34,710 nucleotides of DNA from a bacterium (GTDB taxonomy: Bacteria > Patescibacteriota > Microgenomatia > Curtissbacterales > GWA2-41-24). Position 1 is the first letter of the stretch; each line of letters opens with the position of its first letter. The DNA is taken from the NCBI GenBank assembly GCA_021813125.1, contig JAKALT010000011.1, forward strand, positions 1-34,710, in the 5' to 3' direction. This document shows positions 1 through 34,710 of the stretch, one piece after another. Made by a program: the position numbers and the translations under genes. Below the pieces are notes generated by a model. That model made no database searches. It was not told where the DNA came from and saw only the letters and a program-made list of their open reading frames with translations.

Positions 1-111
1 AGGAAAGACAACTTCCTAATCCACCTCAAAGAATCTGAGTTTCGCTGGAATACAAGAAATGATAATATGTACAGGAAGTTACTTAAAAACTTTAGAGAGA
101 AACCACTCTAA
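1..111 (+). mobile_element. C-terminal end of an IS1595-like transposase
   Basis: An open frame runs from base 1 to a TAA at 109-111 and gives 36 residues. It contains HLKESEFRWNTRN followed by a basic tail ending in REKPL. This matches my knowledge of the end of DDE transposases of the IS1595/ISXO2 type, where an FRWN/FRFN block closes the domain a few dozen residues before the stop. The start lies outside the window, so whether the element is intact cannot be judged. The stop is followed at once by 112-125, which holds the palindrome TCTAGA (117-122) and may be the right terminal repeat. After that, metK coding sequence continues. The family call rests on this short tail only. Confidence 0.6.
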
Positions 112-120
112 AGTTGTCTA

Positions 121-1083
121 GACCCTAAAATAATAATAGCCGGTGAAGTTAGTGCAAATGCAAAGGTTGATTACAAAAAAGTTGTCCGGCATCTTCTTAT
201 TAAACTGGGTTATGTTGACGAGACGTTAAAATTTACATACAAATCCCCTATAGAGCTTTTGGTGCACCAACAGTCTCCGGAAATTGCAGCGGGTGTTTCC
301 AAGAAAGGTGCCGGAGACCAGGGGATGATGTTTGGATATGCCTGCCGGGATACCGAAGGACTAATGCCCCTGCCTATCACAATTGCCCATATGCTTTGTA
401 GAAAAGTCGACGAAGCACGCGAAAGCAAGCTGTTGCCATACCTTCGTCCGGACGGTAAAAGCCAAGTGACGGTTGAGTATAAAGGCGGGAAACCCTGTGG
501 TATAAAATCGGTAGTTTTGGCTACCCCGCATACGGAAAAAGTCACGCTTGCCAAAGTAAAAGATGACCTTTATAAATTAATCGTTTCCCCGCTTCTTGAG
601 AAATTTGGTTTCAAAATTAAAGAAGCAGACTTGATTGTTAACGGTACGGGTGTTTGGCATTTTAGCGGCCCGGCTGCGGACACGGGGGTTACAGGGCGAA
701 AAATTGTGTGTGATTCATACGGAGCTTTTGCAAGGGTTGGTGGAGGTGCTTTTAGCGGCAAAGACCCGACAAAGGTAGACAGATCCGGTGCGTACGCGGC
801 CAGATTTATTGCTAAAAATATTGTTGCGCAAAAATTGGCGGAAAAAGCTGAAGTTTCGCTTGCCTATTATATTGGGGCAAAGGTACCAATTATGAAAGCT
901 ATAGAAACTTTTGGGACGGAGAAAAAGCCCGCTAAGGTTATTTATGATTTTGCGAATAAAATACTTGATTGTTCGGTTGAGGGAATTTTGGAAGGTTTGC
1001 AGCTTAGACAACCGATCTATTTACCTACTGCAACATATGGCCATTTCGGCCGCAGTGAATTCTCCTGGGAAAGATTAGTGTAA
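121..1083 (+). pseudogene. metK: S-adenosylmethionine synthetase lacking its N-terminus
   Basis: MetK makes SAM from methionine and ATP. Coding similarity begins within a few codons of the transposase stop, at KIIIAGEV (the family GGE(I/V) strand), and runs in one frame to the normal C-terminus. Visible signatures are GAGDQGMMFGY, LRPDGKSQVTVEY, GRKIVCDSYG, GGGAFSGKDPTKVDRS and a final YGHFGR. Compared with E. coli MetK, about 50 residues are missing, including the GHPDK loop with its catalytic His and Asp. The first usable start would be TTG at 259, further inside the domain. I read this as metK cut by an insertion sequence at ~112-125. A mis-join at a repeated IS in the assembly is the alternative. 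The rest of the frame is undamaged, which suggests a recent event or an artefact. A convergent gene starts 23 bases downstream. Confidence 0.85.
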
Positions 1084-1105
1084 TTTTATATATTGAATCT
1101 GATTA

Positions 1106-1789
1106 TTACCAAATATTCGGATACAGGCGCCAGCGGACTTTTTTGCAGTAATTCTCGTATCCTGCCAAATCGCGCTTTAGAACTTCCTCTTCGTTTAGGG
1201 TCCTTGCAACAATTATTCCCAATACCGGAAGCATAAAAAATAAAGCCCAAAAGGAGCCGAGCGCCAAGGGCATAAATAAAAACATCGGGATAATGCCGGC
1301 GTACATCGGGTGGCGGACAATTGCGTAAGGGCCGGTATCGATTAATTTATGGTCCGGAAATATTTCAACAGTTCTTGCCGCAAAGGGGTTTTCGCGAAAA
1401 GCTAAAAACACAGGAATGTATCCAATAATAACCGCCAAATCGGAAAAAAGGACAAGCCAAACAGGCACATGTGACCAGCCGAAGCGGAAATCAAGGCCTG
1501 CAAAAATAAAGCCTGAAAAGAAAATAATGTCGGCAATTGCAATAATTTTACTTTGCGTACTTTCTTTTTCCTTAAATTGTATTCGCCTTTCCAAAAATTC
1601 GGGAGACCTCTGGAAAAAATAGATGACAACGAAAAATGCCGCTGTAATTAAGATAAGTAAAAATATCCAAGCCTGCCAGTAAAATATGGTTCCTGCGGGA
1701 ATAAATAGGACTGCTCCAAGAATTATAAATGCCAGTGCAAAAAAGAGGGCGATTTTTAGCTTAAGTTTTGCAAGATCTGTTTTTTTCAT
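1106..1789 (-). CDS. ICMT/PEMT-like integral membrane methyltransferase
   Basis: The 227-residue protein has about five hydrophobic segments. Its C-terminal signature IDTGPYAIVRHPMYAG (around 150-165) is followed by hydrophobic helices and by RTLNEEEVLKRDLAGYENYCKKVRWRLYP. The RHPxYxG box and the downstream EE motif are the SAM-binding hallmark of the isoprenylcysteine carboxyl methyltransferase/phospholipid methyltransferase superfamily. It would act in the membrane on a lipid or prenylated substrate that cannot be named from sequence. ATG at 1789 is chosen because it begins a typical KKTDLAKLK tail before the first helix. There is no clear Shine-Dalgarno site; TGTAAAAT lies 11 bases upstream as a possible extended -10. 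It converges on metK. Confidence 0.8.
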   Translation of the reverse strand: MKKTDLAKLKLKIALFFALAFIILGAVLFIPAGTIFYWQAWIFLLILITAAFFVVIYFFQRSPEFLERRIQFKEKESTQSKIIAIADIIFFSGFIFAGLDFRFGWSHVPVWLVLFSDLAVIIGYIPVFLAFRENPFAARTVEIFPDHKLIDTGPYAIVRHPMYAGIIPMFLFMPLALGSFWALFFMLPVLGIIVARTLNEEEVLKRDLAGYENYCKKVRWRLYPNIW

Positions 1790-1929
1790 AGACTACATAT
1801 ATTTTACATCTGCCAGTCTACGTTTTTAAATTAAAGTACAAAAAAATAAATTAAGGGATGGGAGATGTTAATTTGGGGCTTGTGACTATTGTCACTGAAT
1901 GAAAATTGCTGTTCTGCTAGGATGCTGCC

Positions 1930-2427
1930 ATGATTATCAGGATAATTTACACATTTCTGGTCGGGATATTTTTGGCAATCTTTGTTGGAGTGGGAATTGC
2001 CGCATTTTACAAAGAGCCAACTTATCCCGAGATGCCGGCGGTTTTAAAGTACTGCACAAGCGAGGCAAAAAATGTCGGCGAATTTACGGAATTTAAGGCT
2101 CAGGCAGAAGCGTTTGATAAAGCTGAGCTTGCTTTCCGCGACCAGGAAAAAACCTACAACAGAAACGTTGCCATAATTGCCATAATTTCTGCAACTATTT
2201 TGGTTGTTGCCAGCCTGACACTTCTTAAGAAGATATACCTTATTGCCGACGGAATTCTTTTGGGAGGAGTTTTTACTCTAATTTATAGTGTAATGCGCGG
2301 TTTTGGGGCACAAGACACAATGTTTCAGTTTTTTGTCGTTTCCGTGGGCCTTATAATTTCCCTGGTTTTGGGTTATGTAAAATTTATTTCTCCTACACTT
2401 GCCCCTGCCCAAAAAAAGGCTAAATAA
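1930..2427 (+). CDS. Hypothetical four-helix membrane protein
   Basis: The 165-residue protein has an N-terminal membrane segment (about 3-25), a polar stretch (30-75) and three further hydrophobic segments (about 78-98, 103-122, 128-150), ending in a lysine-rich tail. I do not recognise the family. The polar loop has a single cysteine and many acidic residues. Start at ATG 1930: the first hydrophobic segment begins directly after it, and there is no Shine-Dalgarno site in the preceding bases. It is transcribed away from the ICMT-like gene and converges on the next gene, leaving a 34-base gap without a visible terminator. Confidence 0.7.
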   Translation: MIIRIIYTFLVGIFLAIFVGVGIAAFYKEPTYPEMPAVLKYCTSEAKNVGEFTEFKAQAEAFDKAELAFRDQEKTYNRNVAIIAIISATILVVASLTLLKKIYLIADGILLGGVFTLIYSVMRGFGAQDTMFQFFVVSVGLIISLVLGYVKFISPTLAPAQKKAK

Positions 2428-2461
2428 AATTATGCCTACAAAAATTTAGCACGGGAAAGGC

Positions 2462-2677
2462 TTAAGAAGTTTTGCCCTTCAGTTTTGACTTTTTCACTTT
2501 CTGAGGTTTAACACGGAATATTTTAGTCAATATAAATACGTATAAAACTACGATTGTTGCAGGGAATATTGAATAATAAACAGGTTTGTTCTCCAGCCAT
2601 TTTTGGCCGTAGGAAAGTGGTATGCAAAGGAGAATAAAAATGTAAAAATATTTATCGAAAAGACTGTCAACTTTCAC
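2462..2677 (-). CDS. Small two-helix membrane protein
   Basis: The frame could be extended upstream to an ATG at 2767, but that part overlaps the end of the nuclease gene and looks like its shadow. GTG at 2677, two bases after the nuclease TAA, gives a 71-residue protein. It has two membrane helices (about 9-24 and 36-54) and a very basic tail (KPQKVKKSKLKGK). The tight spacing suggests translational coupling with the nuclease. Family unknown; the basic tail is presumably cytoplasmic. Confidence 0.5.
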   Translation of the reverse strand: MKVDSLFDKYFYIFILLCIPLSYGQKWLENKPVYYSIFPATIVVLYVFILTKIFRVKPQKVKKSKLKGKTS

Positions 2678-2679
2678 TT

Positions 2680-3420
2680 TTAGCTTTCGGCTTGCCTGAT
2701 AGCCTCGCGGATTTGGCAGTGCTGGCAAGTTTCGGATGCTTCGGGGATTTTTGGCGCGTCCAAACATTTTTTGATATCAACTACTGCCTGCTCTACCCAA
2801 CCGTCACTACCAACATGCTCGACTATTGTCAGCTCAAATTCCAGTTTGCCGTCGAATTTGTCGCGTTTTTTGCCCGCATTGGCGAAAACAAAATATCCCT
2901 TATTGGAAACTTTGAAGCCGCTGCGCCTGAAAATCCACTGGTAAATTTCCATCTGCAGCTTGTAGCCCTGCTTGTATTCGTCCTCCAGGGAAATTTCCTT
3001 TTCGGTTGAAGTAGATTTGTAGTCGACGATTAAAAGCTCCTCTTCTGGGTTTATCCAGATGTCGTCGACTGCGCCGAAAATCAGAAGATTGCTTTTTGGG
3101 TGAAGGTACTGTTTGCCGACAAAATTTTCGCGCCAGGTGTCTATTTCCGGATGCTTAAAGGGAATAGCATCTATTCTATATTTTTCCATCAGCGCGTGTC
3201 TCTGGCCGTTTTCGCGCAAAAGGTCGAATTCTTTTTTAAGAAGCGCGTCGACTGCGGAATTTAAGGACCAGCCGGGCATTTCCGGCCTGCCGATTCCCAG
3301 CCTCCTGTCCAGATAAAAACATTTGGGGCATTCCAAAAACAAATCTATTTTGCTGCGGCTAATTCTAAAGGGTTCTTTTGCTTTTGGGTCGTAAATATTC
3401 TTTTGGCGGATGGCTGACAT
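2680..3420 (-). CDS. PD-(D/E)XK nuclease of the RecB/Cas4-like type
   Basis: The 246-residue protein carries the motifs of the RecB-type nuclease fold in order: GAVDDIW (116-122), IVDYKST (131-137) and QMEIYQW (156-162, the QxxxY motif). Cys31 and Cys34 (CPKC) near the N-terminus and CQHC at 232-235 resemble the four-cysteine iron-sulfur arrangement of Cas4 and AddB. No CRISPR array or cas gene lies in the window, so a stand-alone DNA repair or DNA processing role is more likely than spacer acquisition. A TTGACA/TAATAT promoter lies just upstream. The small membrane gene follows two bases after the stop. Function beyond nuclease fold is not known. Confidence 0.85.
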   Translation of the reverse strand: MSAIRQKNIYDPKAKEPFRISRSKIDLFLECPKCFYLDRRLGIGRPEMPGWSLNSAVDALLKKEFDLLRENGQRHALMEKYRIDAIPFKHPEIDTWRENFVGKQYLHPKSNLLIFGAVDDIWINPEEELLIVDYKSTSTEKEISLEDEYKQGYKLQMEIYQWIFRRSGFKVSNKGYFVFANAGKKRDKFDGKLEFELTIVEHVGSDGWVEQAVVDIKKCLDAPKIPEASETCQHCQIREAIRQAES

Positions 3421-3432
3421 TCTATGGCTTTG

Positions 3433-3462
3433 ATATTAGGCTTTTTAAGTAGAGTGTGTCAA
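3433..3462 (-). promoter_or_regulatory. Promoter of the RecB/Cas4-like nuclease gene
   Basis: On the minus strand, TTGACA (3457-3462), an 18-base spacer and TAATAT (3433-3438) sit 12 bases before the ATG at 3420, giving a leader of about five bases. No Shine-Dalgarno site is present. Confidence 0.6.
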
Positions 3463-3476
3463 TTTGTGCTGTATTT

Positions 3477-3650
3477 CTAATTCTTCTCAGATGCTAGTAG
3501 CTCGTCAAGTTTTTCTGCAGAAACAGTATTTCCACATCCGTTACAACGGAAATGCCCGTCTTCTTGAACGCGCATTCTTTCAATAAATATTTTTTTATTG
3601 CAACGGCAAAATGGGCAATTTCTAGCAACAGCTTTTTTGTTTTTTGTCAT
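3477..3650 (-). CDS. Small zinc-ribbon protein at the end of the restriction operon
   Basis: The 57-residue protein has CPFC near residues 12-15 and CNGC about 30 residues later, a typical four-cysteine zinc ribbon with a helix at the C-terminus. ATG at 3650 is preferred over an upstream GTG at 3701, because the longer version would overlap the preceding small gene. It starts 22 bases after that gene's stop and reads in the same direction, so it probably belongs to the restriction-modification transcript. Function unknown; such ribbons bind nucleic acid or a protein partner. TTCTGGAA just upstream is a weak ribosome site. Confidence 0.65.
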   Translation of the reverse strand: MTKNKKAVARNCPFCRCNKKIFIERMRVQEDGHFRCNGCGNTVSAEKLDELLASEKN

Positions 3651-3672
3651 ATTTTTCCAGAAAATGCTGGGG

Positions 3673-3825
3673 TTACTTTTTCTTCTTTTTTCGTTTTCCA
3701 CCTGCTTGAGCTAGATCACTAGCGGAAACCTTTTTAACTTTGCTTATTTTAGATTTTCTCAGTAAATTTGATGCGATTTTTGCAACTTTTGGACTTGTAA
3801 CTTTATTTCTACCTTTTGCAACCAT
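3673..3825 (-). CDS. 50-residue basic protein coupled to hsdS
   Basis: ATG at 3823-3825 overlaps the TAA of the specificity subunit by one base (TAATG), a classic coupling arrangement. The product is about 50 residues, rich in Lys, Ser and Ala, with the pattern ASNLLRKSKISKVKKVSAS and a final run of lysines. From memory it resembles small Ala/Ser/Lys-rich bacterial proteins of unknown function that have a similar repeated SK pattern, but I cannot verify this. It would bind nucleic acid if anything, judging by charge. Its tight link to hsdS makes a role with the RM complex possible. Confidence 0.6.
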   Translation of the reverse strand: MVAKGRNKVTSPKVAKIASNLLRKSKISKVKKVSASDLAQAGGKRKKKKK

Positions 3826-5198
3826 TAATTATCACCACCTTTCTCAATCATTTCTTCGACTTCCCTTTTTGCTTCTTTGAGAAGTTCTTTGGATTTTTTG
3901 CGTACTTCGTGAGATTTTCTTATCAAATCCGCAATTCTTTCTTGCATTTCTTTTGGCAAAACTGGAACTGGAAAATTACTTAAGTAGTTTTCGTAAATTG
4001 AAATAATTCCACTTGTACCAACAACATATTTGTAAATAAGTTCTTGCCCAATCGGTGATGCAAGATAAACAGATAAAACTTCTGGTAATAAACCTGAACC
4101 TTTTGAACGGAAAATTCTTAAAGTTGAATCAATAGTAAATTTTTCTCTGTTAAGTTCAAAGTCGTAAACAATATTTGTTTTTCCAAGTGATCCAACACCC
4201 ATTGAGGCAAAGACAACATCGGAGTTTTTGATAATAGGCAATTTTTCTTTTTCCACAGTTTTGGCTTTTGTTCTATCTTCCACTTCGAAACCTATAAATT
4301 GTTTCCCAAGCTGTTTGGTTTTTATGACGCCAATATCTCCCTCATTTGAATAATCAAAATACTTACTCCTTATCACTTGAAAATAGTCATCGAGTTTTTT
4401 TAGTTGTTTCCTGCCTAAAATTTCAATAATTTGTTCATATTTTGGCTGGAAGAAATCGGAATCGACGCGGTTCGCTTCAGCCACCTCAGAAAGATTTGCA
4501 ACAAAACTCAAGTCTTCCCTTGGCTTAAAATCCGTTAGTCCCAATTCATCCAAGAGCAACTTTTCTGCTTGTTGATACAGATGTTTTGATTCCTCAAATA
4601 AGCTTAATGCTTTATCCGCATAAGTTTTTATGGTTTGCTGAACAGAGTTACTTGTTATAGGAATTAAAAATTTTCTAAGTCTATCTAGAGATAACTTAGG
4701 TTGAGCAGTACCAACTTTCTCTCTTGAAACTTGCAGCTGGCCGATTCTAGAGAGAAGCACTATTAATAAGTATTCTGGTGTTAATTTACTTGTACGGATT
4801 CTTGCACAGTTTTCTGTGAAGTTGATTCCGTTTAGATTTAACTGATTGTAACCGATCAAACCCACGGTATTACCCACTATAGTTAATAAAATATCTCTGT
4901 TATTGATTTGATATCTGTTAAGCAACTTATGTAAGTGTTCTGAAATTAGTTGTACATTGTCTATGTCGATAAAAGTGTTATAAATATCAACAATTCGCAC
5001 ATACGGAATACCAGTTTCTGAGAATGTTTCCCCAACAGGTAATCTCTTGCCTCCAGTTACCAATGATATTTGATCGAGGGTCTCAGATTTAAATTTAGAC
5101 AAACTTTTTTCTAACTCCAAAAAGACAGGTTGATAATATTCAGCATCAATTCTGTCTGTATAACCTAGTTGAGATTTTTGAATTATTGAAAAATTCAC
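3825..5198 (-). CDS. hsdS: Restriction-modification specificity subunit S
   Basis: The 457-residue protein has two target-recognition domains and two conserved helical spacers, the layout of Type I and BcgI-type S subunits. The first recognition domain covers about 10-190 (QISLVTGGKRLPVG, IPYVRIVDI). The central helix covers about 193-225 (ADKALSLFEESKHLYQQAEKL). The second domain covers about 230-425 (DDYFQVIRSKYFDY, IKTKQLG). The C-terminal helix is rich in Lys and Glu (KSHEVRKKSKELLKEAKREV). It would choose the DNA site for the upstream methyltransferase-nuclease. The start is GTG at 5198, five bases after the stop of the tail-anchored gene. The domains are full length, so it should be functional. 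The target sequence cannot be read from the protein. Confidence 0.92.
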   Translation of the reverse strand: MNFSIIQKSQLGYTDRIDAEYYQPVFLELEKSLSKFKSETLDQISLVTGGKRLPVGETFSETGIPYVRIVDIYNTFIDIDNVQLISEHLHKLLNRYQINNRDILLTIVGNTVGLIGYNQLNLNGINFTENCARIRTSKLTPEYLLIVLLSRIGQLQVSREKVGTAQPKLSLDRLRKFLIPITSNSVQQTIKTYADKALSLFEESKHLYQQAEKLLLDELGLTDFKPREDLSFVANLSEVAEANRVDSDFFQPKYEQIIEILGRKQLKKLDDYFQVIRSKYFDYSNEGDIGVIKTKQLGKQFIGFEVEDRTKAKTVEKEKLPIIKNSDVVFASMGVGSLGKTNIVYDFELNREKFTIDSTLRIFRSKGSGLLPEVLSVYLASPIGQELIYKYVVGTSGIISIYENYLSNFPVPVLPKEMQERIADLIRKSHEVRKKSKELLKEAKREVEEMIEKGGDN

Positions 5199-5203
5199 CT
5201 TTC

Positions 5204-5677
5204 TTATTTTTTGAATATGATAGTCAAAATTATTGAAATTGTTATGGCCAAGATAGATAGGCCGATCGAAGTTCGATTATATGATGCTGTTCTTTGACCT
5301 GTTAATGTTCCGTCGATGTAACTAGAAAGCCTAAACGCTTCATTGAAATGTTGCATTATCGCTTGTTGTGAATTGAAGTAGTCTTGCATAACAGGACCAA
5401 ATTCTTCGGGCTTATTAGGATCTATATCAGCGTTTTTAAAAAGTTCGTCAGGCGTGCTCCATTTATGATAAGTTGAAAGCAAGTGAATTGAAGTGTTTTT
5501 GAAAGATTTTTCCAGTGCATTAAGCTTAAATCTTAAAAAACTTTCAAAAAAATCAGATTTAAATTGTGATACTGAAATAGCTAATTCTCGAATCTTTTTA
5601 GTTGTAGGGAAAAGTTCATCTTTCGTAAATTTCGCGATCGCTTCTCCTCCTTTTTGACTTTGAAATGGCCCATTCAT
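5204..5677 (-). CDS. Tail-anchored accessory protein between the RM fusion and hsdS
   Basis: The frame is open further upstream, but that part overlaps the end of the nuclease-methyltransferase. ATG at 5677, one base after its TAG, gives a 157-residue protein. Residues ~1-130 are mostly helical and polar (KKIRELAISVSQFKSDFFES, YHKWSTPDELF). The C-terminus is a single membrane segment (SIGLSILAITISIILTIIF) ended by two lysines, so the body would face the cytoplasm. I do not recognise the family. Membrane-anchored partners are not a standard part of Type I or IIG systems. Its place between the catalytic and specificity genes makes a role in the system likely, for example anchoring or an added effector. 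Confidence 0.75.
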   Translation of the reverse strand: MNGPFQSQKGGEAIAKFTKDELFPTTKKIRELAISVSQFKSDFFESFLRFKLNALEKSFKNTSIHLLSTYHKWSTPDELFKNADIDPNKPEEFGPVMQDYFNSQQAIMQHFNEAFRLSSYIDGTLTGQRTASYNRTSIGLSILAITISIILTIIFKK

Positions 5678-5678
5678 T

Positions 5679-7616
5679 CTACCCCCAAAAACTAAGTCTT
5701 TCTTTTTGCGCAAACTCTTTGAAGCTTTCAGCAATTTCGTCGAGATCGTGATCAACAGCTTTGTGGCCTTTGGCGTCGACAATTATGTTGCCGTCCGCAT
5801 CTTTTTTGTAATAATAATCTCCAGAATTATCCTTGCCGCTCTTTTTGGAAACTGCCATAAAGATTGGGTAATCTTTTAAGGCTTTTTCGTTATCTCTCCA
5901 TTTTTGCAAAAATAGCACTGAAGTTTTGGTTCCAGTATGGGGCTTGAAAGTATTTACGTTTAGGCCGACTACCGCCAGAATCCGTGCTTTATCGAAAAGA
6001 AATTCGCGGATATATTGCATGTTTGTATTGTTCAAAACTCCCTGAGGTAAAACAATTGCTAGTCTTCCGCCTGGTTTTATTAGATTAAGCGCGCGCTCAA
6101 TAAAAAGAATGTGGCGCTCCATTTTATTGCGTAGTTTGCCTTTATCGTTTTTGGCTAAGGAGTATTCGTTTAGAAGTGTTCTATCTTTGATTTCGCCTGC
6201 AAAAGGTGGATTTGTAAGAAGGACATCAAAGTCAAAATATTTGAAATGTCTTTCGTTTTCTGCATCTTTTGTATAATCGCCGAATTTATGCAGTCTATCG
6301 CGCAGTTCTGAGCGAGCTTTTTCTTTTTCTCGATCATCACCGCTCCACTCGGCTGGGTTTAGAGAATTTAGTTTGAAAACATGGGATTTGCCATCACCAG
6401 CAATAAGCATGAGGGCGCGTGAAATTTTGACTGGTTTGTCGTCAAAATCTATCCCGTAAATATGGGTAGCGGCAAAGTTTATCTTGGTTTCGCGGGATTT
6501 TTCATCCATATCGTTATTCCAAACCCATTGCATGGCATGAATTAAAAATCCGCCCGATCCGGACGCAGGGTCTACGATGTATTCGTTTTCTTTTGGATTT
6601 AGCATTTTTACGGCCATGTCGATTACATGCCGTGGTGTGAAATACTGTCCTTTTTTGCCTTTGGCAACATCTGGGAGCAAATATTCAAAAGCCCGGTCTA
6701 TAATTTCTAGATTAGCGTCGTAAAGCTTGATTTTTTCCAGTTCCCCAATGCAGACTGACAGATGATTAGGTTCTAGAAGAATGCTTTCTCCATCCAGAAA
6801 CATTCCTGGCCATTCGCGTTTGGCGTCGTTAAAAAGTTTTTGAATATTGTCGTAAGTTATTCTTGCTTCTGATGATTGGCGAAATAGAAGTTCGTTATTT
6901 ATGTCACCAGCGTCTTTTTCGTCGTAGAGTTTAGCATAAATTAACTTGAAAATTTCGTTAAATGAATCGACACCGGCTCCTGCTAAAACTAACTCTTCTA
7001 AGACTTTGATTATTTTTACTAAATCGAAGTTTGTTTCCAGATCATTAAGAGTGAGATGTGATTCAAAAACATCTTGAATAGTTTGGTTTGATCTTGGAAT
7101 ATCACGAAGGGTATTTTCGAATTGATGAGGATAAGGACGGTATAAGATAACTTTTGATTTGCCGTCACTTAGAACTCCGATTGGGCTTCCTTTGGCATTT
7201 AGATAGCTTTTAATTTGTTCAAGTCCATCTTTTGAATCAGGACTTTTCATTTCCAGAACAATTAAGGTAGTTTCTTTATCTTCTTGATAAATAACAATGT
7301 CTGCGGCTTTCTCATGAACCTCACGGCCAAAATCGACAGAGACTTCGACTGCTATTCGTTCTAGTGGATAGTTATAATCTTTGATTAATTTTTGGAGCCA
7401 AAGTTGACGGACTATTTCTTCTGGCTCTCCTATTTGTTTTTCCTCGTTCCAAACAAGTAAATCTTTATCTCGCTTGAAACATTTGAGGTAAAACTTGCCT
7501 TTTTCCTTTTCAAAAATTTCCAATATGTCTTCTGGGTGAAGTGCACCAAATTCTTCAAGGCCGTATGCAAGATCTGGTTTTTTAAAGATTTTGTCTAAGA
7601 TTTGTTTTGTGGTCAT
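5679..7616 (-). CDS. Fused PD-(D/E)XK nuclease and N6-adenine methyltransferase (BcgI/Type IIG-like)
   Basis: The 645-residue protein joins two enzymes. The N-terminus (about 50-165) is an HSDR_N-type nuclease with ADIVIY (Asp106) and VLEMKSP (Glu122, Lys124). A helical linker (about 170-300) follows. The methyltransferase has QYFTPRHVIDMAV (324-336), the SAM-binding motif DPASGSGG (349-356) and the catalytic NPPF (469-472). No HsdR helicase gene is visible. A single chain that cuts and methylates, paired with a separate S subunit, is the organisation of BcgI-like Type IIB/IIG systems, not classical Type I. The start overlaps the LexA-like gene by four bases (ATGA). Key residues of both active sites are present, so I expect an active enzyme. 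Confidence 0.9.
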   Translation of the reverse strand: MTTKQILDKIFKKPDLAYGLEEFGALHPEDILEIFEKEKGKFYLKCFKRDKDLLVWNEEKQIGEPEEIVRQLWLQKLIKDYNYPLERIAVEVSVDFGREVHEKAADIVIYQEDKETTLIVLEMKSPDSKDGLEQIKSYLNAKGSPIGVLSDGKSKVILYRPYPHQFENTLRDIPRSNQTIQDVFESHLTLNDLETNFDLVKIIKVLEELVLAGAGVDSFNEIFKLIYAKLYDEKDAGDINNELLFRQSSEARITYDNIQKLFNDAKREWPGMFLDGESILLEPNHLSVCIGELEKIKLYDANLEIIDRAFEYLLPDVAKGKKGQYFTPRHVIDMAVKMLNPKENEYIVDPASGSGGFLIHAMQWVWNNDMDEKSRETKINFAATHIYGIDFDDKPVKISRALMLIAGDGKSHVFKLNSLNPAEWSGDDREKEKARSELRDRLHKFGDYTKDAENERHFKYFDFDVLLTNPPFAGEIKDRTLLNEYSLAKNDKGKLRNKMERHILFIERALNLIKPGGRLAIVLPQGVLNNTNMQYIREFLFDKARILAVVGLNVNTFKPHTGTKTSVLFLQKWRDNEKALKDYPIFMAVSKKSGKDNSGDYYYKKDADGNIIVDAKGHKAVDHDLDEIAESFKEFAQKERLSFWG

Positions 7617-8239
7617 ACTTCTATCTTTGAAACTACCTTTCCGATGAGACGGAGATCTGGGGTAAAAGGAATCCGCTGATATTTAGGGTTTTCTGGGGCA
7701 AGATGAATTTTTCCGTTTACATTTACAAATCTTTTTATTGTAGTGCCCTCGTCGCTTCTTGCCAAAACAATATCGCCGTTTTTAAATTCGTTCACATGAT
7801 ATTGGACAACTACTATGTCGCCATCATTTAACCCTGCGCCAATCATAGAGTCTCCTTTCACTTTAAAAAGCGCAATTTTGTCTGAAAGTTTTGAAAGGTC
7901 TTGCGAAATTTCTAGCCATTCACCATGTTGTTCTAGAGTGTCTATAAAAGGGCCAGCAGCTGTAACACCAACCATTGGAGCGTAGGTGGAAACATTCAAT
8001 TCCTCGTAACCTTTTTGAGTTAATTGTAGGCCGCGTGCTGCCCCTTCTTCTTTGCGAATGTACTTTTTGCCTTCGAGAATTTTTAATAAGTCGAGAACTG
8101 CCTGATTCGAAGAAACATCTAATTTTTCTCGTAGTTGTGATAGGGTTGGAGGGTATCCAGAATATTTAATGTTGTTGTAAATTAACATTAAAGTTTGTTT
8201 TTGTCTTTCAGTTAATCCTTCTGTTCTTCGAGCAGTCAT
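7613..8239 (-). CDS. LexA-like self-cleaving repressor heading the RM operon
   Basis: The 208-residue protein has a winged-helix DNA-binding domain (about 8-72) and an S24 peptidase-type latch. The cleavage pair Ala95-Gly96 lies in VTAAGPF, the serine is Ser131 in GDSM, and the lysine is Lys169 in TTIKRF. LexA-type repressors fall off DNA after RecA-stimulated self-cleavage during DNA damage. Here the gene overlaps the nuclease-methyltransferase by four bases and has a palindromic operator inside its own promoter. I therefore infer autoregulation and control of the whole RM operon. It could also be the cell's general LexA; only other operators in the genome would tell. Confidence 0.88.
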   Translation of the reverse strand: MTARRTEGLTERQKQTLMLIYNNIKYSGYPPTLSQLREKLDVSSNQAVLDLLKILEGKKYIRKEEGAARGLQLTQKGYEELNVSTYAPMVGVTAAGPFIDTLEQHGEWLEISQDLSKLSDKIALFKVKGDSMIGAGLNDGDIVVVQYHVNEFKNGDIVLARSDEGTTIKRFVNVNGKIHLAPENPKYQRIPFTPDLRLIGKVVSKIEV

Positions 8240-8245
8240 ACAGAA

Positions 8246-8275
8246 ATAATATACTGACTATTTAGTCAGTGTCAA
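8246..8275 (-). promoter_or_regulatory. lexA-RM promoter with embedded palindromic operator
   Basis: On the minus strand, TTGACA (8270-8275) and TATTAT (8246-8251) are 18 bases apart. The spacer holds a perfect inverted repeat, ACTGACTA-TT-TAGTCAGT (8253-8270, given on the plus strand). A protein bound there would block RNA polymerase. The -10 ends six bases before the ATG at 8239, which implies a leaderless mRNA. The LexA-like repressor encoded directly downstream is the obvious candidate to bind. Confidence 0.8.
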
Positions 8276-8290
8276 TAAGGAATTTGGCTA

Positions 8291-8322
8291 ATTTTAGTAC
8301 TTTTGAGAATTTTATTCCAACT
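8291..8322 (-). repeat. Intergenic repeat copy A (promoter-like)
   Basis: These 32 bases are identical to 9100-9131 (copy B). On the minus strand the repeat holds TTGGAA (8315-8320), an 18-base spacer and TAAAAT (8291-8296), so it could be a second promoter upstream of the lexA-RM operon. Copies A and B flank the DUF3800 gene and its RNA as direct repeats. Confidence 0.8.
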
Positions 8323-8357
8323 CGCAGTATTAGATTTATGATTTAGGAATTATGATT

Positions 8358-8386
8358 TTGACAGTTAGGGAATTATTCGGTATAAT
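8358..8386 (+). promoter_or_regulatory. Perfect consensus promoter for the structured RNA
   Basis: TTGACA (8358-8363), 17 bases, TATAAT (8381-8386): both hexamers match consensus and the spacing is optimal. It points away from lexA and towards the end of the DUF3800 gene, with no reading frame after it. The start of transcription should be near 8391-8394. Confidence 0.8.
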
Positions 8387-8393
8387 TCTTAGT

Positions 8394-8466
8394 ACAAAGA
8401 CCTTGTTTCCGAATTGTCACCGTATGGTGCGCGTGTCAAACATTCGTTTGAATAGGAAGCAAGGTC
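8394..8466 (+). ncRNA. Structured small RNA next to DUF3800
   Basis: Directly after a perfect promoter, ~73 bases fold into a three-way structure. The outer 12-pair stem is GACCTTGTTTCC (8399-8410) with GGAAGCAAGGTC (8455-8466), with one G-U pair. The first inner hairpin is CACC-GTAT-GGTG (8418-8429). The second is TCAAAC-ATTC-GTTTGA (8436-8451). No protein is encoded. The RNA ends four bases before the convergent stop of the DUF3800 gene. From memory, several distinct structured RNA motifs have been reported beside DUF3800 genes (named DUF3800 motifs). Whether this matches one of them cannot be tested here. Direction is inferred from the promoter. No U-rich terminator is visible, so the 3' end is uncertain. 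Confidence 0.7.
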
Positions 8467-8469
8467 GAA

Positions 8470-9093
8470 CTATTTAAAGAGCCAAATATCTTCCACCCTT
8501 TTATTTTGTTTAAGTATTTGCAAACATGATTTGTCTTTTCCTTTATAATCTGCTGCGATACAACCCGACACCATATCTGCAAGTTGAATGAGGGTATTTT
8601 GCCTTGAATCTTCGAATTTCAGGTCTTTGAAGATTTTACCCTTTTTGTTGTTTAAGCTTCGGCTTAGGTAAACACGTAACTTATCTCTAATTTCCCTTTC
8701 ACCTCTCTTGTCGAACTTAAGTCTGGCATTTTTTATTTTTCGCTGGCTATGTTTAAGGATCTGCATAATGGCATGGCTGTAAAAATCTTCCTTGTAGCTT
8801 CTAAGTCTGGGACTATAAATTTTATCTTTATCAAAGAGTATTGCCCTTATTTTGTAATCAAAATTCGAAACGGCGTTAAAAAAAGCTTTTTTAAATCGCT
8901 GATCACATTTATTGAACTTGAATTCGAACCGGTCATCTACTTTTAGTTTTCGCCTGAGTTCTTTGATGGCTATAGATGTTTTTTCGGCGTCTAGATAATC
9001 GTTAAAAATAACCAAGGCCACGACAAAAATAGGACTGGAACCACTCTTTGTTTGAAATCCCGGATCGCCGGATTCGTCAATAAAGACAAGCAT
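8470..9093 (-). CDS. DUF3800 protein, predicted RNase H-like fold
   Basis: The 207-residue protein begins with FIDESGDPG (Asp6, Glu7, Asp10) and has QLADMVSG near 170-177 (Asp173), the hallmarks of DUF3800. The acidic pattern resembles RNase H-like nucleases and transposases, but the biochemical role of the family is not established. The middle is very basic (KHSQRKIKNARLKFDKRGER), which fits nucleic acid binding. ATG at 9093 lies six bases after the -10 box of repeat copy B. It converges on the structured RNA at 8394-8466. The pair is flanked by direct repeats, so I read gene plus RNA as one cassette. It may be a defence, toxin or mobile module; this is inference. Confidence 0.85.
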   Translation of the reverse strand: MLVFIDESGDPGFQTKSGSSPIFVVALVIFNDYLDAEKTSIAIKELRRKLKVDDRFEFKFNKCDQRFKKAFFNAVSNFDYKIRAILFDKDKIYSPRLRSYKEDFYSHAIMQILKHSQRKIKNARLKFDKRGEREIRDKLRVYLSRSLNNKKGKIFKDLKFEDSRQNTLIQLADMVSGCIAADYKGKDKSCLQILKQNKRVEDIWLFK

Positions 9094-9099
9094 GAAAAA

Positions 9100-9150
9100 A
9101 TTTTAGTACTTTTGAGAATTTTATTCCAACTAACGTTAAATTTTTTGGGG
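9100..9150 (-). repeat. Intergenic repeat copy B, promoter of DUF3800
   Basis: The first 32 bases (9100-9131) equal copy A exactly. The following ~19 bases (AACGTTAAATTTTTTGGGG) match copy C instead. On the minus strand TTGGAA (9124-9129), 18 bases, and TAAAAT (9100-9105) end six bases before the DUF3800 ATG, so the repeat serves as a leaderless promoter. Confidence 0.8.
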
Positions 9151-9160
9151 TTTTGGGAAA

Positions 9161-9436
9161 TTAGTCGATTTTTAGGGCATAGTTTTGGAAAAGTGTGCTT
9201 AACATTAAGGCATCCTCTGCCAGTTTTTGTTTGTCTTGCTGACCCAGAGTTTGCGGCAGTTTTTTTAATAAATCCCTTACATAAGGTTTCATTTTTTGGA
9301 AATTCAATTCGAGCTGCCTTTTTAGGGCTTCGTCCGAAAATCGCAGGGCTGTTTGTTCGGAACCTTTCCAGTAACCCAGAGCAACTCTTTTGAGATCCAT
9401 TGAAAGAGAAGAAAAGGCAATTTTAGTTTTACTCAT
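9161..9436 (-). CDS. Hypothetical helical protein paired with DUF5674
   Basis: The 91-residue protein is predicted from composition to be all helical: ALGYWKGSEQTALRFSDEAL, then KPYVRDLLKKLPQTLGQQ and ALMLSTLFQNYALKID. No cysteine or membrane segment is present. I do not recognise it. Its ATG at 9436 lies inside the end of the DUF5674 gene (8-base overlap), so the two are translated from one mRNA and may form a two-protein unit, perhaps toxin-antitoxin-like by size and overlap only. Confidence 0.7.
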   Translation of the reverse strand: MSKTKIAFSSLSMDLKRVALGYWKGSEQTALRFSDEALKRQLELNFQKMKPYVRDLLKKLPQTLGQQDKQKLAEDALMLSTLFQNYALKID

Positions 9437-9770
9437 AAATTTCCTTAAAGAAAAATTCCGTCAGTTTTTTATACTTCTCTCTTATTTTAGCATCCTGGAT
9501 TTCGTTGCTGGTATTTTTGTCTTTTGGACGAATGTTAATAAAAGAATTAAAATCTATTTCTTTTGTTTCTAAGTCTATCCCGCCACCCCAGAGATCCGAT
9601 TGCTTTGAGCCTTGTTTCAGGAGAATTTGTTCCGATTCAAAGTGCCTATCGGCTCCTGCAGAACAGATCTCCTGTTCGATGTCGATAACAGTTTTTATGT
9701 AGGATTCAAACGTTTCTTTTAGATTTCCTATTTCTTTTTTTGAAAATGGCGAATTTTTGGTAATAATCAT
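9429..9770 (-). CDS. DUF5674 family protein
   Basis: The 113-residue protein shows the pattern I associate with DUF5674: VVDIE-like VIDIEQEICSAGADRHFESE (29-48), then LLKQGSKQSDLWGGG and a FINIRP block (about 77-82). Function is not known for the family, which is common in CPR genomes. It begins at ATG 9770, and the next gene overlaps its last eight bases. A promoter with an inverted repeat lies at 9795-9824. Identification is from remembered family pattern. Confidence 0.7.
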   Translation of the reverse strand: MIITKNSPFSKKEIGNLKETFESYIKTVIDIEQEICSAGADRHFESEQILLKQGSKQSDLWGGGIDLETKEIDFNSFINIRPKDKNTSNEIQDAKIREKYKKLTEFFFKEIYE

Positions 9771-9794
9771 AATTAGGGGCTGGAAATTACGATA

Positions 9795-9824
9795 ATTTTA
9801 GTCCATTCTGGCAATTCTTGCCAA
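9795..9824 (-). promoter_or_regulatory. Promoter with inverted-repeat operator before DUF5674
   Basis: On the minus strand, TTGGCA (9819-9824), 18 bases, TAAAAT (9795-9800). The perfect inverted repeat TGGCAATTCTTGCCA (9809-9823) covers most of the -35 box and spacer start, where a repressor could bind. The ATG is at 9770, so the leader would be about 17 bases. Confidence 0.55.
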
Positions 9825-9857
9825 TCACTTCAGCGTCTTCAGTATAAACAGTATAAA

Positions 9858-9903
9858 TACTTTTCAGAATTTTATTCCAACTAACGTTAATTTTTTTGGG
9901 GGT
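9858..9903 (-). repeat. Intergenic repeat copy C
   Basis: This copy matches copy B over about 45 bases with a few differences (TACTTTTCAGAATTTTATTC against TACTTTTGAGAATTTTATTC, then AACGTTAATTTTTTTGGGG). It lies between the DUF5674 gene and the coiled-coil gene. On the minus strand TTGGAA (9875-9880) is kept, while the -10 region has changed to TTATAC. Confidence 0.75.
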
Positions 9904-10130
9904 TATGCAGCTTCGAGGGTTGTTATTCGCTCTTCATGATCATCGATTTGTGTTTTTGTACCTTCTAACAAGCTGCGTATATCGGGAATTGCGTCTGTCT
10001 TTTTTTGGACGTCGGCCATGTCCAGGGTAAGTGAATCCAACTTTTCTGTGTGTTCGTCGAGCGTTTTTTTGATAGGTTCTAATTCTTCTTTAAGAATATT
10101 TTTCAGATCTTTTACCGTAATTATATCCAT
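9903..10130 (-). CDS. Small coiled-coil protein
   Basis: A 75-residue acidic protein with heptad-like spacing (DLKNILKEELEPIKKTLDEH, then EKLDSLTLDMADVQKK and THDEERITTL-like end). No enzyme motif. ATG at 10130 is preferred over ATG 10139, because the -10 box AATAAT (10138-10143) overlaps the first ATG and lies seven bases before the second. Similar short coiled coils are common in CPR and phage genomes. Function unknown. Confidence 0.7.
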   Translation of the reverse strand: MDIITVKDLKNILKEELEPIKKTLDEHTEKLDSLTLDMADVQKKTDAIPDIRSLLEGTKTQIDDHEERITTLEAA

Positions 10131-10137
10131 GGAAACC

Positions 10138-10166
10138 ATTATTGTTTATGAAAATAAAAGAGTCAA
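10138..10166 (-). promoter_or_regulatory. Leaderless promoter deciding the start of the coiled-coil gene
   Basis: TTGACT (10161-10166), 17 bases, AATAAT (10138-10143), then seven bases to the ATG at 10130. The upstream ATG at 10139 overlaps the -10 and could not be transcribed from this promoter. Confidence 0.6.
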
Positions 10167-10185
10167 GCGGGTTTGATGCCAAGTT

Positions 10186-11103
10186 TTAGGGTGTGGGGTT
10201 TGAAAGAGTGTTTATATCAAATTCGGGATTGACGGAAACATTAAACGCTTCTTTAAATTTTGGCGGCATTGGCAATTCGGCCGCTTTGGCGTTGGCCTCC
10301 TGTGTTCGTTCGATATCTTTACCGCGTTTTCTCAATGCTACCCAAGCTGCAACACCTGTAACCGTTAACAGCCCCGGAATATCTGAACTTACCGTATGCG
10401 GTAAACCGCTTTGTGCTATGTCTGCCGCATTCCATCCGGCACTAAAGAGAGTTGACCAGCTTACTACAGGTTGAAGTCGTGGCAGGAGCTTCTTGCTGTT
10501 TGCGTCGAAGTCCTTTAAATGCTGCGTGTAGTGAAGGGTTGACCGGATTAGAGCCTGCTTTATTCTTCTTTTATTCATCTCGTCAATAAACTGTGCAACC
10601 TGTTGGGGCCCGATGTCTTTTAGGTATTTTCCTAATTTTTCGGCATTATGTGTTTTAGGATTTGCTTGAGGCAAAACATTGTTTAGCCAGAATAAAATTT
10701 CCTGCTCGGGATTTTTGACCTTGCTTAAATGGACGTATTCGAGTGCTGAAGTTTTGGTTTCTATGTAAGATGCATAGTGATGTCCCATATACAAAAATAA
10801 CGTTCTTTTACCGCTGCGACTTCTCCTTGAAAGGCTTGCGGGTTGTGGTTGCATATATATATGCCGTCTGCCGTGTTCCCTTTTAATTCTTCTGACTGTT
10901 GCCACATCCGGTGAAATCGCAACGTTGAGCTTTTCTATTTGTTCGTCGGTTAAGCCGAAATCACTTAGAGCCTCGCCCAATATTTTGGCATCCACGGAAA
11001 CAATAAAGGGGCGTGAAGGGTCTTGGTAACCTCCCTGATAAATTAAATAAGGGACAGGCGACTTGCCGTTCCTTTTTTCGGGTGTTGGGCCTGGTCTTTC
11101 CAT
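10186..11103 (-). CDS. Hypothetical protein, 305 residues
   Basis: I do not recognise this protein. The N-terminal part (1-130) has short beta-like stretches (PFIVSVDAKI, RTLFLYMGHHY) and a basic patch (RRIKREHGRRHIYMQPQPAS, then SRRSRSGKR). The middle is helical. A weak hydrophobic stretch (about 240-262, PGLLTVTGVAAWVAL) may be a membrane or buried helix. It is not followed by membrane-protein features, so it is probably soluble or peripheral. ATG at 11103 is supported by a promoter eight bases upstream. It is transcribed in the same direction as the riboswitch-controlled gene behind it, with a 68-base gap. Confidence 0.7.
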   Translation of the reverse strand: MERPGPTPEKRNGKSPVPYLIYQGGYQDPSRPFIVSVDAKILGEALSDFGLTDEQIEKLNVAISPDVATVRRIKREHGRRHIYMQPQPASLSRRSRSGKRTLFLYMGHHYASYIETKTSALEYVHLSKVKNPEQEILFWLNNVLPQANPKTHNAEKLGKYLKDIGPQQVAQFIDEMNKRRIKQALIRSTLHYTQHLKDFDANSKKLLPRLQPVVSWSTLFSAGWNAADIAQSGLPHTVSSDIPGLLTVTGVAAWVALRKRGKDIERTQEANAKAAELPMPPKFKEAFNVSVNPEFDINTLSNPTP

Positions 11104-11111
11104 AGAGGCGA

Positions 11112-11140
11112 ATTATAAACAATTTTTTGTTTGCAGGCAA
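11112..11140 (-). promoter_or_regulatory. Leaderless promoter of the 305-residue protein gene
   Basis: TTGCCT (11135-11140), 17 bases, TATAAT (11112-11117), then eight bases to the ATG at 11103. Confidence 0.65.
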
Positions 11141-11171
11141 ACTATAGGATGAGGAAAGAAAATTTTTGTTA

Positions 11172-11480
11172 TTAAGCCAGGTTTTCTTCTCCCCTTTCAT
11201 AAAAACTTATAGAGACGTAGTTTGCGGTTTTGCCGATGAGATTGAGTTCATCTTGCAAAGCATTTGTTACTTCGTCTTCTCCTTCGACTCTAAAGGCTAC
11301 TATCCTTTTCAAAAAATCCGGCGTGTGCAAAATTCCTTCGAAAACACAATGTTGGAAGCTGATTCCTGTCCCTGTTCCAATTAGCTTTAAACCTTCGGGC
11401 ACTTCGCCATCTATTATCTCAAGCGTTTTTGTGGTCCATTCATGTTCACGGCTTAAATAATGATATTTATGCTCCGGCAT
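11172..11480 (-). CDS. Small protein of unknown function under SAM riboswitch control
   Basis: The 102-residue soluble protein has mixed helix and strand: HEWTTKTLEIIDGEVPEGLK (14-33), then IGTGTGISFQHCVFEGI and a long segment ending YVSISFYERGEENLA. There are no membrane helices, so it is not a transporter by itself, and I see no methyltransferase or methionine-synthesis motif. A strong Shine-Dalgarno site (AGGAGGTG, 11485-11492) lies four bases before ATG 11480. This is preceded by a terminator hairpin and a SAM-I aptamer, so it should be expressed when SAM is low. That links it to methionine or SAM supply. The family is not recognised. Confidence 0.75.
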   Translation of the reverse strand: MPEHKYHYLSREHEWTTKTLEIIDGEVPEGLKLIGTGTGISFQHCVFEGILHTPDFLKRIVAFRVEGEDEVTNALQDELNLIGKTANYVSISFYERGEENLA

Positions 11481-11519
11481 TTTTCACCTCCTTTTTATTT
11501 GGAAAGAGGCTTTTGCCGT

Positions 11520-11547
11520 AAAAAACCTCTTTGAAAAAAGAGGTTTT
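11520..11547 (-). terminator. Expression-platform terminator of the SAM riboswitch
   Basis: A perfect 11-pair stem, AAAACCTCTTT (11522-11532) with AAAGAGGTTTT (11537-11547), has a four-base loop. On the minus strand it is followed by Ts that continue the stem's T run. It sits between the SAM aptamer and the Shine-Dalgarno site of the 102-residue gene. On the plus strand it is followed by TTTTGCTTTTT, so it may also work for transcripts coming the other way. Confidence 0.8.
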
Positions 11548-11554
11548 GCTTTTT

Positions 11555-11668
11555 GTCTTAGACCTAATCTTTCCAAAATGGTTGGATTTGGCACCGTGGT
11601 TTTTACTCGGTTGCCGGATGGGTCACAGGGCCAATTCCCTCACCATCACTCTAGATTTATTAAGTTGT
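11555..11668 (-). promoter_or_regulatory. SAM-I (S-box) riboswitch
   Basis: Read on the minus strand, the region shows the S-box core in order. TCTAGAGTGATGG leads into GAGGGAATTGGCCC, then CCGGCAACC, a variable loop, CGGTGCCAAATCC and GGAAAGATTAGG. Possible P1 pairing is AATCT with AGATT, extended by CTTA with TAAG. The terminator follows directly. In this class SAM binding favours the terminator, so the downstream gene is on when SAM is low. An extended -10 (TGCTATAAT) is placed to start transcription at the 5' edge of the aptamer. A covariance model search would confirm the exact ends. Confidence 0.9.
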
Positions 11669-11674
11669 ACTTAG

Positions 11675-11683
11675 ATTATAGCA
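11675..11683 (-). promoter_or_regulatory. Extended -10 promoter of the riboswitch transcript
   Basis: TGCTATAAT on the minus strand, with no good -35 box at 17-18 bases. It would start RNA near 11668, just before the aptamer. Confidence 0.6.
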
Positions 11684-11712
11684 TGTTCTTTGAGATCGTG
11701 TAGATAAGCGAA

Positions 11713-11742
11713 TTGACTTGGTTGATAGCCCTATAGTATAAT
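11713..11742 (+). promoter_or_regulatory. Leaderless promoter of the twin-arginine protein gene
   Basis: TTGACT (11713-11718), 18 bases, TATAAT (11737-11742), then seven bases to the ATG at 11750. It is divergent from the riboswitch promoter. Confidence 0.75.
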
Positions 11743-11749
11743 TCTCCCC

Positions 11750-13054
11750 ATGGCTGAACGAGTGGAAACTACTTCCGTGAGGCAAGTGAGCCGCAGAGGT
11801 TTTTTAAGGTTAATTCCAAAAGCTGTGGGCGCAGGGGCTTTTGCTCTTGGTGCCGCGGCAATTCCAGACGTCAACGAAAGGCTGAGATCTTACAATAGAA
11901 GCGATTTGATAACACCCGTTTACGGGAAGCATGATACCGGTTTTGCCGGTGAGATGAAACAATACAGTTTACAGCTTGAGGGTTCGAACGGCGGCCGATT
12001 GAGTGATACGCACATGTGGTCGGATAACGTAAGACGTGAGCTTGAACAGCTTAAGCCGGGCGTTATTGCGATCGACAGCTTTGGCTACACGCAATTAGAC
12101 CCCAATTTTTCAACGGTTAATGAATATTTTTGGTATGGGCTTCCCGGTGACCCGTTTTCCCTAAAGAGGACCGGTGAACTCTCAATTTTGGCTGCCGACT
12201 TGCCTTTCGGGGTACTTGTAGATTACAAGAAAAACAAATATACCTATCAGGCAAAAGATCCGATTGGTGCCAGGGTGCTTCAGGCAGCAGTTGATCATTA
12301 CGAAAAGTCCAACGGTGTAGGCATTGAAGCTGACATTAATTACATGGTTGCAGAGGACAAAGTTGGCTCTTACATAGACAGACAACGCACGGAATTTATG
12401 GTTTCCGCTTTTGGCGTAGGCGGCCTGTCACTGGCATATCTGGCTGCCCATCCGGCAATTTTTCAACATAAAATGCCCAGAAGGCAAGCATTGAAAATCG
12501 GTGCTATAGGTTTGGCAGGTCTTGCCAATAGCGCAAGGGTTAGCGCACTTTATACTTTTAATACTGAAGAGGCTTTATATAATCCTGCTTTTGCCCCTGT
12601 TTCGGCAATACCAGAAATTACGGATCATGCACTCAAACTTGAGAAGTATGATCTTTTTAGGAATGCACTGATTGCTGCAAAGTTGGATGAGGCTACAGCC
12701 CAAGCCGATGGAAGCCACAAAAAGGGTGTTGCTGTAATGGGTTGGGGTCACGGACTTGTTGAATCGGTTTGGAATAATCCAAAAGAAAGAGAACGGATTA
12801 TAAAGGGTGTTTTGCGGGATATTTTTTCCGATTTGGCACAGGACAAGCCAAGCGAGGAAGACAGACGCCAAATGCTTGGTGCGGTGATACAGCTTTACGG
12901 CACAATGGCCAGATATGATATTGGAGACGCCCCATCGGAGATGACAGTTGAAGGCTTAAAGAAAAGCATTACCAATAGTGTTGATTCGGTTTGCTTTTCG
13001 ATTTCGGATATGGCAAAAGAAGCCGCGATTGACGTCGGTTTTGTTGAGAAATAG
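11750..13054 (+). CDS. Protein with a twin-arginine signal-like N-terminus
   Basis: The 434-residue protein begins with SRRGFLRLIPKAVGAGAFALG (15-35), a good Tat signal peptide. A second, internal stretch, MPRRQALKIGAIGLAGLANS, follows a membrane-like segment (about 217-238). This resembles two signal-like segments in one chain, or a membrane anchor pair. The rest has conserved-looking blocks LKPGVIAIDSFGY, LAADLPFGVLVDYK and GVAVMGWGHGLVESVW. The last one faintly recalls TraB/PrgY-type GHxxG segments, but I would not assign it. No TatC gene is in the window. The start is fixed by the promoter seven bases upstream. It converges on the methyltransferase gene. Confidence 0.7.
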   Translation: MAERVETTSVRQVSRRGFLRLIPKAVGAGAFALGAAAIPDVNERLRSYNRSDLITPVYGKHDTGFAGEMKQYSLQLEGSNGGRLSDTHMWSDNVRRELEQLKPGVIAIDSFGYTQLDPNFSTVNEYFWYGLPGDPFSLKRTGELSILAADLPFGVLVDYKKNKYTYQAKDPIGARVLQAAVDHYEKSNGVGIEADINYMVAEDKVGSYIDRQRTEFMVSAFGVGGLSLAYLAAHPAIFQHKMPRRQALKIGAIGLAGLANSARVSALYTFNTEEALYNPAFAPVSAIPEITDHALKLEKYDLFRNALIAAKLDEATAQADGSHKKGVAVMGWGHGLVESVWNNPKERERIIKGVLRDIFSDLAQDKPSEEDRRQMLGAVIQLYGTMARYDIGDAPSEMTVEGLKKSITNSVDSVCFSISDMAKEAAIDVGFVEK

Positions 13055-13081
13055 GTTTTTGGGTTTATGCCAGGTTTTGGG

Positions 13082-13834
13082 TTATTTTTGTAATTTGTAG
13101 ACTACGCGATGGCGGGTTACGACAATGCCTTTTTTCGTTTGAGACTTTTTAATATACTCTTTTAAATATTTGACGTCTTTTTTGGTGTTATAGTCTTCAA
13201 AAATCGGTACACCTTGTAAGAATGTATCCAGTTCCTGATAATTGGGGTAATATTCCTCGTAATAAAAATCTTTTGCAGATATTATTTTGAAGCCGAGTTT
13301 TTTAAATTCCAAAATGTTCTTCTTGAGGCGTGATTTGTCCCAATTACCGTAGTTTTGGCCGCGGCCAAAAGTCTCCTTTAATTCTTTTACGTCTTTTTCT
13401 CCTATTCCAATTTCCAGATAATAACCGCCTTTTTTGAGTATTCGATAGAATTCTTTATAAAAGCTTGGACCCCTGCGGTTTATGGCAATATCGAATTTAG
13501 AGTTTGGAAACGGAATTTTTTGGGCATCTGCAAAGATAAATTCTAAATTTTTGATTTTTGCGCCCTTTTGCTTTTGGGTAGCGATTTTTAGTAGTTGCTT
13601 TGAGTTGTCTATACCGATAATTTTATTAAAATAGTGGCTGAGATCGTGGGTGAATTTGCCGTCTCCGCAACCTATGTCCAAGACTATTTTTTGAGCCGAT
13701 GAAAGTTTGAGGATTTCACTTTTAAAAACTTTTTCCGGATCGGCTTTTGGGTAGACAGAAGTATATTTGGGTTTATTTGTTCCAAATGCGTAACCACCAA
13801 ATTTTTTGCCGATTTTGTCGTAGAAATTTACCAT
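13082..13834 (-). CDS. Class I SAM-dependent methyltransferase
   Basis: The 250-residue protein has the Rossmann SAM-binding motif VLDIGCGDGKFTHDL (51-65). Motif II-like IIGIDNSKQLL and NLEFIFADAQKIPFPNSKFD follow, the Methyltransf_11/25 pattern. An ILKKGGYYLEIGIGEKD block follows. The substrate is unknown; the YDKIGKKFGGY start is often seen in free-standing metabolite or lipid methyltransferases. ATG at 13834. A TTTACA/TATAAT promoter lies at 13847-13874, 12 bases upstream. Confidence 0.85.
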   Translation of the reverse strand: MVNFYDKIGKKFGGYAFGTNKPKYTSVYPKADPEKVFKSEILKLSSAQKIVLDIGCGDGKFTHDLSHYFNKIIGIDNSKQLLKIATQKQKGAKIKNLEFIFADAQKIPFPNSKFDIAINRRGPSFYKEFYRILKKGGYYLEIGIGEKDVKELKETFGRGQNYGNWDKSRLKKNILEFKKLGFKIISAKDFYYEEYYPNYQELDTFLQGVPIFEDYNTKKDVKYLKEYIKKSQTKKGIVVTRHRVVYKLQK

Positions 13835-13846
13835 GAGATGACTTAC

Positions 13847-13874
13847 ATTATACTAAATCGTTTTTTGGTGTAAA
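13847..13874 (-). promoter_or_regulatory. Promoter of the class I methyltransferase gene
   Basis: TTTACA (13869-13874), 16 bases, TATAAT (13847-13852); the ATG at 13834 is 12 bases downstream, giving a leader of about five bases. Confidence 0.6.
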
Positions 13875-13891
13875 CACTCCAGTTATTAACT

Positions 13892-14383
13892 TTAAATTTC
13901 GAGTGCTTTTATGAGTTCCGGCGGGACTTTTGACATTTTTTGTTCCTTGTAAGCCTGGGTAATTTCGGTATCTTGGTGCGGGAGTTTTGGCTCGTGGAAA
14001 GGTTCGCCCGTATCCCCCACTAAGGATAGGATTTTTGCCATGTTGCCGGAAAACGGCTGGTCTTTTTTCCCGGGCGGGCAATTATCTTCCAATCCCTGCA
14101 GGTACTGCTTAACGGGTTGAAAGTGTCCGTTTTTTGCCTCGTCCAGCGCAATTTTCATTGCTTCCTGGTCGGCCAGTTCCAGGTCGTTGTCATATGGTTC
14201 TATTCCCGGTTCAAATTCGGCAGCAACCGCATGGTAAATTCTAGCCTGAATGTCTGCCTGCAGGCGATAGAAGAGGCAGGTTGCCGCTAAATGTTGGGCT
14301 TCGTGCCTGGTGAGTGAAGTGGCAGCTTCTATTGTTTCGGCAGCCCTTTTGTGTGCAAAAACAGCGATATCGAAATTTTCCAA
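13892..14383 (-). CDS. Hypothetical protein, 163 residues
   Basis: I do not recognise the protein. It is mostly helical, with HKRAAETIEAATSLTRHEAQH near the N-terminus and an acidic, proline-rich second half that looks disordered (EDNCPPGKKDQPFSGN; EPFHEPKLPHQDTE). The only in-frame start is TTG at 14383; a stop lies seven codons upstream of it. A promoter (TTGCTC/TAAAAT) lies at 14431-14459, so the mRNA would have a ~45-base leader. That leader contains an ATG in another frame. A missed frameshift near 14380 that restores an ATG start is possible. Confidence 0.6.
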   Translation of the reverse strand: MENFDIAVFAHKRAAETIEAATSLTRHEAQHLAATCLFYRLQADIQARIYHAVAAEFEPGIEPYDNDLELADQEAMKIALDEAKNGHFQPVKQYLQGLEDNCPPGKKDQPFSGNMAKILSLVGDTGEPFHEPKLPHQDTEITQAYKEQKMSKVPPELIKALEI

Positions 14384-14430
14384 GCAACTTTTTGGGGTTC
14401 GTGCTCGTTCATACTACTATTTGAATGGCT

Positions 14431-14459
14431 ATTTTAGACCGTCTGTGGATCAAGAGCAA
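14431..14459 (-). promoter_or_regulatory. Promoter upstream of the 163-residue protein gene
   Basis: TTGCTC (14454-14459), 17 bases, TAAAAT (14431-14436) on the minus strand. Confidence 0.5.
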
Positions 14460-14513
14460 GCGCTGCCGCCTTTCTTTTTTCAAGTTTTCAACGAGTATTT
14501 TTTTGTAAACAGC

Positions 14514-14816
14514 CTAAATATTTTGGGGTTTTTGTGCCATTTGGGCGAGAGTATAGGTTGCTTTTACAATCTTTCCGACTGTCAGCGATTCTTTTTTGGC
14601 GACCGCTTTTTTTACAGGCAGAAAGTAGCCAATTTCTTTTGTCGGGAAGAGTGATGTTTTCCAGGTGGTTTTGCCAATTGTGGTAATAACCGGGATACTT
14701 CCCCATCCGCCCGGGCGTACATTCGGGACTTTTCCGTTTGGGACCGGAAGATACATCCAGGGGGCGTACATTTCGAAAATTGCAAGTTTTGCGGTTACTT
14801 TAAAAACTTTGGCCAT
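14514..14816 (-). CDS. DUF1905 domain protein
   Basis: The 100-residue protein follows the DUF1905 layout. An N-terminal beta strand (KVTAKLAIFEM) is followed by WMYLPVPNGKVPNVRPGGWG, a VITTIGKTTWKTSLFP core and FLPVKKAVAKKESLTVGKIVKATYTL. Function of the family is unknown; it forms a small beta-barrel-like fold and sometimes accompanies YdeI-type domains. ATG at 14816 is preferred over a TTG two codons upstream, because an extended -10 (TGCTAAAAT, 14826-14834) lies nine bases before it. It is full length for the domain. Confidence 0.8.
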   Translation of the reverse strand: MAKVFKVTAKLAIFEMYAPWMYLPVPNGKVPNVRPGGWGSIPVITTIGKTTWKTSLFPTKEIGYFLPVKKAVAKKESLTVGKIVKATYTLAQMAQKPQNI

Positions 14817-14825
14817 GTTCAAAAA

Positions 14826-14834
14826 ATTTTAGCA
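14826..14834 (-). promoter_or_regulatory. Extended -10 of the DUF1905 gene
   Basis: TGCTAAAAT on the minus strand, nine bases before the ATG at 14816. No convincing -35 box. The same nine bases recur before the disordered-protein gene at 24671. Confidence 0.55.
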
Positions 14835-14906
14835 CTTCGCTATAGCTCAGTGTAAACTCTTTTTTAAAATTTATGCGATTTGGGAATTTGTGTTTTTGTG
14901 TGGGGA

Positions 14907-14951
14907 CAGAAGCTTCGGCGGACCGATTAACACCAAATCCGCCTACTTCTG
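14907..14951 (-). terminator. Two-step hairpin after the micro-gene
   Basis: CAGAAG and CTTCTG (14907-14912, 14946-14951) pair outside GGCGGA and TCCGCC (14917-14922, 14938-14943). It lies just after the stop of the 23-residue gene. No strong U tract follows, so it may be a weak terminator or an mRNA-stabilising stem. Confidence 0.45.
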
Positions 14952-14964
14952 GTTTACGTGAAGA

Positions 14965-15036
14965 CTATTCGGCCTTTTCTTCTGTTTTGGCTTCTTCTTT
15001 CTTTTGGTCTTCAACTTTTGTTTGATCGTCGTTCAT
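14965..15036 (-). CDS. 23-residue Lys/Glu-rich micro-protein
   Basis: ATG at 15036 is preceded by AGGAAGGGGG, one of the strongest ribosome sites in the window. The frame encodes 23 residues dominated by Lys, Glu, Gln and Asp (MNDDQTKVEDQKKEEAK then TEEKAE) and stops at TAG 14965. A hairpin follows. The region between the DUF1905 gene and the HTH gene (14823-15154) holds no other frame that I can support. The charged composition suggests a disordered peptide. The evidence is the Shine-Dalgarno site, spacing and hairpin only. Confidence 0.5.
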   Translation of the reverse strand: MNDDQTKVEDQKKEEAKTEEKAE

Positions 15037-15154
15037 TTTGTTCCCCCTTCCTGCTAGAGAACTATAACAGTTTAAGCGCAAATAAGATAGACTACAGGAT
15101 TTAATGAGTAGTAAACGGGTGAGCTGATACGAAGAAAAGCACAATGTGGCGAAT

Positions 15155-15643
15155 TTATACCGATTGCGCTTTGTTTTTTATGCCTTTTAGAATTGCCCAG
15201 GCAATGACGCCGTAATCGTTATCGCAGCCTATTAAGCTTTGCATTGCTTCAAGATCTTCGACGACTGTTTCTTCGGGAATACTAAGCTCGACGGAAACTT
15301 CTGCCCTGGTTAGGCCCACGGCGCGTTGAGTTAATATAGAATGTTCCCTTTTGGTTAGTTTACGATCCAGATTATCGGGAAACGGAGCCGGGTCTATCCA
15401 GCCTTTTGCCGCAGCCAGGGTAACTGCCTTTGCATTGCGGTCCGTTCCTTTGCCCCGGTCCATTTTATCTCTGATACGATTGCCGTAGTTGCCCGCGGTT
15501 CCTTCGGAAATGCCGAGATAAACAGCAACGTCTGCCGGTACACACGGCCCGTATGTCCAGGCTTCTATCACCCGTTTTTCGGGTTCGGTAAAAATGTCTT
15601 TTAGATCGAGATTCCAGTGTGGTTCGATGTCTAACCTGCCCAT
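15155..15643 (-). CDS. Transcription regulator with two LuxR/sigma-like HTH segments
   Basis: The 162-residue protein has two helix-turn-helix segments in tandem. The first is FTEPEKRVIEAWTYG with VAVYLGISEGTAGNYGNRIR (about 18-60). The second is LTKREHSILTQRAVGLTRAE with LSIPEETVVEDLEAM (about 96-135). The LTKRE and TAGNY-type patterns are those of GerE/LuxR-like domains. There is no receiver or ligand domain. A 13-base palindrome lies at its -35 region, so it may regulate itself. ATG at 15643 has no Shine-Dalgarno site. Confidence 0.7.
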   Translation of the reverse strand: MGRLDIEPHWNLDLKDIFTEPEKRVIEAWTYGPCVPADVAVYLGISEGTAGNYGNRIRDKMDRGKGTDRNAKAVTLAAAKGWIDPAPFPDNLDRKLTKREHSILTQRAVGLTRAEVSVELSIPEETVVEDLEAMQSLIGCDNDYGVIAWAILKGIKNKAQSV

Positions 15644-15662
15644 AAGTGCAACGAAATAACAT

Positions 15663-15691
15663 ATTATAGGCTTTTATTCAAGTTACTTGAG
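15663..15691 (-). promoter_or_regulatory. Promoter with palindrome upstream of the HTH regulator
   Basis: A TATAAT box (15663-15668, minus strand) has only a weak -35 (CTCAAG, 15686-15691). The perfect palindrome TCAAGTTACTTGA (15678-15690) covers it. A weak -35 overlapped by a palindrome is typical of an activator site. Confidence 0.5.
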
Positions 15692-15693
15692 AA

Positions 15694-15720
15694 AATTAGG
15701 GTGTGAGCGTGGCGCCGGTT
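15694..15720 (-). repeat. Duplicated 3' end of the TyrA-like gene
   Basis: These 27 bases match 16588-16614 at 25 positions. On the minus strand both read TGATLTP and a stop, which are the real last codons of the TyrA-like gene at 16590. This copy has no gene attached, so it is a remnant of a duplication or rearrangement. Confidence 0.75.
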
Positions 15721-15753
15721 TGAGTATTTAGAATCGGTTTTTATTTTAGTACT

Positions 15754-16575
15754 TTATATTACAGAGGTAGCATACAGGCCATTTGGCTGGAGCTTGAAAC
15801 CAAGTTTTTTGGCGGTTGCATCATAGCGCATTTCAAGTCTTTCCTTTCTTGCTTTCATATCGTCTCCTATGGGGCAATCTTTTTGTTTGCATTTGTGTAT
15901 TTCTATCCATCTGTTTTTCTCTGTAGGCAGCATGTAGACTGTGCGTATTTGTGCTTCGCTAGCCCATTTTAAAACCAGACCAATCATTGCCCGTTCCCAT
16001 TTATGTGCCCCTAAAACAGATTTTGCTTCTTCGTAAAGTGCGGGGTCTGGTCTTTCGCCAAATCTGCCCCCGTAATTTTTTAGTGAGGGCCCTTGGATTT
16101 GGACAATTACAGGGTGTGGATAACGAAAAGGCATGCTTCCTTTGAGAGTGTTATGGTCTGTAACTGGGTCATAGTCTTCCACTTTACTTCCGAGACAAAG
16201 ACTTGCTACCGCAATCCACAGTTTTTGGCCATGCATGACTTGTGAGTCAACTCCAAGGGCAAGGCTGAGATCTCCATCTAGATAATAAGTGCCCATTAGG
16301 TCGTTTTCTATTGTGCGAGGTCCTCTTGTCGGGACAGGTTTTAGGGAAAAATTATATGTGCCGCTGCAATTGTCCTTAGTGAATGATTGCATGTATTCAT
16401 TTAATCTTTGGCCCTGCATTTCTTCTGCGAATCGAGCAAGAGAAATTGCCGTTGCTTCTTCTGAAAAAGGTATGCCCGATGGGGGGTTGTCTATGAGCTG
16501 TGCATACTTTATCTCGGCTGTTGCGTGCGCGACTGCGTTTGTCAATAAGCTTGGTACAAGAATTTCTCTGGCCAT
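15754..16575 (-). CDS. Hypothetical protein, 273 residues
   Basis: I do not recognise it. The C-terminal part has a basic, cysteine-bearing segment (IEIHKCKQKDCPIGDDMKAR) followed by a helical RKERLEMRYDATAKKLGF end that resembles a GNAT-like C-terminus (KLGF), but no acetyl-CoA motif is clear. Central blocks are ENDLMGTYYLDGDLSLALG and MHGQKLWIAVASLCLGSK. It begins 14 bases after the TyrA-like stop, without its own Shine-Dalgarno site, so it is probably co-transcribed. The gene lies exactly between the two copies of the 27-base repeat. Confidence 0.65.
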   Translation of the reverse strand: MAREILVPSLLTNAVAHATAEIKYAQLIDNPPSGIPFSEEATAISLARFAEEMQGQRLNEYMQSFTKDNCSGTYNFSLKPVPTRGPRTIENDLMGTYYLDGDLSLALGVDSQVMHGQKLWIAVASLCLGSKVEDYDPVTDHNTLKGSMPFRYPHPVIVQIQGPSLKNYGGRFGERPDPALYEEAKSVLGAHKWERAMIGLVLKWASEAQIRTVYMLPTEKNRWIEIHKCKQKDCPIGDDMKARKERLEMRYDATAKKLGFKLQPNGLYATSVI

Positions 16576-16587
16576 AGTAGTAAATGA

Positions 16588-16614
16588 AATTAAGGTGTGA
16601 GTGTGGCGCCGGTT
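16588..16614 (-). repeat. 3' end of the TyrA-like gene, parent of the 15694 copy
   Basis: Second copy of the 27-base repeat, here in its coding context (last eight codons and stop of the dehydrogenase). Confidence 0.75.
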
Positions 16615-17687
16615 GCAGAAATTCCACGGGCAACATAATCTAGAAGTTCTTGGTCCTCGTGAATACCTTTAATTCCGAGGCGAAACTCAACCGCGCCGTT
16701 TGTTTTATGGGATTGGATTGCGTCAATACTTATCCCGGCATCGGCAAACGGGATCAGGACTTCTATTAAGGCTCCTGCTCTGTCGACAGGAATCGTAACT
16801 GTGACAGATTCAGCTTTAAGATTTGCTACCTCTTCCAAAATAGCAGTTGTTTCTGCAAGCTTTTCTGTCCGTATTTGGCCGGTTGGGTCAAGTTCTTCTG
16901 CCGTTTTGCTGAAGCGTTCTTTTAAAATGTTTGGGCTTGCGGTTTGCGAGATTCCGGTTATATTTTCCGTTAAAGTCAGGGCAATATCCCCTCGCCTTGG
17001 ATTGTCCAGCCTGACAATTTGTGCCGAAATTTCCGGTTTGAGAACCTCTGTTCTCCACATAGCAATCCTGGAAAGGGTTGAGTTTGCCGTTGAAAGCTGA
17101 TCCACAACTTTCAGATCCAGGCCGTATTTTTCGGCTAAGTCGGCCAAGGTTTCGGCGTACGCCCTGTTTATTAGGTGCGGGAGGTACTGGTTTATGTCCA
17201 TGTAGAGGTCGTGATCTTTGAGCTGTAAGGGTACAGGAATCATGCCCGCTCCCCGGTGTATTTCAAGCGCAACTGCTGTGGCCGGGCCGGAGTTTGGCCC
17301 TACTTCCATCATCATAATTGTCTGGTTTTTAAGAGGCTGGGTTGGAATGCAGTTTGGGTGTGTCGAGCAAACGCTCACGCCAATTTTGTCCAGTCGTTTG
17401 TATTGTTCAATTAGCTGATCCTTTTCGCCAGCATTGTCGATGACCTTTTTGCCAAGAAAAGCTTGAATTCCCGCCTCTTTTATAACGAGCGGTATTTCTG
17501 CAGGCGGCAGGCTAAAGTGCACAATGTCTGCGCGCCTTATTGCCTCAACGGCAGGGATAGAGGCCGGATCTTTTAAATCACAGCCGATTCTATCGGTATA
17601 GCCGGCTTCTTCGTAAAGCTGGCCCGTTTTTTTGCCCCAATCCCCTTCCGAGCCAAATATGGCTACAGTTTGCAGTTCCGGCGTCAT
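16590..17687 (-). CDS. Prephenate dehydrogenase-like protein with a C-terminal ACT-like domain
   Basis: The 365-residue protein has an N-terminal nucleotide-binding fold (VAIFGSEGDWGKKTGQLYEE, 8-27), a RRADIVHFSLPPAEI block and STHPN (108-112) at the place of the prephenate dehydrogenase histidine motif. A helical dimerisation domain follows. The C-terminus (about 288-355, VTIPVDRAGALIEVLIPFAD, then IDAIQS) looks like an ACT regulatory domain. This is the TyrA architecture, used for tyrosine synthesis. No other shikimate gene is nearby, and CPR cells usually lack that pathway, so the substrate may differ. GSEGDWG replaces the usual GxGxxG, which is unusual. The start is fixed by a promoter eight bases upstream. 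Confidence 0.75.
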   Translation of the reverse strand: MTPELQTVAIFGSEGDWGKKTGQLYEEAGYTDRIGCDLKDPASIPAVEAIRRADIVHFSLPPAEIPLVIKEAGIQAFLGKKVIDNAGEKDQLIEQYKRLDKIGVSVCSTHPNCIPTQPLKNQTIMMMEVGPNSGPATAVALEIHRGAGMIPVPLQLKDHDLYMDINQYLPHLINRAYAETLADLAEKYGLDLKVVDQLSTANSTLSRIAMWRTEVLKPEISAQIVRLDNPRRGDIALTLTENITGISQTASPNILKERFSKTAEELDPTGQIRTEKLAETTAILEEVANLKAESVTVTIPVDRAGALIEVLIPFADAGISIDAIQSHKTNGAVEFRLGIKGIHEDQELLDYVARGISATGATLTP

Positions 17688-17695
17688 AGGTCGGG

Positions 17696-17725
17696 ATTAT
17701 AGACTATGAGGTTACTTCGTGGCAA
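17696..17725 (-). promoter_or_regulatory. Leaderless promoter of the TyrA-like gene
   Basis: TTGCCA (17720-17725), 18 bases, TATAAT (17696-17701), then eight bases to the ATG at 17687. The -35 lies inside the end of the preceding gene. Confidence 0.7.
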
Positions 17726-18149
17726 CGTGCTGGTTTAGCGGGGCTTTTCGTCTAGCTTCGAGTTTTGCTTTAACCCAGTCCATCTCGCTTGCTGACGCAA
17801 CAAGAACCAGTGCGTAGGAAACCGAATCTTGTGAATGGTTGCCAGTAATAGGTTTGATATATAGAATAACCGTTGAGCCTTTTGGATCCGGAAGAACCAG
17901 GGTGCTGTCGTAACGCCTGGCATGCTGTTGTTTTTCGGCCGGGACAGGAAAGATTCTTCTGACATTATCGGGTAAAGATTTAACCTCCTCGCGGGAAAGG
18001 GTAAATTCGATTTGTGCATTATTCGGGTGCTCAGTGGACTGGCCTTTTGCCAAAACCCTGACGCCGTAATCAGTTTCGGTTATGCCTGAAAGATAAGCAA
18101 GCGTTGATTTGGTGCGGGCTACAGCCTGCTCGGGAGTCAACTTTTCCAT
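17712..18149 (-). CDS. Hypothetical protein, 145 residues
   Basis: Not recognised. It appears to be a single alpha/beta domain: an N-terminal helix (EKLTPEQAVARTKSTLAYL), strands with GVRVLAKGQ and AQIEFTLSREEVKSL, then YDSTLVLPDPKGSTVILYIK and a final basic helix. No signal peptide or cysteine. Its end contains the -35 box of the TyrA-like gene. It begins 41 bases after the pheT stop on the same strand, so read-through from pheST is possible. Confidence 0.7.
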   Translation of the reverse strand: MEKLTPEQAVARTKSTLAYLSGITETDYGVRVLAKGQSTEHPNNAQIEFTLSREEVKSLPDNVRRIFPVPAEKQQHARRYDSTLVLPDPKGSTVILYIKPITGNHSQDSVSYALVLVASASEMDWVKAKLEARRKAPLNQHVATK

Positions 18150-18190
18150 TTTAGGGGTGTATTAAACAAGAATTTTTGGCAAATTGCAAA

Positions 18191-20224
18191 CTAAATCCTG
18201 ACGGTTGCCAGGAATTCTTTCTGGAGCTTTTTGATGATTTTGTCCCTTGCTTCGTGGACTTCCCCGGCGTCGGGAGTGCCTGTTGATTTTTGATAAGTTA
18301 ACCTAAAGGTTACTGATTTTTTGCCTTCACCTATTTTTTCACTTTCAAAGATATCCGTAATTTCGATGTTTTTTACAAGAGTTGAGGTTTTTGTGATTTC
18401 TTCCGTGATTAGGGCAACCGGAGTTTGGACGGCGAAAATTGCAGAGATATCTTCTATTTGCGGCGGGTATTTGGGAATAGGGTGAAAAGATAAGGTTTTA
18501 GATTTTAGACTGTAGATTATAGATAAATTAAGGTTAAGGGCCAAAAGCGGTGTTTCGATGCCGAAAGAGCCTGAGAAATTACGGTTTAGTAAGCCTATTT
18601 TGCCTACTTCCTGGCCTTCCACTTTTACTGTTGCGGCCAGATCTTTTTGGAAAATGCCGCCATCTTTTGTTTCTTTTTGAAATGAGGCGGTTTTGCCAAG
18701 GATTTGCATGATGTTTTCTGCCAAGCCTTTTATTTCGTAAAAGCTGTCGCCGGTTTTGACGGCCGAAAGCCATAAGTCCTGCGTGGGCAAACCGGCCTTT
18801 TGCTTTATGTAAGTTTTGGCAATTTCAAAAATGGCAAGAGACGGTTTGATATTTTGGTTTTTTGCGACAATGTCGACTAGAGATGGAATAAGGGAAGGCC
18901 GCATAAATTGCCACTCTTCGGTTAAAGGGTTTTGAAGTTCGACTGCTTCTTTTTCTGATACTTGGGATGTTTGTAGCAAGTTTTTGGAAATTATGGAATA
19001 AGACATTACTTCGGTTAGACCCAAAATCTTCAGCGAATTTTTAAGGGCTATGACCTGTTTTAGGCTGCCGTCTGTCCTTTGAGGAACCTGGCCTTCGGGT
19101 AGTGTTGAAGGCAGGTTGTGGTACCCATAGATGCGGGTTATTTCTTCTATTAAATCAACATCTTCCTGTACATCCTGGGCTCTCCACGAAGGTACCTGGG
19201 CGGTTAATTTTGCTACATCTGCTTGTACCTTAAAACCCAAAAGCCTTAGGATTTGGGCCGCTTTGGCGGGTTCTATTTTTACGCCTGAATACTTTTGGAG
19301 CTTGTCAAAATTCAGGCTGATGGTCTTTGAAGCCTGTTTTCTGGGATAAATATCTATGAGTTCGGATGCAATCTGGGCTCCCGCGGTCTTTTTGGCCAAA
19401 TAGACCGCGCGGGATAAAACCGGCAGGATATTTTCCAGGTCTATCCCCTTTTCAAAACGGGCAGCCGCTTCTGTTCTTTGCGCCAAAGCCTGGGTGGTGC
19501 GCCTTATGGTTTGCGGATCGTATGCCTGGACGAAAAAGATAGCCCTTTTTGTGCGGCGGGTAATTTGGGAATTTTCACTGCCCATGATACCGCAGAGATC
19601 CACGAGGCGTTTTTGGTCTTGGATGACAATTGAGCCTTCCGGGAGTTTGTAATTTTTGCCGTCCAGAGTTGTCAGTTTTTCACCCTGCCTGGATGCTCTT
19701 AAAACCATTTTGGCGCCTAATATTTTGTCGTAGTCAAAAGCGTGCATAGGGTTTCCCGTTTCCATCATGATGTAATTTGTAATGTCGACTATGTTGTTGA
19801 TTGAGCGAATACCGACTGCTTCCAGGCGGTTTTTTATTACGGCCGGCGAGGGACCGATTTTGATGTTTGCAAGAACAATTGCCGTGAATTTTGGGCAGAG
19901 GATGGGATTTGTTATTTTTACATCCAGTGTTAATTTTTCTTTTGTGTCCGGATCTAAATTTAAATCCATACCGACGGGCGGTTGGAGTTTTGATTTACTG
20001 CCAATATAGTTGAGGATTGCGTTGGCTTCGCGGGCGATACCATAGACGGAGAATGCGTCCGGGCGGTTGGTGGTTACTTCGATATCGAAAATGTAATCCT
20101 CTCCGCGTTTTTCGGTGCGCTCAACAGAAGGGCCGGCAAGCGAAAGCTCACGGGAAATAGTTTTGGCCGCAGCGTCGGTTTTTAAATATTCGCGAAGCCA
20201 GGAGATTGGGACGAGGAGGTTCAT
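18191..20224 (-). CDS. pheT: Phenylalanine-tRNA ligase beta subunit, short form
   Basis: The 677-residue protein charges tRNA-Phe together with PheS. It starts NLLVPISWLREYL and goes directly to the B1 core, without the EMAP/tRNA-binding insert (~110 residues) found in typical ~800-residue bacterial PheT. Next come the B3/B4 editing region (ASRQGEKLTTLDGKNYKLPE), the B5 domain (KTISLNFDKLQKYSGVKI), the catalytic-like core (VDLIEEITRIYGY; NPLTEEWQFMRPSLIPSLV) and the C-terminal FDX-ACB anticodon domain (about 590-677, HPIPKYPPQIEDISAIF). The ATG is the eighth unit of a heptamer repeat that fills the gap to pheS. Confidence 0.95.
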   Translation of the reverse strand: MNLLVPISWLREYLKTDAAAKTISRELSLAGPSVERTEKRGEDYIFDIEVTTNRPDAFSVYGIAREANAILNYIGSKSKLQPPVGMDLNLDPDTKEKLTLDVKITNPILCPKFTAIVLANIKIGPSPAVIKNRLEAVGIRSINNIVDITNYIMMETGNPMHAFDYDKILGAKMVLRASRQGEKLTTLDGKNYKLPEGSIVIQDQKRLVDLCGIMGSENSQITRRTKRAIFFVQAYDPQTIRRTTQALAQRTEAAARFEKGIDLENILPVLSRAVYLAKKTAGAQIASELIDIYPRKQASKTISLNFDKLQKYSGVKIEPAKAAQILRLLGFKVQADVAKLTAQVPSWRAQDVQEDVDLIEEITRIYGYHNLPSTLPEGQVPQRTDGSLKQVIALKNSLKILGLTEVMSYSIISKNLLQTSQVSEKEAVELQNPLTEEWQFMRPSLIPSLVDIVAKNQNIKPSLAIFEIAKTYIKQKAGLPTQDLWLSAVKTGDSFYEIKGLAENIMQILGKTASFQKETKDGGIFQKDLAATVKVEGQEVGKIGLLNRNFSGSFGIETPLLALNLNLSIIYSLKSKTLSFHPIPKYPPQIEDISAIFAVQTPVALITEEITKTSTLVKNIEITDIFESEKIGEGKKSVTFRLTYQKSTGTPDAGEVHEARDKIIKKLQKEFLATVRI

Positions 20225-20273
20225 AGTTTATGGTTCATGGTTCATAGTTCATGGTTCATAGTTTATGGTTCAT
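20225..20273 (-). repeat. Seven tandem heptamers between pheS and pheT
   Basis: On the minus strand the gap is exactly seven 7-base units, ATGAACC with variants ATAAACT and ATGAACT. The pheT start ATGAACC is the eighth unit. Several units carry ATG. Short frames opened there read five codons and stop at a TGA that overlaps the next ATG (CTATGAACC). Because seven is not a multiple of three, each unit shifts the frame. Confidence 0.85.
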
Positions 20274-20275
20274 TG

Positions 20276-21331
20276 TCAAAATTGCTCGAGGAATCTGATG
20301 TCGTTTTGGTAAAGCAGCCTAATGTCGGGCAGTTCGGTTTTCATGGCAATAGTCCTTTCAATTCCCCAACCGAAGGCAAATCCGGTGTAGATTTTTGGGT
20401 CGATCCTGCCGGCTTCCAGAACTTTTGGGTGAACCATGCCGGATCCGCCCAGTTCGAGCCAGCCTTCCTTGCATATCCTGCATCCTTTTCCGTCGCAGAC
20501 ACCACAAGTTACATCTACTTCAAAAGAAGGTTCGGTGAAGCGGAAATGGTGCGGGCGCAGGCGCGTTACCCTGTTTGGGCCAAAGAAGGCTTTTGTAAAA
20601 TAGTCGAAAGTGCCTTTAAGATCGGTTATCGAAACTTTTTTGTCCACTAAAAGTCCTTCGAACTGGTGAAACATTGGAGTATGGGAAACGTCGATTTGCC
20701 GACGGTAACAGCGTGAAATGTTGATCATTCTGACAGGCGGTGTTTTAACTGTTTCCATTTCGCGGACCTGGCCGTTTGAGGTGTGCGGGGTAAGGACTTG
20801 GCGTCCGAGTTTTGGATTTGGTTGGGAGTCGATAAGAGAGCTTGTTGCTCGATGACTCGCAATGAAAAATGTTTCCCAGTCGTCTCTTGCAGGGTGGCCT
20901 TTGGGCATATTTAAGGCCTCGAAGGCGTACCAATCCCAATCGACTTCTGGATAGCTTTGAAGTGAAAAGCCAAGTTTTGAAAATATATCGACAATTTCCT
21001 CTATTGCCTGTGAAACAAGATGAAGGTGGCCAAGCTCCTGTTTTTTGCCGGGGGCGGTAACATCGATTGATTTACCTAACTTGTGGCTTGCGGCTAGTGA
21101 CTGCTTAGTCTTTTGAAAAATTGCTTCCAGCTCTTTTTTAGCCGCATTTATCATTTGCCCTGCTTGCGCTCTTTCTTCTTGCGGCAGAGCCGGAATTGTT
21201 TTTGTAAGGTTGTTGATTTTTGAAGATTTGCCCAGGATTTCTACATAGAGATTATTTAATTCTACTGAGTCTTTGGCGGTTTCTATTTTTGTTTTGGACT
21301 GCTCCAGCAGATTTTTGATTGTGTTATCCAT
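20276..21331 (-). CDS. pheS: Phenylalanine-tRNA ligase alpha subunit
   Basis: The 351-residue catalytic subunit has class II motif 2 (DVSHTPMFHQFEGLLVDK), motif 3 (GFAFGWGIERTIAM) and a four-cysteine cluster CGVCDGKGCRIC with KEGWLEL typical of bacterial PheS. The N-terminal coiled coil for tRNA binding is present (KNLLEQSKTKIETAKDSVEL). The frame is open further upstream, but ATG 21331 is chosen because TATAAT ends six bases before it and the protein family starts there. It is separated from rplT by a terminator, so it has its own transcript. Confidence 0.95.
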   Translation of the reverse strand: MDNTIKNLLEQSKTKIETAKDSVELNNLYVEILGKSSKINNLTKTIPALPQEERAQAGQMINAAKKELEAIFQKTKQSLAASHKLGKSIDVTAPGKKQELGHLHLVSQAIEEIVDIFSKLGFSLQSYPEVDWDWYAFEALNMPKGHPARDDWETFFIASHRATSSLIDSQPNPKLGRQVLTPHTSNGQVREMETVKTPPVRMINISRCYRRQIDVSHTPMFHQFEGLLVDKKVSITDLKGTFDYFTKAFFGPNRVTRLRPHHFRFTEPSFEVDVTCGVCDGKGCRICKEGWLELGGSGMVHPKVLEAGRIDPKIYTGFAFGWGIERTIAMKTELPDIRLLYQNDIRFLEQF

Positions 21332-21337
21332 GCTGTG

Positions 21338-21367
21338 ATTATACAGAAACGGCAGAGTCCTTGTTAA
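21338..21367 (-). promoter_or_regulatory. Leaderless promoter of pheS-pheT
   Basis: TTAACA (21362-21367), 18 bases, TATAAT (21338-21343), then six bases to the ATG at 21331. The -35 lies next to the small palindrome AAGGGCTTGCCCTT. Confidence 0.7.
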
Positions 21368-21418
21368 GGGCAAGCCCTTGTCCAGACTATTCGAGGTTAA
21401 GGCCTGTCCTTTTCCCCA

Positions 21419-21466
21419 CAAAAATACCTCTCGTTGGAAGAAAAAAGCTCTTGGAACGAGAGGTAT
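21419..21466 (-). terminator. Rho-independent terminator after rplT
   Basis: A perfect 12-pair stem, ATACCTCTCGTT (21424-21435) with AACGAGAGGTAT (21455-21466), is followed on the minus strand by TTTTTG. It lies 56 bases after the rplT stop and ends the thrS-infC-rpmI-rplT transcript. Confidence 0.85.
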
Positions 21467-21521
21467 GCGCGAAATATAACAAGTGGAAACTGGCAAGTCA
21501 ATTACTTGACAGAATGGATTT

Positions 21522-21863
21522 TTAGGCTACTTTTTTTACAAGCTCTTCGAAAGCTTTGGGGTCTTCTGCGGCAATTTGGGAGAGTACCTTTCTATCCAGT
21601 TCGATATTTTTCTTTTTGAGAGAGTTTATAAAAACGTTGTAGGAAACGTTGTGTTGGGAAAGCGCAGCGTTAATTCTAACGATCCAAAGGGATCTGTTGT
21701 CGCGTTTCTTCTGGCGTCTGCCGCGGTAAGCATCCGCGCCGGCATGGATTGTGGCGGTTCGCGCTTCTTTTATGAGTTTAGATCTGCCGCCCCTAAAACC
21801 TTTTGCTGCTTTTAAGATTTTTGTATGGCGCCTTCTGGATGTAACCCCTCTTTTGACCCTCAT
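21522..21863 (-). CDS. rplT: Ribosomal protein bL20
   Basis: The 113-residue protein has the L20 hallmarks: RVKRGVTSRRRHTKILKAAK at the N-terminus, GFRGGRSKLIKEA, RGRRQKKRDNRSLWIVRINA and an LDRKVLSQIA C-terminal block. It is required for 50S assembly and binds 23S rRNA. Its ATG overlaps the rpmI stop by four bases, so the two are coupled. In other bacteria L20 or IF-3 controls this operon. Confidence 0.97.
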   Translation of the reverse strand: MRVKRGVTSRRRHTKILKAAKGFRGGRSKLIKEARTATIHAGADAYRGRRQKKRDNRSLWIVRINAALSQHNVSYNVFINSLKKKNIELDRKVLSQIAAEDPKAFEELVKKVA

Positions 21864-22054
21864 TTTATAAGCAGCATCCTTTCCATGTTTGTTTGTTCAA
21901 CTTTGGAAACGTATGCAACTTTTTTATATCTGGTTCTGGCACTTTTGCTTTTGGCAGATTTTAAATGGCCTGCCATTTGGCGGCCTCTTAGCAGCTTGCC
22001 GGAAGCCGTAATTTTAAAGCGTTTAGCTGCTGCCTTTTTAGTTTTCTGTTTCAT
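21860..22054 (-). CDS. rpmI: Ribosomal protein bL35
   Basis: The 64-residue protein is basic and has KTKKAAAKRFKITASGKLLR and the family pattern AGHLKSAKSKSARTRYKK. It sits between infC and rplT, as in most bacteria. The start at 22054 lies inside the last codons of infC (17-base overlap), and the end overlaps rplT by four bases, so translation of all three is coupled. Confidence 0.95.
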   Translation of the reverse strand: MKQKTKKAAAKRFKITASGKLLRGRQMAGHLKSAKSKSARTRYKKVAYVSKVEQTNMERMLLIK

Positions 22055-22589
22055 TTTCTTTAGGTTTTTCTAATTTTGCCTTTTTGGTTCTTTTTATAAT
22101 TGTTACAAATCTTCGACCCTCAAATCTTGGCGGTTTTTCGATTTGTCCTTCTTCCCCCAAGCTTTGCATAATTTTATCAAGCAGTTTGGGCCCAAATTCC
22201 GTATGGGCCATTTGTCTTCCTTTAAAGACGATGCTTATTTTAACTAAATTGCCTTCCGCAAGGAATTTGCGAGTCCTTTTGAGGCCTACTTCCATGTCGT
22301 GTTCACCGATAAATGGCGAAAAACGAACTTCTTTGAGGTCGGTTTCCTTGGTGTGTTTTCTGGCCTCTTTGCGCTTTTGCTCTTCAAGATATTGGAACTT
22401 TTTAAAGTCTATTATCTTGACAACGGGAGGTTTCGCTTCCGGGGCAATTTCTACTAAATCCAATTCGACTTCTTGTGCTTTTTTTAAAGCCTCGCTAAGT
22501 GGCAAAATGCCGATTTGTTTTCCAGTTTCGTCGATTACCCGAACTTCTTTTGCCTGGATTTGCTGATTTAGTTTAAAATACCTATTTAC
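22038..22589 (-). CDS. infC: Translation initiation factor IF-3 with a non-standard start
   Basis: IF-3 similarity continues upstream of the first standard start (TTG 22505). NRYFKLNQQIQAKEVRVIDE is the normal N-terminal domain and is encoded by 22586-22527. Then come LPLSEALKKAQEVELDLVEI, the linker and FKGRQMAHTEFG. An in-frame stop lies 13 codons above the GTA at 22587-22589. No ATG, GTG or TTG lies between them. A strong Shine-Dalgarno site (GGGAGGT, 22595-22601) is five bases before the GTA, which falls where family members start (M-NRYxxL). infC is known for rare starts (AUU in E. coli) that let IF-3 regulate itself. A GUA start would be a new variant. With it the protein is 183 residues, normal for the family. 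Confidence 0.85.
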   Translation of the reverse strand, partial: VNRYFKLNQQIQAKEVRVIDETGKQIGILPLSEALKKAQEVELDLVEIAPEAKPPVVKIIDFKKFQYLEEQKRKEARKHTKETDLKEVRFSPFIGEHDMEVGLKRTRKFLAEGNLVKISIVFKGRQMAHTEFGPKLLDKIMQSLGEEGQIEKPPRFEGRRFVTIIKRTKKAKLEKPKENETEN

Positions 22590-22638
22590 GGCTGACCTCC
22601 CGATTTTTACAAATCGTTCTAGCGGATATTACCATGAT

Positions 22639-23865
22639 TTATGCTTTGGTGGCAATCCCGCCTAAGACTTTGTCCCTAAATTTGGATAGCTCCATTTGGC
22701 CGAGATCTTTTCCGTCACGGGTTCTGATGCTGACTTTTTTGGCCGCGACTTCTTTGGCGCCGACAATTACGATATAGGGAGTTTTTTGAAGTGTGGCGTC
22801 GCGGATTTTGGCCTGAAGCGTTTCGTTTTTATCGTAAAGCCGGGTTCGGATTGATGCGCTTTTTAAATCTTCATCTATTTTTTTGCAATACGAAAGTTGT
22901 CCGTCTGTAATCGGAAGAATTGCAACTTGGGTTGGTGAAAGCCAAACAGGGAATGCCCCCTGGTATTGCTCGGTTAAAATTGCAACAAAACGCTCAAACG
23001 AACCGAAGATTGCCCTGTGAACCATAACCGGCCGTTTGGGATCTCCATTTTCGTCAGTGTATTTCAAATCAAATGCATTTGGCATATGAAAGTCGATTTG
23101 GACTGTTGCAAGCTGCCACTCCCGCCCTTGCGAGTCTTTAATATGAAGGTCGATTTTTGGTCCGTAAAAAGCCCCGTCTCTATCCTTGGGTGAATATTTT
23201 AATTTTTTGTGTTTAAGGACATCTTCCAGGGTCTTTTCGGCTTTGTCCCAGTCGCTGTCGCTTCCGGCGCGCTCTTCCGGGCGGGTTGCCAGTTTAAATT
23301 CGTATTCAAAATCGAATATGTTGTAAAAGGCAACCATGGTGTCGAGGATGTTTCCTACTTCCTCCGCAATTTTTTCCTCCCTGGCAAATATATGGGCGTC
23401 GTCCATTGTGAGCTGGCGAACACGCAAGAGGCCGTGGACCTCGCCAGATTTTTCGCGCCTGTGGAGGCGGCCTATTTCCGAATACCTTAAAGGGAGCTCG
23501 CGGTAGCTTCTGTTTTTAAAACGGTAAAGTATTGTTGATTCGGGGCAATTCATAGGTTTTAAGGTGTAGCTTACCGATTTTTTACCTTCTTCCTCGTCCG
23601 AAAGGCTTAAATTATACATATTGTGTTCGCCAAATTTTGAGAAGTGTCCGGACTGTTTGAAAAGGTCGGATTTGACCATTATTGGGGTAGAAGTTTCCTG
23701 GTAGCCAGCTCCTAGGGTTAGCTCGCGGATAAATTTTTCCAGTTCTTTAAAAATCACCAGGCCGTTCGGAAGCCAAAACGGAGCACCAGGGGCAATATCG
23801 TCGGTGAAAAAAAGTTCCAGTTCGCGGCCGATTTCGCGATGGTCTTTTAGGCTGGTTTTATTCAT
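22639..23865 (-). CDS. thrS: Threonine-tRNA ligase without TGS and editing domains
   Basis: The 408-residue enzyme begins at the catalytic domain (DHREIGRELELFF), whereas typical ThrRS (~640 residues) has TGS and second additional (editing) domains first. Motif 2 (RLHRREKSGEVHGLLRVRQL), zinc ligands in MNCPES, DDAHIF and MVHRAIFG, motif 3 (FGSFERFVAIL) and the anticodon-binding domain (about 305-400) are all present. Without the editing domain it cannot clear Ser-tRNA-Thr in the usual way. The ATG overlaps the upstream DUF5665-like gene by four bases. A -10 for infC may lie just after its end. Confidence 0.95.
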   Translation of the reverse strand: MNKTSLKDHREIGRELELFFTDDIAPGAPFWLPNGLVIFKELEKFIRELTLGAGYQETSTPIMVKSDLFKQSGHFSKFGEHNMYNLSLSDEEEGKKSVSYTLKPMNCPESTILYRFKNRSYRELPLRYSEIGRLHRREKSGEVHGLLRVRQLTMDDAHIFAREEKIAEEVGNILDTMVAFYNIFDFEYEFKLATRPEERAGSDSDWDKAEKTLEDVLKHKKLKYSPKDRDGAFYGPKIDLHIKDSQGREWQLATVQIDFHMPNAFDLKYTDENGDPKRPVMVHRAIFGSFERFVAILTEQYQGAFPVWLSPTQVAILPITDGQLSYCKKIDEDLKSASIRTRLYDKNETLQAKIRDATLQKTPYIVIVGAKEVAAKKVSIRTRDGKDLGQMELSKFRDKVLGGIATKA

Positions 23866-24146
23866 TGCATCGGGGTGCCTGGCTGCTGCAGGTTGCTTTG
23901 GGCGGATTTTAATACTTCCGCGAAGAAATGTCCAAAGATTGGGACAAAATCTATCCTTCGGGCAAAATAGGCTGCAATGGCGATTAAGATTGAGGCGCCA
24001 ACCAAAACGCCAAGGCTCCAGGCGATTCCGCCGAAGAAGTTGTTGAAAATCATTTTCAAGAAAGGTCGGTGGACTTTTTCGTAATTTTCGAGTTTTGGTG
24101 CCTGTTGGGGCGGTATATTTTGTGCTTGCGGGATTTCTGCTGCCAT
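23862..24146 (-). CDS. DUF5665-like small membrane protein
   Basis: The 94-residue protein has a proline/glutamine-rich N-terminus, then FLKMIFNNFFGGIAWSLGVL and VGASILIAIAAYF as a hairpin of membrane segments, and a polar end. The NNFFGGIAWxLG pattern is that of DUF5665. It may be a small membrane factor of unknown role. It overlaps thrS by four bases and heads the translation operon. The promoter lies seven bases upstream. Confidence 0.7.
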   Translation of the reverse strand: MAAEIPQAQNIPPQQAPKLENYEKVHRPFLKMIFNNFFGGIAWSLGVLVGASILIAIAAYFARRIDFVPIFGHFFAEVLKSAQSNLQQPGTPMQ

Positions 24147-24153
24147 TAGTTTG

Positions 24154-24183
24154 ATTGTATTAGAAACGCAGGGTATGGTGCAA
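24154..24183 (-). promoter_or_regulatory. Leaderless promoter of the thrS operon
   Basis: TTGCAC (24178-24183), 18 bases, TACAAT (24154-24159), seven bases to the ATG at 24146. Confidence 0.6.
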
Positions 24184-24203
24184 GGAATTAGTGTTCGTAA
24201 GTA

Positions 24204-24671
24204 TTAAAGCTCGCCTCTTTTTTCCATATCCTCTCTAATTTCATGGCGTTGCTGGGCTGCTTTTTGCCTGTCAGCTGGTGAGGTTGTCCCAAGCCGCCCA
24301 CGCTCGATCGGTTGAGGTTTTGTCATTTCTCTTCCACTACTTATTGCGCTCATTACCCTTTTTTTCTTGCCAGCATCTAACGTTCCTTGTGATCCAACGA
24401 TTTGGTTTCTGGGTTTGCCTCTGTATACGCGCGGTAAATGCTGTGCTGGTAAATCGGGATCATGGTCCATTGATCGTGGTAATGGCTCCCACGGGTTGTC
24501 AGGAGAAGGTGTTGAGCTTTCTGTTTGAGATAAATTGGCTTGATTAAGACGAGCTAGGTAATCCGGGTCAGATTCTGGGTCCGGGTTGACAGAACCTGTT
24601 TCTTCCAATTCACGTCTAAGTCTTCTAATTCTTTCGGATCTGTCACTTTCTGGAATTTCACTGTTTCGCAT
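24204..24671 (-). CDS. Disordered charged protein, 155 residues
   Basis: No recognised family. The sequence is rich in Arg, Glu, Pro, Ser and Asp, with low hydrophobicity (SERIRRLRRELEETG; ESDPDYLARLNQAN; SPADRQKAAQQRHEIREDME). It is probably intrinsically disordered with short helices at both ends. ATG 24671 is supported by TGCTAAAAT (24678-24686), which ends six bases before it. It may be an adaptor or nucleic acid binder. Confidence 0.6.
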   Translation of the reverse strand: MRNSEIPESDRSERIRRLRRELEETGSVNPDPESDPDYLARLNQANLSQTESSTPSPDNPWEPLPRSMDHDPDLPAQHLPRVYRGKPRNQIVGSQGTLDAGKKKRVMSAISSGREMTKPQPIERGRLGTTSPADRQKAAQQRHEIREDMEKRGEL

Positions 24672-24677
24672 AAGTGT

Positions 24678-24686
24678 ATTTTAGCA
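24678..24686 (-). promoter_or_regulatory. Extended -10 of the disordered-protein gene
   Basis: TGCTAAAAT, with six bases to the ATG at 24671. Confidence 0.6.
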
Positions 24687-24746
24687 GAAATGGTCTAAGG
24701 TCAGGCCTTAACCCAGGATTAATCTTGACAAAGGCCTTACCTTTTT

Positions 24747-25100
24747 CTAGCCCCACCAGACTTCTTTGATGCGGGCATCCTGGCGGTCGGCGCCAAAAAA
24801 TTCGCAGCAGTAATCGACCATTGGGTTTCGCTCATAGGGTTTGCAGGAAAAGATGTCAATTAACACTTCACTATTTTTAGTGAAGGTGTGAACGGCAATA
24901 TGGGAGAAGTCGATAAGAATAACGCCGGACATGCCGGGGTTTTCGGGAATCCCCGGAGATATCAGGGGCCCATCCAAAACGTGCATATTTGAGCGCTTAA
25001 CAATTTCAAGTAAAAATTCATGCACAGCTTGCTGGTCGTTGAGATTTTTGGTGCAGCCTGAAAGGTCACAGATAATATGGTAGCGTGGTTGTTTGACCAT
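24747..25100 (-). CDS. speD: S-adenosylmethionine decarboxylase proenzyme
   Basis: The 117-residue protein matches the short bacterial SpeD. Ser66 in FSHIAVHTF is the self-cleavage serine that becomes the pyruvoyl group. His71 and Cys86 (IDIFSC) lie at exactly the distances seen in T. maritima SpeD (Ser63, His68, Cys83). The residue before the serine is Phe instead of the usual Glu, which is unusual. SpeD supplies aminopropyl groups for spermidine. No spermidine synthase (speE) is in the window, so it may serve another reaction or a scavenged partner. The promoter ends eight bases before ATG 25100. Confidence 0.88.
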   Translation of the reverse strand: MVKQPRYHIICDLSGCTKNLNDQQAVHEFLLEIVKRSNMHVLDGPLISPGIPENPGMSGVILIDFSHIAVHTFTKNSEVLIDIFSCKPYERNPMVDYCCEFFGADRQDARIKEVWWG

Positions 25101-25108
25101 GTAATTTA

Positions 25109-25138
25109 ATAATAAATAACAGGAAGAATATTTCGCAA
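25109..25138 (-). promoter_or_regulatory. Leaderless promoter of speD
   Basis: TTGCGA (25133-25138), 18 bases, TATTAT (25109-25114), then eight bases to the ATG at 25100. Confidence 0.55.
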
Positions 25139-25154
25139 GGGAGAAGCTTTTAAC

Positions 25155-25183
25155 TTGAACGAGTGCTTGATTTGAAGTAAAAT
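25155..25183 (+). promoter_or_regulatory. Promoter of tRNA-Val
   Basis: TTGAAC (25155-25160), 17 bases, TAAAAT (25178-25183); the tRNA begins 13 bases downstream. Confidence 0.6.
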
Positions 25184-25196
25184 CTACGCAGTATTC

Positions 25197-25270
25197 GGGC
25201 TCATAGCTCAGTTGGTTAGAGCGTCACATTGACATTGTGGAGGTCAGAGGTTCGAGCCCTCTTGAGCCCA
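25197..25270 (+). tRNA. tRNA-Val (anticodon GAC)
   Basis: Acceptor GGGCTCA pairs with TGAGCCC. The D arm is GCTC...GAGC. The anticodon stem is TCACA/TGTGG with loop TTGACAT (anticodon GAC). The T arm is AGAGG-TTCGAGC-CCTCT. The discriminator is A, followed by CCC, so the CCA end is not encoded. The last 27 bases overlap, on the other strand, the end of the gene at 25244-26602. Confidence 0.95.
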
Positions 25271-26602
25271 CCCGAGTTTATCCGTTTTTTTAGGTTGTTT
25301 TTTAACTTTCTGCATTTCTACAGGCTCTTCCAGTTTAAGTTTTCTTGTTGGAACCCAAACCATTTCTTTTAGTAATGCAATAAATTTTGCACCATGTGCC
25401 GCAATTTTTTTTGGCTCTGGTGCAAGCTCTGATTGTCTTTTTCTTGTGACAGACTGCAATTTTCTGGTCGCCTCGATTGGAGGAGCTGATGCAATTGTTT
25501 TGTTAATAGCGTTATGAACTTCCACGGGATTATCCCTGTCTTCTACATAAGCCAGATTTGTTTCAACGTTTCTGGCGATTTGCGGGTATTCCAGTTTTCT
25601 TGAAGCAATTGCCGATGCTTCAAGGGGGTCTGGAACATCAAGTTTGTAAATTTTACCTTCAACTCTTGTTATAAGATCGGAGCCATGGCTTAATACGGAC
25701 TCTTCCAGAATCTCTCTGGCGATGCGCTGCCTTTTGGCAAGACTTGCTTTGGCAACATGGTGCTTTTCTGAGGTTATGAACTCGTCCCATTCCGGCTCGC
25801 TCCCATTGAGCGGCTCCTCGCGGATTGGTTCCTCGCCCGACGGCCTTTCCCCGCCATCTCCATCAACAGGTATTTTGGGACCTCTAATGCCTGAACTTGC
25901 CAATGCTTGCGGTTCAGCTTGTGTTTCTGTTTGAGGCTCAACTTCAGTTTCCAGGCCACCCTCATTTTTAGTTAATGTTTGCGGCTGAGTTTTTACTTCG
26001 ACAGTTTGTTCTTTTTCCGCTTCCGGAAGTGGCTGAGCTGTCAGAGGAAAAATAACTTCCGGTGCGGTATGCTCGGTGTAAGCTGCTTTATTTTCCTCTT
26101 TAATTTTGTCTTCTTCTGCTAGTTCTATTTCCTGAATTTTTGCAACCCAAAAGCTTAGTTCTTCATTTGAGTTAGGAAATAGAATGTTTGCCAGATTGAC
26201 TGCTTCGGCGCGAGCTTTTTTGTCTGCCTCTTTTTCAAGTACAGGTGAAATTATGGGCGTTTCGATTTTGAAAGCCGGAGGTATTTGCAGTGGTTCCGCG
26301 GCTTGGACGTTAGGACGTATCGCTTCAAAAAGTTTTTCGTTGAATACAATTTCCGGCACAGGAACCGTTCTGTCCAAATGTATCTGAGGTTCAATTTTTG
26401 CCAATGAAGGAAAGTGCAAATCAGGGCCGCTAGAACTGGCAATTGTCAAAGGCTTAATTTCCATGCCGAAGCTAGGATTAAAGTTAAATCCTTCGCCCAT
26501 TTGCGCCCCGAAATTTGTTGAAAATGGCTGTAAGGAACCTACGTCCGGCAGGACAGATGGTGCGATTGCAATAGCGGTCGGTGCCTGAATTTCTACGCTC
26601 AT
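25244..26602 (-). CDS. Large disordered acidic/proline-rich protein
   Basis: The 452-residue protein is not recognised. Residues 1-120 are Pro- and Ser-rich, the middle (about 170-280) is Glu/Gln/Pro-rich and repetitive (TEVEPQTETQAEPQ), and the last part is helical and basic (SLAKRQRIAREILEESVL; KAKKQPKK-like end). ATG 26602 is chosen over an upstream TTG because AGGAGGT (26606-26612) lies three bases before it. The protein ends inside the antisense strand of tRNA-Val; the final GWAQEGSNL is the typical translation of a tRNA antisense strand, so the true end may be less conserved. It may be a scaffold or cell-surface/cytoskeletal protein. Confidence 0.6.
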   Translation of the reverse strand: MSVEIQAPTAIAIAPSVLPDVGSLQPFSTNFGAQMGEGFNFNPSFGMEIKPLTIASSSGPDLHFPSLAKIEPQIHLDRTVPVPEIVFNEKLFEAIRPNVQAAEPLQIPPAFKIETPIISPVLEKEADKKARAEAVNLANILFPNSNEELSFWVAKIQEIELAEEDKIKEENKAAYTEHTAPEVIFPLTAQPLPEAEKEQTVEVKTQPQTLTKNEGGLETEVEPQTETQAEPQALASSGIRGPKIPVDGDGGERPSGEEPIREEPLNGSEPEWDEFITSEKHHVAKASLAKRQRIAREILEESVLSHGSDLITRVEGKIYKLDVPDPLEASAIASRKLEYPQIARNVETNLAYVEDRDNPVEVHNAINKTIASAPPIEATRKLQSVTRKRQSELAPEPKKIAAHGAKFIALLKEMVWVPTRKLKLEEPVEMQKVKKQPKKTDKLGWAQEGSNL

Positions 26603-26605
26603 GGT

Positions 26606-26655
26606 ACCTCCTATTTTTGCGCGCAAATTATATCAGAAAATTGACTGATAATCAA
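26606..26655 (-). promoter_or_regulatory. Promoter and Shine-Dalgarno of the disordered-protein gene
   Basis: TTGATT (26650-26655), 17 bases, TATAAT (26627-26632), then a leader with AGGAGGT (26606-26612) three bases before ATG 26602. This gene has a leader and a strong ribosome site, unlike most neighbours. Confidence 0.75.
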
Positions 26656-26721
26656 TATTATGGGATATGTTTTGAAGGCTAGCCCTGAAGCTGCCCTTCG
26701 ATGAACTCAGGACAGTTGCAA

Positions 26722-27339
26722 TTACCCTTGCAACTGCATCGTACCTTGTTCGTGAATCTTCATTTGTTTGCCGGAAACCCAGGCAAGCATGCCGGTTGCC
26801 GGTTTGGAGTTTTGCCTTTGGGCGACCATGTCCTGGGCATCTTTAGATTTCTTGGCTTCAATGCGCCAAGTTTTAACAATGGTTGTGAGCCTCTTAACGT
26901 CTATTGCACCGACCTTTTTAGGTATAGCTTCCATGTGTGCCGTTGTAGGTTTGCCGACAATTTTGGAAAGCTCGGCGATTTCCTGCTGAAGGGCGACGAT
27001 TTCGGCCTTGAGGTCCTGCTGAATTTGCTCTTCGGTTCTTGAAGATTGTGTTCTATATTCTTCTTGTATGGCACGAATTGCTGCCGCAACACTTTGTGCT
27101 TCTTGTTCGGAGTGGTTGTCCGATTCTTCTTTCATTTCCTTAAGTTTTTGTTCTTCACGGGCTCGTTTAAGATCTGCACTTGCCATTTCATGCTGTCTTT
27201 TGCCAATTAGGGTTTCAGGGAAAAAACCCATAATTTGATCTTTTGCATCTTCCCCTATTGGACCAAGCTGGTCTTTGAGGGTTTCCAGCGGTTCACGGAT
27301 TATTTTTGCCGCGTTTTTGGCAGTTTTTGTTGCGTTCAT
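26722..27339 (-). CDS. Coiled-coil protein, 205 residues
   Basis: No recognised family. A central region (about 60-125) is strongly helical and charged (KRAREEQKLKEMKEESDN; EEQIQQDLKAEIVALQQEIAEL), typical of a coiled coil. The N-terminus has TAKNAAKIIREPLETLKDQL. The C-terminus is basic (RQNSKPATGMLAWVSGKQMK). It may work with the disordered protein encoded downstream. The promoter is eight bases before ATG 27339. Confidence 0.7.
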   Translation of the reverse strand: MNATKTAKNAAKIIREPLETLKDQLGPIGEDAKDQIMGFFPETLIGKRQHEMASADLKRAREEQKLKEMKEESDNHSEQEAQSVAAAIRAIQEEYRTQSSRTEEQIQQDLKAEIVALQQEIAELSKIVGKPTTAHMEAIPKKVGAIDVKRLTTIVKTWRIEAKKSKDAQDMVAQRQNSKPATGMLAWVSGKQMKIHEQGTMQLQG

Positions 27340-27347
27340 AATAGTAA

Positions 27348-27376
27348 ATTATATGACTTTTTGAAGCTAAAGTCAA
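27348..27376 (-). promoter_or_regulatory. Leaderless promoter of the coiled-coil protein gene
   Basis: TTGACT (27371-27376), 17 bases, TATAAT (27348-27353), eight bases to the ATG at 27339. Confidence 0.75.
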
Positions 27377-27388
27377 AAAATACCCAGC

Positions 27389-27829
27389 TTATTTTTTGCC
27401 GGTGAAGTTTATATCGAGGTCGATGTTGGGAGGCGTGAATTTTCTGGTACTTGAATTAATATAGTCGACATAGTCTGTGAATTCGTTGACCTTATCCTGC
27501 ATTGCTTTGACTTGGGGATCGGCTGTCGGGGTTGGTGTAGCCTGGATTCCTCCCGAAACAGAAGTTTTTGATGTGTTTTCTGCTTGTTTGCCAGAAAGCA
27601 GGAGCAAGCCTGTGTAAATTATGATAATAAAAGAAAATAGAATTACATAGCTTATCGGCTTTGGCGCTTTAAGTTTGTAGAACCAATCTCTTGCAGACTC
27701 TCCTACGGATTTCCTCTTTTTTTGATCAGGTTGTGCCTGTTCAGGTTTTAAAACTGCATTTTTAGCCGGAGCAGCATTTTCCTCCTTCATTATTTCTTCT
27801 TCCATTACCCCCTGTGCTTCTTCGTTCAT
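27389..27829 (-). CDS. Single-pass membrane protein linked to the ABC operon
   Basis: The 146-residue protein has a charged cytoplasmic N-terminus (EEAQGVMEEEIMKEENAAPA), one membrane helix (about 59-79, ISYVILFSFIIIIYTGLLLL) and an extracellular tail with a Thr/Pro stretch (ATPTPTADP) and a helix. It overlaps the preceding gene by four bases. Family unknown; its position suggests it belongs to the exporter operon. Confidence 0.65.
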   Translation of the reverse strand: MNEEAQGVMEEEIMKEENAAPAKNAVLKPEQAQPDQKKRKSVGESARDWFYKLKAPKPISYVILFSFIIIIYTGLLLLSGKQAENTSKTSVSGGIQATPTPTADPQVKAMQDKVNEFTDYVDYINSSTRKFTPPNIDLDINFTGKK

Positions 27830-28650
27830 ATAGTTTTTAAAATTTCCGCAAAGATATTTTTGGCCCTTTGCAGTTCGCCTTTTGTTTTGGCAGTAGTTTT
27901 GGAAATATCATTTAGGTTTGCCGGGTCATTTGATGTCGGTTTGATTTTGCTGAGGGCAGTTCTGGCCGCCGTGTTATTTGCAACAGAAGCCGAGCGGATG
28001 TCGGCAACTTCGGAGTCCCAATTTGCAAGAAAAGAAGCATATTGCGTTTGGTCTACTCTGGAAGTAACAAAGGTTTTCAAAACGTCCGATAAATTCACAA
28101 AATTTTCCAGTGCGGCTTCACTTTCGGCAACCTCGTAAGTGGCGAGGGCTTTTAAAACAATGGGGTATGTGGTTTTGGTGACATAAGTTTTCAGGTCTGC
28201 AGCATAGGGAACCGTGTCTTCTAGCGTTTTTAGGCCGTCCACGTTTTTTTTGTTGTTTTGATAGTTGGCGATTTCGTCGTCTAGCATTTTAAAAATCTGG
28301 TTTTTTTCGGTATCTTTTTGGTTCCAGTTGAACGCGTTACCCTGCTCCTTGATGTATCTGAGGTAGGCGACATAAACATCGTAAATTTTCGAAAGACAAT
28401 CTTTGGTTGTTAAAAATGCACTGTTTTTGGCGGTTGCAGTTTGAAAAGCAATGTATGTGGACCTGTCGGTAATATACTTGTTGTGGCAATCTTCGTATTT
28501 GGAAAATTGATAAGAATAATCTTGAAGCGCCTGGTCCAGGCGTTCCTTTTCTTTTGCATCCTGATATTGGGCTTTGATTTGCGAGGTAGCCAGAAATAAG
28601 GTTAAAAATACAAGAACAACAGCCAGAACAACCTTGATAATTTTGGGCAT
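27826..28650 (-). CDS. Secreted or membrane-anchored helical protein of the ABC operon
   Basis: The 274-residue protein begins with a hydrophobic segment (KIIKVVLAVVLVFLTLFLATS, 3-23) that can be a signal anchor. The remainder is helical, rich in Asn, Lys and Thr (LKTYVTKTTYPIVLKALATY; KIKPTSNDPANLNDISKTTA). The protein has two Cys (CHNKY and DCLSK) that could form a disulfide outside. Family not recognised. Seventeen bases separate it from the permease gene, so it is part of the same transcript and likely faces outside. Confidence 0.7.
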   Translation of the reverse strand: MPKIIKVVLAVVLVFLTLFLATSQIKAQYQDAKEKERLDQALQDYSYQFSKYEDCHNKYITDRSTYIAFQTATAKNSAFLTTKDCLSKIYDVYVAYLRYIKEQGNAFNWNQKDTEKNQIFKMLDDEIANYQNNKKNVDGLKTLEDTVPYAADLKTYVTKTTYPIVLKALATYEVAESEAALENFVNLSDVLKTFVTSRVDQTQYASFLANWDSEVADIRSASVANNTAARTALSKIKPTSNDPANLNDISKTTAKTKGELQRAKNIFAEILKTI

Positions 28651-28666
28651 TAGCTTAATTTTATGA

Positions 28667-29860
28667 TTATTCGTACCTTAGGGCAACAATCGGGTCTAAT
28701 CTAGATGCCCTGAAGGCGGGGGCTACACCAAAAACTATTCCGACGGCAGAAGAAAAACCGAGAGCCAAAAAGACCGACCAAAGAGGAATTGTTGTTTTTA
28801 TTAGAGCGGAAAGGGCAACTGAGCCGATGTATCCCAAGGAAAGGCCAATAACTCCGCCCGTAAGGGAAAGGATGATTGCTTCGATTAAAAATTGTGTGAG
28901 GATATCTTTTGGTCTTGCGCCGACTGCTTTTCTTAAACCAATTTCCTTGGTGCGTTCGGTGACGGAAACAAGCATGATGTTTGATATCCCAACGCCGCCC
29001 ACAATAAGCGAAATTGCGGCAATACCTCCCAGGGCAATTGTAATAAAGCTTAAAATTGAGGTGACTGAGGAAAGTAGCTGCTCCTGGGACATAATCGTGA
29101 AGTCGTCTTCCCCCAGAGACCTAAGCAGAATTTTTTCTATTTGGGCTTTTGCTTGCGGAATGCTTTCTGTTGATGTGGTTTTAACGAGTATCGAGTTGAC
29201 CTGGTTTGCACCGGTTAAAACTCTTCCTGCAGAAAGCGGAACCAGGACCTGATTGTCGACATCGATACCGCCTACATTACCTTGGGGCTCCAATACTCCA
29301 ATCACCAAAAAAGGTTTTTTGGAAATGGAGATCTTTTGGCCTATCGGGTCCTGAGACTTGTAAAGGTCTTTTGCCAAGGTTTGTCCAATTACGGCGACTT
29401 TTCTGGCTGCCCTGTCGTCTGCTGATGAGAAAACCCTTCCGCTTTGGGCGCGAATGTCCGACATTGCAAAATAATCGGTTTTTGTTGCCGCAAGCGTTGT
29501 TATTTTGCTACTGTTTCTGTAGCTTGCAGTCGCGGATATTTCAATAAAGGGCATTATTGTTTGGATGTCGCTGCTTTTTTCACGCTCCAACTTGTTTACG
29601 ATGTCAAAACTTAATTTGTTTACGGATCTTGGCGGGCCGCCTTGGGGGCCAAACTGGACCTTACCGGGAATGATGAAAATCGAATTTGAACCAAGTTTTG
29701 CAAATTGGGCTGAAACGTAGCTTTGAAGGCCGGAACCAATTGAGATTAAAAGAATGATTGCGGCCACTCCGATTATGATACCCAAAGCAGTCAAGGCGCT
29801 TCTTAACTTATTGGCATAAATTGCTTCCTGTGCGAGCCTAAATGTTTCAAAAATATCCAT
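28667..29860 (-). CDS. MacB/FtsX-type ABC permease
   Basis: The 397-residue protein has the MacB-like order. An N-terminal membrane helix (about 20-42, LRSALTALGIIIGVAAIILL) is followed by a ~230-residue extracellular MacB_PCD domain. Then comes an FtsX domain with three helices (about 270-395), which includes TERTKEIGLRKAVGARPKDI and APAFRASRLDPIVALRYE. It transports peptides, lipids or lipoproteins, or acts as a mechanotransmitter, together with the adjacent ATPase. No separate second permease is present, so it would work as a homodimer. The cargo is unknown. Confidence 0.92.
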   Translation of the reverse strand: MDIFETFRLAQEAIYANKLRSALTALGIIIGVAAIILLISIGSGLQSYVSAQFAKLGSNSIFIIPGKVQFGPQGGPPRSVNKLSFDIVNKLEREKSSDIQTIMPFIEISATASYRNSSKITTLAATKTDYFAMSDIRAQSGRVFSSADDRAARKVAVIGQTLAKDLYKSQDPIGQKISISKKPFLVIGVLEPQGNVGGIDVDNQVLVPLSAGRVLTGANQVNSILVKTTSTESIPQAKAQIEKILLRSLGEDDFTIMSQEQLLSSVTSILSFITIALGGIAAISLIVGGVGISNIMLVSVTERTKEIGLRKAVGARPKDILTQFLIEAIILSLTGGVIGLSLGYIGSVALSALIKTTIPLWSVFLALGFSSAVGIVFGVAPAFRASRLDPIVALRYE

Positions 29861-29900
29861 TTTTTTCGTTTAACGTCTAACGACTAAGGACAATAGTTTT

Positions 29901-30590
29901 TCATTTGCGATTTTTCTTGTCTGAAATAATTTTGCCATCCCGAATTGTAATAACACGTTTGGAGAGTTTAGCAATGTCCGGCTCATGGGTGATCATAATA
30001 ATTGTATTGCCACCCTTGTTGAGTTTTTTCAATATATCCATAATTTCATAAGAAGATTTTGTATCCAAGTTTCCGGTTGGCTCGTCCGCAAAAATAATCA
30101 AAGGATTGTTTACCAGTGCACGTGCAATTGCAACACGCTGCTGTTGCCCCCCCGAAAGTTGGGCAGGTGTGGATTTTAGCTTGTCTTTCAAGCCGACTGC
30201 TTCCAAAAGTTCTATGGCTCGTTCTTGGCGTTTGGCCCTTGGGGTATTGGAATAGACCATTGGGAGTTGGACATTTTTAAGGGCGCTAGTCCTGGGAAGC
30301 AAGTTAAAAAACTGAAAAACGAAACCAATATTTTCGTTTCTTATAGAAGCCAATTGGTTTTCATCCAGATTTGCAACGTTTTGGCTTTCCAGAAAATATT
30401 GGCCGGACGTAGGGTGATCGAGGCAGCCTAAAATATGCATAAGAGTTGATTTGCCGCTGCCCGAAGGGCCGATTATAGCTACAAACTCACCCTTTTTAAT
30501 TTCAAAGGATACACCGTCTAGTGCTCTAGTTTCGTTTGGGGGTTGTCCATATATTTTTGTAAGATTTTTGACCAGTATTAACGATTTCAC
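29901..30590 (-). CDS. ABC transporter ATP-binding protein of the LolD/MacB type
   Basis: The 229-residue protein has Walker A GPSGSGKS (41-48), a Q-loop ([13 protein letters not shown]), the signature LSGGQQQR (145-152), Walker [14 protein letters not shown] and a switch histidine in [15 protein letters not shown] is typical of the LolD/MacB subfamily. It powers the permease encoded 40 bases downstream. It overlaps the adaptor gene by four bases. Confidence 0.96.
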
Positions 30591-31669
30591 TTTAAAACAA
30601 GCCCTTTTACTTTTTGAAATAGGCTTGCTTTTTGAAGCTGGTCAAAGCCGGCTATTACTACAGTTTCCTGGTCTGAAATGCCGGAAGCTATTTCGACATC
30701 GGTGTCTGATTCTATGCCTTTTGATACTTCTCTTTTTTCGTAGTTTGCGCCTTTTTTGACCCAGACAAATTTATCGTTGACTATAGCTTCCTGGGGAATG
30801 CTTAAAACGTTGTCTTTTTCTCCGGTTATTATCTGGACTGACCCGTTCATTCCCAACAGAAGCGGTTCTGAACTGTCCATGTCGAATGTGACGTTAAAAG
30901 CTGTTGCTCCGGTTGTGGTTGTCGTGGCCTGAGGCGCAATTTGGGCAACCGAAGAGCTAAATGTTTTGTCCGGAAAAGCGTCGAGTGAAATGTTTGCATT
31001 CTGGTTTAGCCTTAGTTTGCCTATGTCTGTTTCGTCGACTTCCGCAATGAATTGCGGCTTACCGCTTGAAGCAACTGTGGCAATAGTGTCCGTTACAAGG
31101 ACATTTGACCCGGGGTAAAATGTCGGGTCTGCAACAATGTAACCGTTAATTGGAGATGTGATAGTTGAAAACCGGATTGCCAAGTCGCGTATTTCAACAT
31201 CAAGGACCGAACTGTCGACAGTAAGTTCTGACCTTTGGGCAATTCTTTTTATAGCATCGGTTAATGGTTGGTCTTTATATGTATCTCTTGTGTCGTCGAG
31301 TTTTGTTCGGTCTGTCATATAAGTGTTTAAGTCTGATTTTAGCTGTTTTTGAAGCGTTTGCGTATTGAGTGATGCAATTGCTTCCCCAGCTGATACCTGC
31401 TGGCCCTGCTTAGCATTTATCCAGGCAATTTGGCCTGCAGATTGAAAATGCAAAACGGCAGATTTTTCGGCTTGGATTTTACCGGAAGAAGTAATTGTCG
31501 ACTCGATTGATTTTGGCGTTACCGTGTACAGCTTTATTCTGGAAGCATCTTGGGCATTTCGGTTTCCAACTGTCCAAATTATAAAAAGAATAATTAACGA
31601 GATAATAACTTTTTTGTTGACAATCTTTTTTGCCCAGGAGATATATAGTTTTGGGTCGATAAAATTCAT
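30587..31669 (-). CDS. HlyD/MacA-like membrane fusion adaptor
   Basis: The 360-residue protein has a membrane anchor near 17-35 (KVIISLIILFIIWTVG). A lipoyl/barrel-sandwich domain follows (SAGQIAWINAKQGQQVSAGEAI), then a short helical hairpin, the second half of the barrel (FSTITSPINGYIVADPTFYP) and a beta-barrel domain (ISLDAFPDKTFSSSVAQIA). It belongs to the adaptor family that bridges ABC exporters to partners outside the membrane. CPR cells have no confirmed outer membrane, so an adaptor that acts in a single-membrane envelope is likely. Start ATG 31669 is nine bases after a TATAAT box. Confidence 0.9.
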   Translation of the reverse strand: MNFIDPKLYISWAKKIVNKKVIISLIILFIIWTVGNRNAQDASRIKLYTVTPKSIESTITSSGKIQAEKSAVLHFQSAGQIAWINAKQGQQVSAGEAIASLNTQTLQKQLKSDLNTYMTDRTKLDDTRDTYKDQPLTDAIKRIAQRSELTVDSSVLDVEIRDLAIRFSTITSPINGYIVADPTFYPGSNVLVTDTIATVASSGKPQFIAEVDETDIGKLRLNQNANISLDAFPDKTFSSSVAQIAPQATTTTTGATAFNVTFDMDSSEPLLLGMNGSVQIITGEKDNVLSIPQEAIVNDKFVWVKKGANYEKREVSKGIESDTDVEIASGISDQETVVIAGFDQLQKASLFQKVKGLVLK

Positions 31670-31678
31670 TCGAGGGTA

Positions 31679-31708
31679 ATTATATTCAAATTAGCTTTAC
31701 TAATTCAA
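31679..31708 (-). promoter_or_regulatory. Near-leaderless promoter of the ABC exporter operon
   Basis: TTGAAT (31703-31708), 18 bases, TATAAT (31679-31684), nine bases to the ATG at 31669. It lies inside the start of the divergent broken gene. Confidence 0.65.
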
Positions 31709-32376
31709 TCTTCATTACTTTGGGCCTTTTTAGCAGGTTTAGTTTGGTGGGATAATCAGATTGTGACGAAGAATTTTTTTCGCCTTTATCATATTTTTTT
31801 TGGCTTAATTTTTGCCCTGTCTTTTTTGTATGACGCATCTTTAAATGCCCACAGAATTGTTAATTTTTTTAGCTATTTTACTGTTCTTTCGATTCTTTTT
31901 AACACGTTATTTTTTTTTATATTGCGGATTTATAAATAAACGTAAGGGTCTTTTGGGGCTTTTTTTTGATGAACCTCGGGCTGCTTTTGTCGTGTATATT
32001 CTGATATCGGCTGTCGTGTACCAGTTTTCTCTTTCGGGAAGACCTGAAATTAAACCGGTTTTTTTGGGTTGATCTGATAGATCATAAATTAGCTCCTTTT
32101 GTTACGGTTTTGGGGCTGTTAATTTTTCCGCCGGAAAGAAAATTAAAATTTTCGGCTATTTTAAGGTGGCTTGCCTTCCCGGCTATTTACGTTGCGTATG
32201 TTTTTGCCCGGGGATTTGTGACTGGTTGGTACCCGTATTATTTTTTTGACCCTGCAAAGACAAGTTATCTGCAAATGTTAACTTTTGCTGTCGGGGCCAC
32301 AGGTTTTGGCTTGATCGTTTCTTTGGCAATAATTTTCGTTGGGAATTTCCTGGCAAAATCCGGGTTGAATAAGTGA
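31682..32376 (+). pseudogene. Pr6Pr-like membrane protein split over three frames
   Basis: Three consecutive pieces read as one protein. The first (31682-31939) has SFLYDASLNAHRIVNFFSYF and FTVLSILFNTLFF. The second (about 31935-32072) has GLLGLFFDEPRAAFVVYILI. The third (about 32060-32376) has WVDLIDHKLAPFVTVLGLLI, YVAYVFARGFVTGW and YPYYFFDPAKTSY. Together they follow the remembered Pr6Pr membrane family, with about six helices. The frame changes near 31910-31945, by a nine-T run, and near 32058-32066, by a seven-T run. No ATG is visible for the first piece. It is either a decayed gene or two homopolymer errors in the sequence. Confidence 0.75.
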
Positions 32377-32427
32377 TTTTGTGCCGAAATTTAAATGAAG
32401 TTAGGACTTTTGGGATTAAAACTTTAA

Positions 32428-33000
32428 TCAAACTTTTATCGTGATTAATTTTTTCTGATTCTCAGGCTGAATTGCTGAATTTACGCCGTAGATAGCAACT
32501 TCGTTCACGATAAATTTCCAATCGACTTGATTTATCCTTGAATTAAGAAATTGCACTGAATTTTTTAAGCTTGAATCACTGCTAGTCTTGCTTGCCCTAG
32601 CAATAGTTATGTGAGGGTGAAATGGCAAATTATTGTCTAGGGCATTGAAATCATTTAATTCTTTGGTCAATTGACGATTAAAATCAGTAAGTGAACTGGG
32701 GTATATTACATTTAAAAAAATAATACCTTCTCTTGAATCTTCTTTCCCGAAAAATTCAAAATTATTGACTGCCAAAGAAGCTCCTTTAATCAGTTTAGTG
32801 TTTGCAGACACAATTTGGGCTATTTTATACAGAACATTTTGCGATTGCTTATCCAAATAATAAACGGTGATGTGGGGCGTTTTATGATATACGATTTTCC
32901 AATACGGATACAGCTTGCTGACTTTCCGTAAAGTATTTTCAAACTTACGTTGAAATTCATTCGGAAGAGGTATTCCTACAAAGCAGGATGTGTATTGCAT
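32428..33000 (-). CDS. thpR: RNA 2',3'-cyclic phosphodiesterase (2'-5' RNA ligase family)
   Basis: The 190-residue protein has both HxTx-type motifs: HITV (43-46) and HITI (130-133), each in the 2H phosphoesterase pattern. It opens 2',3'-cyclic phosphates on RNA or tRNA halves. An upstream extension of the frame would run through the tRNA-Leu gene and is rejected. ATG 33000 is eight bases after the 3' end of tRNA-Leu on the same strand, so the mRNA 5' end may be made by tRNA processing. Confidence 0.92.
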   Translation of the reverse strand: MQYTSCFVGIPLPNEFQRKFENTLRKVSKLYPYWKIVYHKTPHITVYYLDKQSQNVLYKIAQIVSANTKLIKGASLAVNNFEFFGKEDSREGIIFLNVIYPSSLTDFNRQLTKELNDFNALDNNLPFHPHITIARASKTSSDSSLKNSVQFLNSRINQVDWKFIVNEVAIYGVNSAIQPENQKKLITIKV

Positions 33001-33007
33001 TTGTCTG

Positions 33008-33089
33008 TGCCGAGGACAGGAATCGAACCTGCACACCTTACGGTACACGCTCCTAAAGCGTGCGCGTCTGCCAGTTCCGCCACCTCGGC
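33008..33089 (-). tRNA. tRNA-Leu (anticodon TAG)
   Basis: On the minus strand, acceptor GCCGAGG pairs with CCTCGGC. The anticodon stem is CACGC/GCGTG with loop TTTAGGA (anticodon TAG, reads CUN codons). There is a long variable arm (TACCGTAAGGTGT). The T arm is GCAGG-TTCGATT-CCTGT. The discriminator is A and CCA is not encoded. An imperfect palindrome, CAAAAGCAGGCTTTTG (33091-33106), lies just before its 5' end. Confidence 0.96.
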
Positions 33090-33144
33090 TCAAAAGCAGG
33101 CTTTTGATGTTTTATGATTGCTGGCAGAGAGATTTTAGCAGTTT

Positions 33145-33924
33145 TTAGCTTGAAGCGCGAGTTTTTTCAACTGCTTTTGCATGTGCTTGCCATTCAATTT
33201 CATCATCGAGTTGTTCTAGCTGGACTGGACCATAATTTTTCTCAAGTGCCTTTGCAATGAGGTAATCGGCAAAGTGAGGGTTTTTTGGAAGAAGCGAGCC
33301 GTGTAAGTAGCAGCCAAAAGCGTTTTTGTAGATTGCTCCTTCCGTTTGGTCTTCTCCGTTGTTTCCGCTGCCGACAATAACGGAACCAAGAGGTTTTAGG
33401 TTTTTGCCCAAATAGGTTTTACCCGAATGGTTTTCAAAACCAATAAGGAAGTTTGAGGGCAAATTGTCCGTCGGGTAGGAATTTTCGATTTCGCTATTTA
33501 GGTTTGGGTCAATTTCGATTAGTAAATTTTGAATCATTCGGTTGTCTGACCCTACTGTATGCGCGTCAAAAAGACCAATACCGGGAATTTTTTGGCCTTC
33601 TTTTGTCTGGAAATAATTTTGCAACAACTGGTAACCGCCGCAGACCGAAAGAAGGACTGATCCTGAATCAATATATTTTTTGATTATGTCGGACTTTTTA
33701 AGTAAATCTTCCCCAACGATTGATTGAGCTTGATCTTGGCCGCCACCAAAGAAAAATAAATCGTAGGTGGCAGATTTCAGGTTTTGACCAACCGAAACAT
33801 TTTCAAGATTTACACTGATCCCCCGCTTTTGACAGCGATAGGTTATTGCCAAGATATTCCCTTTATCACCATAGGTGTCCATTAAGTCCGGATAAAGATG
33901 GCAGATGTTGAGTTTATAGTTCAT
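33145..33924 (-). CDS. gatD: Lipid II isoglutaminyl synthase, glutaminase subunit
   Basis: The 259-residue protein is a class I glutamine amidotransferase of the CobB/CobQ-like GatD type. The nucleophile is Cys95 in VCGGYQL, and a catalytic His lies near 208 in FGCYLHGSLLPKNP. DLFFFGGGQDQAQ (55-67) is family-typical. It releases ammonia from glutamine for MurT, which amidates the D-Glu of lipid II. It begins nine bases after the MurT stop. This pair is best known in Gram-positive bacteria and indicates a peptidoglycan with D-isoglutamine. Confidence 0.92.
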   Translation of the reverse strand: MNYKLNICHLYPDLMDTYGDKGNILAITYRCQKRGISVNLENVSVGQNLKSATYDLFFFGGGQDQAQSIVGEDLLKKSDIIKKYIDSGSVLLSVCGGYQLLQNYFQTKEGQKIPGIGLFDAHTVGSDNRMIQNLLIEIDPNLNSEIENSYPTDNLPSNFLIGFENHSGKTYLGKNLKPLGSVIVGSGNNGEDQTEGAIYKNAFGCYLHGSLLPKNPHFADYLIAKALEKNYGPVQLEQLDDEIEWQAHAKAVEKTRASS

Positions 33925-33933
33925 GGTTATTAG

Positions 33934-34710
33934 TTAGTTTTTGTGCCACTTGCCAACGGTTCCTGTTTTTGCAAAGTATTTTTGTAGCGATATTAAGGCC
34001 GTGTAGGTTGGAAGAATTACCAGAGTATCATTGGTGTTCAATAATTTCATTGCAGATTTGATTGAGGAATCTATTTGTTCGTTAACATTATATTTACTCA
34101 CTTTAAAATTTGCATATTTAAGACGTGTCGCCATATCCCAGGAGCGGGTGCCTGATATAGTCAGCTGTTTGGTTTTTTGCGACAGGGTTTCCCAGTTAGT
34201 GTCCCAAATCCAGGAAACATCCGTGCCATCTGCAAAGTTGTCGTTTAGGATAACAAGAAGGTTAAGATTGCCCTGGCTTGACAGAACTTTTACAACTTCA
34301 TTTGCGCCTGTCGGGTTTTTAATAAGAAAAATGTAAATTGTTTTTTTGCCTACCATGATTTTTTGGAATCTGCCAAAAACCGGCGTAAAGTTTGCTATTG
34401 ATTGGGTAAACATTGGTGGTGTTAATTTATAAAAGGCGCTTATTGCAGCAGATGCCAGAACGTTGTAGGCGTTGTAAAGACCTGGCAGATTATAGTTTAT
34501 AGCCAATTGTTTATGGTTGAGGATTGTTAGATTGAGGGATGTCGAAAAATCCTTATTAAGGATGATATTTGATGCCGATATTTGAACTTTAGGGTTTTTG
34601 AAGCCGCATTTTGCACAGGTATATTCTCCAAGGTGTCCTAGCGTATAGGAGTTGTAATTGAGTTTCCCATGGCATATCGGGCAATTTTTTATATCCTGAA
34701 CACCGCTTTG
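33934..34710 (-). CDS. murT: Lipid II isoglutaminyl synthase, Mur ligase subunit (partial)
   Basis: The frame runs past the window edge, and 258 C-terminal residues are visible. A zinc ribbon of the MurT insert is seen (CPICHGKLNYNSYTLG; EYTCAKCGF). Then come NLPGLYNAYNVLASAAI of the Mur ligase middle domain, and the C-terminal DUF1727-like domain (FLIKNPTGANEVVKVLSSQG, LILNDNFADGTDVSWIWD, LKYANFKVSKYNVN). The DGTDVSW aspartate is the known activator residue region. The N-terminal ATP-binding part is outside the window. Confidence 0.92.
   Translation of the reverse strand, partial: QSGVQDIKNCPICHGKLNYNSYTLGHLGEYTCAKCGFKNPKVQISASNIILNKDFSTSLNLTILNHKQLAINYNLPGLYNAYNVLASAAISAFYKLTPPMFTQSIANFTPVFGRFQKIMVGKKTIYIFLIKNPTGANEVVKVLSSQGNLNLLVILNDNFADGTDVSWIWDTNWETLSQKTKQLTISGTRSWDMATRLKYANFKVSKYNVNEQIDSSIKSAMKLLNTNDTLVILPTYTALISLQKYFAKTGTVGKWHKN

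Follow-up and report, generated by a model that had tools for sequence, protein, structure and literature searches.

For orphan genes, riboswitches offer one of few dependable clues to function, as the ligand names the pathway. Leaders of the SAM-I class (S-box leader; RF00162) are known for controlling methionine or SAM genes. The window analyzed here (the whole stretch of 34,710 nucleotides) contains a leader that resembles them in its full-length aptamer match, its terminator platform and its location 5′ of a gene; the gene that it would control, by contrast, encodes a 102-residue protein that could not be placed. The closest comparisons come from the same class of bacteria, in which metK follows a switch of the same riboswitch family at 44 of 79 loci, the commonest arrangement, with a small open reading frame (ORF) preceding metK at three of them. 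In contrast, metK is not behind the switch in the window, and the gene is absent in the sister species and 5′-truncated in this genome. A second comparison is provided by the SAM-I-led small ORFs of family f3 (∼90–150 codons) that lie beside ahcY (loci L029, L053, L037, L067, L071 and others), which share with the window the aptamer, whose subtype is related, the terminator, a strong Shine–Dalgarno site and the order of these elements and the ORF; they differ in the absence of detectable protein similarity, in their neighborhood and in the presence of metK. Our search of the open-access literature found nothing relevant on SAM riboswitches in the Candidate Phyla Radiation/Patescibacteria, to which this bacterium probably belongs, judging by its genome size and gene content.

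The aptamer (11661–11562, minus strand) matches RF00162 over the full model (positions 1–108) with 54.7 bits, compared with a gathering threshold of 44.4, and with an E value of 3.9e-10 in a search against all 4227 Rfam families. An earlier note on this DNA had recognized a SAM-I riboswitch from the letters alone and proposed a covariance search, in which a low score would have spoken against it; the score obtained confirms the identification. This is the only SAM-I match in the 1.04 Mb genome and, judged by its sequence, is an ordinary SAM-I riboswitch that is predicted to bind SAM. Upstream lies a σ70-like promoter (TCTACA-18-TATAAT; 11704–11675, minus strand), the −10 element of which is extended (TGcTATAAT), as the note had observed. 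The aptamer is followed by an intrinsic terminator (11547–11520, minus strand) with a stem of 11 pairs (11547–11522), again as described earlier, and a minus-strand U-run. Pairing of the terminator 5′ arm with the 3′ strand of P1 is predicted and would give an antiterminator, and equivalent hairpins are found at many SAM-I loci of the class. The Shine–Dalgarno sequence AAGGAGGT (11493–11486, minus strand) places GGAGG 6 nt ahead of the ATG at 11480 and is as strong as had been claimed. Between the terminator and this site we add an anti-Shine–Dalgarno (anti-SD) segment, GCCUCUUUCCAAAU (11510–11497, minus strand), to the features listed previously; its part GCCUCUUUCC (11510–11501) has two predicted alternative partners, the Shine–Dalgarno sequence and the 3′ strand of P1, the latter pairing extending over 10 bp.

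The order of promoter, aptamer, terminator, Shine–Dalgarno site and 102-codon ORF agrees with that proposed, and all of these parts recur in the same order in G001 (record JAKAJD010000002.1), the nearest genome, which represents another species of the genus and is hereafter called the sister. The sister aptamer is 93% identical and scores 56.4 bits. The terminator hairpin has an equivalent there, the Shine–Dalgarno sequence is identical, the start codon is retained, and the segments TGCTATAATCTAA of the promoter and CCTCTTTCCAAA of the anti-SD region are kept; the region upstream of the promoter is not.

The ORF (11172–11480, minus strand) encodes a protein of 102 residues with a molecular weight of 11.6 kDa, an isoelectric point of 4.9 and the hydropathy of a soluble protein. 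Its sister ortholog is 85–87% identical, with a dN/dS ratio of ∼0.11–0.15 (0.097/0.65 by NG86 and 0.086/0.79 by YN00). As the cassette is retained in the sister and the ratio is low, we conclude that the ORF is a real protein-coding gene under purifying selection. Pfam, NCBIfam, PHROG and PADLOC gave no match to its product, and the PDB no significant sequence match, and thus these searches place the protein in no known methionine or SAM family; it had rightly been called unrecognized. No phage or plasmid relative and no viral contig were found. The sister ortholog is the sole relative in a scan of genomes of 84,980 species, and profile searches, which covered 374 genomes from the class and 380 from the phylum, yielded no further credible homolog. 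Weak matches in other genomes (E values of 0.02–0.2) were discarded as chance, as was one in G471 (E value of 0.004) that covers 39 residues and contains a stop. A GcvH-like N-terminus (YxxxHEW) was noted by eye and set aside, as family searches give it no support. The structure prediction suggested in the earlier note provided no usable fold: the AlphaFold model, built from a two-sequence alignment, has a pLDDT of 39 and is uninformative.

Besides the SAM-I/ORF cassette, the region shares with that of the sister a DUF3800 gene with a DUF3800-IX RNA, a class I methyltransferase and a small membrane protein, while the surroundings differ in their type I restriction–modification genes, HicBA-like genes and orphans. 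No methionine gene adjoins the ORF in either species. The DUF3800-IX RNA (8399–8470, plus strand; 61 bits) abuts the DUF3800 gene (8470–9093, minus strand), and the pair recurs in the sister (RNA at 7031–7102 of L012). Divergent from the riboswitch is a 434-residue orphan (11750–13054, plus strand) with a twin-arginine-like signal and no family match.

The earlier note also supposed a reduced methionine metabolism, which the gene content supports. Neither this genome (G000) nor the sister contains AhcY or a MetE-type synthase, and no archaeal-type SAM synthetase that could replace metK was found in 12 genomes that include both. The sister has no metK domain. In G000, metK (1–1083 of the window, plus strand) begins at position 48 of its N-terminal domain, so that the first ∼47 positions are missing, and is preceded by 126 unrelated bases and a stop at the contig end; it is either a pseudogene or cut by the end of the assembly. 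Additionally, metK is missing in G012, G035 and G060 and is a fragment in G227, all four of which carry a SAM-I-led small ORF, as do G000 and G001. Such organisms would need an outside source of SAM. The genomes are 77–100% complete, so that single gene absences are weak evidence, and the f3 genomes with SAM-I-led small ORFs keep metK, and thus its loss is not general. An S-adenosylmethionine decarboxylase (AdoMet_dc, E value of 3.6e-20; 24747–25100, minus strand) is present in this genome, which is otherwise short of SAM-cycle genes.

Of 374 genomes surveyed in the class, 75 carry SAM-I, and the switch and metK tend to occur together: 67 of these 75 genomes have metK, compared with 95 of the 299 that lack SAM-I. 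The genes behind 79 SAM-I sites were read; more than half of these sites score below the Rfam gathering threshold; their placement ahead of methionine genes speaks for most of them being real. Apart from the metK loci, nine sites precede other methionine genes (metA, metE, metF, PLP enzymes and a GAF protein resembling, by similarity, free-methionine sulfoxide reductase), 18 (about a fifth) precede small ORFs of ∼90–210 codons and eight precede other genes. The last group includes two SAM hydroxide adenosyltransferase-like proteins (L027 and L051) that weakly match the C-terminal domain of that enzyme (L027 was tested and L051 is its homolog); SAM-consuming enzymes behind a SAM riboswitch would be unusual. 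At L019 and L030 the switch lies ahead of a fusion of guanylate-kinase-like and histidine phosphatase domains. ORFs of 68–71 residues separate SAM-I from metK at L025, L038 and L066, and the intervening proteins of L038 and L066 contain a CPxC-type zinc-ribbon-like motif.

Among the 18 small-ORF loci, a metE or PLP-enzyme gene comes after the small ORF at two (L061 and L075), and the remaining 16 have no such follower. Some of the small ORFs adjoin genes for S-adenosylhomocysteine hydrolase (AhcY) and adenosine kinase, metE or a PLP enzyme; in family f3, several share one locus, in convergent orientation to the genes for S-adenosylhomocysteine hydrolase and an adenosine-kinase-like protein, and the small proteins there belong to different clusters. 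At least six clusters are present in total, with no detectable similarity between them, and thus sequence homology does not unite the small proteins into one family. Homology of the window ORF to the others was likewise rejected using phmmer, blastp and hhalign, with hhalign probabilities all under 3% and phmmer E values above 0.2. The platforms are similar at most of these loci, with a terminator of the ACCTCTC...GAGAGGT type followed by AAAGGAGGTG. In a tree of the aptamers, 16 of the 18 from small-ORF loci, including that of the window, fall within one 34-row split (SH-aLRT of 98) that also holds six aptamers of methionine genes and eight of metK; the alignment has only 107 columns, and many of the forks lack resolution.

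A mechanism can be proposed for the 193-nt leader from predicted pairings. The P1 3′ strand pairs with the terminator 5′ arm at −8.4 kcal/mol and with the anti-SD segment (over the 10 bp mentioned above) at −12.4 kcal/mol, and the anti-SD segment pairs with the Shine–Dalgarno site at −10.2 kcal/mol. When the P1 5′ strand is blocked, the nascent leader of G000 is predicted to refold to an antiterminator-like pairing, and the free minimum-energy fold of the sister leader pairs the anti-SD segment with the P1 3′ strand. The terminator hairpin persists in the predicted ON folds of the full-length leaders, so that antitermination would have to be kinetic. With SAM bound, P1 would close, the terminator would form and transcription would halt before the ORF, and a hairpin masking the Shine–Dalgarno site may contribute a second, translational layer. 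When SAM is scarce, the P1 3′ strand would instead pair with the terminator 5′ arm, the anti-SD segment or both, and the strong Shine–Dalgarno site would be used. From these pairings, which are predictions for a platform kept in both species, we infer a response to SAM in the off direction, and a SAM-off attenuator with a possible Shine–Dalgarno-masking layer is the simplest reading of the leader.

Low SAM would then lead to synthesis of the genus-restricted acidic protein. Its most likely task is to help supply or spare SAM or methionine in a small-genome lineage whose SAM synthetase is gone or on its way out. The suggestion of the earlier note that it is a methionine/SAM-related factor agrees with the only homolog found, which is itself riboswitch-led rather than free of such a switch, and with the company that the target keeps in the class. 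On the strength of that company the role is probable, its weak points being the lack of a recognizable domain, the failed fold prediction and the existence of only two known sequences. The reading as a whole, a SAM-off attenuator acting on such a protein, is on balance the one we favor, with fair but not high confidence.

It may be asked whether the riboswitch is instead the relic of a methionine or SAM gene, with the ORF a captured orphan that has no SAM-related role. In its favor, the SAM-I-led small ORFs across the class are mutually unrelated, the lineage is losing methionine genes and the locus is a variable island; however, the aptamer, terminator, anti-SD segment, Shine–Dalgarno site and ORF are conserved together in two species under purifying selection, and unrelated small ORFs would have to have been captured repeatedly behind SAM-I in several families. 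We consider it unlikely. It is improbable that the ORF is simply the first gene of an operon with the true SAM-controlled target further downstream, as the next genes differ (a 305-residue orphan in one species and HicB/HicA-like genes in the other) and the nearby shared genes are only DUF3800 and the methyltransferase, which in the window lies upstream of the riboswitch, although the downstream genes are co-directional in both species and L061 and L075 offer examples of a metE or PLP gene placed in this way.

In both species, the ORF shares its island and strand with type I restriction–modification genes located downstream, and an acidic protein could protect its host against the type I system encoded there, or tune that system, when SAM for modification is low. 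The restriction alleles differ between the species while the ORF is conserved, several genes intervene, the f3 small-ORF loci adjoin ahcY instead, and PADLOC, Pfam and PHROGs reveal no likeness to known anti-restriction proteins, which makes this role quite improbable. Finally, SAM riboswitches of Listeria reportedly act in trans as small RNAs, and the compact leader carries its own terminator; with a strong Shine–Dalgarno site and a selected ORF directly following, such a function is very improbable here.

Across the class, a distinct SAM-I subtype with a terminator platform and strong Shine–Dalgarno site may head a previously unrecognized set of fast-diverging small proteins of SAM/methionine homeostasis, some of the species having lost SAM synthetase beforehand; we offer this wider proposal tentatively, as possible if doubtful. 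SAM-I marks a genus-specific protein here, and in the class at least 16 loci have only a small ORF of no known function behind the switch. These loci provide a manageable set of candidate SAM/methionine factors that can be tested, from bacteria whose metabolism is very reduced and some of which have no recognizable SAM synthetase.
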